From a virus, in the IMG/VR virus record IMGVR_UViG_3300042891_002445, positions 1 through 46,529 of that record: a DNA stretch of 46,529 bases; one strand, written 5' to 3'. A model generated the notes under the pieces. That model made no database searches. It was not told where the DNA came from and worked only from the letters and a program-made list of their open reading frames with translations. The position numbers and the translations under genes are program-made. Positions 1 through 46,529 of this stretch are shown here, piece after piece (the stretch's first letter is position 1; every line of letters starts with the position of its first letter).

Positions 1-156
1 TTTAGATATCCATGTCAGGACCCAAAAAACTGGGAAGAAGAATTTTGTAAGAAGCCTTATTGTAGCGCCAATGGTACTTGTCCTGAAGACTTGAGACATT
101 ACGAAAAAAATAATAACAAAAGTAATCAACCTTCATGTCAGGGGAGCTGTAGATGA
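1..156 (+). CDS. Cys-rich small protein, 3' end only
   Basis: The first reading frame is open from the left edge to a TGA at 154-156, giving 51 visible residues; the start lies outside the window. Six cysteines (visible residues 5, 16, 21, 27, 46, 50) are spaced like a small metal-binding or disulfide fold, with the recognisable stretch CKKPYC followed by GTCPEDL. The stop overlaps the next ATG (ATGA at 153-156), so it is probably co-translated with the membrane protein that follows. I do not recognise a named family. A zinc-binding role is only an inference from the cysteines. Confidence 0.6.
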   Translation, partial: FRYPCQDPKNWEEEFCKKPYCSANGTCPEDLRHYEKNNNKSNQPSCQGSCR

Positions 157-587
157 TTAAAGATTTATGGTCAGGACCAAAATACACAGAAGAAGAGTTG
201 CATGCTCGGCTTAAATTTTTTATTGGTATAATTCTCGGATTGACCTTGTTCGGTATTGTCTTCGTTGTTCTTTATAGTCTTATCTTTGTCACCCAGCCTA
301 TGAATGGAATGAGTCCGGTAGATAATAAATTTTTTGAGTTAATTATTCCTATAGCAACATTTCTAACCGGAACCTTATCTGGTATTATGTTAGCAGGTAA
401 TGATAAAGATTTAAGAGCAAAGGCCTTAGAACAAGCTACAAAACCGCCACCCCCTTCTGCCCCAGTAGTATCTATTCCTGTACCAGCAGTTTCAAGCAAC
501 ATAAGTAACATGTCTAATTACGGACAAGTTGTATCAGGCTTTGGAGGTAGACCAGCTCCTCCACCAGCACCACAACCGGAGATATAA
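153..587 (+). CDS. two-TM membrane protein with Pro-rich tail
   Basis: 144 residues. Two strongly hydrophobic segments (about residues 22-46 and 61-81) are separated by a short loop rich in Pro, Asn and Asp. A proline/alanine/serine-rich tail from about residue 95 ends in repeated PPPAP-like runs. It begins by an ATGA overlap with the Cys-rich gene and is followed two bases later by a secreted small protein, so it heads a short run of envelope-type genes. The segment IATFLTGTLSGIML resembles small conserved membrane proteins of marine T4-like phages. A holin or an envelope-modifying role is possible but nothing in the sequence decides it. Confidence 0.65.
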   Translation: MIKDLWSGPKYTEEELHARLKFFIGIILGLTLFGIVFVVLYSLIFVTQPMNGMSPVDNKFFELIIPIATFLTGTLSGIMLAGNDKDLRAKALEQATKPPPPSAPVVSIPVPAVSSNISNMSNYGQVVSGFGGRPAPPPAPQPEI

Positions 588-589
588 AA

Positions 590-796
590 ATGAAATGGAT
601 CTTAATAGTACTAGCTACGTTTTTTAGCGTACATACAACAGTTCTCGCTACAGAAAAAGAAACAAAAAAGGTCTGTATTGATCAAGTTAAAGATGGCAAA
701 CCAGTATTAGACAAAAGCGGAAAACCTGTACAGTCTTGTAGGGAGGTTGTAGTGCATAAAAAACTTGAAGGTACTAAAGTTCCAGAGAAAAAATAA
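590..796 (+). CDS. small secreted protein with signal peptide
   Basis: 68 residues. The N-terminus (MKW, then a hydrophobic core ILIVLATFFSV, then TTVLA before TEKE) is a clear Sec signal peptide, with likely cleavage after residue 20 or 21. The mature part is about 48 residues, very Lys-rich, with two cysteines (CIDQV and SCREVV) that could form one disulfide in the periplasm. The segment KDGKPVLDKSGKPVQSC contains a short internal repeat. It lies between two membrane-protein genes, with its stop overlapping the next ATG (TAATG at 794-798). Function unknown; a spanin-like or periplasmic accessory role is conceivable. Confidence 0.6.
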   Translation: MKWILIVLATFFSVHTTVLATEKETKKVCIDQVKDGKPVLDKSGKPVQSCREVVVHKKLEGTKVPEKK

Positions 797-1035
797 TGGA
801 ACTATTTGATACCACATCAAGGATAGCCGTGTTAGAAAACGAAGTTAAGAACATCGCTATTGATGTTAGAGAAATTCGTAAAGAGCAAAAAGATCAGCAC
901 GAAGCAATGATGAACAAGATGAGCGAAATGGAGAACAGACTAGTAACTGTTGAAAGATGGAAGTGGACTCTTCTAGGTGCCGCTGCCGTCATAGGATACA
1001 TTCTCGCTCATGTGAAGGTTGAAAGATTCTTCTGA
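796..1035 (+). CDS. XhlA-like coiled-coil protein with C-terminal TM
   Basis: 79 residues. Residues 5-54 form an amphipathic heptad-rich helix (LENEVKNIAIDVREIRKE and on), followed by one transmembrane helix at about 55-73 and a short basic tail. This is the layout of the haemolysin XhlA family, whose Bacillus PBSX member acts with a holin in host-cell lysis. Here it is the third of three overlapping envelope-type genes. I infer a membrane-anchored, oligomeric protein facing the cytoplasm. A lysis role is suggested only by family resemblance and neighbours. Confidence 0.6.
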   Translation: MELFDTTSRIAVLENEVKNIAIDVREIRKEQKDQHEAMMNKMSEMENRLVTVERWKWTLLGAAAVIGYILAHVKVERFF

Positions 1036-1064
1036 TTGCTTACAAATAGCGAACACTGTATAAT
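1036..1064 (+). promoter_or_regulatory. sigma-70-like promoter upstream of primase
   Basis: The -35 box TTGCTT (1036-1041) and a perfect -10 box TATAAT (1059-1064) are separated by exactly 17 bp in the only sizeable gap of this region. It points at the primase gene starting at 1089 and would start RNA near 1071. Seen directly; activity is inferred from the bacterial consensus. Confidence 0.75.
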
Positions 1065-1066
1065 AA

Positions 1067-1083
1067 CTCTGTTGAACACAGAG
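1067..1083 (+). promoter_or_regulatory. palindrome at primase transcription start / ribosome site
   Basis: CTCTGT (1067-1072), loop TGAAC, ACAGAG (1078-1083) is a perfect 6-bp inverted repeat. It lies between the -10 box and the start codon, and its right arm overlaps the ribosome binding site GAGGA (1081-1085). It could be an operator at the transcription start or a hairpin that hides the ribosome site. Because RNA should begin near 1071, the left arm may be only partly transcribed. Confidence 0.4.
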
Positions 1084-1088
1084 GATAT

Positions 1089-2090
1089 ATGCTATTCGTT
1101 GATCATAAGTACGCACTATTACTATCCAATCGGCTTGAGCGCTTCACAAAGCTAAACTCTAAATCTTATAATTTCAGATGCCCTATTTGCGGTGATTCGA
1201 AAAAGAACACCTACAAGGCTAGAGGCTATCTTTACGAAAAGAAAGATACCATGCTTTATTATTGCCACAATTGTGGCGCATCAATGTCTATTGGTAATTT
1301 TCTTAAGCAAGTAGACTCTACTTTATATGATGAATATAGACAGGAATCATACTTAAATAAAGATCGTCCGGTAGTTGTTCAACCTGATATTACTAAGATT
1401 GTATGGCCGAAGTATAGGGTAGATTCTCCTTTAAAAACTCTTAAAAAGATATCGCAGCTTTCGAGCGATCATCCTGCTAAGAGATATGTTGAGGCAAGGA
1501 GAATCCCTGCGAGAACCCATTATAAAATCTTTTATGCACCTAAGTTCAGATCATGGGTGAACAACATTATCCCCGATAAGCTTGACACTTCTGAGGGGGA
1601 CGAGCCAAGACTTATACTACCTTTTATTAGTAAGAATAATGAATGCTTTGGCGTGCAAGGTAGAAGCTTCACACCCAATGGTCAACGCTACATCACTATA
1701 ATGTTTAATGAATCCTTTCCTAAACTGTTTGGGTTAGATACAATAGATGAAAGCAAGACTATTTTCGTAACGGAAGGGCCTATCGACTCTCTATTCTTAG
1801 ATAATGCGATTGCGATGGCTGGTGCCGATATTGATCCAGATTACGTTACAATCTCGCAAAGTAATTTAGTACTTATTTACGATAATGAACCCAGGAACAA
1901 GCACATTGTTCAGAGAATGGAGAAGGCTATTGATAGAGGCTATAATATTGTGATCTGGCCCGACCATATAGAACAAAAAGATATAAACGACATGGCTTTG
2001 GCTAATATAGATTTTACTAATATTATTAATAGAAATATTTTTTCTGGCTTAAGCGCAAAAGCTCGTCTCTTGCAGTGGAAGCGCATATAA
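1089..2090 (+). CDS. 61: DNA primase (T4 gp61-like)
   Basis: 333 residues, close to T4 gp61. It makes the RNA primers for lagging-strand synthesis together with the gp41 helicase. An N-terminal zinc ribbon is complete (C31-P-I-C34 and C59-H-N-C62). A TOPRIM domain follows, with TIFVTEGPIDSLF around residues 223-235 carrying the catalytic Glu, and an acidic second motif (LIYDNEPRN). The start codon follows GAGGA with suitable spacing. It is the first gene behind a strong sigma-70-like promoter, which suggests early expression. Its partners gp59 and gp32 lie further on in the window; the helicase gp41 is not seen here. Confidence 0.93.
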   Translation: MLFVDHKYALLLSNRLERFTKLNSKSYNFRCPICGDSKKNTYKARGYLYEKKDTMLYYCHNCGASMSIGNFLKQVDSTLYDEYRQESYLNKDRPVVVQPDITKIVWPKYRVDSPLKTLKKISQLSSDHPAKRYVEARRIPARTHYKIFYAPKFRSWVNNIIPDKLDTSEGDEPRLILPFISKNNECFGVQGRSFTPNGQRYITIMFNESFPKLFGLDTIDESKTIFVTEGPIDSLFLDNAIAMAGADIDPDYVTISQSNLVLIYDNEPRNKHIVQRMEKAIDRGYNIVIWPDHIEQKDINDMALANIDFTNIINRNIFSGLSAKARLLQWKRI

Positions 2091-2114
2091 GTATAGAACA
2101 CTGAGGATTTTATT

Positions 2115-2798
2115 ATGAAAGTTAAATTGATCAGCTATTCTAAACCGTCAAACGAATTATCAAACGAGGGTATTGAAGATGCGCAAGAGCTTATCGCATA
2201 CTGTGCAAGAGTATCTAATCCATCCAATCAGCTTAATTCAGAGACATCAGAGAGACTTGTCAAATACCTTATCAAACACCAGCACTGGAGCCCGCTCGAA
2301 ATGGTTTCCATGTGCCTTGAAATCACAACGACAAGAGATATCGCCAGGCAAATCCTCAGGCACAGAAGTTTTAGTTTTCAAGAATTTAGTCAACGATATG
2401 CTGATCCAACGAAAGACCTTGACTTTGTGTTACGAGAAGCACGGCTACAAGATCATACAAATAGACAGAACTCTAAACCAATTGATTTAAACGACGATTC
2501 CCAACGACAGCTTGCCTATCAATGGGAACAAATTCAAACCAGGGTTATTGTAGAATCAAAAAATGCTTATGAATGGGCTATCTCTAAAGGTATTGCAAAG
2601 GAACAAGCTAGAGCTGTACTACCAGAGGGATTAATGATGTCAAGAATGTATATGAACGGAACGCTACGTTCTTGGGTTCATTACATTCAAGTTAGATCAG
2701 GGAACGGAACTCAAAAAGAGCATATGGACATTGCTAGAAATTGTGCACAAGTAATTCAAGATATATTTCCAATGTCACCACAATTTGTACAAGAATAA
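2115..2798 (+). CDS. thyX: flavin-dependent thymidylate synthase ThyX
   Basis: 227 residues. It makes dTMP from dUMP using methylene-tetrahydrofolate, FAD and NADPH. The ThyX signature RHR plus seven residues plus Ser is present (R82-H-R84 to S92, in RHRSFSFQEFSQRY). The C-terminal part has ARAVLPEG and the WVHYIQVR block typical of the substrate-binding region. T4 itself uses the unrelated thymidylate synthase Td; ThyX is typical of marine T4-like phages. The gene stands with nrdA, nrdB and dCMP deaminase, which together convert host ribonucleotides into dTTP and the other dNTPs. Its leader shares a 13-base block with the primase leader. Confidence 0.94.
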   Translation: MKVKLISYSKPSNELSNEGIEDAQELIAYCARVSNPSNQLNSETSERLVKYLIKHQHWSPLEMVSMCLEITTTRDIARQILRHRSFSFQEFSQRYADPTKDLDFVLREARLQDHTNRQNSKPIDLNDDSQRQLAYQWEQIQTRVIVESKNAYEWAISKGIAKEQARAVLPEGLMMSRMYMNGTLRSWVHYIQVRSGNGTQKEHMDIARNCAQVIQDIFPMSPQFVQE

Positions 2799-2810
2799 GA
2801 AAGGTAGCGC

Positions 2811-4607
2811 ATGGTAGATACAGTTCATGGTATTAGGGTCGACTATTCGAGAGATAATTTGTTCGACGAGCTAGGAATTAAAAGGTTAAAAGAATCATAT
2901 ATGAGGGACGATGAAAATTCTCCTCAGGAAAGGTTTGCATATGTTTCGAAGACGTTTTCTACCAATATCGAACACGGTCAAAGGCTATATGAGTACAGCA
3001 GTAAGCACTGGCTTAGTTATTCTACTCCCATTCTTTCTTTTGGGCGCAGCTCTAGGGGTCTGCCTATTTCATGTTTTCTACCTTACTTACACGACAGTGC
3101 AGAAGGTTTGGTGGAATGTCTTTCAGAGGTGAACTGGCTTTCAATGTTAGGAGGCGGAATTGGAATCGGTATTGGCATTCGTTCTGCGGATGATAAATCG
3201 ACTGGAATCATGCCGCATCTTCGCACATATGACGCATCATCTCTCGCCTATAGACAAGGCAGGACTCGTCGCGGTAGTTACGCTGCATATCTTGATATTA
3301 GTCATCCTGATATTCTCATCTTTCTTGAAATGAGAAAGGCAACGGGTGATCCTAATATGCGAGCTTTGAATCTACATCATGGAATTAATATAACTGATGA
3401 TTTTATGCAGATTATCGAGAGATGTATGCTCGATCCATCTGCAGATGACACCTGGGAGTTAAAAGATCCTCATAATAAATCTGTACGTGATAAAGTGTCT
3501 GCCAAAGCTCTTTGGCAGCGTATATTAGAGATGAGAATGCATACGGGCGAACCTTACTTGCATTTCATAGATACTAGTAACAAAATGCTACCAGAATTCC
3601 AAAAGCAGAAAGGTTTAAAGATTAGGCAGTCTAATCTATGCTCGGAAATAATCCTACCTACCGATAGGGACAGAACTGCTGTGTGCTGTTTGTCTTCTGT
3701 CAACCTGGAGTACTACGATGAGTGGAAAGATGATCCTTATTTTCTTAGGGACATTGCAGAGATGTTGGATAACGTTCTTGAGTACTTTATTACTCATGCT
3801 CCTGATACTATTCATAGAGCCAAGTACTCAGCTACACAAGAACGCAGCATTGGTGTGGGCGCTTTGGGTTACCACGCTTATCTGCAGCGTAATAATATAC
3901 CCTGGGAATCCCCTCTTGCGGTCGGAAAGAACAGAAAGATTTTTCAGACAATACGTGAAGGATTGGACAGAGCTAACTTGGATCTGGGCAAAGAAAGAGG
4001 AGAAGCCCCTGATTGCGCTGGCACTGGGCGTCGCTTTGCCCATGTCATGGCTATTGCCCCTAATGCCAGCTCTTCCATTATTATGGGCAACACTAGCCCT
4101 AGCATTGAGCCTTATCGTGCTAATGCCTATCGTCAAGATACACTATCAGGAGCTCACTTAAATAAAAATAAATTTTTAGATAAGATTATTAGGGAGAAAT
4201 GCAATGCAGACGAATCCTTGGATTATCAAGAAATCTGGTCAAGCATTATTGCAAACGATGGATCAGTACAGCATCTTAGCATACTGGATGAATGGACGTT
4301 GGATGTCTTCAAGACGGCAATGGAGATTGACCAGCGATGGCTTGTGGAGCACGCAGCTCACAGACAAAGTTTCGTTGACCAAGCGCAATCCCTTAACCTC
4401 TTTTTCAGGCCTGATGTAGATATTAGATATCTCCATGCAGTACATTTTCAGGCTTGGAAATCTGGACTAAAGACTCTATACTATTGTAGGTCAGAGAAGA
4501 TCACTAAAGCTGACAAGGTATCGAAGAAAATTGAACGTCAAATTATTCAAGAGGTAGATCTTAAAGCGCTCGCAGCCGGTGAAGAGTGTCTTGCATGTGA
4601 AGGCTAA
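2811..4607 (+). CDS. nrdA: class I ribonucleotide reductase large subunit NrdA
   Basis: 598 residues; reduces ribonucleoside diphosphates to deoxyribonucleotides with NrdB. Catalytic residues are visible: first redox Cys C88 (PISCFLPYL), the N275-L-C277-S-E279 active-site motif, second Cys at C292/C293, the radical-transfer pair Y557-Y558 (TLYYCRS) and a C-terminal redox pair C593/C596 in CLACEG. Compared with the roughly 750 residues of E. coli and T4 NrdA it lacks about 135 residues before the first catalytic Cys, where the ATP-cone lies. dATP feedback through that domain is therefore not expected. This short N-terminus is shared with cyanophage NrdA. It is followed without a gap by a small membrane protein, thioredoxin and nrdB. 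Confidence 0.95.
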   Translation: MVDTVHGIRVDYSRDNLFDELGIKRLKESYMRDDENSPQERFAYVSKTFSTNIEHGQRLYEYSSKHWLSYSTPILSFGRSSRGLPISCFLPYLHDSAEGLVECLSEVNWLSMLGGGIGIGIGIRSADDKSTGIMPHLRTYDASSLAYRQGRTRRGSYAAYLDISHPDILIFLEMRKATGDPNMRALNLHHGINITDDFMQIIERCMLDPSADDTWELKDPHNKSVRDKVSAKALWQRILEMRMHTGEPYLHFIDTSNKMLPEFQKQKGLKIRQSNLCSEIILPTDRDRTAVCCLSSVNLEYYDEWKDDPYFLRDIAEMLDNVLEYFITHAPDTIHRAKYSATQERSIGVGALGYHAYLQRNNIPWESPLAVGKNRKIFQTIREGLDRANLDLGKERGEAPDCAGTGRRFAHVMAIAPNASSSIIMGNTSPSIEPYRANAYRQDTLSGAHLNKNKFLDKIIREKCNADESLDYQEIWSSIIANDGSVQHLSILDEWTLDVFKTAMEIDQRWLVEHAAHRQSFVDQAQSLNLFFRPDVDIRYLHAVHFQAWKSGLKTLYYCRSEKITKADKVSKKIERQIIQEVDLKALAAGEECLACEG

Positions 4608-4771
4608 TGGAAACACACCCTGCCACTACTATTATAGGTATCATAGGAACTATATTTCTATGTCTGTTAGTGGTGATAGGGTTCTCTTGCATCTTATACA
4701 GATTTGAACCAGACATATACTATTATTTACAACCCGTTTACGAATTTGCAAAATTAAAAAAGGTATGCTAA
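4607..4771 (+). CDS. small single-TM protein between nrdA and thioredoxin
   Basis: 54 residues from an ATG that overlaps the nrdA stop (TAATG at 4605-4609) to a TAA at 4769-4771, which overlaps the thioredoxin ATG at 4771. One hydrophobic helix (about residues 8-31, IIGIIGTIFLCLLVVIGFS) precedes a Tyr-rich segment (DIYYYLQPVY) and a basic tail. Overlap on both sides makes it a convincing gene despite its size. Function unknown. It could tether or regulate the reductase at the membrane, but only the position suggests this. Confidence 0.65.
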   Translation: METHPATTIIGIIGTIFLCLLVVIGFSCILYRFEPDIYYYLQPVYEFAKLKKVC

Positions 4772-5013
4772 TGAAAAAAGTAATTAGGTTTACAGCTTCG
4801 TGGTGTCAACCGTGTAAGGCTCTTGCTAAGAATCTAGAAGAGTCAAATCTAGGTATTCCTATTGAAGTAGTTGATATTGATGCACATGATGATGTGGCTG
4901 TGGAATACTCGATTAGATCAATACCAACACTTGTTTTAGTAGATGGTATTGAGCAAAAAAGACTGGTAGGTGTTCATAGTTCACAACAAATAAAAGAGTG
5001 GGTAAATGGCTAA
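4771..5013 (+). CDS. thioredoxin-like electron donor
   Basis: 80 residues from ATG 4771. An in-frame ATG at 4765 was not used because the ribosome site AAAAAGG ends at 4763, correct only for 4771. The thioredoxin active site W11-C-Q-P-C15 and the cis-proline loop SIPTLVL (P52) are both present. Placement directly between nrdA and nrdB, with the stop overlapping the nrdB start, indicates the natural role: reducing the C-terminal cysteine pair of NrdA after each turnover. It is shorter than bacterial thioredoxin (about 108) and close in size to T4 thioredoxin/glutaredoxin NrdC. Confidence 0.9.
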   Translation: MKKVIRFTASWCQPCKALAKNLEESNLGIPIEVVDIDAHDDVAVEYSIRSIPTLVLVDGIEQKRLVGVHSSQQIKEWVNG

Positions 5014-5989
5014 AAAGAAAACAAAACTTACAGACGACAGATCTTACTTTAAACCGTTTAACTACCCCTGGGCATATGATGCATGGCTAAAGCATGAACA
5101 AGCCCATTGGCTTCATACTGAAGTGCCCATGATTGAGGATGTAAAAGAGTGGAAAACAAAACTGACCGACAAAGAGAAGACTTTTCTAACCCACATTTTT
5201 CGGTTCTTCACGCAGGGAGATGTGGATGTTGCGGGAGGGTACGTCAAGAACTACTTACCGTACTTTCCGCAGCCGGAGGTGCGAATGATGTTGGCTGGGT
5301 TTGCTGCAAGGGAAGCACTACATGTAGCTGCTTACAGTCACTTGATCGAGACCTTAGGAATGCCGGAGTCAACGTACAACGAGTTTCTAGAGTACGAAGC
5401 CATGAGAGCCAAGCACGATTACTTTTTGTCGATTGCGGGACAGGATCAGAAAACGATTGCCCAGCAAATTGCGGCATTCAGCGCATTTACAGAAGGGATG
5501 CAACTCTTTTCGAGCTTTATAATGCTCTTGAACTTCCCACGACATGGGAGAATGAGGGGCATGGGTCAGATCGTGACTTGGAGCATTGCTGATGAAACTA
5601 TGCATGCTGAATCAATGATTAAGCTATTTCGTACATATATTGAAGAGAATAGAGAGATATGGAATGATGAGCTTAAAGGACAAATTTATACGATTGCTAC
5701 AAGAATGGTCGAGCTCGAAGATCGTTTTATTGATTTGGCATTTAGCATGGGCGATATGCCTGATCTATCTCCTGATGACGTTAAACGTTATATTCGTTAT
5801 ATCGCTGATCGTCGCCTTATTAGTATGGGTCTCAAGGGTATAATGAAAATGAAGAAGAACCCGCTACCATGGGTCGAAGAGATGATAAATGCGCCCACTC
5901 ACACTAACTTCTTTGAGAATAGAGCTACTGACTATGCTAAAGGTGCTTTGTCCGGTACCTGGGAGGATGTATGGGGTAAAGCTGCTTGA
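5006..5989 (+). CDS. nrdB: class I ribonucleotide reductase small subunit NrdB
   Basis: 327 residues. It carries the di-metal centre and tyrosyl radical needed by NrdA. Ligands line up with the family: Asp in FTQGDVDVAGG (about 72-74), E103 and H106 (REALHVAAY), radical Tyr Y110, E163 (FTEGMQLF), and E197 and H200 (ADETMH). Spacing E-3-H-4-Y matches E. coli E115/H118/Y122, so a tyrosyl radical enzyme is expected. The start overlaps the end of the thioredoxin gene by 8 bases, and the stop overlaps the ATG of dCMP deaminase (TGATG). Confidence 0.95.
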   Translation: MAKKKTKLTDDRSYFKPFNYPWAYDAWLKHEQAHWLHTEVPMIEDVKEWKTKLTDKEKTFLTHIFRFFTQGDVDVAGGYVKNYLPYFPQPEVRMMLAGFAAREALHVAAYSHLIETLGMPESTYNEFLEYEAMRAKHDYFLSIAGQDQKTIAQQIAAFSAFTEGMQLFSSFIMLLNFPRHGRMRGMGQIVTWSIADETMHAESMIKLFRTYIEENREIWNDELKGQIYTIATRMVELEDRFIDLAFSMGDMPDLSPDDVKRYIRYIADRRLISMGLKGIMKMKKNPLPWVEEMINAPTHTNFFENRATDYAKGALSGTWEDVWGKAA

Positions 5990-6414
5990 TGGATAAGTTT
6001 GTTTATTATTTTATGGATGTAGCTCGGCGAACGGCCGAGCTTTCCCATGCTAGAAGGCTTAAAGTTGGCTCAGTTATTGTTAGGGATAAGAATATTATAT
6101 CTTTTGGATATAATGGTATGCCTTCGGGTATGGATAATAACTGTGAAGATGAAATTTTAAATAAACGAGAGATTACTCTAAAAACTAAGCCAGAAGTTAT
6201 CCATGCTGAAGCTAACGCAATTTGTAAATTAGCACGTCAAGGCAATAGCGGACATAACTCAACCATGTTTATTACACATGCTCCCTGTGTAGAATGTGCT
6301 AAGTTAATTATACAAACAGGTATTAAAACTATTTACTGGGGACAGCAATATAGAGAACGTTCAGGTCTAGAACTGCTACATAGAACAGGTATTGAAACTT
6401 GGGAGGTAGCATGA
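5989..6414 (+). CDS. cd: dCMP deaminase
   Basis: 141 residues. It converts dCMP to dUMP, the substrate of ThyX. The zinc-dependent deaminase motifs are intact: H72-A-E74 in VIHAEANAI, and P99-C100-V-E-C103. The ATG at 5989 overlaps the nrdB stop (TGATG); the in-frame TTG just upstream is not needed. It completes a dTTP route NrdAB, deaminase, ThyX encoded within about 4.3 kb. No dCMP hydroxymethylase is seen here, so T4-type hydroxymethylcytosine DNA is not supported by this window. Confidence 0.93.
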   Translation: MDKFVYYFMDVARRTAELSHARRLKVGSVIVRDKNIISFGYNGMPSGMDNNCEDEILNKREITLKTKPEVIHAEANAICKLARQGNSGHNSTMFITHAPCVECAKLIIQTGIKTIYWGQQYRERSGLELLHRTGIETWEVA

Positions 6415-6569
6415 ACAAACCAATTGCGTGCCATGAATGTGGCTCCGTTTTTAATATTGAACCTGAATTAGAAGTAGGAGAGGTCTCTTTTTGTCCCTAT
6501 TGTAGCAGCGAACTTTATACTCTGGATGAAGAAGATGACTTGCTAGATGATGAAGATTCTGGGTATTGA
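6411..6569 (+). CDS. small zinc-ribbon protein
   Basis: 52 residues from an ATG overlapping the deaminase stop (ATGA at 6411-6414) to TGA 6567-6569. Two CxxC knuckles (CHEC at 7-10 and CPYC at 28-31) form a typical rubredoxin-like zinc ribbon. A strongly acidic tail follows (Asp/Glu-rich from residue 39). Its 3' end overlaps the following RuvC-like gene by about 20 bases. Such mini-proteins are common in marine T4-like genomes. Nucleic-acid or protein binding is likely; no specific role can be given. Confidence 0.65.
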   Translation: MNKPIACHECGSVFNIEPELEVGEVSFCPYCSSELYTLDEEDDLLDDEDSGY

Positions 6570-7101
6570 TTTATCCTTAACCAGTCCAGCTACGTGTTTA
6601 TTTGAAGGTGAATTTTTTAATTTCGAACAGTGTAGATTTTTTTATTTAACTAGCAATAAAAAACTTCAGCACGAATCTTTTAAGACCACAGGAACGTTAT
6701 TTGCTGAATATAATAATGACATGCAGCGGTATAATTTTATATCAAAATGGGTACAAGATACTGTAAATTATCATAATGTAGAGCATGTGTTTATAGAAGG
6801 ATACTCTTACTCATCAACAGGTAAAGTTTTTAATATAGCAGAGAATTGCGGTATCTTAAAATATAATCTTTGGACAAGCAATGTTACTTATACTGTGATT
6901 CCGCCTACAGTAGTAAAAAAAGTAGCAACTGGTAGAGGTAATTCTAATAAGGCGGCAATGGAAATATCTTTTTTAGAAGAAACTGGATTTGATTTAAGAA
7001 AGCATTTAAACTTATCAGCATCAGTGGCCAGTCCGGTTTCTGATATCATTGATAGTTTCTATGTAACTAAATCAGGGCTTGAATATGTCAAAGAAAAATA
7101 G
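6550..7101 (+). CDS. RuvC-like Holliday-junction nuclease
   Basis: 183 residues (an adjacent ATG at 6547 would add one Met). RNase H-like fold with the acidic residues expected of RuvC: D7 in MKILGIDLS, E83 in HVFIEGYSYS, and the C-terminal D165/D168 in PVSDIIDSFYV. It should resolve branched DNA made during replication and recombination before packaging. T4 uses endonuclease VII (gp49) for this, so a RuvC-type enzyme may be the functional replacement, as proposed for marine relatives. It overlaps the zinc-ribbon gene upstream and a small gene downstream. Confidence 0.8.
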   Translation: MKILGIDLSLTSPATCLFEGEFFNFEQCRFFYLTSNKKLQHESFKTTGTLFAEYNNDMQRYNFISKWVQDTVNYHNVEHVFIEGYSYSSTGKVFNIAENCGILKYNLWTSNVTYTVIPPTVVKKVATGRGNSNKAAMEISFLEETGFDLRKHLNLSASVASPVSDIIDSFYVTKSGLEYVKEK

Positions 7102-7321
7102 AAAGTATGGCTTTCCGTATAATTACGACCATCTGACCCCGCTTCATAAGTTTGTTAATACTAAGTTAAATAAAGTATTTTTATTTTACAAAGATGGTAA
7201 CAACTTATTTGCAGTAGAAAAAGCAGATAGTGTTCAGCAACGTGTGATGCTTAACGAAACATCTTTTAATAACTTACTAGGAGCTTTGGACAAGCATGGA
7301 TGGACAGAAGTCAAAGTATAA
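7085..7321 (+). CDS. hypothetical small protein
   Basis: 78 residues. ATG 7085 was chosen over an in-frame TTG at 7079. The N-terminus is basic (MSKKNRKYGFPYNY) and the rest has alternating hydrophobic strands (NKVFLFYKDGNNLFAVEKAD), suggesting a small beta-rich domain. It overlaps the RuvC-like gene upstream and the next small gene by 26 bases. No family recognised. Confidence 0.55.
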   Translation: MSKKNRKYGFPYNYDHLTPLHKFVNTKLNKVFLFYKDGNNLFAVEKADSVQQRVMLNETSFNNLLGALDKHGWTEVKV

Positions 7322-7502
7322 CAAGCCTCGATATAAAAAAATACCTGATGTCAGGATTAAGAATAGGTTTAATAATGAGGTCTTTACTGGAGATATCATT
7401 AATGAAGAAGATATTGAAGGTACAAAGTACTTCATTGTTAGAACTACCAAAGGCAATGTAATTAAATTGTCTAAGGATGCACACTCGTTACAAAAAGCTT
7501 GA
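7296..7502 (+). CDS. hypothetical small basic protein
   Basis: 68 residues, rich in Lys and Arg at the N-terminus (KYNKPRYKKIPDVRIKNR). A small beta-type segment follows (EVFTGDIINEEDIEGTKYFI, then VIKLSKDAHSL) that looks like an SH3-like or KOW-like barrel. It overlaps the preceding gene by 26 bases in another frame, and its stop lies inside the -35 region of the next promoter. Nucleic-acid binding is a guess from charge and fold pattern. Confidence 0.5.
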   Translation: MDGQKSKYNKPRYKKIPDVRIKNRFNNEVFTGDIINEEDIEGTKYFIVRTTKGNVIKLSKDAHSLQKA

Positions 7503-7527
7503 TTTTATTCTACAATAAATATATAAT
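7499..7527 (+). promoter_or_regulatory. sigma-70-like promoter before HTH and sugar cassette
   Basis: TTGATT (7499-7504), a 17-bp spacer and a perfect TATAAT (7522-7527). The spacer contains TTTATTCTACAATAA (7504-7518), which recurs with one change upstream of the gene at 15193. An AATAAATA box (7514-7521), similar to T4-type late promoters, also overlaps this site. Confidence 0.7.
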
Positions 7528-7565
7528 TAAAAAGCCTTAGGGCATTTATTATGAAAGGAAATATT

Positions 7566-7790
7566 ATGAAAGAAATGACTCAAATGGACAAACTTCGTCG
7601 TGCATTTGCTACTGGCAAATCCTTAACAGCACGTCAAATTGCGTCTCGTTACAAAATTGCTTCTCCCCATAAAGTAATCTCTAACCTTCGCAATCGTGAA
7701 GGTCTTAACATTCAGGGTAAGCAGTTTACTACCCGTTCAGGTCATACTGCACTTAAGTATCAGCTTTCACGCGACCGTGCTACTGCATGA
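7566..7790 (+). CDS. small helix-turn-helix protein
   Basis: 74 residues. ATG 7566 was chosen because AAAGGA at 7554-7559 is a good ribosome site for it; an in-frame ATG at 7551 lacks one. Residues 7-45 (LRRAFATGKSLTARQIASRY, then ASPHKVISNLR) form a winged-helix/HTH pattern, followed by a basic wing (GKQFTTRSGHTALKYQL). Similar small HTH proteins are widespread in marine T4-like phages. As the first gene behind the 7499 promoter it might regulate the sugar cassette downstream. Its stop overlaps the next ATG (ATGA at 7787-7790). Confidence 0.65.
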   Translation: MKEMTQMDKLRRAFATGKSLTARQIASRYKIASPHKVISNLRNREGLNIQGKQFTTRSGHTALKYQLSRDRATA

Positions 7791-8200
7791 ACTTTACTAA
7801 AGGTATAACCTTTGGGGCGTTTGACCTGTGTCATGCAGGTCACGCCTTTTTGTTTGAGTTTTGTAAAAGACATTGCAATTATCTTATAGTTGGACTTCAT
7901 GTGAATCCATCTACTGAACGAACTGAAAAAAATTACCCTGTAATGTCGTTGCTAGAAAGACAAATGCTGGTAAAGTCAAACAAATACGTTGATGAAGTTA
8001 TATGCTACGAAACTGAAAAAGACGTTGAGATTATTTTATCAAGCTTTGACTTGCAAGTGAGATTTTTAGGTCGGGACTATTATGGTAGAAACTTTACCGC
8101 TAAAGATATATGTGAGTATAAAAAGATACAATTAATGTACTGTGACAGAAGTCATGGGTTTAGTACTAGTGAACTTAGAGATAGAGTTAAAAATAATTAA
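7787..8200 (+). CDS. cytidylyltransferase-family nucleotidyltransferase
   Basis: 137 residues. Rossmann-type nucleotidyltransferase with the H16-A-G-H19 signature in FGAFDLCHAGHAFLFE and the C-terminal STSELR (126-131), the pattern of glycerol-3-phosphate cytidylyltransferase and of the nucleotidyltransferase domain of HldE. It should join CTP or ATP to a sugar or polyol phosphate, giving an activated donor. With the kinase and isomerase downstream, a heptose phosphate is the likely substrate, but glycerol phosphate cannot be excluded. It overlaps the HTH gene by 4 bases and ends one base before the epimerase ATG. Confidence 0.8.
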   Translation: MNFTKGITFGAFDLCHAGHAFLFEFCKRHCNYLIVGLHVNPSTERTEKNYPVMSLLERQMLVKSNKYVDEVICYETEKDVEIILSSFDLQVRFLGRDYYGRNFTAKDICEYKKIQLMYCDRSHGFSTSELRDRVKNN

Positions 8201-9148
8201 ATGAATATTGTCATTACTGGTGCATCAGGTTATATTGGATCTGTACTTTGTAAGTACTCAACCGCCCTTGGGCATAATGTTCTAGGTATTGATATTAATA
8301 GACCTAATCATATCTATTACAACAAGTTTGTATTTGATAATATCAAATCATTTGATGCGGCAAGAGCAACCTACGATTTTAAACCGGATGTTATCTTTCA
8401 TCTAGCCGCTTCTGCTGATGTTACCGACAGTGTTAGAATGCCTGTGACTTATTTTGATAATAATATCGGTGCTACTTCTTCTTATCTAAACAATTTGATG
8501 TTTAGTTTTAACCTAACCGTTCCTATTATCTTTTCGTCAACAGCTGCTGTATACGGTAATCGTCTAGCCTTAGCAGAGGAGCACTCTACTTTATCACCTA
8601 TTAATGCTTACGGTCAAAGTAAGCTTATGTGTGAGACATTACTTGACTATCTCTACACATGTAATAATATTTCCTCAGTATCTTTTAGATATTTTAACGT
8701 TGCCGGGGCTTTCGATAACGTTGGAGATCATTCCACATCTAGTCATGTTATTCAAAGATTGTGTGATAGTGAGATAAACAATAAAGATTTCTATATTTTT
8801 GGAAATAATTATGCTACTTATGACGGTACATGTGTAAGGGATTTTATCCATGTTATCGATGTATGTCGTGCACATTTCACAGCATACGAATATCTGCTAT
8901 CAAACAAAGGTAATCACATTTTTAATCTAGGTACTGGTTTTGGTACAAGTGTAAAAGATTTAAGTGAGATGTTTAAGGTGAGCGTGAAGTATAAAGATAG
9001 GAGACCTGGCGATCCAGATTTTCTTGTTGCTAGACCTGTAAAGTTTGTTGATGCTACCGGTTTCAAATATAATCATAGTGATTTGGATACTATAGTTAAA
9101 AGCTCATTAGAATGGTATAGGAGATCAAATGCCAATAGAAGAAAATGA
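8201..9148 (+). CDS. NAD-dependent sugar-nucleotide epimerase (GalE-like)
   Basis: 315 residues, extended short-chain dehydrogenase family. NAD-binding loop TGASGYIG (6-13), catalytic SST around 112-114 and Y137-xxx-K141 in AYGQSKLMCE are intact. The block YDGTCVRDFIHVIDVCRAH is typical of UDP-glucose/UDP-GlcNAc 4-epimerases. It would invert or modify a nucleotide-activated sugar. It begins immediately after the nucleotidyltransferase stop and overlaps the glycosyltransferase by 20 bases. The GalE-type features fit a hexose substrate better than an HldD-type heptose epimerase. Confidence 0.88.
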   Translation: MNIVITGASGYIGSVLCKYSTALGHNVLGIDINRPNHIYYNKFVFDNIKSFDAARATYDFKPDVIFHLAASADVTDSVRMPVTYFDNNIGATSSYLNNLMFSFNLTVPIIFSSTAAVYGNRLALAEEHSTLSPINAYGQSKLMCETLLDYLYTCNNISSVSFRYFNVAGAFDNVGDHSTSSHVIQRLCDSEINNKDFYIFGNNYATYDGTCVRDFIHVIDVCRAHFTAYEYLLSNKGNHIFNLGTGFGTSVKDLSEMFKVSVKYKDRRPGDPDFLVARPVKFVDATGFKYNHSDLDTIVKSSLEWYRRSNANRRK

Positions 9149-10121
9149 AATAAGTGTCAATAGTCAAGGAGGCACTGAAAGTGTTAAGAGAGAACTAGCT
9201 AAAAGACTCCCAGAAGGGCTTTTAGAGGATTTTCAGGTCATATGCTCGAGAGTGCGCAGCATTGAAGAGGATAAAATTCGAGTCTACTGGCTACACGACT
9301 TGCCAGAAGATCCGGAAACGAATCATTTAAAAGATGTTAATAGTAGGAATAGATTTCATAAATTAGTATTTTGTGGTAACTGGCAATACTCGAGATATCA
9401 ACTTGTATGTGGTATACCTTACGATAAAGAAGCAGTTGTTATTGATACTCCTATTGAAACGTTTCCTATTGTTAAAAAAGAATTTGATAAGATTCGTCTC
9501 GTATACTCGTCAACCCCTCAACGTGGGCTATCCATCCTAGTACCAGTATTTGAAAAACTCTGTGAAAAATATAACAATATTCATCTTGATGTTTTTTCTA
9601 GTTTTAAAATTTACGGATGGGACGAAGCAGATGCTAGATTCGAGCCGTTATATGAAAGGATCCGCAGCCATCCTCAAATGACTTACCATGGTTTTGCTCC
9701 AAATGATGTAGTCAGAGAACATTTACTTAAGGCCCATATTCATGCCTATCCATCTATTTGGCTGGAATGTAATAGTAGAAGTGTCATTGAAGCTATGAGT
9801 GCTGGGTTGTTATGCGTACATCCAAACTATGGCGGTCTTACCGACACATCAGGTGGTCTAAACTTTATGTATCAAGGCGATCAAGATATCTCTACTCATG
9901 CTAACATGTTCTATCATATGCTTGATCATTCGATTAGTATTGTACAAAAAGAATCAACTCAGAACTATCTTCAGTTTGTGAAAACTTACGCTGATAGTAG
10001 ATTTGCTTGGTCACGTATTAGTTCTATTTGGAGTGATATTTTAGGTGAGCTTAAAGAACGATACCCTACTATAGAATCACGTAAACCACAGGGCCCAAAG
10101 TTAATCTATAAGCCGTCATGA
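9129..10121 (+). CDS. GT-B glycosyltransferase (GT4-like)
   Basis: 330 residues. The N-terminal part has the NSQGGTESVKREL acceptor-side loop; the C-terminal half carries YHGFAPNDVVREHL and the donor-binding block SRSVIEAMSAGLLCV with the conserved Glu at about residue 221. It should transfer a nucleotide-activated sugar to lipopolysaccharide, a virion protein or another acceptor. It lies between an epimerase and a sugar kinase, overlapping both neighbours, so the cassette both makes and uses its donor. No signal or membrane segment is visible, so it acts in the cytoplasm. Confidence 0.85.
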   Translation: MPIEENEISVNSQGGTESVKRELAKRLPEGLLEDFQVICSRVRSIEEDKIRVYWLHDLPEDPETNHLKDVNSRNRFHKLVFCGNWQYSRYQLVCGIPYDKEAVVIDTPIETFPIVKKEFDKIRLVYSSTPQRGLSILVPVFEKLCEKYNNIHLDVFSSFKIYGWDEADARFEPLYERIRSHPQMTYHGFAPNDVVREHLLKAHIHAYPSIWLECNSRSVIEAMSAGLLCVHPNYGGLTDTSGGLNFMYQGDQDISTHANMFYHMLDHSISIVQKESTQNYLQFVKTYADSRFAWSRISSIWSDILGELKERYPTIESRKPQGPKLIYKPS

Positions 10122-11092
10122 TAGTTACTAAAACACCTTTACGGGTGAGCTTTTTTGGGGGAGGATCAGATCTCCCCGAACACTTTATGAAAGCAGAAGG
10201 CGCCGTTCTATCTACATCTATAGACGTGTCTATGTTTATTGCTATTAACAGCTCACCCAAACAACGAATTAAAGCATGTTATGATGAGATTGAGCTTGTT
10301 AATTTTACATCTGAGTTAAAGCATAATAGGATAAGAGAAAGCTTACTGGCTTTTGATATTCATAATAATTTAGAAGTTGCGTCTTTTTGTAGTATACCTA
10401 CAAAAGGTACCGGGCTTGGATCATCATCTACCTTTACAGTAGGACTGTGCAATGCTTTAAATGCGTTAAAAATTAAAGGTGTTAAAGATTATGCTCTTGC
10501 CGAGCTTGCTTATGATATTGAAAGAAATAAATGCAACGAAAGCTTAGGCAAGCAAGATCAGTATGCGGCTGCTTTTGGAGGATTTAATAGATTTGAGTTT
10601 AATAAAAACAACGTAAAGGTTAACAATCTTAATACATTCATGCAAAAACAAATAGATGAGTTGAATAATAGACTATTGTTTTTCTTTACTGGTACAGATA
10701 GAATTGCTAATACAATCTTAGAAAAGACAGCCAGCAATTTTGCAAGTACTAGCAGTATTATGAATAAGATGGTTGATCAAGTATATTTTGGTTTCTATTT
10801 CTTACTTAATGAAAGATATGATGACTTTGGCAGCTTATTAAATGATGCATGGAATTATAAAAAACTCTTAGCCGATAGTATATCCAATAATGATATTGAT
10901 AATTGGTATAGTGTGGCGCTGAAGCATGGAGCTTTAGGTGGTAAGATTTTAGGTGCCGGTGGTGGAGGATTTTTAATGTTGTATGTACCCCCGGAAAACC
11001 AGTATAATGTTAGACGTGCACTCAGCAACTTGAAAGAATACTTTTTTAAATTTACTAGTAAAGGTTCAGAGGTGGTTTTAAATGATGGATAA
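10118..11092 (+). CDS. hddA: GHMP sugar kinase (heptose-7-phosphate kinase-like)
   Basis: 324 residues. All three GHMP motifs are visible: N-terminal PLRVSFFGGGSD (7-18), the ATP loop PTKGTGLGSSSTF (94-106) and the C-terminal GGKILGAGGGGFLML. The start RVSFFGGGSDLPEHF is characteristic of D-glycero-D-manno-heptose 7-phosphate kinases (HddA) and related fucokinase-like enzymes. It should phosphorylate C1 of a heptose 7-phosphate made by the isomerase encoded next. It overlaps the glycosyltransferase stop (ATGA) and the isomerase start. The symbol is by family resemblance; the substrate is inferred from gmhA next door. Confidence 0.85.
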   Translation: MIVTKTPLRVSFFGGGSDLPEHFMKAEGAVLSTSIDVSMFIAINSSPKQRIKACYDEIELVNFTSELKHNRIRESLLAFDIHNNLEVASFCSIPTKGTGLGSSSTFTVGLCNALNALKIKGVKDYALAELAYDIERNKCNESLGKQDQYAAAFGGFNRFEFNKNNVKVNNLNTFMQKQIDELNNRLLFFFTGTDRIANTILEKTASNFASTSSIMNKMVDQVYFGFYFLLNERYDDFGSLLNDAWNYKKLLADSISNNDIDNWYSVALKHGALGGKILGAGGGGFLMLYVPPENQYNVRRALSNLKEYFFKFTSKGSEVVLNDG

Positions 11093-11690
11093 TGTCCCAG
11101 AGTCAGTAAATGATTATTTAATTCAGTATAGAGAGCAGATTAATAGTAGTTTGCTCTCTATTAATAGTGCTGTTCTTAAATGGGTTAGCTTAACTCTTTA
11201 CGAAGCTATAATTAAGAATAAAACCGTTTATGTATGCGGTAACGGTGGTTCAGCAGCCGTGTCAGAACATTTCGTATGTGATCATTTAAAAGGTATAAGC
11301 AGTGACACTAATCTTAAACCAAGATTTGTTTCACTGTCAAGTAATATTCCATTATTGACAGCTTTAGGAAATGACTTAGGATACGAAAATATTTTTAGTA
11401 AACAGATAGAGTATCTAGCACAGGAAGGAGACGTTTTACTTGCTATTTCTAGCAGTGGCAATTCTCCTAATATTGTGAATGCTATTAAAGCTGGTAATAA
11501 TAAAAAACTGATTACTATTTCTTTTACTGGTTTTGACGGAGGACAGGCATCAAAATTAAGTCTTTTTAATCTACACATACCAGTAAAAAACTATGGTATT
11601 GTCGAAGATACCCATCAGATAGTTATGCACGTACTTGCACAATATATAAGATTATCATATCATCATAAAAATAGTGAGCTAAAACTATAA
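11082..11690 (+). CDS. gmhA: sedoheptulose-7-phosphate isomerase (GmhA-like)
   Basis: 202 residues, SIS-domain protein. Sugar-phosphate-binding motifs CGNGGSAAVSEHF (52-64) and ISSSGNSPN (122-130) are intact, and the C-terminal VEDTHQIVMHVL carries the catalytic His. It converts sedoheptulose 7-phosphate to heptose 7-phosphate, the first committed step of heptose synthesis. ATG 11082 has AGAGG 9 bases upstream; ATG 11085 is a weaker alternative. It ends on the ATG of RNase H (TAATG). No GmhB-type phosphatase is present in the cassette, so the host enzyme would be needed. Confidence 0.9.
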   Translation: MMDNVPESVNDYLIQYREQINSSLLSINSAVLKWVSLTLYEAIIKNKTVYVCGNGGSAAVSEHFVCDHLKGISSDTNLKPRFVSLSSNIPLLTALGNDLGYENIFSKQIEYLAQEGDVLLAISSSGNSPNIVNAIKAGNNKKLITISFTGFDGGQASKLSLFNLHIPVKNYGIVEDTHQIVMHVLAQYIRLSYHHKNSELKL

Positions 11691-12553
11691 TGATAATCTT
11701 AGATTTAAATCAAGTAATGATCTCCAATCTCATGGCGCAGATTGGAAATTATACTAATACGAGTATTGAAGAGAATTTGTTTAGGCATATGGTTTTAAAT
11801 TCCATTAGGTCGCTTAAACAAAAATTCTATAATGATGGTGAGCTTATAATTGCTTGTGATGCTAAGCAATCATGGAGAAGAGATATCTTCCCTCATTATA
11901 AAGCTAATAGAAAAAAACACAGAGAAAATTCTGAAATTGACTGGAGCAATGTCTTTAATCTTCTTAATAAAATTAAAGAAGAGCTAAGAGTGTTTTTTCC
12001 ATATCGTGTTATTCAAGTTGAAGGTGCAGAAGCAGACGATGTTATTTCATCTCTTGTCTATGAATTTGGAACTTTCTTAAATAACTCTACTTCAGAAATG
12101 ATAGTTATTGTTTCAGGTGATAAAGACTTTAGACAACTGCATAAGTTCTCTAATGTTATTCAGTATGACCCTGTTAATAAAAAATTTATTAAAGAAGAGA
12201 GCCCAGAAAAATATCTTAAAGAACTTATTATTTGTGGTGATAGAGGTGACGGTATTCCTAACGTACTATCTGATGATGATGTTTTTATTAGAGGGGTTAG
12301 ACAAAAACCAGTCACTGCTAAGAAGTTAAAGACTTGGCTTGAACAAGATCCCTGTGAATTTCTAGATGATAATGTAGAAAGTAATTATCAAAGAAATTTA
12401 AAGCTTATCGATCTTTCATTTACACCAAACTCTATTAAAGAAAAAGTAATTGAGGAGTATTGTAATCAAAAAGATAAGCCAAGAGACAAGATCTTTAATT
12501 ACATGATAAATAATAAGATGAAAGTCTTAATTGAACACATTAATGAATTTTAA
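11690..12553 (+). CDS. rnh: RNase H / 5'-3' exonuclease (T4 Rnh-like)
   Basis: 287 residues, near T4 RNase H (305). FEN-family nuclease that removes RNA primers and adjacent DNA from lagging strands. Metal-binding acids are in place: D5 (MIILDLNQ), D57 in IACDAKQSWRRDIFPHYK, the E/D cluster in EGAEADDVIS (111-120), and D144/D146 in VSGDKDFRQLHK. The C-terminus ends in HINEF, much like T4 Rnh (SINEF). It works with gp32, which is encoded later in the window. The gene follows the sugar cassette by a TAATG overlap. Confidence 0.92.
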   Translation: MIILDLNQVMISNLMAQIGNYTNTSIEENLFRHMVLNSIRSLKQKFYNDGELIIACDAKQSWRRDIFPHYKANRKKHRENSEIDWSNVFNLLNKIKEELRVFFPYRVIQVEGAEADDVISSLVYEFGTFLNNSTSEMIVIVSGDKDFRQLHKFSNVIQYDPVNKKFIKEESPEKYLKELIICGDRGDGIPNVLSDDDVFIRGVRQKPVTAKKLKTWLEQDPCEFLDDNVESNYQRNLKLIDLSFTPNSIKEKVIEEYCNQKDKPRDKIFNYMINNKMKVLIEHINEF

Positions 12554-12964
12554 ATGAAAAAATCACTTTATAATATTTTAAAAGAATGCTCTGAACCTAA
12601 AAGTACTAAGGAAAGAGTCGAGTTGCTACAAAAAAACAGCAGCCCAGTTATGCTTCATGTATTAAAGCATGCGTTTGATCCAAATATCAAATTCCTATTG
12701 CCAGAAGGCTCACCACCCTATAAACCATGTGAATTTGTAGATCAAGAAGGTAGGTTATTTTCTGAAGCTAGAAAATTGTACTTATTTGTAGAAGGTGGAA
12801 ATCCTAATTTATCTAAATTAAGAAGAGAGATGCTTTTTATTCAATTTATTGAAGGCTTAGATAAGAATGATGCTGAGCTTATAATAAACGTGAAGGATAA
12901 GAAGCTACCCTTTAAATCATTAACCAAAGATATTATTAAGAAAGCATTTCCAGATCTATTTTAG
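12554..12964 (+). CDS. DUF6433 conserved phage protein
   Basis: 136 residues. The pattern FDPNIKFLLPEGSPPYKP, then ARKLYLFVEGGNPNL, then RREMLFIQFIEGLDKNDAELI and KDKKLPFKSLT is the well conserved DUF6433 protein of T4-like marine phages. Function unknown. It begins directly after the rnh stop (TAA then ATG), and in related phages it is usually part of the replication/transcription gene block. A GATAAATA box (12505-12512) lies 42 bases upstream inside rnh. No catalytic motif is apparent. Confidence 0.8.
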   Translation: MKKSLYNILKECSEPKSTKERVELLQKNSSPVMLHVLKHAFDPNIKFLLPEGSPPYKPCEFVDQEGRLFSEARKLYLFVEGGNPNLSKLRREMLFIQFIEGLDKNDAELIINVKDKKLPFKSLTKDIIKKAFPDLF

Positions 12965-12972
12965 AGGAATAA

Positions 12973-13140
12973 ATGAGTAAGACTTTTCAAAAGTTTAAAA
13001 AGCAATACGATATAGATGATAGTAATAGAAGTATAAAAAAGCTTAAAGCCGGTAAAAATAATAAGCAATTAAGAAAATTAGATAATGCGTTAAAATCTAA
13101 AGATGTTTCAAAGTTCTTTACATATGAAGAAAAATACTAG
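12973..13140 (+). CDS. small lysine-rich protein
   Basis: 55 residues from ATG 12973 (ribosome site TTAGAGGAAT just upstream) to TAG 13138-13140. About a third of the residues are Lys or Arg (for example KKLKAGKNNKQLRKL), predicted helical. It may bind nucleic acid. It fits exactly between DUF6433 and the following Lys/Pro-rich gene, each with its own ribosome site, which supports it as real. No family recognised. Confidence 0.55.
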   Translation: MSKTFQKFKKQYDIDDSNRSIKKLKAGKNNKQLRKLDNALKSKDVSKFFTYEEKY

Positions 13141-13148
13141 GAGTTAAT

Positions 13149-13475
13149 ATGTTTAGCATTTTATTAAAAATAAAAGAATTTTTTAAACCTTCAAAGCCAT
13201 TAACGGATGAAAAACATCCTTTAGATGGTCCTATCAGGGCAGCAGAAGAGAAGGTTTTTAAAAATGAAACTCCAGTAGTTCAAACTATCACTGCTCCTTT
13301 ACAAGAAGTTTCTCCTCCAGTAGTAGAGGCTCCTGAACCACTTAAAAAAGAGCCGGTTAAGGTAGAAGCAAAAAGTAAACCGGTGCAGGAAAAAAAGCCT
13401 GTAAAAAGAGAGAAAAAACCAGCTGCTAAATCTAAAGCTGCTAGCACTGTAGGTAGACCAAGGAATAAAAAGTAA
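13149..13475 (+). CDS. Lys/Pro-rich protein with AT-hook-like end
   Basis: 108 residues. After a short amphipathic N-terminus (MFSILLKIKEFFKP) the chain is low-complexity Pro, Val, Glu and Lys, then a basic C-terminus ending VGRPRNKK, where GRPR resembles the core of an AT-hook that binds the minor groove of AT-rich DNA. The ribosome site AGGAG at 13139-13143 is strong. Its stop overlaps the next ATG (TAATG). Probably disordered and DNA-binding; the role is unknown. Confidence 0.55.
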   Translation: MFSILLKIKEFFKPSKPLTDEKHPLDGPIRAAEEKVFKNETPVVQTITAPLQEVSPPVVEAPEPLKKEPVKVEAKSKPVQEKKPVKREKKPAAKSKAASTVGRPRNKK

Positions 13476-13711
13476 TGCCTACATATGAGTTTTTAAATAA
13501 AAAAACAAATGAAGTAATTCAAAAAACTTTAAGAATCTCCGAGCTCGATAATTTTAAAGCTAACAATCCCGAGCTCGAAGTGTATATTACAGGATCACCA
13601 GGCCTCAGTGATCCTGCCAGACTAGGTGTAATTAAACCTGCATCGGGGTTTAGAGACCTATTAAAATCTATGAAGAAAAGTCATAGAGGGAGTACTATCA
13701 ACGATTTTTAA
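13475..13711 (+). CDS. conserved small phage protein (FmdB-like N-terminus)
   Basis: 78 residues. It begins MPTYEFLNKKTNEVI like FmdB-type zinc ribbons but has no cysteine at all, so metal binding is lost. The rest (RISELDNFKANNPELE, then GFRDLLKSMKKSHRGSTIN) matches a small conserved protein that in marine T4-like phages often lies next to phoH. It is followed by a very strong ribosome site (AAGGAGG) for PhoH. Function unknown. Confidence 0.65.
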   Translation: MPTYEFLNKKTNEVIQKTLRISELDNFKANNPELEVYITGSPGLSDPARLGVIKPASGFRDLLKSMKKSHRGSTINDF

Positions 13712-13719
13712 GGAGGTCT

Positions 13720-14475
13720 ATGGCAAAGCGTTCAAATAATAACTTACAGCTTGCTTCGTATAATTCTGATATAGACAAGCCAGTAAGCTCATCTTTAAAA
13801 ATAAAAATAGATGATTTAAAAACGTTCCAACCATTAACAGATAATCAAAAAAAATTTTTTGATGCATACAAAAGAGGCGATTATTTTATAGCATTACATG
13901 GTGTTGCAGGTACAGGTAAAACTTTTATTGCGTTATATAAAGCTTTAGAAGAAGTCTTAGATAAGTCTAATCCTTTTGGTAAAATTATTATAGTAAGATC
14001 AGCTGTACAATCAAGGGAAATAGGACATCTACCTGGTGACGTAAGCGATAAGATGGAAATCTTTCAGCAACCTTACCTACAAATATGCGAAACGTTATTT
14101 AAGAGAAAAGACGCTTACCAAAGATTAGTTGAGCAGAACCACATCGAATTTATATCCACTTCTTTTATTAGAGGTATGTCCTTTGATGATGCTATTATAA
14201 TTGTTGATGAAGTTCAAAATCTTAATTTTGAAGAAATTGATACTGTCATGACAAGGGTTGGGCATAGATCAAAAATAATTTGGTGTGGTGATTATAGACA
14301 GTGTGACCTTAAAAAGAATAACGACAAATCAGGTCTACTTAAATTTTTCGATATAGCATATCATATGTCTGCATTTACAAGAATAGAATTTACAGTAGAT
14401 GATATTGTTAGATCTAGTTTAGTGAAAGACTACATTATGGCAAAACTTAGATATGAAGACCTTACCTCGTCCTAA
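13720..14475 (+). CDS. phoH: PhoH-like P-loop ATPase
   Basis: 251 residues. Walker A GVAGTGKT (61-68), Walker B AIIIVDE (158-164) and the intervening IIIVRSAVQSREIGHLPGD block are typical of PhoH-like proteins, a marker gene of marine phages. The role is unsettled; bacterial relatives are linked to phosphate starvation and RNA metabolism. It has the strongest ribosome site in this part of the window (AAGGAGG). Its 3' end overlaps the exonuclease gene by 23 bases. Confidence 0.9.
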   Translation: MAKRSNNNLQLASYNSDIDKPVSSSLKIKIDDLKTFQPLTDNQKKFFDAYKRGDYFIALHGVAGTGKTFIALYKALEEVLDKSNPFGKIIIVRSAVQSREIGHLPGDVSDKMEIFQQPYLQICETLFKRKDAYQRLVEQNHIEFISTSFIRGMSFDDAIIIVDEVQNLNFEEIDTVMTRVGHRSKIIWCGDYRQCDLKKNNDKSGLLKFFDIAYHMSAFTRIEFTVDDIVRSSLVKDYIMAKLRYEDLTSS

Positions 14476-15151
14476 CAGAAGTGTATACTTTAATCATTCG
14501 TTATATAAACGAGCTGAGATAACTAGAGATGATTCTGGTAAACTAAGAACCTACAGCATAGGGGATGGGGTAGCTTATCCCTCTATTACTACAATATTAG
14601 GAAACGTTCTTAATAAGGAAGGTCTCGATAGATGGAAACAATCTATAGGAGTAGATAAAGCTAATAGGCTTGCACATCAAGCTGCAGTTAGAGGCACCAA
14701 GCTTCATACTATGTGTGAAAATTATATGCTTAATCATAATTACTTCGATGTAGGGCAAATGCCCGATACAATGTATTTGTTTAATCAAATAAGACCTTAC
14801 CTTGATTCAAAAATACAAGAAGTTTATGGTGTAGAGCTTCCCCTTCTTTCAAGGAAACTTAAAGCCGCTGGAACTTGTGATTTAGTTTGTAAGATAGATG
14901 AAGAACTATGCGTGCTAGATTTTAAAACTTCTACCAATCTAAAGCAGGAAGATTATATTGAAAGCTACTATCTTCAAGCAACAGCCTACTGCCATATGGT
15001 TAATGAATTATACGATTCTATGCCTACTAAATTTGTTATTCTTATCGCAACAGAACAGAATACCTTTCAGGTATTCGAAGGATCTCCATTTAAATATACT
15101 AACAGATTAGAAGAAGTAATAGATTCCTACTATCAAAAAAATAGTGGATGA
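14453..15151 (+). CDS. Cas4/RecB-like PD-(D/E)XK exonuclease
   Basis: 232 residues. Motifs in order: RGTKLHTMCE (80-89) with the metal-binding His, GTCDLV (140-145) with the catalytic Asp, and LDFKTS (155-160) with the D-x-K pair, followed by a conserved Gln/Tyr segment (YYLQATAYCHMV). There are no iron-sulfur cysteine clusters as in true Cas4, so it is the RecB-nuclease-like exonuclease common in marine T4-like phages. Probable roles are host DNA breakdown or recombination. No CRISPR genes are nearby. Confidence 0.82.
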   Translation: MKTLPRPNRSVYFNHSLYKRAEITRDDSGKLRTYSIGDGVAYPSITTILGNVLNKEGLDRWKQSIGVDKANRLAHQAAVRGTKLHTMCENYMLNHNYFDVGQMPDTMYLFNQIRPYLDSKIQEVYGVELPLLSRKLKAAGTCDLVCKIDEELCVLDFKTSTNLKQEDYIESYYLQATAYCHMVNELYDSMPTKFVILIATEQNTFQVFEGSPFKYTNRLEEVIDSYYQKNSG

Positions 15152-15152
15152 T

Positions 15153-15183
15153 TTGATAGCTTTATACTACAATAAGGTATAAA
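15153..15183 (+). promoter_or_regulatory. promoter candidate with shared upstream element
   Basis: TTGATA (15153-15158) and TATAAA (15178-15183) are separated by 19 bp, long for a plain sigma-70 promoter. The spacer holds TTTATACTACAATAA (15161-15175), nearly identical to the element at 7504-7518 and similarly placed 2-3 bases before the -10 box. A strong ribosome site AAAGGAGAT follows for the gene at 15193. Confidence 0.5.
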
Positions 15184-15192
15184 GGAGATATT

Positions 15193-15690
15193 ATGATTAA
15201 CCATGAAGATATTCTTCGTAAGTTTAATATTGCTTCCAATACTTCTGTGAACAAAGCAATGCAAATTGTCAGAGAAGATCTTGAGGCAAACAGTGATCCT
15301 TTGTACGCCGCAAACGCTATACTTAAGAAAATAGGTATTGCACCTGCAAGTAACCATAAGAAGGCATTCATCTTCGTTATGACAGCCGTGGAGCAATCAA
15401 TGTTTGATCGTAAACCAACTATAGAAGAGATTATTAATAAAGCCAACAGTCGAGTGAAATCTATCACTAATATGCTAGGTCCAGAGGCATTTAGAGATCA
15501 AGAAGATATCGCTGCGTTAGAGCCTAAGAAAGGTAATAAGCGAGCAATAGCTAAAGATATTTACTTTACCAATAAAGACAAAGGTGATAAGTACGTAATC
15601 GAACTTATTCAAAATGAGCTTAAAGTGAGCAAACAAAACGCCTACACCTACGTGTACTTAATTAAAAAGGAAATAGGTAAACAGCAATGA
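15193..15690 (+). CDS. hypothetical protein, HTH-like C-terminus
   Basis: 165 residues, mostly helical and polar. The C-terminal part (YVIELIQNELKVSKQNAYTY, then VYLIKKEIG) looks like a small DNA-binding helical domain, preceded by a basic linker (KKGNKRAIAKDIYF). The N-terminal half (ILRKFNIASNTSVNKAMQIV and on) matches no family I can name. It has its own promoter candidate and a strong ribosome site, so it is probably well expressed. Its stop overlaps the endolysin ATG (ATGA). Confidence 0.6.
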   Translation: MINHEDILRKFNIASNTSVNKAMQIVREDLEANSDPLYAANAILKKIGIAPASNHKKAFIFVMTAVEQSMFDRKPTIEEIINKANSRVKSITNMLGPEAFRDQEDIAALEPKKGNKRAIAKDIYFTNKDKGDKYVIELIQNELKVSKQNAYTYVYLIKKEIGKQQ

Positions 15691-16217
15691 AAGCACACAC
15701 TGTAGTTAACGCTACAGTGTTTGGACTTTGTCTTGCCTGCTGTATCATCTTAGTAAAGACAGCATACGAACTTAAAAATAACTATTATGAAAAACAAGTC
15801 CAAACACTTGAGCCAACTAGCTCCAAGCTTAGACAGCTTGATTGCTTAGCTATGAATGTTTATAAAGAAGCTGGCTATGAGCCCTTTGAAGGTAAGGTAG
15901 CCGTTGCTCAAGTAACAGTAAACAGGTCTAATAGTAATCTTTTCCCAAAAGATATTTGTGACGTTGTTTATCAAAGAAATGTAGTCATGGATAGAACTGT
16001 TTGTCAATTTTCGTGGTTTTGTGATACTAAACACAGAACTAGACCGGTTGATAAGGTTGCATTTCAAGAAAGTTATGAGGTAGCTAAAAAAGTATACTTA
16101 GAAAATTTTAGGTTAACTAATCTTAGTGAAGCATTGTTCTATCATGCTGACTACGTTAACCCAAAATGGAACAAGGTTAGACTAGCGAAGTACGGTAAAC
16201 ATATTTTTTATAAGTAG
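15687..16217 (+). CDS. SleB-like cell-wall hydrolase with signal anchor (endolysin)
   Basis: 176 residues. Residues 5-24 are hydrophobic with many small residues (VFGLCLACCIILV), an uncleaved signal-anchor type segment. Residues 48-175 match the Hydrolase_2/SleB fold: LAMNVYKEAGYEPFEGK with the catalytic Glu (E61), VAVAQVTVNRSNS, CQFSWFCD and ALFYHADYVNPKW. It should cleave peptidoglycan from the periplasmic side, so it probably serves as endolysin in place of T4 lysozyme E. A SAR-type release mechanism is inferred from the anchor. The next gene encodes a 3-TM protein, a possible holin. A perfect inverted repeat lies in its first codons. Confidence 0.8.
   Translation: MKAHTVVNATVFGLCLACCIILVKTAYELKNNYYEKQVQTLEPTSSKLRQLDCLAMNVYKEAGYEPFEGKVAVAQVTVNRSNSNLFPKDICDVVYQRNVVMDRTVCQFSWFCDTKHRTRPVDKVAFQESYEVAKKVYLENFRLTNLSEALFYHADYVNPKWNKVRLAKYGKHIFYK
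15697..15720 (+). promoter_or_regulatory. perfect 9-bp hairpin in first codons of the endolysin gene
   Basis: ACACTGTAG (15697-15705), loop TTAACG, CTACAGTGT (15712-15720), starting 10 bases after the A of the endolysin ATG. In mRNA this stem would lie against the initiating ribosome and could slow translation. The following TTTGG is too short for a normal terminator. Confidence 0.5.
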
Positions 16218-16223
16218 AACATT

Positions 16224-16544
16224 ATGTCATTTATAACTGATTATCTTTCAAGTGTTAAAGAAAGAATTATAAAAATTTATAAAGGTGTGCCTATTGTTTC
16301 AGCTGAAAGCTTAGGCATACTAGGAATTATGGTTCTTCATAGCACTACTATTCCTGCTCTGCTATCTCTTATTACAGCTACCTCAGATATCCTACCTACA
16401 ATTGATATTGTTATATTCGTATGGGGAGGATTGTTGCTTTTGTTTGTACGATCCTTTATACTTAAGGATATGGTAGGCATCTTAACTAATTTCACCGGGT
16501 TCTTTATTCAGGCTTGTTTACTTGGGTTTTTACTTTTTAAATAA
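16224..16544 (+). CDS. three-TM membrane protein, holin candidate
   Basis: 106 residues with hydrophobic segments at about 29-50, 59-79 and 83-105, a charged cytoplasmic-type N-terminus (SSVKERIIKIYKG) and very little outside the membrane. Size, topology and position right after a cell-wall hydrolase fit a class I-like holin. Similar proteins (HSTTIPALLSLI, then WGGLLLLFVRSFILKDM) exist in marine T4-like phages without assigned function. It ends one base before the gp33 ATG. Confidence 0.6.
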   Translation: MSFITDYLSSVKERIIKIYKGVPIVSAESLGILGIMVLHSTTIPALLSLITATSDILPTIDIVIFVWGGLLLLFVRSFILKDMVGILTNFTGFFIQACLLGFLLFK

Positions 16545-16545
16545 T

Positions 16546-16812
16546 ATGGAATCTAACACGTTACTTCGTATTGAAGAGATTGATATTAAATCTGTTAAAT
16601 CTCCCACACAATTCATGTATGAGATAGACAAGCTTGTAGAAGAAAAGAAAATTGAATATATTGAAGCTGTTTTGCTCTACTGTACTCAAAATGAAATAGA
16701 ATTAGAAACTGCAGCATCCTTAATTAAAGGAAGTGCCAAGCTTAAGGCTAAGATTCAACTAGAAGCTGAAGCCTTAAATTATTTACCAAAGAGTGGAAAA
16801 TTACCTATATGA
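16546..16812 (+). CDS. 33: late transcription co-activator (T4 gp33-like)
   Basis: 88 residues from ATG 16546. The central part (YEIDKLVEEKKIEYIEAVLL, then YCTQNEIELETAASLI and KLKAKIQLEAEALNYLPKSG) aligns with T4 gp33 (KMVEEFGMSYLEATTAFL and KIQSEA). In T4, gp33 bridges RNA polymerase and the sliding clamp gp45 so that late promoters recognised by gp55 are activated. Its presence supports the T4-type late promoter boxes noted at 17965 and 25365. The stop overlaps the methyltransferase ATG (ATGA). Confidence 0.8.
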   Translation: MESNTLLRIEEIDIKSVKSPTQFMYEIDKLVEEKKIEYIEAVLLYCTQNEIELETAASLIKGSAKLKAKIQLEAEALNYLPKSGKLPI

Positions 16813-17399
16813 AATATTCTTTTGTTGATAAAAAATATTCACCAGATCCAGATCTACCTTCTCATCTTGGTGGTCACGAAGGTGAAACTCACATTGATGA
16901 TGGTGCTCTATCTTATTTGATTAAGACGTTCGATATCAAATCAATGATTGATATTGGATGTGGCCCTGGAGGGATGGTCGAACTCGCAATGAGTAAGGAT
17001 CTTGCTGTATGGGGTGTTGACGGAGATCATTTAGTTGAACGTACCGAAAAGGTTCAGAGTAGAATACATATTCATGACTATTCAAAGGGACCGTACGTGC
17101 CTGATAAGTTTCATCTTGGCTGGTGTGTAGAATTTGTTGAGCATATTGATAAACCTTGCATGCCTAATTTCTTAGAAACATTTAAGCAGTGCAAGTATAT
17201 TGCAATGACGCATGCACTACCGGGACAGCCAGGACATCATCATGTAAACTGTATGCCTTTTGAGTATTGGTTAGGTGTTATGGAAGCTATTAACTTTACC
17301 TTACTGGTCGATGAGACTAATGCGATGCGCGAAGCTTCAACTATGAAGGAAAGGTATATAAGGCAGCAAGGCTATGTTTTTAAAAATGGACGCTTTTGA
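16809..17399 (+). CDS. SAM-dependent methyltransferase
   Basis: 196 residues, class I methyltransferase. Motif I MIDIGCGPGGMVE (46-58) binds SAM, followed by VWGVDGD (motif II) and LGWCVEFVEHI (motif IV region). A His-rich loop (PGQPGHHHVN) lies near the active site. No DPPY/NPPY DNA-methylase motif is present, so the target is more likely a sugar, small molecule or protein than DNA adenine. It lies between gp33 and gp59 with overlaps both sides. The sugar cassette elsewhere in the window offers a possible substrate; this is inference. Confidence 0.8.
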   Translation: MKYSFVDKKYSPDPDLPSHLGGHEGETHIDDGALSYLIKTFDIKSMIDIGCGPGGMVELAMSKDLAVWGVDGDHLVERTEKVQSRIHIHDYSKGPYVPDKFHLGWCVEFVEHIDKPCMPNFLETFKQCKYIAMTHALPGQPGHHHVNCMPFEYWLGVMEAINFTLLVDETNAMREASTMKERYIRQQGYVFKNGRF

Positions 17400-17964
17400 A
17401 GCTTATAAAGCTTATCTTGCAATTAAATCACACTTTACAAACAAAAATTACGACTACTTTAAGTACAATGGCCGTACTAAAGCGAGCAAAAAAACATTTG
17501 AACAAAGACGCGACAAGTATTTTTTTACTAAACTTGCTCAACGAAAAAGTGAAGTTGTAAATATACTAGTCTCTAACTTTATGCACAGTGACGCATGGGT
17601 TGGAGACATTGTTAACGAGCAACAATCAGAAACAAACTACATTAGCTGGAAACGTAGACAAGAGAGTCTTACCTATATCTTTACTAACGATTTAGATAAG
17701 CTCGATGAGGATTTTAATAGTAACTTTGAAGTAGTAGATGGGCAATATCCTAATCTTTTAAAGCTTTATCTTAGAGACGAGATATCACCTGAAACTATTC
17801 TTATACTTAATGATATGACAAATGCATTTAAGTATTGGAATAAAAACATTAAAGATACTATAATATGGCCTATGACTTATCATAAGCTTAGAAAATATAG
17901 ACCGTTCTTTACTATTGATCTTAATAAGTTTAAATCTATTGTTGTATCAAGGTTTAATCCGTAA
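17386..17964 (+). CDS. 59: helicase loader (T4 gp59-like)
   Basis: 192 residues from ATG 17386 (MDAFEAYKAYLAIKSHF). An in-frame ATG at 17374 would add four residues, and neither start has an ideal ribosome site. It aligns along most of T4 gp59 (217): AYKAYLAIKSHF against VYKLYLMIKQHM, FEQRRDKYFFTKL against YQKRRDKYFFQKL, and MHSDAWVGDI against NQDAWIGDI. It loads gp41 helicase onto gp32-coated forks. It sits just upstream of gp32, its partner, and overlaps the methyltransferase by 14 bases. Confidence 0.9.
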   Translation: MDAFEAYKAYLAIKSHFTNKNYDYFKYNGRTKASKKTFEQRRDKYFFTKLAQRKSEVVNILVSNFMHSDAWVGDIVNEQQSETNYISWKRRQESLTYIFTNDLDKLDEDFNSNFEVVDGQYPNLLKLYLRDEISPETILILNDMTNAFKYWNKNIKDTIIWPMTYHKLRKYRPFFTIDLNKFKSIVVSRFNP

Positions 17965-18036
17965 GATAAATAGTACTATATTATGATTAAGTGGATAAGA
18001 CATATACAACGCATATAACGCATATAAGGAGTTAAC
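17965..18036 (+). promoter_or_regulatory. gp32 leader: late-type box and tandem 9-mers
   Basis: GATAAATA (17965-17972) resembles the T4-type late promoter core. A weaker sigma-70 match, TTGTTG-17-TAAGAT (17939-17967), overlaps it. Just before the ribosome site AAGGAG, ACGCATATA occurs twice in tandem (18009-18017 and 18018-18026) after a degenerate copy ACATATACA (18000-18008). T4 gp32 represses its own translation by binding an unstructured leader, so the A/T-rich repeats are a candidate operator. Confidence 0.5.
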
Positions 18037-18924
18037 ATGGCAGATTTTGCTAGTCTCAGAAACAACCGTCAATCAATCTTTGCTAATCTTAGCAATGAAT
18101 TTAATAAACTCAATACCAACGCTCAAGCAGAAGACGATAGGTTTTGGAAACCTGAAGTAGATAAATCTGGTAACGGCTACGCTGTTATTCGATTTCTTCC
18201 TGCACCTCCAAACGAAGATATTCCGTTTGTTAGGGTTTGGGATCATGGTTTTCAAGGTCCAGGTGGCTGGTATATTGAGAAGTCACTCACTACTATTGGT
18301 CAAAAAGATCCCGTATCCGAGCACAATACGCTTCTTTGGAATTCGGGTATTGAAGCTAATAAAGAGCTAGTACGCAAGCAGAAACGTCGTCTCTCTTACT
18401 ACAGTAACATTTATATTGTTAAAGATCCCGCTCATCCAGAGAATGAAGGTAAAGTCTTTATCTTCAAGTATGGTAAGAAGATCTTTGAGAAGCTTAATGC
18501 AGCTATGAATCCAGAGTTTGAAGATGAAGCATCTATTAACCCTTTTGATCTTTGGGAAGGTGCTAACTTTAAACTTAAGATTCGTAATGTTGAAGGCTAT
18601 CGCAACTATGACAAATCAGAGTTTGATGCTCCAGGTCCGCTTCTTGATTTCGATGATGAGCGACTTGAAAAGATTTGGAAGAGTGAGTACTCATTGCAAG
18701 AGTTTGTGGATCCTAAAAACTTCAAGTCTTATAATGAGCTTAAAGAAAAGCTTGATCGAGTTATTGGCGTCAAAGCTACCTCTAAGCCAAATACTACAGC
18801 AGAGGACAATGTGCCTTGGGAGGATGAAACTCCTGCACGTGGAAAGCAAGTATCAAAGCCTACTGTTGATGTAGACGGCGAAGACGAGGATATTGATTTC
18901 TTTAAGAAGCTTGCTCAAGAGTAA
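18037..18924 (+). CDS. 32: single-stranded DNA-binding protein (T4 gp32-like)
   Basis: 295 residues (T4: 301). It coats single-stranded DNA in replication, repair and recombination. Recognisable are the N-terminal cooperativity segment (SLRNNRQSIFANLSNEF), the core (VIRFLPAPPNEDIPFVRVWDH, then WYIE) and the acidic C-terminal tail (GEDEDIDFFKKLAQE) that recruits partners. The T4 zinc site (three Cys plus His) is absent: residues 83-97 read SLTTIGQKDPVSEHN and the whole protein has no cysteine. Strong ribosome site AAGGAG. Its stop overlaps the end of the convergent hydrolase gene by 10 bases. Confidence 0.95.
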   Translation: MADFASLRNNRQSIFANLSNEFNKLNTNAQAEDDRFWKPEVDKSGNGYAVIRFLPAPPNEDIPFVRVWDHGFQGPGGWYIEKSLTTIGQKDPVSEHNTLLWNSGIEANKELVRKQKRRLSYYSNIYIVKDPAHPENEGKVFIFKYGKKIFEKLNAAMNPEFEDEASINPFDLWEGANFKLKIRNVEGYRNYDKSEFDAPGPLLDFDDERLEKIWKSEYSLQEFVDPKNFKSYNELKEKLDRVIGVKATSKPNTTAEDNVPWEDETPARGKQVSKPTVDVDGEDEDIDFFKKLAQE

Positions 18925-20606
18925 GCTGTACTATGTGTAGTACCAATTAGAAGTGAGCCGCGATCTGCCATCGGATTTGGTATATCTGGTGGCGGATTCA
19001 TACTTCTATCAGCACCTAATTCTGTTAGTCTATTGTTTACTGAGCTGTTTATTACTGGTATATCATATTGTACTGCTTCTGCTTTTTCTGACGCAGCGAT
19101 AATAGTAGCACCTCTCTCTACTGATGGAGAAGGTAGAGGGGTGTATGATAAGGGCTCAGGGGCTTGTACAGCAGCTGTAGGTGGTGTTACAGGTTCTATA
19201 GTCATTGATTGAGCAATTCTAGCTCTTCTTTCAGCTGCTCTAATATCAGCCGATCCAACTGCCCTTGTAACTGCGCCTATATCTGATAATTCTTCTACAC
19301 TCTTTTTCTTATAGTCCAGTAAAAATGCTGGGACTATTTTAGCTGCAATTTCAGGATCGTTAGCTAGGTCTGGATTGTTTACTAAATCTACCCCTATAGC
19401 TTCACCCACTCTTTGATATGCTTCTCTACCTGTAAGCTGTATAAAGCCTCTACCTCTGTATTTGTAAGCATCTCCAGGTTGAATATTACCCATCCTTCCA
19501 CCGTACAACACCTCTGCAACAGCCTCTGGGCCTTTGCTTACTAGCTCTTCAGCCTCTTTGAGTGAAGAAACTCTTACCTTATTTTTTTTCTGCTCAGGCC
19601 CAAACATATCATAAATGTTTTTAGCGGTGTATTTTTCTATTTCTTCAGATCTAGGAACAAAACCACTCTCAGCTTGAACTTGAGCTAGTATATTTTTTAT
19701 GGACGTTTCGTCTGTAATACCTCTTTGCTTTATTTCTTCAACTAACATTTGCTTGTTTAATTCAGCCTCAGGAGCTAGTTGAACTGGACCTGTAAATGTC
19801 GGTGATGGTCTAACGGAAGGTGGCTGCTTCTTTTCTTCCTCTTCAGAATCTTTAAGTATATCTCTTATAAAGTCGGCTACTGTACCACCAATACCAAAAA
19901 TAACAGTGCCCGCTATAATAGCCGGGCTCAAATTTTTAAAAGTGAGTAGACCTGCACCTTTACCGGCAAGACCCTTAAGCCTTTTTCTTCCTGCCTTTAC
20001 CAGAGCAACCATTAAATTAATTGCCTCTAGTATTTTAGCAGCTGCACCAATACCTAATATTGCAGCCAAACCATATCCTAAAGCTTTAAGACTAGAATCC
20101 AACTCTTTAAGTGAAATATCGAAAAGCTTAATATTTCCTAATGCCTCTTTTATACCTTCAGTAAAACCTTTAAAAAAATCTAGCACCTTATCTTTATATT
20201 CTTTTGGTAAAATTAAAAAAGCTATACCAGAAAGCGCCCCTATAACAGCTGCATTAGTAAATAGATCCTTAAGTATTCTACTAAAAGATTCCGTATTCTC
20301 TTTTTCTCGATATCTTAGAGATACATCTGGTCTTATAACCGCCCTGATATTTTCTAATTCTTGCTCACGTTTTATGTATTGTTGTCTTCTCGTTTCATTA
20401 ATAAGACTTAGCAATATAGCATTTAGTTTAGAGAAGTTATTAGTAAGAGACCTTACGCTCTCCGAAATACTATCTAAAGAAGTAACAATCTGCTGCTGTG
20501 ATTCTTCAGCGGTCTTAGGGGATTTATTTTTTGCTGAAAGTCTTATAACAGTGTTATCTGCTATAATTTTCTCATTAATTTTTTTAAAGGTAGATTCTTT
20601 TGCCAT
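18915..20606 (-). CDS. tail protein with C-terminal GH19-type lysozyme domain
   Basis: 563 residues. The N-terminal half has a coiled coil (about 36-90) and hydrophobic segments near 118-134, 178-204 and 228-246. After a Pro-rich linker (260-280) comes a GH19/chitinase-like lysozyme domain (about 285-468) with NILAQVQAESGF (catalytic Glu near 313) and YKYRGRGFIQLTGREAYQRV, the best conserved family block. It should locally cut peptidoglycan during DNA entry; in this phage gp5 lacks the lysozyme domain that T4 carries there. Its N-terminal architecture resembles the preceding tape-measure-like protein. Its ATG follows that gene's TAA directly. Confidence 0.78.
   Translation of the reverse strand: MAKESTFKKINEKIIADNTVIRLSAKNKSPKTAEESQQQIVTSLDSISESVRSLTNNFSKLNAILLSLINETRRQQYIKREQELENIRAVIRPDVSLRYREKENTESFSRILKDLFTNAAVIGALSGIAFLILPKEYKDKVLDFFKGFTEGIKEALGNIKLFDISLKELDSSLKALGYGLAAILGIGAAAKILEAINLMVALVKAGRKRLKGLAGKGAGLLTFKNLSPAIIAGTVIFGIGGTVADFIRDILKDSEEEEKKQPPSVRPSPTFTGPVQLAPEAELNKQMLVEEIKQRGITDETSIKNILAQVQAESGFVPRSEEIEKYTAKNIYDMFGPEQKKNKVRVSSLKEAEELVSKGPEAVAEVLYGGRMGNIQPGDAYKYRGRGFIQLTGREAYQRVGEAIGVDLVNNPDLANDPEIAAKIVPAFLLDYKKKSVEELSDIGAVTRAVGSADIRAAERRARIAQSMTIEPVTPPTAAVQAPEPLSYTPLPSPSVERGATIIAASEKAEAVQYDIPVINSSVNNRLTELGADRSMNPPPDIPNPMADRGSLLIGTTHSTAYS
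18928..18943 (+). terminator. hairpin between convergent gp32 and hydrolase genes
   Basis: GTACTA (18928-18933), loop TGTG, TAGTAC (18938-18943): a perfect 6-bp stem four bases after the gp32 stop, inside the last codons of the opposing gene. No T-run follows, so it may protect mRNA ends rather than terminate. Being palindromic it could act on both transcripts. Confidence 0.35.
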
Positions 20607-22616
20607 TTATCCGCCCGGTGCAATTACTATTGTATTATTCATTACATTATTATTAATACTTTGCACTCTTAATAGTCTTCTCATCTCTTTTAACTCATAA
20701 GATTTATCATCCAACTGTTCACCAGTTTTTTTACTGAAAAAACTACTTAACCATTCTTTTATGTCTTTATTAGACTCTGAAAAAATATTACCTTTACTAT
20801 CTTTAAGTTGTTGTTGCTTTTCACCTAAAGGTGTGTACTGGTCTCTTGGCAGAGCACTTTCTACTCTAAATTTTTCTTCTGCGTTTAAAAAATTAACTAG
20901 ATCTTTATATCTAGCAGTGTCTTCTTCTATCTTTCTTTTTCTGTTATATTCGTCAACCTTCTTTTGTTCTTTATCTGATAAGATAGGAGGATTTTCGTCT
21001 GTAGTGGGTGTAACAGCAGCTACCATTTCACCACTAAAGGAAAGACCTTCAATTTCTTTTCTATTTCTTTGTTTTATATCTTCGTCATTATTTAAAACTT
21101 TCCAAGTGTTATATAGATTTTCTCTAGTCAAAAAACCAAAAGATAATTCGTTAGCTAGATTAATTAAAAATGTTTGAACAATAGATTCACTTTCCCTTAT
21201 TTCATCGTTAAATAAATCACTAACTGTACTGAAAGTAGCACCTATCAATGGCCATGCTAAAAATGCTAGAGCTCTTCCTACCGCTGATGTTAGCTTTGAT
21301 GCAATACCAGCAGCACCGGTAGCTGCTACTCCATCTAGCACACTTCTAATTTTCGAAACTCTATTATTATGTGCATCGATTTCTGCTTGAAGTTTTAATT
21401 TACTTTCTTCTAATTTAATTCGTTTTTCATCAAGAAGTGCTTGTCTATCGTCTAAAGAAGAGTTTCTACTTATAAGCTCGGATTGTCTTTTATCTAACTC
21501 AGCTGTTCTTTGCTTAAATGTTTCTTCTTGCGCTATCCTATTTTGCTCTAAGGCTTTAATCTTTTTAGTGTTTTCTTCCTCTAATTGCTTTACCTTATTG
21601 CTATAGTCTTCATCAAGTTGATTTAATTTTTCTTTTAATTGAGTATCAATTATTTCTTTTTGTGCTCTTGCTAATGTTTCAGCACTAGCTTTATCTGTAG
21701 TTACTCTTTGAGCTAAGATGTCGGCTGTCTGTCTGGCTTTTTCAGCCTGTCTAGCAGCATCGACTTTGCTTATGCCTCTTTGTTCTCTTAATTCAGCAGC
21801 TCTTTGACTTGCTTGCACGGTCGCTCTTTCTTTTGCTAGAGCTTCTCTTTCACTTGCAACCTTAACTTTCTCTTCCTGAAGAGCTCTTTCTTCACGTATT
21901 CTTTTTTGTTCTATATTTGCAGCATTTCGTTGTTGATTTAATTCTTTTTGTTGTAAGTTCAGTCTTTGTTCGTTTAATCTAATCCTTTCTTTTTTTATTC
22001 TTTCGTAATGAGCTCTGATCTTTTCATTTTCTGCATTTATATCTTTAGCAGTTTTACTTAATGCAGTACCTTCATCATCATTTAATGCAGATAAAAGTCC
22101 AGTTAATATTGCTAATTGTTTTATTAAATTAATAGTATTTTTAACAGTACTTAAAAGTTTTGTAACAATAAAAATTCCAGCAACAATTTTGGAAATGTTT
22201 CCAAACACAGTAATAATATCATTAACTTTTATATTAAATTCGTTAAGCTTTTTAACAGCGTCAGTTCCAATAAGACCTTCTATAAATTTAACTAGGTATT
22301 CCCTACTTTCTTTTGAAAGAGCAGATACCACCAAGCCAGCAACAACTGTAGCAAGCAATGCATTGTTAACCTTAAACTTATTTTTGCTATCTTTTTCTTT
22401 TAAACTAGTAATTGATTGCTTTTCAACAGGAATAGATGTGTCTTGTTGTTTTCTTTGTTCTAATAAAACGGTCAATAGATTAATTGTCTTAAGGGATGAA
22501 TTATTAGCTAATCTAAGATCTTTATCAACCTTACTAAGCTTGGTATTAGCTAGGGTAAAAAATCCTATGCTTGAAACTGCAGCATTTGTTAGCTCGGCTA
22601 ATTGCTTATCATCCAT
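20607..22616 (-). CDS. tape-measure-like coiled-coil protein (gp29-like role)
   Basis: 669 residues (T4 gp29: 590). Hydrophobic segments near 85-100, 136-155 and 165-178 are followed by a long uninterrupted charged coiled coil (about 190-425, with KERIRLNEQRLNLQQKELNQ-type heptads) and another hydrophobic region (about 437-475). Length, composition and position right after the gp26 frameshift region fit the tail tape measure that sets tail length and lines the tube. At about 1.5 angstrom per residue this gives a T4-sized tail (rough inference). I cannot align it to T4 gp29 directly. Its ATG overlaps the end of the -1 frame extension by 8 bases. Confidence 0.65.
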   Translation of the reverse strand: MDDKQLAELTNAAVSSIGFFTLANTKLSKVDKDLRLANNSSLKTINLLTVLLEQRKQQDTSIPVEKQSITSLKEKDSKNKFKVNNALLATVVAGLVVSALSKESREYLVKFIEGLIGTDAVKKLNEFNIKVNDIITVFGNISKIVAGIFIVTKLLSTVKNTINLIKQLAILTGLLSALNDDEGTALSKTAKDINAENEKIRAHYERIKKERIRLNEQRLNLQQKELNQQRNAANIEQKRIREERALQEEKVKVASEREALAKERATVQASQRAAELREQRGISKVDAARQAEKARQTADILAQRVTTDKASAETLARAQKEIIDTQLKEKLNQLDEDYSNKVKQLEEENTKKIKALEQNRIAQEETFKQRTAELDKRQSELISRNSSLDDRQALLDEKRIKLEESKLKLQAEIDAHNNRVSKIRSVLDGVAATGAAGIASKLTSAVGRALAFLAWPLIGATFSTVSDLFNDEIRESESIVQTFLINLANELSFGFLTRENLYNTWKVLNNDEDIKQRNRKEIEGLSFSGEMVAAVTPTTDENPPILSDKEQKKVDEYNRKRKIEEDTARYKDLVNFLNAEEKFRVESALPRDQYTPLGEKQQQLKDSKGNIFSESNKDIKEWLSSFFSKKTGEQLDDKSYELKEMRRLLRVQSINNNVMNNTIVIAPGG

Positions 22617-23489
22617 GCTGTCTAATTCTTTCCGTTTCTCTTTCTAGATAATCTTTAAGTAAGTCTACGTAGAGGTCTCTTTCGTAAGGAATCATATTTT
22701 CTATCTCTGTTACAGACCATTTATGATGCTGAGCCAGGCTAAAGATTAACTTATAATAATTAGCTAGATTATTATGACTCAGCCCAACGTAAAAAAATCA
22801 TTAAGAGTAGATAAAGTTATTACTTTTTCTTTTCCAAAACTATTTTGATATTTTACTTCATAATGTAGCTTTGGCATAGTAGTAAAAAATTCCTGGACTT
22901 TTTTAAAAGTTTTTACATCTAAGTCTTGTAAAAACTCATCTAACTGCTCCCTTGTATAATCGCTTGCCAAATAGTGATTGTCTTTGTCGTAGATATAATC
23001 AATACAATTTCTAAAGATACTAAAAAATAAATCTGCTTCGTTATCTACATTATAAATATCAAAAGTTATACTGGCTTTTGGATATTTTAATTTAATACCT
23101 AAATTATCGTTTATACTTATATTATTTTTATGCTTCTTATCTGTTTTAATAGATACATCATCAAGATTAACTTCCACATCATACGTCTTACTATCTTCTA
23201 AATCTTTATACGTAAGTTTTATAATGTTATTAACAGACTTAGCTCTTATTTTTATAAAAAGATATTCTAGGTCTATAGTTGCAAGCTCATCAACGTCAAC
23301 GTCTTCAGTGATTATACAATTGTGTATAACTTGCTTAATTGCGTTTATGATTTCTGCAGAATCTTCACCTTGTAAGGCGGTCAGTAAGATTTTTTCTTCT
23401 TTAACTAAAAAAGGTCTAAACTTTATCGTTTTATTATTAGACGGTAAAGTTAATTCAAATATAGGATGTTCAATTTTCGGCAATTTCAT
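22609..23489 (-). CDS. gp26 -1 frameshift product (predicted chaperone fusion)
   Basis: Predicted second product of gene 26, 293 residues. Residues 1-233 are read in the gp26 frame, then a -1 slip on T TTT TTT (22797-22791) continues as YVGLSHNNLA for 60 more codons to TGA 22611-22609. The added part (NYYKLIFSLAQHHKWSVTEI, then ENMIPYERDLYVDLL) is compact and helical. It has no ATG, GTG or TTG start before the ATG at 22695, and its frame opens exactly at the slippery site. This mirrors the lambda G/GT chaperones, which are made just before the tape measure in the same way. Protein evidence is not available here. Confidence 0.6.
22728..22797 (-). promoter_or_regulatory. -1 ribosomal frameshift site with stimulatory structure
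   Basis: Minus strand: slippery T TTT TTT at 22797-22791 in gp26 register, a 7-base spacer, then arm GCTGAG (22783-22778) pairing with CTCAGC (22733-22728). Inside lies a second perfect stem ATAATAAT (22775-22768) with ATTATTAT (22760-22753) around loop CTAGCTA. Slippery site, spacer length and downstream structure all match known -1 frameshift signals. Confidence 0.65.
22779..23489 (-). CDS. 26: baseplate hub subunit (T4 gp26-like)
   Basis: 236 residues (T4: 208). It matches the T4 baseplate hub/assembly family: FRPFLVKEEKILLTALQGED near the N-terminus, a central TYDVEVNLDDV, and LDVKTFKKVQEFFTTMPKLH near the end. It is needed for hub assembly and, by position before the tape measure, may act as a tail-assembly chaperone. 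The last codons GAT TTT TTT ACG contain a slippery heptamer in the correct register. The ribosome site GAGAG precedes the ATG at 23489. Confidence 0.82.
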   Translation of the reverse strand: MKLPKIEHPIFELTLPSNNKTIKFRPFLVKEEKILLTALQGEDSAEIINAIKQVIHNCIITEDVDVDELATIDLEYLFIKIRAKSVNNIIKLTYKDLEDSKTYDVEVNLDDVSIKTDKKHKNNISINDNLGIKLKYPKASITFDIYNVDNEADLFFSIFRNCIDYIYDKDNHYLASDYTREQLDEFLQDLDVKTFKKVQEFFTTMPKLHYEVKYQNSFGKEKVITLSTLNDFFTLG

Positions 23490-23502
23490 AATTTACTCTC
23501 AA

Positions 23503-24414
23503 TTAAAATAATGTTGCAACTCTTGCTAAATTTCCAGAAGCGTTAACGACATCAGCAATACCTCTTGGTTTTTTAATACTTGCTAATGTTTGTAATGCGG
23601 TACCTGCTTTTATTAGTGACTGTATAAAGCTTCCATTAGATGGTGCTTGTGGACCTCGTAAGTTTAAGCTGCTAATATCCCATGTCGTGTAGGTAAAGGT
23701 AACTGGTAGTCTTGCAATAGAATCTGTGTCGCCCCAGCTCAAAGCAATATCACCCATTAATATGGGGTACGCTTGCTTTAATTGAATTGTAATTATATCA
23801 GTACCCTTTTCATCTACCGTAGTAATAAGAATATCGGTAGCGTATTGATTCTTATAATTAACTTCGTATGCTTTTAAAGTATTAGTATTAGCAATAAGAA
23901 CTTTGCCGTACGGATCAGATCTAAAATTAACTATAGAGGACATCCATCTTGTGAAGAAGTTTTGTATGAACCGATTACCATCTACGAGAAATGACATAGA
24001 AGAATCAACGAATATAGGAGCATAAGGCTTCTTTTCAACTGGACCATATCCATATCTTCTTATCTCTGATGTGGCTAATGAAACACCAGGTAACGAAGCT
24101 GAATCACAGAGAAAAGATAATACTCTAGTATCTTCTAATGTTCTTTGATTATTAAGACATCTTGGTAGAGCAAACTCCACATAAAAATGAGCTGTTCTCG
24201 TAAGACCGTCCTTCTTACTTATAGTAGAAAGAAAATTACTTAAGTCTTTTCTATTTTGACTAGGTGAAATGCCAGAGCCAGATCCAAATAGCGTGTTAAT
24301 AGAATCTCGTACACCTTGAGGTATACCTGGTAGGTTAGCAATACCTGATGCAGCACCTGCAATATTGCGTGCACTGCCTATAGTTGAATTAATTCTATCT
24401 GATGCGGTAGCCAT
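23503..24414 (-). CDS. 54: baseplate tail-tube initiator (T4 gp54-like)
   Basis: 303 residues (T4 gp54: 320). Tail-tube-like fold: after a Gly/Ser-rich N-terminus come RTAHFYVEFALPRC, LSFLCDSASLPGVSLAT and GPVEKKPYAPIFVDSSMSFL, then NFFTRWMSSIVNF and a strand-rich end. In T4, gp54 sits on the gp48 cap and starts tube polymerisation. gp48 is encoded divergently nearby, which supports this choice, though gp54 and tube proteins are paralogues and hard to tell apart by eye. Good ribosome site (AGGAG) after the gp2-like stop. Confidence 0.72.
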   Translation of the reverse strand: MATASDRINSTIGSARNIAGAASGIANLPGIPQGVRDSINTLFGSGSGISPSQNRKDLSNFLSTISKKDGLTRTAHFYVEFALPRCLNNQRTLEDTRVLSFLCDSASLPGVSLATSEIRRYGYGPVEKKPYAPIFVDSSMSFLVDGNRFIQNFFTRWMSSIVNFRSDPYGKVLIANTNTLKAYEVNYKNQYATDILITTVDEKGTDIITIQLKQAYPILMGDIALSWGDTDSIARLPVTFTYTTWDISSLNLRGPQAPSNGSFIQSLIKAGTALQTLASIKKPRGIADVVNASGNLARVATLF

Positions 24415-24421
24415 TTTTCTC

Positions 24422-25003
24422 CTAGCCTTTTCTAATTATACTTATACTATCTCGATACACTCTTGATTCTGAGACTTTAGTAAATCTTTGTAAAGGAAGA
24501 AATAATGCTACATCCCACTCTTCTGGGTAAACTCTTATTATTCTGCTGTCAATATAATCGCCAAGATAGTGTTTCACACAAGGCTTGTAAAGCTTCATGC
24601 TAAAAGCATTTTTTAAAATCCTGTAAATAATATTAAGCTTTTGTGTATCTTCTTCCCCTACTACAAATTCGTATAATTCATCCATTAACACTGCTCTTAA
24701 TTCATGCGGTAGGTAATGGAGGTTTAAGCCAAGAAATCCACCGGTTTTACGTCTGAAAGGAAAAACTATTGGGTATCTATCAAAGTATGGTAATTCATCT
24801 TTAGTCTTTGCATCATACCTATAAAAATAAAGATGACCATTTCTTATTCTAGTTTCAGAGTTTTCAGCCCCGCTTCTAATTATTCTAGCAGAATCAACAG
24901 ATGATACATCTTTAGCTTTTTCTCTGAACCATTCTCTAGATCTTTCTTCCTGTTCTTCTTTTTTATTAAGTTTTAAAAGAGCCGTGAAAAGCTGTTTTTT
25001 CAT
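24422..25003 (-). CDS. 2: head completion / DNA end protector candidate (gp2-like)
   Basis: 193 residues from the ATG at 25003, which overlaps the gp4 stop (ATGA). An upstream in-frame ATG would lie within gp4 and is less likely. Features: RNGHLYFYRYDAKTKDELPY, then DRYPIVFPFRRKTGGFLG and LNLHYLPHELRAVLMDELYE, a block found in proteins annotated as DNA end protector (gp2) in T4-like phages. In T4, gp2 and gp4 act together on filled heads, so the pairing here supports the call. The protein is shorter than T4 gp2 (274), hence some doubt. Confidence 0.6.
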   Translation of the reverse strand: MKKQLFTALLKLNKKEEQEERSREWFREKAKDVSSVDSARIIRSGAENSETRIRNGHLYFYRYDAKTKDELPYFDRYPIVFPFRRKTGGFLGLNLHYLPHELRAVLMDELYEFVVGEEDTQKLNIIYRILKNAFSMKLYKPCVKHYLGDYIDSRIIRVYPEEWDVALFLPLQRFTKVSESRVYRDSISIIRKG

Positions 25004-25437
25004 AGTATGCCTAATTCTTTTTCCGTCATGATAAGAAATTTCCATTTCTTAAGTTCGCAGTATTCTTTAGCAGCCTTCCATTTAGCACTATTAACACCAT
25101 AAGTCTTTACTTCATTAATAAACTTCCTACTACTTTTACTTTTTTGTAAGGGAGGGTTAACTTGATTTAATGGCTTTACTTCAATCATTAAACATTCCAC
25201 CACACCGTGAGGATTCTTTTTCTTAACTATAAAATCTGGAAAGTATCTGTGTATTTTATTATCAATAGGAGATCTATAAGGGATAGCTAATTCTTCGCTT
25301 GACCAGCTAATAACATCTGGATGGGAGTCTAAATACATCATAAGTTTAAGCTCCCAGCTGCTACGATAAATAATATTACTAGGATCGCCTCTATATTTAA
25401 TAGGATTCCTAGGTCTAAAAACGCCCTTGTAACTCAT
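25000..25437 (-). CDS. 4: head completion protein (T4 gp4/gp50-like)
   Basis: 145 residues (T4: 150). The N-terminus FRPRNPIKYRGDPSNIIYRS, then SWELKLMMYLDSHPDVISWS and KIHRYFPDFIV and MIEVKPLNQ, aligns with T4 gp4. The fold is endonuclease-like (TnsA/PD-(D/E)XK type), with FPDF and IEVKP giving the acidic and Lys residues. It finishes packaged heads for tail joining. It starts 10 bases from the divergent gp48 gene. No Shine-Dalgarno is visible before its ATG. Confidence 0.85.
   Translation of the reverse strand: MSYKGVFRPRNPIKYRGDPSNIIYRSSWELKLMMYLDSHPDVISWSSEELAIPYRSPIDNKIHRYFPDFIVKKKNPHGVVECLMIEVKPLNQVNPPLQKSKSSRKFINEVKTYGVNSAKWKAAKEYCELKKWKFLIMTEKELGIL
25365..25372 (+). promoter_or_regulatory. 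late promoter candidate for gp48 operon
   Basis: GATAAATA on the plus strand, 76 bases before the gp48 ATG and inside gp4. It is the same octamer as upstream of gp32. It fits the T4-type TATAAATA late core with a variable first base. Confidence 0.5.
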
Positions 25438-25442
25438 AAGGA

Positions 25443-25450
25443 TATTTATG
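25443..25450 (-). promoter_or_regulatory. late-box candidate directly before gp4
   Basis: On the minus strand CATAAATA lies in the divergent gap, six bases before the gp4 ATG. If used, the transcript would begin at or within a base or two of the ATG, giving an almost leaderless mRNA. This agrees with the lack of a ribosome site there. It also overlaps the gp48 start codon, so it may be chance. Confidence 0.3.
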
Positions 25451-26590
25451 GCAACGACTTTACCGGTAACGGTATTATCTAGAGCACCCGTAGTTAATGT
25501 TGATTTAATTTCTAACTCTACTACTGCGGTAGCTAACCGGGTAGGTATTGCTGCTAATTCGGCTAGAAATCTTATCAGTCAAGGTATTTCACCTCAAACA
25601 GCAGGTGCTAGTGCGGCTAACTTAGTTAACGGACTATCATCAAATTCTAAATTTAAAGATAATTTTGCCTTTCCTCAAAAGACTTCTTTTATAAAGCCAG
25701 AACAAAAAATAAGGAAAGGTAACTTTAAAACAGATAGCTTAATTTACCCAGAGGATCTTGGTGAATACTATATTACTATAGAAGTAAATGAGTATAGTAG
25801 ATTGAGTCCTACTGAAGAATCTAAGAAAAAATCTCCATTGTTTATACATCTTCCCATACCTGCCAACCTACAAGAACAGTTTGGAATGTCATATGCTGAT
25901 AAAAATCTTGGCATTTTAGGCGGTATTGAAAGGGGGGTTGCTGATATTATTAATAGATCAGGTGATGAATTTCAAAAAGGAATAGGTGAAGCTATTAAAA
26001 GCGTTGACGCTGAGGGTGCCGGGCGAGCTGTGTCAACTGCTATACTAAGTGCTTCTGGTGGCTTAGCTTATGGTGCTAGAGTTATAACGGGCGCAGTAGA
26101 TAAATTAGCTAGTTCTATACCTGTACCGGGTGGCGTTCAAGCTACCGCTGTGTTTGAGAAAGTGACAGGTACAGTTTTAAACCCATTTACATCTCTTTTA
26201 TTTCAAGGCGTAAACTTACGCTCACATTCGTTTACATATAAATTTTCACCAAACTCACAAACCGAGCACGGAACTCTTAAAAAGATCATAGCTGAATTTA
26301 AACGAAGAATGCACCCAGAATCTGAGCTGCTTATTTTAAAATATCCAGATATTTTTCAAATTTCTTTTGGTATGAAAGAAAATGAGCCGTATTTCTTTAA
26401 GCCATGCTTTTTAGAAAGTATGACAGTAAATTATGCACCTAGCGGAACACCTGCATTCTTTACAGAAACTAACGATCCGGTAGAGGTTGAGCTTACGTTA
26501 AATTTTAAAGAGACAGAAATTCTTACAAGAAATGATTTTAAAGAATCTGGTGAAGACAATTACGGTTTTAGTGCAGCCGCAGGAGCATAA
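25448..26590 (+). CDS. 48: baseplate tail-tube cap (T4 gp48-like)
   Basis: 380 residues (T4: 364). A Ser/Ala-rich N-terminus and a long central Gly/Ala region are followed by the diagnostic C-terminal block: NLRSHSFTYKFSPNSQTEHG, then IIAEFKRRMHPE, ILKYPDIFQISFG, FKPCFLESMTVNYAPSG and EVELTLNFKETEILTRND. It caps the central hub and, with gp54, nucleates the tail tube. The ribosome site AAGGA lies five bases before the ATG. It starts the plus-strand baseplate operon and abuts gp53 without a gap. Confidence 0.85.
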   Translation: MATTLPVTVLSRAPVVNVDLISNSTTAVANRVGIAANSARNLISQGISPQTAGASAANLVNGLSSNSKFKDNFAFPQKTSFIKPEQKIRKGNFKTDSLIYPEDLGEYYITIEVNEYSRLSPTEESKKKSPLFIHLPIPANLQEQFGMSYADKNLGILGGIERGVADIINRSGDEFQKGIGEAIKSVDAEGAGRAVSTAILSASGGLAYGARVITGAVDKLASSIPVPGGVQATAVFEKVTGTVLNPFTSLLFQGVNLRSHSFTYKFSPNSQTEHGTLKKIIAEFKRRMHPESELLILKYPDIFQISFGMKENEPYFFKPCFLESMTVNYAPSGTPAFFTETNDPVEVELTLNFKETEILTRNDFKESGEDNYGFSAAAGA

Positions 26591-27442
26591 ATGGCACTCT
26601 ACAATTACTTTAACAAGCTTGGATATGTCAATTATAATGGTGAGCTAGCTAACAATATTATAACTAGCATTAGGTTTAAAGAAGCAGTAACACCATTTTT
26701 AAACTATTTTTATCCTTACGTGGTTAAAGAAGGTGAAAGACCTGATACTATTGCACATTTTTATTATGGTGATTCTAGATACGCTTGGGTTATATTGCTA
26801 TGTAACAACGTATTAGATCCATACTTTGAATGGCCTCTTTCTCAAAATCAATTAGACTCCTTCTTAATAAAAAAATATGGCTCATTAGTAATAGCTAGTG
26901 AAAAGATATTATGTTATAGAAATAACTGGTACGTTGATGATTCTGTACTTTCAACTGCAACCTTCCAAGCACTACCTGCTTCTAGAAAAAAATATTGGAA
27001 TCCAATAGTTGGATATAATAATGCTGTATCTTCTTATGAAAGAAAAAAAATTGATTATACGGTAGAAACAAATAGAGTTGTGCAGTTAAACCTTACCCCA
27101 AATTCAAACAATTTGCTAATTGGGGAGATTGTAAGTCAGTCATCTACAAATTCTACTGGGTGTATTAAGGCTATACTTCCTAATGCAATCATTGTAAATA
27201 ATATTACTGGGATGTTTACTACATCTGGAGCATTACTAGGTCTTACCAGCAATGCGAGCAAGACAATTACTTCCACTACTACTTTAAGCACCCCTATACC
27301 AGAAGAGGAAATAATTTATTGGTCACCAGTTACTGCTTACGAATACGAAACTGAATTAAATGAATCTCGAAAAAGCATTAAGTTGCTTGATAGTAGATAT
27401 TTAAATGTTGTTGAAGATAAGATGAACGAACTGCTACTATGA
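26591..27442 (+). CDS. 53: baseplate wedge (T4 gp53-like)
   Basis: 283 residues (T4: 196). The N-terminal part matches gp53: RPDTIAHFYYGDSRYAWVIL, then LCNNVLDPYFEWPLSQNQLD, against T4 PEELANAIYGNPQLYWVLLM and DNYDPYYGW. A LysM-like fold is expected. Residues about 165-245 (SSTNSTGCIKAILPNAIIVN and on) are an insertion absent from T4 gp53, before the final ESRKSIKLLDSRYLNVVEDK helix. It joins wedges in the baseplate. The stop overlaps the gp27 ATG (ATGA). Confidence 0.85.
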   Translation: MALYNYFNKLGYVNYNGELANNIITSIRFKEAVTPFLNYFYPYVVKEGERPDTIAHFYYGDSRYAWVILLCNNVLDPYFEWPLSQNQLDSFLIKKYGSLVIASEKILCYRNNWYVDDSVLSTATFQALPASRKKYWNPIVGYNNAVSSYERKKIDYTVETNRVVQLNLTPNSNNLLIGEIVSQSSTNSTGCIKAILPNAIIVNNITGMFTTSGALLGLTSNASKTITSTTTLSTPIPEEEIIYWSPVTAYEYETELNESRKSIKLLDSRYLNVVEDKMNELLL

Positions 27443-28707
27443 TAAACTATGAAGACGGTGATATTGTTATTTCTAAAATATTACTGGAAAAGATTACACC
27501 AGAAGGTCAACTACCAATTGACTTAAGATCTCAAGTAGTTGAACTTTCAATATTTGAAGACATCCAACAGCCTACAATGATGTTAGATATAATATTATCT
27601 GATTCTATAAATTTAGTAGGCGACTATCCTATTATAGGCGAAGAAAAAATAACGGTGAGCTACTACACTCCAGGTAGAGATTTACCTACACGAAAAACAT
27701 TTTACATCTTTAACATCTCCTCAACTCAATATAGCCCGCAAAATAAAGCATCTTTTTATAGAATAAGAGCAGTTTCTCCTATACATTTTGCTAATACAAA
27801 TAACTTCATAGAAAAAGCGTACAAGGACACTATTAGTAAGATTGCTCAAGATATAATTCAAACTATGGCTTCTGATGTAGGTATAGTAAATCAGCCAGTG
27901 TATGTAGAAAGCACAAAAGGTATAGTTCCTATGGTTATACCTAGCTTGAGGCCATTAGAAGCAATGGATTTTTTAAGACAGAGAGCCGTAAGCTCTCAAT
28001 ATAAGACAGGTGGCGGATACATATTTTTTGAGAATCAACATGGGCTGCATTTTAGATCTGTTTCAGATTTAATTAATGATAATAAGAATAATGTAGGCAC
28101 AAAAAAGTTTAAACATAAACCTGCCGCTCAAGAAAAAATATTTAACCCAGAAAGTTTTAGAAATATAATTAATTTAAATCATATTACAAAATTTGATACT
28201 ATAGAAAAAATTACTTCTGGCGTTTTTAACAATTCGGTTAATTCATTCGACTTACTTAAAAAGAGCACAGAAACGTTTGATTTTTTAATTAATGATAAAG
28301 CATCATCTATTGTACCAACGGATAGTAAGTTCATATTTCCTAATTCATCATCATTCATTAATAAAAATTTAAAGAAGTCTGCTTCTTCTTTTTATACACT
28401 TAAAGATAGTTCAAGAGGAAATGATTTTGTTGATGAGCATCTAGGAAGTTCTAGTGTATTTCTAACCTTACTAGAGCAAAATATTTTAAGGTTATACGTT
28501 TATGGCGACTCATATCTATCAGCTGGAGATGTTATTGAGGTTGAGTTGCCAGATCCATCCGGGCTAACTAATAAAAAAGATAAAGATAAAACTTATTCTG
28601 GTAATTATCTAGTAATAAGATTGAGACATTTAATAGCTGTAGATGGTCAAGGTAGACCAAAACATAATATTTCTATGGATTGTGCAAAGATAGGATCGGG
28701 TATATGA
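27439..28707 (+). CDS. 27: baseplate hub (T4 gp27-like)
   Basis: 422 residues (T4: 391). Hub protein with two tube-like domains: VELSIFEDIQQPTMMLDIIL near the N-terminus, then FRIRAVSP-like FYRIRAVSPIHF, RPLEAMDFLRQRAVSSQY with GGGYIFFENQHGLHFRSVSD, and a C-terminal HNISMDCAKIG. In T4 the trimer forms the hub ring that holds gp5. It overlaps the gp5-like gene by 4 bases, as expected for proteins made together. Confidence 0.85.
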   Translation: MINYEDGDIVISKILLEKITPEGQLPIDLRSQVVELSIFEDIQQPTMMLDIILSDSINLVGDYPIIGEEKITVSYYTPGRDLPTRKTFYIFNISSTQYSPQNKASFYRIRAVSPIHFANTNNFIEKAYKDTISKIAQDIIQTMASDVGIVNQPVYVESTKGIVPMVIPSLRPLEAMDFLRQRAVSSQYKTGGGYIFFENQHGLHFRSVSDLINDNKNNVGTKKFKHKPAAQEKIFNPESFRNIINLNHITKFDTIEKITSGVFNNSVNSFDLLKKSTETFDFLINDKASSIVPTDSKFIFPNSSSFINKNLKKSASSFYTLKDSSRGNDFVDEHLGSSSVFLTLLEQNILRLYVYGDSYLSAGDVIEVELPDPSGLTNKKDKDKTYSGNYLVIRLRHLIAVDGQGRPKHNISMDCAKIGSGI

Positions 28708-29516
28708 GTGTAAGAGCTTTAGGTAGAGAGGGGTTCGTTTGGTTTATAGGTGTAGTTGAAGACAGGGAAGACCCACTTAAACTTGGCCGAGTAAGAGTGA
28801 GAATTTATGACGTCCATTCACAAAATAAAGCTTTACTTCCTACCGATCAACTGCCTTGGGCTTCTATACTAATGCCTGCATTTTCTCCAAGTCACGATAA
28901 GGTTGGCATATCACCAACCGGGCTAACAATAGGAAGCACTGTAGTTGGATTTTTTGCTGATGGTAATGAATGTAATCAGCCTGTTATTATGGGTACCATG
29001 TTTGGTATACCTGAAAATAATATAAGTAAACATGATGTACCTGAAGTTGCTAGAGGTATTAACAACATAGTAAAAAATAGAGATTCTTTTGAACCAGAAT
29101 CCCCATTCGCTGCCAGATATCCATATAACAAAGTTATAAGAACTGAAAGAGGGCATGTAATTGAAATAGATGATACCCCCGGTCAAGAACGAATTCATAT
29201 TCTACACACTTCTGGAACTTATAGAGAAATTAATAAGGATGGGAGGCTAGTAGAAAAAACTGTTGATAACAGTATAGAGATAGTATTAAAAGATAAAACA
29301 GTGCATGTTAATGGTAATGTAAATATAAAAGTAGACGGATCTTATACGTTGAATGTTGATGGTGATATAGTTATAAACGGCAAGACAGTTAATATTAATA
29401 ACGGTACGATGGGCGCGGCAAGAATAGGCGATACAGCAGATACTGGAGACCCAGCTGGAGCTGTAGGAACTAACATTATTGAAACTGGTTCCCAAACAGT
29501 ATTCATAGGAGACTAA
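28704..29516 (+). CDS. 5: baseplate spike (gp5-like, no lysozyme domain)
   Basis: 270 residues from ATG 28704 (T4 gp5: 575). An N-terminal OB-fold (FIGVVEDREDPLKLGRVRVR, then LPWASILMP, VGFFADGNECNQPVIMG) is followed directly by a helical-prism-type beta region (VHVNGNVNIKVDGSYTLNVD, then INGKTVNINNG) and a short end (AARIGDTADTG to TVFIGD) that looks PAAR-like but lacks His and Cys. The T4 lysozyme domain is missing. The GH19 hydrolase domain of the 18915 gene may take over that function. Confidence 0.83.
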   Translation: MSVRALGREGFVWFIGVVEDREDPLKLGRVRVRIYDVHSQNKALLPTDQLPWASILMPAFSPSHDKVGISPTGLTIGSTVVGFFADGNECNQPVIMGTMFGIPENNISKHDVPEVARGINNIVKNRDSFEPESPFAARYPYNKVIRTERGHVIEIDDTPGQERIHILHTSGTYREINKDGRLVEKTVDNSIEIVLKDKTVHVNGNVNIKVDGSYTLNVDGDIVINGKTVNINNGTMGAARIGDTADTGDPAGAVGTNIIETGSQTVFIGD

Positions 29517-29517
29517 G

Positions 29518-29943
29518 GTGGCTGCATTACAAAGAATAAAAAGGTCACAAAGACAAGAAACAGCAGTAATCTATCAAGATCTATATTTAAATAATCTTTT
29601 TAGTATTGATACGAAAGATCTAGTTTTAATTAAAAATGAAGATTCTATTAAGCAATCGATTATTAATATTATATTAACTTCTCAAGGCGAGCGATTTTTT
29701 AATCCTGAATTTGGAAGTAATGTTTATAATATGTTATTTGAAAATATTTCACCTCAAACGTCAACAACCTTAAGAAAACTGATACTTACAGCTATAAACA
29801 ATTATGAGCCTAGAGCTGAGGTCCAAGACATTATAGTAACTCCTTTAGAAGAACGAAATGCTTATACAGTGTCTATTCTTTTTAATGTAATAAATAAATC
29901 AGAGCCTATAACCTTAGACTTAATACTTAACAGGGTAAGATAG
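29518..29943 (+). CDS. 25: baseplate wedge (T4 gp25-like)
   Basis: 141 residues with a GTG start at 29518 preceded by CTAAG. GPW/gp25 family: LVLIKNEDSIKQSIINIILT, then SQGERFFNPEFGSNVYNMLF with the EFG motif, and AINNYEPRAEVQDI. It connects wedge and sheath in T4 (132 residues) and has relatives in type VI secretion systems. The stop overlaps the GTG of gp6 (TAGTG). Confidence 0.92.
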   Translation: MAALQRIKRSQRQETAVIYQDLYLNNLFSIDTKDLVLIKNEDSIKQSIINIILTSQGERFFNPEFGSNVYNMLFENISPQTSTTLRKLILTAINNYEPRAEVQDIIVTPLEERNAYTVSILFNVINKSEPITLDLILNRVR

Positions 29944-31748
29944 TGGCAAATACAAACCTAAAACTTACTGGTTTAGATTTTGAAGATCTTAAATCAAACT
30001 TTAAAAATTATCTAAAAAGATCTGACTCAGCCTTTAAAGATGTCGACTTTGAAGGATCTGGAATCAATCAGCTTATAGATGTTCTTTCATACAACACCTA
30101 TCTTAACTCTTTTTACTTAAATATGATTGCTAGTGAAATGTTTATGGATTCTGCTATACTTAGAGATAGTATTGTTTCACACGCAAAGGAACTTAATTAT
30201 GTTCCGAGATCTGCTAGATCGTCTCTTGCTAAAATAAGCTTCACTATCACACCTTCATCTCCAATTGATTCACTTTTAATTCCTAAGGGTACTAGCTTTA
30301 CTAGTAAGATAGGATCTAATAACTTCACATTTACTACAAGTGAAAGCACAACCGTACTAGCTAATAGTACCGGTTATATAAACGTAACTAATTTAGAGGT
30401 ATACGAAGGTTCGTATATCTCTGACACGTTTGTATATAACGTGTCGGAGACCGATCAAAGATTTGTACTATCCGATCCATTTCTAGATACAAGAAGTATA
30501 ACTGTAATTGTATCCGAAAATGAAGGTGCTAATGTATTTGTTTACAAAAGGGCTAGTTCCTTTTTAGATCAAACTAGCAACTCACAAATCTACTTCTTAC
30601 AAGCTGCAGAAAATAGTCAATATGAAATTTTATTTGGTGATAATATTGTCGGGAGAAAACCTCAGAACGGCTCAGTGATTACCGTTGAATACAGATCGTG
30701 TAGTGGTGACATATCAAACGGAGCCAGTGTATTTGTTCTAGACGGTCCTATTAATAATCAATCTAACGTATCGACTATAACAACCGTCCAGCAAGCAAGA
30801 GGTGGTGGTTTAGCTGAGCCTATTGAAAGCATAAAGTTTAATGCACCTCGTGCATATCAAAATCAAGATAGAGCAATTACACCAGTTGATTTTGAAAACT
30901 TACTATTGTCTAATTTTCCAGAGATACAAGCAGTGTCTGCTTATGGAGGTGAAGATGCCGATCCTCCTCAATATGGAAGAGTGTTTATATCAGTTGACGT
31001 GACTGGTGGTAACGGATCATCTCAACAAGATAAAAATAGATTTTTAGAGTTTATTAAAGCTAGAGCAACAATAGGAATTGAACCTGTTTTCATCGATCCA
31101 GAGTTCTTATACCTTGATATAGTAGCTACAATAAGATATAATACTAATGTAACAACGATGTCCACTGGTACAATTGATACCTTAGTAAGAACAGCTATAC
31201 TTGATTACAATAGCGTTAACTTAGAGAACTTTAATAGAACGTTAAGGATTAGTAAGCTCATCGAGCAAGTCAATAAGGTTACACCTTCTATACTAGGAGT
31301 TGATCTTTACGCCCATCCTAATAAAAGAATAAGACCTTTTTCAGGTATTAACTACAGCACTACTTTGTACTTTGGTTTTGCTCTTGATAAGTTTTACAGT
31401 CTAGCTACTTCTTCAGAAGACTATATAAAATCCCAAGTAAAAGCTGTCTATTCTTCTAAGTTTATATTTGAAGGCTCTACTTGCACTCTACAGGATGATG
31501 GAACTGGAAACTTAGGCATTTACAGATTAAACAGTGACGAAACAAGCACATTTATTAAGAATGTTGGTTCTGTTGACTACGATACCGGTATAGTAAGAAT
31601 TGTAAACTTAAATGTGTCTAGTTATTCAGGTAGTGCAATACATGTGCATGTTAATCCAGTTGATAGAGACATACCTGCAACAAAAAATACAATCATATCA
31701 ATTTCAGAATCAGATATTGATATAACAATAGTGCCAGTAAAAGAATGA
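29943..31748 (+). CDS. 6: baseplate wedge (T4 gp6-like)
   Basis: 601 residues (T4: 660), GTG start at 29943. gp6/BaseplateJ family: DVDFEGSGINQLIDVLSYNT, YLNSFYLNMIASEMF and ELNYVPRSARSSLAKISF at the N-terminus, then YEILFGDNIVGRKPQNGSVI and FNAPRAYQNQDRAITPVDFE in the middle. It forms the ring that holds wedges together and triggers sheath contraction. The two consecutive GTG starts (gp25, gp6) suggest modest initiation helped by coupling. Confidence 0.92.
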   Translation: MANTNLKLTGLDFEDLKSNFKNYLKRSDSAFKDVDFEGSGINQLIDVLSYNTYLNSFYLNMIASEMFMDSAILRDSIVSHAKELNYVPRSARSSLAKISFTITPSSPIDSLLIPKGTSFTSKIGSNNFTFTTSESTTVLANSTGYINVTNLEVYEGSYISDTFVYNVSETDQRFVLSDPFLDTRSITVIVSENEGANVFVYKRASSFLDQTSNSQIYFLQAAENSQYEILFGDNIVGRKPQNGSVITVEYRSCSGDISNGASVFVLDGPINNQSNVSTITTVQQARGGGLAEPIESIKFNAPRAYQNQDRAITPVDFENLLLSNFPEIQAVSAYGGEDADPPQYGRVFISVDVTGGNGSSQQDKNRFLEFIKARATIGIEPVFIDPEFLYLDIVATIRYNTNVTTMSTGTIDTLVRTAILDYNSVNLENFNRTLRISKLIEQVNKVTPSILGVDLYAHPNKRIRPFSGINYSTTLYFGFALDKFYSLATSSEDYIKSQVKAVYSSKFIFEGSTCTLQDDGTGNLGIYRLNSDETSTFIKNVGSVDYDTGIVRIVNLNVSSYSGSAIHVHVNPVDRDIPATKNTIISISESDIDITIVPVKE

Positions 31749-34700
31749 GACAGATAGAAAAATTCCTTTCTCCGTTTGTTGAGTCTCAGTTTCCTGAGTT
31801 TTATAAAGAACAGGGTCCTTTACTAATTTTATTATTAGAAGAGTATTTTAAATGGCTTGAAATAAATGATTCTAATTACGCTCAGTATTCCGATGCATTA
31901 ATAAACGGCAATCCCATATACCATATACGTCGTCTTTTAGAATACAGAGACGTTGATAGAACATCTGATGAATTTTTAGTTTACATAAAAGAAAAGTACT
32001 TAAAGAATTTTAGCATTGATTCAACTGTCAGTCAAAGAAAGCTTATTAAAGCTGCTCACGATATCTATAAATCAAAAGGTTCTCAAAGATCATTAGAGCT
32101 TTTATTCAACCTTGCCTATGGTGTAAAGATAGAAATTTTTTCACCAGGCGACTATGTTCTTAAGCCATCCGATGGTACGTGGGTCATTCCAAAATACTTA
32201 GAGCTTTCTCAATCCCCTAGAAATGTTACTTTTGTAGGGAAACAAGTAACAGGTTCTATTTCAGGCGCTACAGCCTTTATCGAGCATCTAATTACTAGAA
32301 ATATAAACGGTAAGTTTATTGACATAGCATTTATATCGAATCTCGATGGTGACTTTGCTACAGGTGAGTTGGTAACAGATAATGGAATTATCGAAAACGC
32401 ACCAAAAATAGTTGGCTCGCTTACTACGATTGATCTTACTACTAGTGGGGAGCTTTTTACGGTTGGAGAGATTGTAAATATTGTATCTTCTTCTGGTGTA
32501 GAAGGTTATGCTAGGGTAGCAGCTGTAAGCGATGTTACTGGTATCGTAAGATTCTCTATAATAGATGGAGGTTGGGGATATTCTAATACAGCTAATACCT
32601 TGGTGAGTCAAAAAGTTATAACATATAACAATAGATCAAATGCAAATGGTGTCAATTATAGAAACTTTAATCAATTTGAAACTATTTCACAAAACCTATA
32701 CAGCCTATCCCTTAATAATGTTGTAGGAACTTTAACTACAAACAGCTATTTTAGAAATGGAGATAATTCTACACCTTCCCTATCTTTAAGCGTGGCCGTC
32801 ACGCAAAACACCGCATCTACTCCAAATACTGCTACATTAGTATTAAATCAAATTTCAGCTAATGTTAGCTCTAACACAATAGTTTATCATTTAAATAAAG
32901 CGCTTATAGCAGCAAATAATAATACAATATTTACGATAGGTGATACTCTTGTTCAGAGAAACAGTTCAACTAATAATGTACTAGGTGTTGTAGATTCAGT
33001 TTCTAATGTAACTATAATAAACATAGATACTGGAACTCTAGGCTCAAATGGCTTACACACCGGAACTTATTTACAACAAACTAATACTGGAGCAGCAGGC
33101 TATATTGTAGCTTTCCCAAGAGAGAATTTATTCACTCACACTAATGTAAATATAGTAGCTGTTGGAAGCGTTTCAGGTAACGCTTTCAATTCAACTAGTA
33201 CAATAAACGTATACTCTGACAGCACCAAAACAACAATCTTAGAACAAGTTGATCCTACAGCTTCAGTAGAGGGTAAACTATATGAACTAATTAATACAAA
33301 TTTTACATCGAATACGAGATGGTCCACTAGCAACACCGCAATTAAAGTAGGATCACCATCAATAAATGCTGTAATATTAATAGCTTCTGATGTAGGAGGG
33401 AAAGTAGCTAGTTGCACTGATGTTACAGCTACTGGTACAAATATAGGTATTGATAGCTCTCCATATGGAGATAGCGGATCTATAGGATTAGTTGATATTA
33501 ATAACCAGTTCTATAGTACTGGAGCTACTATAATTCGTGGCTTATCAACAAATACTTTTGCAAATTCCGTAGCATTATTTGGAGGTCAGAATGCTGACTT
33601 TTCTGTCGGCTCATTAGTCGATTCAGAAACCATTAGAGTTTCTTCTACTAGAATTTCTTCAAATAATGACGGTCCTGGCTCAAGTTCGGTTAAGTTTAAA
33701 GATATGCTTATTAGTGGAGCTAATTCCACTTACGGCAATATTGCTGGAGTATACATCCAATCACCAGGTACAGGTTACAGCAACACTGATGTAGTATTGT
33801 TTGCTGGTGGAAATACTTCTAGTGGATTTGAGGCCGGCAATGGTTCTATTGTCACTGATGCAAGCGGCAGCATCGTAACTGTTAATATTACTTCTAATGT
33901 AGGCAGCTTTATCGTTACTACACCTACAGTAAGCGTAGTTAATGCTTCTGGTGGAGCTACAACCGGCTCAAATGCTTCTATAATACCCACCTTTAGGTTA
34001 GGTTTTGTGAAATTGCCAGCAGGTACAATAGAAAATAGACTTCAAGATCTTTTATCTTTTAATTCATTAACTATTGGAACTATTGCTTCCTTATCAAGTG
34101 TTAATCCTGGCGAAAACTATACTGCTGATCCTTTCGTTACTGTAGTTGAACCAGATGTTGCTGCTTATGGTGCAAGAGACATGATTGTCTATTCAACTGC
34201 TGTTACATATAACATTAACGAAATTGTAGAGCAAACTATAGGTCGACCATCCCTCACCTTAACTGTTAATAATTATTCTACTGGCACAAATACTAATTTT
34301 GAAGTAGGAGAGCTAGTTACATGCAACACAACAGGCAACGGAGTGATACTTGCCTCAACGTTTGATGTCTTATCAAATACATTTTCTGTTAATATAGTTA
34401 ATGAAAATAATGTATTTGGAGGATCTGATTTTGCAGCAAATACATCAATTACAGGTGCTACTTCAGGATTTACTGGTACTATTACTACTAGAACAACTAA
34501 CACATCATCTTCCTATGCTAAAGGCAGAATAGTTGCTAAATTATTTGGAAATAGCACTAGAGCAGTTCATAGTATAAAAAGAATTAGTCTTTTTTCTAAC
34601 TTTACGCGGACTAGAACATCTAGCAACGTAACTTACGGGCCTTTAATAGGTAAAACCTCAGGTCAATCGGCAAATATACTACTTACAGGTGTTACTGGCA

Positions 34701-35116
34701 ACATTGCTGGTAATAATGCAATTATCTCTGGCAATGTTATAGCATCTAATGGATCAATTTCTTCTTTAGAAGTTATAGATTCAGGGTTTGGATATAATGA
34801 TGATGAGAATATAACAATTATTTCTTCCGATGGATTAAGAGCAGCGACCGGTAAGACGAACATAGTAAAACAAGGGTCAAGCCAGGGTAGATATACGTCC
34901 ACGAGAGGTTTTCTTGATGATGTAATAAAGTTGCATGATGGTGATTACTATCAGAACTTCTCTTACGAAATACAAACTAGCCTACCTTTTTCACAATACA
35001 GCGAATTAGTAAAAGAGGTCGTTCATGTAGCTGGTAAAAAAATATTTGGATTAGTTAATATAACTGCCGAAGCCAATTGCAGTATAGATATTTCATCCTC
35101 AATAAGCATTACGTAA
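31745..35116 (+). CDS. 7: baseplate wedge protein (gp7-like position)
   Basis: 1123 residues (T4 gp7: 1032). The N-terminal helical part (FLSPFVESQFPEFYKEQGPL, then LLEEYFKWLE and HDIYKSKGSQRSLELLFNLA) is typical of the wedge protein encoded between gp6 and gp8 in marine T4-like phages. The rest is a long Ser/Thr/Asn-rich series of beta modules, some with the TGYSNTDVVLFAGGN pattern. Assignment as gp7 rests mainly on gene order and size. A conserved ending (DDVIKLHDGDYYQNFSYEIQ) suggests a globular C-terminal domain. The ATG overlaps the gp6 stop (ATGA). Confidence 0.65.
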   Translation: MRQIEKFLSPFVESQFPEFYKEQGPLLILLLEEYFKWLEINDSNYAQYSDALINGNPIYHIRRLLEYRDVDRTSDEFLVYIKEKYLKNFSIDSTVSQRKLIKAAHDIYKSKGSQRSLELLFNLAYGVKIEIFSPGDYVLKPSDGTWVIPKYLELSQSPRNVTFVGKQVTGSISGATAFIEHLITRNINGKFIDIAFISNLDGDFATGELVTDNGIIENAPKIVGSLTTIDLTTSGELFTVGEIVNIVSSSGVEGYARVAAVSDVTGIVRFSIIDGGWGYSNTANTLVSQKVITYNNRSNANGVNYRNFNQFETISQNLYSLSLNNVVGTLTTNSYFRNGDNSTPSLSLSVAVTQNTASTPNTATLVLNQISANVSSNTIVYHLNKALIAANNNTIFTIGDTLVQRNSSTNNVLGVVDSVSNVTIINIDTGTLGSNGLHTGTYLQQTNTGAAGYIVAFPRENLFTHTNVNIVAVGSVSGNAFNSTSTINVYSDSTKTTILEQVDPTASVEGKLYELINTNFTSNTRWSTSNTAIKVGSPSINAVILIASDVGGKVASCTDVTATGTNIGIDSSPYGDSGSIGLVDINNQFYSTGATIIRGLSTNTFANSVALFGGQNADFSVGSLVDSETIRVSSTRISSNNDGPGSSSVKFKDMLISGANSTYGNIAGVYIQSPGTGYSNTDVVLFAGGNTSSGFEAGNGSIVTDASGSIVTVNITSNVGSFIVTTPTVSVVNASGGATTGSNASIIPTFRLGFVKLPAGTIENRLQDLLSFNSLTIGTIASLSSVNPGENYTADPFVTVVEPDVAAYGARDMIVYSTAVTYNINEIVEQTIGRPSLTLTVNNYSTGTNTNFEVGELVTCNTTGNGVILASTFDVLSNTFSVNIVNENNVFGGSDFAANTSITGATSGFTGTITTRTTNTSSSYAKGRIVAKLFGNSTRAVHSIKRISLFSNFTRTRTSSNVTYGPLIGKTSGQSANILLTGVTGNIAGNNAIISGNVIASNGSISSLEVIDSGFGYNDDENITIISSDGLRAATGKTNIVKQGSSQGRYTSTRGFLDDVIKLHDGDYYQNFSYEIQTSLPFSQYSELVKEVVHVAGKKIFGLVNITAEANCSIDISSSISIT

Positions 35117-35122
35117 TAAATA
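35115..35122 (+). promoter_or_regulatory. late promoter candidate before gp8-like gene
   Basis: AATAAATA lies in the only small gap of the baseplate operon (35117-35127), overlapping the gp7-like stop. The box ends five bases before the gp8-like ATG, so the RNA would start at or near the ATG. A weak candidate, because the first base differs from GATAAATA and the region is AT-rich. Confidence 0.3.
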
Positions 35123-35127
35123 ACAAT

Positions 35128-37149
35128 ATGACCAAACTAACTACAAAAAAGCTTAAACAGCATATAGCCGAGCAGTTCTTAGAATCTTTTACAGAACCCG
35201 CTAACAGCGTCTATTATATAGTAGCATCTAAGCATACACCTTATGCTAATGGTGACTCAACCACACCTAATGTGTACGACACCCAAAATGAGACCTCTGT
35301 TGAGTTTTATGAGGATGCTATTTTTGGTAAGAAAATAGCATCTAGTGATGTTATGTTAGGGGTTAGAAGAGTTGATTGGACGTCTAATACTGTTTATAGC
35401 ATGTATGATGACCAAGATATTGATCTTTTTAGTAAGAACTTTTACGTAGCTGTAGATGCTGGATCAACATATTACATTTATAAAATTTTAGACAATAACA
35501 ACAACTCTCCCTCAACAGTAGATCCATCATCATTTAGTACATCAGAGTCTGCTTGTAATTTTATCACAACCTCGGATGGATATAAGTGGAAATTGCTTTA
35601 CAAAATGAGCGAGGCAACATTTGAAAAGTTTGCCACTAGTAGTTATATGCCTGTAACAACAAGCTCTAATGTCGCTAGTAATAATGTTAGCGGTGCTCTT
35701 GATGTAATTAAAATTACAGGTAGAGGTTCTAACTATATTGCAACGCTTACTGGCACGTTTAATGCTGATGACTTAAGGGAAAGTATACCATCATTTACTG
35801 GTAATAACGTAACTTATAGACTATCAACTAGCGCTTTAAATCTAAATGATTATTATAAAGATAGTGCTATTGTTATTACCTCAGGTACCGGAGCAGGTCA
35901 ACTACGCAACATTATTGATTACACTGGAAGTAATAGAGTAATAGAAATCAATACCCCATTTACTACATCTCCTGATTCAACATCTACTTACAAAATCACA
36001 CCCGTTGTACAGATTTCTGGTGACGGATCAGGGGCAGTTGCTTATTGTGATGTAGCATCTAATTCTTCTGTAAACAGCTACATTAGTGATGTTAAGTTTA
36101 TTAACAGAGGGCAAAACTACACCTATGCTACTGCCGTTGTTTTAGGATACACCGGAGGTGTGTCAAACAATGCTACACTAAGACCTATTATTCCTCCTAT
36201 TGGAGGACATGGCTATGATTCACCATCAGATTTAGGGAGCGATAGCGTATTGCTCTCTACTAAATTTACACAAGATGAAAGCGGGTTTATAACTACAGAA
36301 AATGATTATAGAAAAATTGTACTATTAAAAGATCCTCTATTCTCATCAGTCTCCCTAACAGTGGATGGCGCAAGCACCTCTTTTAACGGAACTGAAAATA
36401 TCTATCAAATTAGATACACCACACTTACTGGCACTGCTTCTGGGAGTGCGGTATCTAATACTATTACCGGTACAGGAACGCAGTTTAATCAGAGCGTGCA
36501 AACTGGTGATTACGTAATGCTAACAGACACAACATCTGGTACCGAGGTAAGAAACCTAAGACAAGTTGTATCTGTAACTAATGCTACTTCTTTAACTGTA
36601 AATACAAGCTTAACGGCTACTATGACAACAGTTAGCATAGCAAAAGTAGACATATTGGCTTCAGCAAAAAGATCCGGAGGAACTCTTCCTACCGTAAACT
36701 TGACTAATGTAGAGCCCAAATTTGTTACGGGTAAACCTATATTAGGAGAATCTTCTGGAGCAATAGCTAACGTAACGGCTATTGTTGTAAGTGAAAAATC
36801 GTATAATAGTTGGAACACGTTTGATAACAGGACAAGAATTTCTAAAACAACTTCTTCTGGTACAATTCCAGAAGATTCATTAGTCTATCAAGAAGCGCAA
36901 ATATTAAGTAATGCGTACTATCATTCAGCAAACAGCACATACGTATTTTTAACTAAGGAGAAAGGACCTATTAATGCAGATCCTTCTCAACCTCTCTATT
37001 TTGGATCTAATACAATAACATTAGGCACAAATAAATATATACCAGATCTAGTTAAACGAACTGGCAAGGTCTTATACATAGAAAATAATGCCCCAATTGA
37101 AAGATCACCATCTCAGTCTGAAACAATAAAATTAACTATAAAATTTTAA
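35128..37149 (+). CDS. 8: baseplate wedge (gp8-like) with extra beta modules
   Basis: 674 residues from ATG 35128 (MTKLTTKKLKQHIAEQFLES); an in-frame ATG at 35077 lies inside the previous gene and would add residues of no family likeness. The first 200 residues match gp8: SVYYIVASKHTPYANGDSTT, VMLGVRRVDWTSN and TTSDGYKWKLLYKMSEATFE. T4 gp8 is 334 residues, so the C-terminal half is extra and made of beta modules, one of which (36424-36650) recurs in the next gene. No clear ribosome site is visible. Part of the wedge with gp6 and gp7. Confidence 0.72.
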   Translation: MTKLTTKKLKQHIAEQFLESFTEPANSVYYIVASKHTPYANGDSTTPNVYDTQNETSVEFYEDAIFGKKIASSDVMLGVRRVDWTSNTVYSMYDDQDIDLFSKNFYVAVDAGSTYYIYKILDNNNNSPSTVDPSSFSTSESACNFITTSDGYKWKLLYKMSEATFEKFATSSYMPVTTSSNVASNNVSGALDVIKITGRGSNYIATLTGTFNADDLRESIPSFTGNNVTYRLSTSALNLNDYYKDSAIVITSGTGAGQLRNIIDYTGSNRVIEINTPFTTSPDSTSTYKITPVVQISGDGSGAVAYCDVASNSSVNSYISDVKFINRGQNYTYATAVVLGYTGGVSNNATLRPIIPPIGGHGYDSPSDLGSDSVLLSTKFTQDESGFITTENDYRKIVLLKDPLFSSVSLTVDGASTSFNGTENIYQIRYTTLTGTASGSAVSNTITGTGTQFNQSVQTGDYVMLTDTTSGTEVRNLRQVVSVTNATSLTVNTSLTATMTTVSIAKVDILASAKRSGGTLPTVNLTNVEPKFVTGKPILGESSGAIANVTAIVVSEKSYNSWNTFDNRTRISKTTSSGTIPEDSLVYQEAQILSNAYYHSANSTYVFLTKEKGPINADPSQPLYFGSNTITLGTNKYIPDLVKRTGKVLYIENNAPIERSPSQSETIKLTIKF

Positions 37150-37158
37150 GAGGATAGT

Positions 37159-40100
37159 ATGCCTTTAGAAACTAATTTGAATGTAGCTCCTTACTATGAC
37201 GACTTTGATGAAACTAAAAACTTTCACAGAGTTCTTTTTAGGCCAGGAGTTGCAGTTCAAGCTCGAGAGTTAACTCAGCTTCAAACTATCCTTCAGAATC
37301 AAGTTGAGCGTTTCGGTGATAATATATTTAAAACGGGCACTATTATTGATGGTTGTGAACTGTCTATTGATACTAGATATAACTACATTAAAATTTTAGA
37401 TAATCAGAATGACGGCCAGCCAGTAAGTTTAGGACTATATGCAAACTCATTAGTGGTACAAGAAAGCAGTAATTTACAATCTTTAGTAGTTAATTATAAA
37501 ACAGGTTTAGAATCACAATCACCAAATCTTAATACGCTATACATTAAGTATATTAATACAGGATCAGGGCTTGAGAAAGAGTATTCTGCCGGTCAAACAT
37601 TAAAAGTCTTTAATCGAAATAGAACAGTAGAAAGTATTACAATTAATAACGGTGGTACACTTTATAACAACTCAGATTTAGTTGTTATATCAGGCGGATC
37701 GGGTACCGGAGCCACAGCCACACTTACTACTGATGCAACTGGCACTATCACCGACATCTCTGTTCTTTCAAAAGGCTCAGGGTATATTTCTGTACCATCT
37801 GTTTCTATTACTAATAGTACTGGTGGTGCAGCGTCTGGAACAGGTGGGTCATTTACTGCACTAAATTACATTGCTCAAATAACTGTAGGAAATAATTCTA
37901 TAAATTCTGTAGGAATAGGAACTGGTGTAAAAGTTTCTGATGGTATTATTTACCAAAAAGGACATTTCGTAAGAGTGTCAGCTCAAGAAGAAGTTGTTGA
38001 AAAATATAACAATCAACCTAATAATAAGGTTATTGGATTCTCTACTGTAGAGACGCTAGTAAATAGTAATTCTGATTCTAGCCTTCTTGATCTAGCTACA
38101 GGTACCCCTAATTTTGCCGCGCCTGGCGCAAATAGACTTAAGCTTACACCTGCAATTACAATTTTAACCAGAGAGCAGGCTGCAGCTAATAATGATTTCT
38201 TACCTCTTATTGAGTTTGAAAATGGAAGAGTGGTTAGAGATAGACTAACAACTCAATTTAATGCAGTAGAGTTGGAACTAGTTAAGAGAACATATGAAGA
38301 GAGTGGTAACTACGTATTAGATACTATCAAACTAGATACAGAAGCCGTACCAGGAGGAGCTAATTCAACACACTTCAACGTTGTTGTTGGCTCTGGTGTT
38401 GCATATGTCAATGGTTTTAGAATAGCTACATTAAACAATAGAAGGTTTGCAGTAGAGAAAGCAAACACATTTTCTAACACTGTAAGTCAAACTATTAATA
38501 CTTCATATGGAAATTATGTAGTTGTTAAAGAGTTTTTAGGTATATTTGATATATCAACTGGTGCAGAAGTAAGTCTACGTAGCGCGGCTGCAACTGACAT
38601 TACAGATAATGCTGGTGGAGTACCTACAAACCCAGGTTCACAGATCGGTACAGCTAGAGTAAGAACAGTTACTTACGAAAGCGGCATACCCGGAACACCA
38701 GATTGTAGATATAGAATTTATCTATTTAATATTAATATGAGTAGAGGATACTCGTTTGCTAATGTTAGAGCTATTTCTTATACTTCTGGTTCAGTACTAG
38801 CTGTTGCAGACACAGTTCTAACAGGATCAAGTGCAAACCTGAGGGATGTAGAGACTGATATTCTTGTCTTTAATACGGGTGCTAATGCAGTAAAGCAGCT
38901 CTTTAACGTAGAATATACCTACAGAACAAGCTCTACAGGAACTTTCACAACTGCTGGTTCCTATAGTGTTACTATTGCTTCTCCAGGCACAGTTGCATAT
39001 GGTACATCAGGTACACTATCCGATTCTGTAAAAGAAAATATTATTGTAATTCCTTCAGAAGATATTGCTCATTCTTCTAATTCACAAGGAACAGTTACAA
39101 CTTCAACTGTTACAATAACTGGAACTGGGTCATCTTTTTTATCTAGTTTTGAGATAGGTGATTATGTAGCAGTTGGAAATACCAGTGCTAACGGTAGCGG
39201 GTATGCTTCTTTAAATCTGTCTACTCCTAAAAGAGTTGTTAATATCACAAGTGATACTGTTATGACGGTTGATTCATCTATTGGATCATACAGTGCAAAC
39301 GGCATCTATAAGGTATACCCAAAAAATGTACCGATAGATTTAACTAAAAATAATAAGACTGTAACTATAAATTCAGCTAACTCGTTTACCGTAGATATTG
39401 GACCTGACATTACAGCAGAATCAGATTTTACAATATTCTATGATGTTACTGAACCTAATGCATCATCAAAAACAAAAACCTACGTAACAGATGTATATGT
39501 TAAGTTATCTACGGATAAGCTTGCTAATACACTAACAGGCCCATGGTGTCTTGGTATACCTGACGTATTATCTATTACTGGCGTGTATGTAGGTACTTCA
39601 AATACCTATGCTAATAATACTACTAATTATGTTTCAGAATTTGAACTAGATAACGGACAGAGAGATACCCATTATGGACTTGCATATCTTAAGAAAGCCC
39701 CAGGGTCAACGCTTAACCTAACCACCACAAATAACTTATTAGTCAGATTAAATTGCTTTACCCATCAAGCAGGTAAATTCATAGCTGCTCAGTCTTACAG
39801 TGCTATATCAGAAGAAAATATTCCAATTTATACCAGTATAACCTCCGGTGAAGTTTTTTCTCTCAGAGACTGCTTAGACTTAAGACCAATAGTATCAAAT
39901 AATGCAGTGCGTTCTACAAGTGTAGCTGGAGCCAGTATTGACCCTTCCTCTACAGAAACATATTCTAGTGATAATAAATATTTCCCTGCTCCTACTGAGC
40001 CTGTTGAAGCAATAATACAATCGTATCTCGGACGAGTAGATAGAATTGTAATGAATGATGGGGGCAATGTGAAGGCAATAAAAGGTTCACCAGGTGTTAA

Positions 40101-43100
40101 TCCTATTCCTCCTTTACCTGAAGCTGGCACGATGGATTTAGGTCTTCTTAGCGTAGCGCCATATCCTAGCTTAACCGCTAAAGAAGCTGATGCAGCAAAC
40201 AGGCCAGACTTAAAGAATACAATCACACTGTTACAAACTAAACGCTACACCATGAAAGATATTAAAGATATCGAAGATAGGATCAAGCGTTTAGAGTATT
40301 ATACGGTATTAAACGTACTAGAATCTGAAGTAGCAGGGCTCACTATACCTAGCGAATCAGATCCTACCATTGAAGTATTTAAGAATGGTTTCTTTGTAGA
40401 CCCTTTTGATTCGTATGCTATTTCTAACATCAATGACGGAGAATATAAAGCTTTAGTTGATACGTTTAATTCAAAACTAATTCCCTTACAGGAAGCTTAT
40501 AATGTTGATCTAAAATTTGATAGTTCTGGCAGTACAAACGTTACACGCACCGGTGAACTATTAACTCTCTCTTTTACCGAAAAAGAGCTTCTAAAACAAC
40601 CTATAGCTAACAAAGAAAGAACATTAGTAGAAAATTTTTGGTCGTTTAAGGGTAAAATGTATGTAGTTCCTGCTGTCGACAATTTCTTCGATATTAACGT
40701 TAAGGGAACATCATCAATTGATATTGACATAGCATCACCAATTCTTGCACTTCAAAATGCAACTAATAGAGTTTTAGCTCAAGCAACAGCTGCAACAGCA
40801 CTTATAGATTCTGTATCAAGCACTACGAGTTCAACATCTACTTCCGGTTTTGTCACAACAACAACCTTTACTAGAAATACTACACAGACACTTAGAGATA
40901 GTTATAGTCAAGTCATATCAGCACCGGTTACAACAACGGTGCAAAAAACACAGAACTATCTGACAAGTGCTGTATTAGATAACTATGTTAGACCTCAAAA
41001 ATTGTCTTTATTTGTAAACGGGTTAAGACCGGGTGCCAGACATTACATATTTTTTGACGGTGAAGATTTAACCAGCAATTCTATACCTGCTGTTGTTACT
41101 AATACAAGCAATCTTACAAAAGAATCATTTACACCGCTGTATAGCAAGACTGCTGCTTCTCAAAACCTTGTAGCTAATTCTTCAGGTGAGCTTGCAATAA
41201 TTCTTGATATTCCTGCAGATACTTTTACTATTGGTGAAAAAACAATTCTTGTAATGGACGTAAGCACTTTAAGTTCAGAATCTTCAGCTACATCTAAGGC
41301 TGTTGGTAAATTTTCAGCTTTTTCTTCTAAAGGTACATCAGAAGGTATTGAATTTAGAACGAGAAGTTTTGACCTTAACACGGGTGGATTTTCAACCAGG
41401 GAGTTTGCAAGCACACGTGTAGTTTCAGGCGGAACCGATACATGGTCTATTTCAGTTGATAATACACCACCTCCAGTTGATGTGTGGAGTCCTCCTCAGG
41501 ATCTTGGAGGCGGAACAGGCGGGGACGGTGGAGGGGATGGTGCCGACCCTCTTGCACAATCGTTCTTGGTACAAAAGCAGCAAGGCGGTGAAGTATTATA
41601 TTTAACTTCTATTGACGTATACTTTAAAGAAAAAGACGCTGACAAAGGTGTCACTTTAGAATTGTTGCAAGTTTCTGATTCTGGGTACCCAACAGCTCAA
41701 ATAATTCCGTTCTCTAGAGTTTATAAAAAATCAAGCGAGGTAAATACTAGCAGCACTGCAGCAACACCTACTACTTTCACCTTCAGTTCACCTGTTACTG
41801 TAAATGTGAATAAAGAGTATGCATTTAGATTAACACCTGATGGTAACTCTCCAAATTATAGAGTGTGGATTGCTGAGACTGGAGTAGCCGATGTTGGTAC
41901 ACCAACTTTAAAAAGTAATAAGACATGGGGACTAGGTACTCTATTTACTTCTACGTCTTCTAGAGCATATTCGGCTATACAGGACGAAGATCTTAAGTTC
42001 ACTGTCAAATATGCTGACTTTACTAGCAGCACTGGTACTGCTGTTATAACTAATGCTAATAACGAATTCTTAACTATCAATGCTGTCAGCGGATCTTTTG
42101 TAGGTGGCGAGACCGTTGGACAAATGAGTAATACTTATTTGTCACTATCGCTTACTACTAATACGCTAAGTAATTTTATATCAACAACCACTGATCCAAG
42201 CTCTGTTATATCTGTAAACGATAATGTGCTGATTCTTTATGGTACAGCAAATACTGCAGCGAAAACAGCTAATGTTAAATCTACTGGAACAACTGTAACT
42301 AATGCAAGCTCTACTACAACAGATTTCACTGTCGATTACGCAGTGGGAAGTTTTATAAGAATAGGCAGAGAAGCAAGACTTATAACAAGTATTGCAAATG
42401 CTACAAGTCTAGAAGTTGATGCATCTTTTAATGGCACTTATACCTCAGAAAATCACTATGGTGTCACACCAAAGTTTGATATTTTAAAAGTAGTTAGCGC
42501 TAATACAACAGGCATTTTAGTTGATAGACCTCCAGCTTATTCTACAAATGCTACAAGTAATAATGTATCAAGCATTCAAAAGGTAGTTAAAGGTACTGTT
42601 TATTATTACAACAGCACTAAAGGTATAATGCATATTAGTGATAGTACTGCAAGTAGTAATACTAGAAAGATATTTACTTCTAATACCACTTCTCCTAGAT
42701 ATCTAGTTGGTGATAATTCCGATGCATTAGCTAAAGTCTATAGTATAGACAATCTAACCACCGGATATTTTACACCACTCATTAACACGCTAGTACTTCC
42801 AGGAACTGTAATTAGTCTGTCAGCAAACGTTACTACTACTTCAGGCACAACATCAAGCACATACAACTTAGATAAAAAGAATAAGATAAGATCAAACGAA
42901 TCTGCTTTAATTAAAAGTTTATCTAATGAAATCTCAGCTACTAATAGTGTAGTAACTAAATCTTTGCAGATGCAGCTTAACTTTACTACAGGTGCCGATG
43001 ACACATCACCTGCAATAGATATTGTTCCATGTAGCTTGGTTTCAATAAGAAATATTATTAATAATAATAGCAGCAATGAAAATACGAGATACGGTAATGC

Positions 43101-43773
43101 GTCTAGTAAATATATCTCAAAACGTCTAGAACTTGCTGACGATCTTGATGCTGAAGACGTTAGAGTGTATATAAACGCTTACAGACCAGCCGGTACTGAT
43201 GTTGAAGTTTATGCTAAGATTTTAAATTCTTCTGATAATGAGTCATTTGATGATAAGGACTGGTCTAAATTAGTGATGGTTACCAATTCTTCTAAATATA
43301 GTTCATCAAATGATGAAAGAGATATTCACGAATATGAATTCACTTTTAAATCTGCCCCTAGCACTACAGCATTAGTAGGTACCGTTAGCGTAAATGCTAC
43401 CTCAGCTAATGTAACAGGAACTGGTACAACTTTTAGTGTTGATTTTGCTGTTGGTGATGTTATAAAAATTAATTACGCAACAGGTAATACGGATATTATT
43501 CCTATTACAACTATTGGAAGCAATACCTCTATGCAATTGGCTTCTACACCTAGTGTTGCTGCTCCAACAAGTTCAGTTACCTATGAAAAAGTTCTAAATA
43601 AAAAAGAGGCGTTTAAATACAATAAAAATAGTAACATTGTAAGATACTTTGGCTCAACTGGAGCTGTATATGATTCTTATAAGTTTATGGCTATAAAAAT
43701 AGTTCTTAAAGCGGTTAATGAGAGTACTGTACCGTTTGTTGATGATGTAAGGGCTATAGCGGTATCTGTATGA
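37159..43773 (+). CDS. giant virion structural protein, DUF4815 type
   Basis: 2204 residues, the largest gene here. The N-terminus NLNVAPYYDDFDETKNFHRV, then LFRPGVAVQARELTQLQTIL, is the DUF4815 start seen in many T4-like marine phages. A coiled helical stretch lies near 1020-1060 (MKDIKDIEDRIKRLEYYTVL). A Gly/Asp hinge around residues 1445-1460 (GGGTGGDGGGDGADP) leads into a carbohydrate-binding-like region (DPLAQSFLVQKQ). Three copies of a roughly 70-residue beta module lie at 39088-39320, 42280-42471 and 43378-43593. Probably a baseplate-periphery or fibre-attachment protein (gp10-like role), inferred from position. Ribosome site AAGAGGA. Confidence 0.75.
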   Translation: MPLETNLNVAPYYDDFDETKNFHRVLFRPGVAVQARELTQLQTILQNQVERFGDNIFKTGTIIDGCELSIDTRYNYIKILDNQNDGQPVSLGLYANSLVVQESSNLQSLVVNYKTGLESQSPNLNTLYIKYINTGSGLEKEYSAGQTLKVFNRNRTVESITINNGGTLYNNSDLVVISGGSGTGATATLTTDATGTITDISVLSKGSGYISVPSVSITNSTGGAASGTGGSFTALNYIAQITVGNNSINSVGIGTGVKVSDGIIYQKGHFVRVSAQEEVVEKYNNQPNNKVIGFSTVETLVNSNSDSSLLDLATGTPNFAAPGANRLKLTPAITILTREQAAANNDFLPLIEFENGRVVRDRLTTQFNAVELELVKRTYEESGNYVLDTIKLDTEAVPGGANSTHFNVVVGSGVAYVNGFRIATLNNRRFAVEKANTFSNTVSQTINTSYGNYVVVKEFLGIFDISTGAEVSLRSAAATDITDNAGGVPTNPGSQIGTARVRTVTYESGIPGTPDCRYRIYLFNINMSRGYSFANVRAISYTSGSVLAVADTVLTGSSANLRDVETDILVFNTGANAVKQLFNVEYTYRTSSTGTFTTAGSYSVTIASPGTVAYGTSGTLSDSVKENIIVIPSEDIAHSSNSQGTVTTSTVTITGTGSSFLSSFEIGDYVAVGNTSANGSGYASLNLSTPKRVVNITSDTVMTVDSSIGSYSANGIYKVYPKNVPIDLTKNNKTVTINSANSFTVDIGPDITAESDFTIFYDVTEPNASSKTKTYVTDVYVKLSTDKLANTLTGPWCLGIPDVLSITGVYVGTSNTYANNTTNYVSEFELDNGQRDTHYGLAYLKKAPGSTLNLTTTNNLLVRLNCFTHQAGKFIAAQSYSAISEENIPIYTSITSGEVFSLRDCLDLRPIVSNNAVRSTSVAGASIDPSSTETYSSDNKYFPAPTEPVEAIIQSYLGRVDRIVMNDGGNVKAIKGSPGVNPIPPLPEAGTMDLGLLSVAPYPSLTAKEADAANRPDLKNTITLLQTKRYTMKDIKDIEDRIKRLEYYTVLNVLESEVAGLTIPSESDPTIEVFKNGFFVDPFDSYAISNINDGEYKALVDTFNSKLIPLQEAYNVDLKFDSSGSTNVTRTGELLTLSFTEKELLKQPIANKERTLVENFWSFKGKMYVVPAVDNFFDINVKGTSSIDIDIASPILALQNATNRVLAQATAATALIDSVSSTTSSTSTSGFVTTTTFTRNTTQTLRDSYSQVISAPVTTTVQKTQNYLTSAVLDNYVRPQKLSLFVNGLRPGARHYIFFDGEDLTSNSIPAVVTNTSNLTKESFTPLYSKTAASQNLVANSSGELAIILDIPADTFTIGEKTILVMDVSTLSSESSATSKAVGKFSAFSSKGTSEGIEFRTRSFDLNTGGFSTREFASTRVVSGGTDTWSISVDNTPPPVDVWSPPQDLGGGTGGDGGGDGADPLAQSFLVQKQQGGEVLYLTSIDVYFKEKDADKGVTLELLQVSDSGYPTAQIIPFSRVYKKSSEVNTSSTAATPTTFTFSSPVTVNVNKEYAFRLTPDGNSPNYRVWIAETGVADVGTPTLKSNKTWGLGTLFTSTSSRAYSAIQDEDLKFTVKYADFTSSTGTAVITNANNEFLTINAVSGSFVGGETVGQMSNTYLSLSLTTNTLSNFISTTTDPSSVISVNDNVLILYGTANTAAKTANVKSTGTTVTNASSTTTDFTVDYAVGSFIRIGREARLITSIANATSLEVDASFNGTYTSENHYGVTPKFDILKVVSANTTGILVDRPPAYSTNATSNNVSSIQKVVKGTVYYYNSTKGIMHISDSTASSNTRKIFTSNTTSPRYLVGDNSDALAKVYSIDNLTTGYFTPLINTLVLPGTVISLSANVTTTSGTTSSTYNLDKKNKIRSNESALIKSLSNEISATNSVVTKSLQMQLNFTTGADDTSPAIDIVPCSLVSIRNIINNNSSNENTRYGNASSKYISKRLELADDLDAEDVRVYINAYRPAGTDVEVYAKILNSSDNESFDDKDWSKLVMVTNSSKYSSSNDERDIHEYEFTFKSAPSTTALVGTVSVNATSANVTGTGTTFSVDFAVGDVIKINYATGNTDIIPITTIGSNTSMQLASTPSVAAPTSSVTYEKVLNKKEAFKYNKNSNIVRYFGSTGAVYDSYKFMAIKIVLKAVNESTVPFVDDVRAIAVSV

Positions 43774-43952
43774 GACTTGTAAAAACTAATAATAAGGAAT
43801 TTTTTAGAGACGAGCATAACAATGCTCTAATAAATACTAATGCTAGTGCGTACAAGCAATATAAAATTTATAGGGAAAATAGAAATACTATAAATGATCT
43901 TAAAAGTGAAATAAAAGAACTAAAAGAGATCATTAGAGGAATGGTAAAATAA
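43770..43952 (+). CDS. small coiled-coil protein between structural genes
   Basis: 60 residues. It begins MRLVKTNNKEFFRDEHNNAL and ends in a short coiled coil (INDLKSEIKELKEIIRGMVK). A similar small protein follows the DUF4815 gene in other marine T4-like phages. The ATG overlaps the stop of the giant gene (ATGA) and its stop is four bases before the next ATG. It may be a trimerisation or assembly helper for the fibre proteins around it; no direct evidence. Confidence 0.6.
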   Translation: MRLVKTNNKEFFRDEHNNALINTNASAYKQYKIYRENRNTINDLKSEIKELKEIIRGMVK

Positions 43953-43955
43953 CAC

Positions 43956-45005
43956 ATGTCAAAATTCGTTGCCAATGTTTCTATAGCTTCTGATACCTTT
44001 GCTGGATGGGTAGAAAAAACTAATATAGTTTTAGATACTCTTTCTAACGAAATTATTACAGTTAACGATTCGGCTGAAGGTTCAAATACTTCAGGCAATG
44101 GTTCTATTATCGGAACCTTGTCTGCAAACACATTAAGTGCATTAGTAATCAGAGGCGGAGGTGTTGGTAATACTGCAAATATTTCCACTTTGACAATAGG
44201 TATATCTAATAGTACAACATCATCTAATGTTGTTGTTACTGGCTATGCAGCTAATCTTTCAGCTAATCAGATTAATATAACTTCTAATACTTTAATATCA
44301 GGTGCAAATTTAAGCATTACTTCATCTAATATTAGTATATCTACTGCAAATGTTACAATTACTGGGGGCAATCTTAATATCGTTTCAAATACTGTACTAT
44401 CTGGCAATACAGTAACAGTATCTTCGAATTTGTTTAGTTTAAGCAACGTAGCAAATGTAAGTTTTATTTCGTCCAATACAAATATAGATGGCGGAAACTT
44501 TAATGTTAATTCAAATACCTCTATTACCGGTGGAACTCTTAATATTAGCTCAAATGCGGTATTTACAGGGTCTAACACTTATGTTGATAACAAGCTTACC
44601 GTTGATAACATATTAGTAGTATCATCAAATACGTATGTAAATAACAGCATTATATTTGCAAGCAATAATTCAGGGATAATACAAACTAGTGATAACTATC
44701 TTTACCCTGGTGATGGTACTTCATCTAATATTGTAAGTAGCTTCTTAATTTCAGATTATAAATCTGCTAAGTTAACTGTTAGCGCTTATGATAACAGTAA
44801 TACAAGTAAGAGAGTAATAACAGAAATTTCTATGGTATTCGGCGATAGTAACGTTCATTCTACAGAATATGGTACTATCTTTACACATACAAAATTTATG
44901 ACATTTACCCCTTCTACTAATTCTACTCATATAAGAATTGGGGGTGTGAGTAATACATCTGTAACTAACGTCAATGTAACTATATTAGGTACAATGTTTA
45001 AATAA
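43956..45005 (+). CDS. fibre-like protein with beta-helix repeats
   Basis: 349 residues. After an N-terminal attachment-type segment (VSIASDTFAGWVEKTNIVLD, then TLSNEIITVNDSAEG, common to marine phage fibres), residues about 90-225 are short repeats such as NITSNTLISGANLSITSSN, rich in Ser, Asn, Thr and Ile, as in triple-stranded beta-helices. The last 100 residues (SFLISDYKSAKLTVSAYD and on) form a distinct globular end, perhaps the tip or a domain binding the next fibre. Likely part of the tail fibre or short-fibre assembly. No enzyme motif seen. Confidence 0.7.
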   Translation: MSKFVANVSIASDTFAGWVEKTNIVLDTLSNEIITVNDSAEGSNTSGNGSIIGTLSANTLSALVIRGGGVGNTANISTLTIGISNSTTSSNVVVTGYAANLSANQINITSNTLISGANLSITSSNISISTANVTITGGNLNIVSNTVLSGNTVTVSSNLFSLSNVANVSFISSNTNIDGGNFNVNSNTSITGGTLNISSNAVFTGSNTYVDNKLTVDNILVVSSNTYVNNSIIFASNNSGIIQTSDNYLYPGDGTSSNIVSSFLISDYKSAKLTVSAYDNSNTSKRVITEISMVFGDSNVHSTEYGTIFTHTKFMTFTPSTNSTHIRIGGVSNTSVTNVNVTILGTMFK

Positions 45006-45029
45006 CCACATTAGTGGAAAGGGAAACTA

Positions 45030-46529
45030 ATGTCCTCAAATACTCAAAACTTTAGAGTCAAGCATGGTCTAGAGGTAGTTGAAGCTGCTACTTTTTCTAA
45101 TAATGTCAACGTAGCTGGTATAACATCCACCTCAAACGTCAGCATTACTGGTACAGCTAACGTTTCGTCCATTTTAAATATTGGTGCTAATTTAAATCTA
45201 ACTACTTCTAGAATTAATATTGGCAACTCTACCGTTAACACTTTTATTACAAATAGTACCATCGAGACTGATGGTACATTAGTAGTTAGTAATACCTCCA
45301 CTTTAACTGGTAAGGTTACAGCAAGTAATGGTGTGGATGTAACTGGAAATGCAAACGTATCTACTGCTGTAAATGTAGGCGGTAATGTTAATATTACAGT
45401 TGCAAGAATAAACATAGGTAATTCAACTGTTAATACTTTCTTAACAGATAGTACTATCGAGACTGATGGTACCTTAACTGTTAGTAACACATCTTCTTTT
45501 CTAGGCAAGATAACTGCTAATGCCGGTATTGATGTAACCGGGTCGGCAAATGTTTCAACATCAGTAAACATTGGCAACAACGTCAATTTAACCACTACAA
45601 GAGTTAATGTTGGCAATTCAACAGTTAATACATTTATTACAGATAGTACGATTGAGACAGATGGTACATTAGTAGTTAGTAATACTTCTTCTTTAACTGG
45701 AAAGGTAACTGCTGGGGCTGGTATTGATGTAACCGGTTCGGCAAACGTCTCCACTTCAGTGAACGTTGGTGGTAATGTCAACCTAACAACATCAAGAATT
45801 AACATTGGCAATTCAACAGTTAATACATTCATCACTGATAGTACGATTGAGACAGATGGTACATTAGTAGTGACAGGCGTTGGATCCTTTGGAAACACGT
45901 TAACGGTTTCTAACGGCGGTTTAAGTGTGAGTAGAACCGGCACGGGTGGGGATATAAGGGCTCTTATAGTAGCGTCCTCTAACGACACAGTATCATCTTC
46001 ACTAAGTGTTAATAATGATGTAATTAGTATAGCAGCTCCATCTATCGCCACTTCGAATGTAAGCGTTTCAGGTGTAGCAAATGTTTCTACTGCGGTTAAC
46101 GTTGGAGGTAATGTAAACCTTACAACTTCGAGACTTAATATTGGTAATTCTACAGTAAATACTTTTATTACCGATAGTGCTATAGAAACTGATGGTACCT
46201 TAACAGTGACCAGCACGAGCGCATTTGGTAACACCCTAACAGTTAGTAATGGAAGTATCATTTCATTAGCAAATGATAGTGTTGCAACGGTAAGAGCCTT
46301 ATCAGTAACTGCTTCAAATGGCACCGTTACTTCATCTTTAACTGTAAATAGTAATGTCATAACTGCACAGGGGCCATTTAATGCTGGTAACACAACTGTT
46401 ACAGGTGATGCTAATGTTGTAGTCCAATCGTCTGTAGGTAACGCTCGTGCTATTACGTTTAATGCTAATACTGGTATTGATGCTGCTAATGATGTAATTA
46501 CTGCTAACAATCATGGATTAGTAAATAAT
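45030..46529 (+). CDS. tail-fibre-like protein with 65-residue repeats, partial
   Basis: 500 codons are open from ATG 45030 to the window edge, so the 3' end is missing. The start MSSNTQNFRVKHGLEVVEAA is typical of marine T4-like fibre proteins. The body is tandem repeats, each with NIGNSTVNTFITDSTIETDG. Three exact 65-codon steps are followed by 112-codon composite units. The last visible part (GIDAANDVITANNHGLVNN) looks like the start of a different domain. The ribosome site GGAAAGGG is slightly upstream. An antisense open frame here is a by-product of the repeats. Confidence 0.75.
   Translation, partial: MSSNTQNFRVKHGLEVVEAATFSNNVNVAGITSTSNVSITGTANVSSILNIGANLNLTTSRINIGNSTVNTFITNSTIETDGTLVVSNTSTLTGKVTASNGVDVTGNANVSTAVNVGGNVNITVARINIGNSTVNTFLTDSTIETDGTLTVSNTSSFLGKITANAGIDVTGSANVSTSVNIGNNVNLTTTRVNVGNSTVNTFITDSTIETDGTLVVSNTSSLTGKVTAGAGIDVTGSANVSTSVNVGGNVNLTTSRINIGNSTVNTFITDSTIETDGTLVVTGVGSFGNTLTVSNGGLSVSRTGTGGDIRALIVASSNDTVSSSLSVNNDVISIAAPSIATSNVSVSGVANVSTAVNVGGNVNLTTSRLNIGNSTVNTFITDSAIETDGTLTVTSTSAFGNTLTVSNGSIISLANDSVATVRALSVTASNGTVTSSLTVNSNVITAQGPFNAGNTTVTGDANVVVQSSVGNARAITFNANTGIDAANDVITANNHGLVNN
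45210..46466 (+). repeat. tandem 195-bp coding repeats, then 336-bp composites
   Basis: Unit A starts (AGA codon before the INIGNSTVN block) at 45210, 45405, 45600 and 45795, exactly 195 bases apart. The next copy is at 46131, 336 bases on, because a 47-codon unit B (FGNTLTVSNG to a TVSSSLSVN-like end) has been added. B recurs after the fifth A (near 46224). Copies keep long runs of near-identical DNA. Confidence 0.85.

Follow-up and report, generated by a model that had tools for sequence, protein, structure and literature searches.

The conserved frameshift of tail assembly chaperones is well described for gpG/gpGT of phage lambda (Levin 1993; Xu, Hendrix and Duda 2004; reviewed in PMC5009743), and the same 2016 recoding review still lists T4 as the exception to G/GT frameshifting. 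T4 gp51 is needed for assembly and absent from the final particle, and it is counted, along with gp26, among the hub assembly chaperones (PMC3004832). According to PMC10885494 and PMC12846349, the tail assembly chaperone role in T4-like phages and the two-gene solution of T4 were published by Vladimirov, Gautam and Davidson (2022, doi 10.1016/j.virol.2021.11.003). PMC12846349, a 2025 paper, names the 2022 work as the source for poly-T frameshift signals in the TAC-N genes of T4-like phages, and on the account of these two citing papers the claim of an earlier sequence-only reading of our locus, that no such case had been described for a T4-type phage, is out of date. A frameshift at GTTTTT is also described for tail chaperone genes of Vandenendeviridae and Andersonviridae, in phage Adele (PMC12846349). 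The Adele system shares with our locus the poly-T slippery site and a conserved -1 frame that annotations show either as a gene of its own or as intergenic sequence, but its phage families differ from that of our T4-like virus. Cyanophage gp51 was reported at about 20% of the T4 length, reduced by about 200 aa, and gp51 was scored as missing in Aeh1 (Sullivan et al. 2010, PMC3037559). The short gp51 of cyanophages and vibriophages in that paper is the same ORF of about 60 codons that we describe here; it is likened there to the C-terminus of T4 gp51 and treated as a reduced gene, and the text nowhere uses the word frameshift.

The window, the whole stretch of DNA analysed here, is a 46.5-kb fragment (46,529 nucleotides) of a T4-like (Kyanoviridae-like) virus, IMG/VR virus record IMGVR_UViG_3300042891_002445, and also carries gp32, gp6-like, PhoH and ribonucleotide reductase genes. 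No tRNA genes were found in the window, and an Rfam scan around the slippery site gave nothing above threshold. Profile searches match gp26 to PF12322 (E=4e-58) and phrog_150 (1e-63). The 3' end of its gene reads ...AAT GAT TTT TTT ACG TTG GGC TGA on the minus strand, with T TTT TTT in register. With a TGA directly before the heptamer, translation begun further upstream could not run into the -1 frame in that same frame. This frame then stays open for 62 codons, 60 of them after the Phe-Phe pair (FF), and its closing TGA (22611-22609) ends 8 nt inside the next gene, which begins at ATG 22616 (Table 1). All coordinates of the sequence-only reading check against the sequence, and so do the in-register heptamer, the preceding stop and the start-less open -1 frame.

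Table 1. Features of the proposed gene 26 frameshift locus in the window.
Feature	Position	Strand	Basis
Gene 26 (PF12322), 236 aa; short form, G / TAC-N equivalent	22779..23489	-	ORF; PF12322; phrog_150; AF2
Slippery heptamer T TTT TTT (0-frame GAT TTT TTT)	22791..22797	-	sequence; XXT TTT TTY/G in 116/116 loci
-1 frame stop TGA directly before heptamer	22798..22800	-	sequence
-1 frame extension, 62 codons + TGA, gp51-like T domain (FFYVGLSHNNLANYYKLIFSLAQHHKWSVTEIENMIPYERDLYVDLLKDYLERETERIRQHG)	22609..22797	-	phrog_634; dN/dS; AF2
Downstream stem, 5' arm, GCTGAGTCA, 7 nt past heptamer	22775..22783	-	90.1% of cells paired, 4 compensated pairs
Downstream stem, 3' arm, TGGCTCAGC	22728..22736	-	same pairing and compensation analysis as 5' arm
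Next gene, 669 aa, tape-measure candidate	20607..22616	-	position and make-up; helical/coiled-coil with hydrophobic segments

A programmed -1 frameshift very probably operates at this site and would yield gp26 and a gp26-51 fusion as a chaperone pair of the lambda G/GT type. The grounds for this reading are the heptamer, the start-less conserved frame, the compensated stem and the contrast with T4-type duplicated genes. As in lambda gpG/gpGT, the C-terminal part has no start of its own. Differences from the lambda system are the chaperone domain, here PF12322, and the slippery heptamer, G GGA AAG in lambda and T TTT TTT in the window.

The -1 peptide belongs to the gp51 family. It matches phrog_634 ('baseplate hub assembly catalyst') with E=1.2e-24, and it matches 528 phage records. 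All 48 of the 48 aligned -1 peptides likewise hit phrog_634. It also weakly matches the end of phrog_150 (gp26), presumably because this profile contains long fused members. T4 gp51 is made up of a PF12322 domain (residues 1-201, 3.9e-52) and a C-terminal piece like the -1 peptide of the window, while T4 gp26 is PF12322 only. By this domain make-up the gp26-51 fusion of the window is the equivalent of T4 gp51, and plain gp26 that of T4 gp26. Past the gp26 stop, the pairwise dN/dS of the -1 frame has a median of 0.28, with 0 of 1441 pairs at or above 1, and differences number 16248 at third codon positions against 9315 and 4750 elsewhere. These values point to strong purifying selection on the -1 frame; drift at a neutral rate, named beforehand as what would speak against the frameshift, is not seen. 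An ORF of just 62 codons with no start could be a decayed, unexpressed remnant of a longer gp51 beside an incidental heptamer, in line with the reduced cyanophage gp51 of Sullivan et al. The frame is, however, unbroken in the complete loci and conserved over very divergent phages, and the purifying selection together with the invariant slippery codons described below already contradicts a remnant, which we regard as extremely improbable.

The slippery site itself is conserved at the codon level. The comparison covered 25 close and 80 wider IMG/VR loci together with isolate phages. The in-register junction XXT TTT TTY or TTG is found in 116/116 loci (marine IMG/VR contigs and isolates, not mutually independent), the TTG variant only once, in Rhizobium AF3. 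These loci cover cyanophages, pelagiphages and phages of Rhizobium, Sinorhizobium, Caulobacter, Stenotrophomonas, Pseudomonas, Aeromonas and Vibrio, and the heptamer also occurs in the Straboviridae KVP40, Aeh1, PX29, Cronobacter S13 and Vibrio VmeM-32. The residue preceding FF differs (Ser, Asp, Asn, Ala or Thr) while its codon invariably ends in T across the 116 loci. The first Phe codon at the site is always TTT, even though TTC makes up 30% of the remaining Phe codons. Of the 116 further Phe-Phe dipeptides in these genes, none (0/116) gives T TTT TT, as if this context were avoided, and this control separates codon-level from protein-level constraint. Since the larger ORFs of the window hold 96 in-register heptamers, heptamer frequency alone was dismissed as uninformative; the signal beyond chance is the conservation of the heptamer (116/116), not its mere presence. 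The T run also allows for slippage of RNA polymerase instead of the ribosome. With 7 T in the window, transcripts with an added U would give the same fusion protein. A run of 6 T is short for transcriptional slippage, and only 6 T (T TTT TTC) are present in 81/116 relatives. Slippage of this kind would not need the constant XXT TTT TTY phasing, downstream stems or upstream Shine-Dalgarno-like motifs either, and it is very unlikely to be the source of the fusion.

The window offers no plausible start codon for the -1 frame, whose first ATG, GTG or TTG comes only 32 codons past FF, within the conserved core. Among 111 complete loci, 36 (window included) have none of these codons within 12 codons of the heptamer, and 58 have an ATG within that distance. 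An independent start in relatives had been foreseen as evidence against the frameshift, and here the outcome is mixed: many relatives do have a nearby ATG, GTG or TTG, but a Shine-Dalgarno-like motif at the usual spacing precedes 0/75 of the nearby starts. Current records draw gp51 as a separate CDS, and gp51 might indeed be a small gene of its own, re-initiated after gp26 at TAATG/TGATG or at a nearby start, with no fusion made. TGATG or TAATG is found at the gp26 stop in AF3, D491s, Mendera, Cr30, phiM12 and KVP40, and a separate short gp51 is possible at the 58 loci with a close ATG. Re-initiation does not fit the window, with its first possible start in the conserved core, or the 36 loci startless over 12 codons, and it leaves unexplained the invariance of T TTT TTY, the conservation of FF-x-x-x-L-S-H upstream of the nearby starts, and the in-frame fusion of PF12322 and C-terminal piece in T4. 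We consider re-initiation improbable as the general explanation.

A stimulator-type element lies next to the slippery site, and its type differs: the group of the window has a 9-bp stem, most others an upstream Shine-Dalgarno-like motif. The stem begins 7 nt after the heptamer as the outer stem of the predicted fold (MFE -19.2 kcal/mol, z = -3.2). Over 27 class-A sequences, 90.1% of the cells are paired, compared with at most 36.6% for a slid register. Four of the nine pairs are altered on both sides, and the covariation score was reached by 0/500 shuffles. Given all 27 of these sequences, RNAalifold predicts no consensus fold; with the five stem-breaking ones set aside, it returns exactly the 9-bp stem on the other 22. 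Part of the conservation comes from coding constraint, since the stem lies over conserved codons (GLSH, AQHH). Of the two stems proposed in the sequence-only reading, the outer one is real, 9 bp long and compensated. The inner AT stem ATAATAAT/ATTATTAT was rejected as a conserved element, as it has 8/8 pairs only in the window and is absent from the MFE fold. The alignment of homologues that this reading looked to bears it out in the heptamer, in the conserved frame and, for the group of the window, in the paired-base changes. Among TTTTTTC-class relatives, 77/81 carry GAGGG or GAAGG 6-18 nt upstream of the heptamer. This motif is encoded by the codons of a conserved Leu-Glu-Gly, and because the Glu-Gly residues force it, its presence is no more than suggestive. 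In S-PM2, a different hairpin, of 13 bp, follows the gp26 stop after a few bases.

T4 makes the short and long forms from two genes without a frameshift; the window has a single gene, and both forms would come from it by the predicted slippage. A short gene 26 and a long gene 51 are found in T4, Acinetobacter KARL-1, Aeromonas 31, RB49-like FL15, Proteus phiP4-3, Erwinia FBB1 and RB43. None of these seven has the heptamer at the end of gene 26 (0/7; T4 reads GAG TTC TTT GAG), and the two genes are divergent in all but RB43. In RB43 (L117:2501-3794), the long gp51-type and short gp26-type genes are adjacent, in tandem on one strand. The 46.5-kb record, a fragment, differs from the T4-type arrangement in containing gp26 once only and no second full-length gene with PF12322 plus tail, though a copy elsewhere in the genome is possible. 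In the PF12322 tree, the long gp51 proteins form a clade (100/100), and the frameshift-type proteins with two no-heptamer relatives form another (100/98). Three label changes suffice, which is the minimum. This fits one duplication having replaced the frameshift in the T4 line, on a tree whose root is not fixed, whose branches are long and from which the order of events is inferred.

The records of Aeh1 (L154:1577-1756), Cronobacter S13 (L155:2217-2393) and the Aeromonas phages AS-zj/CC2 (L149/L150) leave gp51 unannotated, but it is there as a -1 frame that follows T TTT TTC. Aeh1 combines T TTT TTC with a start-less -1 frame that matches phrog_634 (2e-14), and the -1 frames of Aeh1, S13, AS-zj and CC2 have no start codon for 50-89 nt beyond the gp26 stop, the distance in Aeh1 being 50 nt. 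Loss of the heptamer with the frame still open, which would speak against the frameshift, is confined to two groups of relatives. Ackermannviridae-type loci (L116:2501-3462, L131-L148) have a gp26-like gene followed by a T-like domain in the -1 frame (phrog_9633 8.9e-31, phrog_634 2.6e-4). Their junction GAR ATT TTC ATY TAA is conserved with no canonical heptamer, most are start-less for about 32 nt, and the junction suggests another kind of slip site. In Vibrio phage D506 (L119), representing the second group, a T-like -1 ORF comes right after CTT TTC AAG TAATGG with no heptamer, and given the overlapping stop and start, re-initiation is as likely there as a frameshift. We see an even chance that the whole pattern has one history. 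Frameshifted 26/51 would be the general state of T4-like phages outside Tevenvirinae-like lineages, and a single duplication in the T4 line would have given separate genes, with the heptamer lost afterwards. Lineages would have swapped stimulators, and Ackermannviridae would use a non-canonical site.

At the site in the window, most ribosomes would terminate at the 0-frame TGA and release gp26. In a minority, the two Phe tRNAs on U UUU UUU, stalled by the stem 7 nt downstream, would slip by -1, and these ribosomes would append 60 residues (the gp51 domain) to give the gp26-51 fusion. If the pair works as gpG and gpGT do in lambda, the tape measure protein, the presumed product of the next gene, would be coated by gp26 in many copies and by the fusion in few, and the gp51 tail may recruit a tail-tube or hub protein. 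We infer the slippage itself, its efficiency and the G/GT division of labour; the proposal of gp26 and its fusion as such a pair, first made on the sequence alone, gains support from the comparative evidence. The AF2 model of gp26 has a pLDDT of 89, and its top-probability PDB match by Foldseek is the HK97 tail assembly chaperone 2ob9 (prob 0.72, rmsd 3.3 over 60 columns, weak E=0.94), a predicted fold likeness that is only suggestive. The AF2 model of the T domain is helical (pLDDT 82) and has weak Foldseek matches only. A sequence search of the PDB with the gp26 and T-domain profiles found nothing.

The next gene is a tape measure candidate by position and make-up. Pfam and PHROG profile searches gave no family match for its product, and neither phmmer nor jackhmmer found homology to tape measures. 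Genes that occupy this place in relatives share no sequence similarity with it. BLAST matches to tape measures appear only with composition correction off and are not evidence. In the same neighbourhood a tape measure is annotated in Cr30, and phiM12 has a tape-measure-like gene with one small gene between. This position is extremely variable: even L030, which shares 60% identity with the window in gp26, has nothing detectably similar there. The second gene downstream (18915-20606) encodes a GH19/chitinase-like (endolysin) domain (PF00182 6.7e-9, phrog_181 1.6e-36), which sits behind hydrophobic segments and adjoins the tape measure candidate.

The phenomenon is largely known, and the window adds a further, predicted case of a frameshifting 26/51 gene. 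In the accessible literature, where the 2022 Virology paper is represented second-hand only, we found no account of a switch of stimulator between lineages, of the recovered gp51 of Aeh1 and S13, or of the Ackermannviridae variant. The frameshift would explain why gp51 seems truncated or absent in most marine T4-like phages: annotations split the fusion into two genes or miss gp51. The annotation of hundreds of phage records would change, given the 528 matched by the -1 peptide. Set against the two genes of T4, the frameshifting relatives offer a natural experiment in how gene duplication can take the place of a programmed frameshift.
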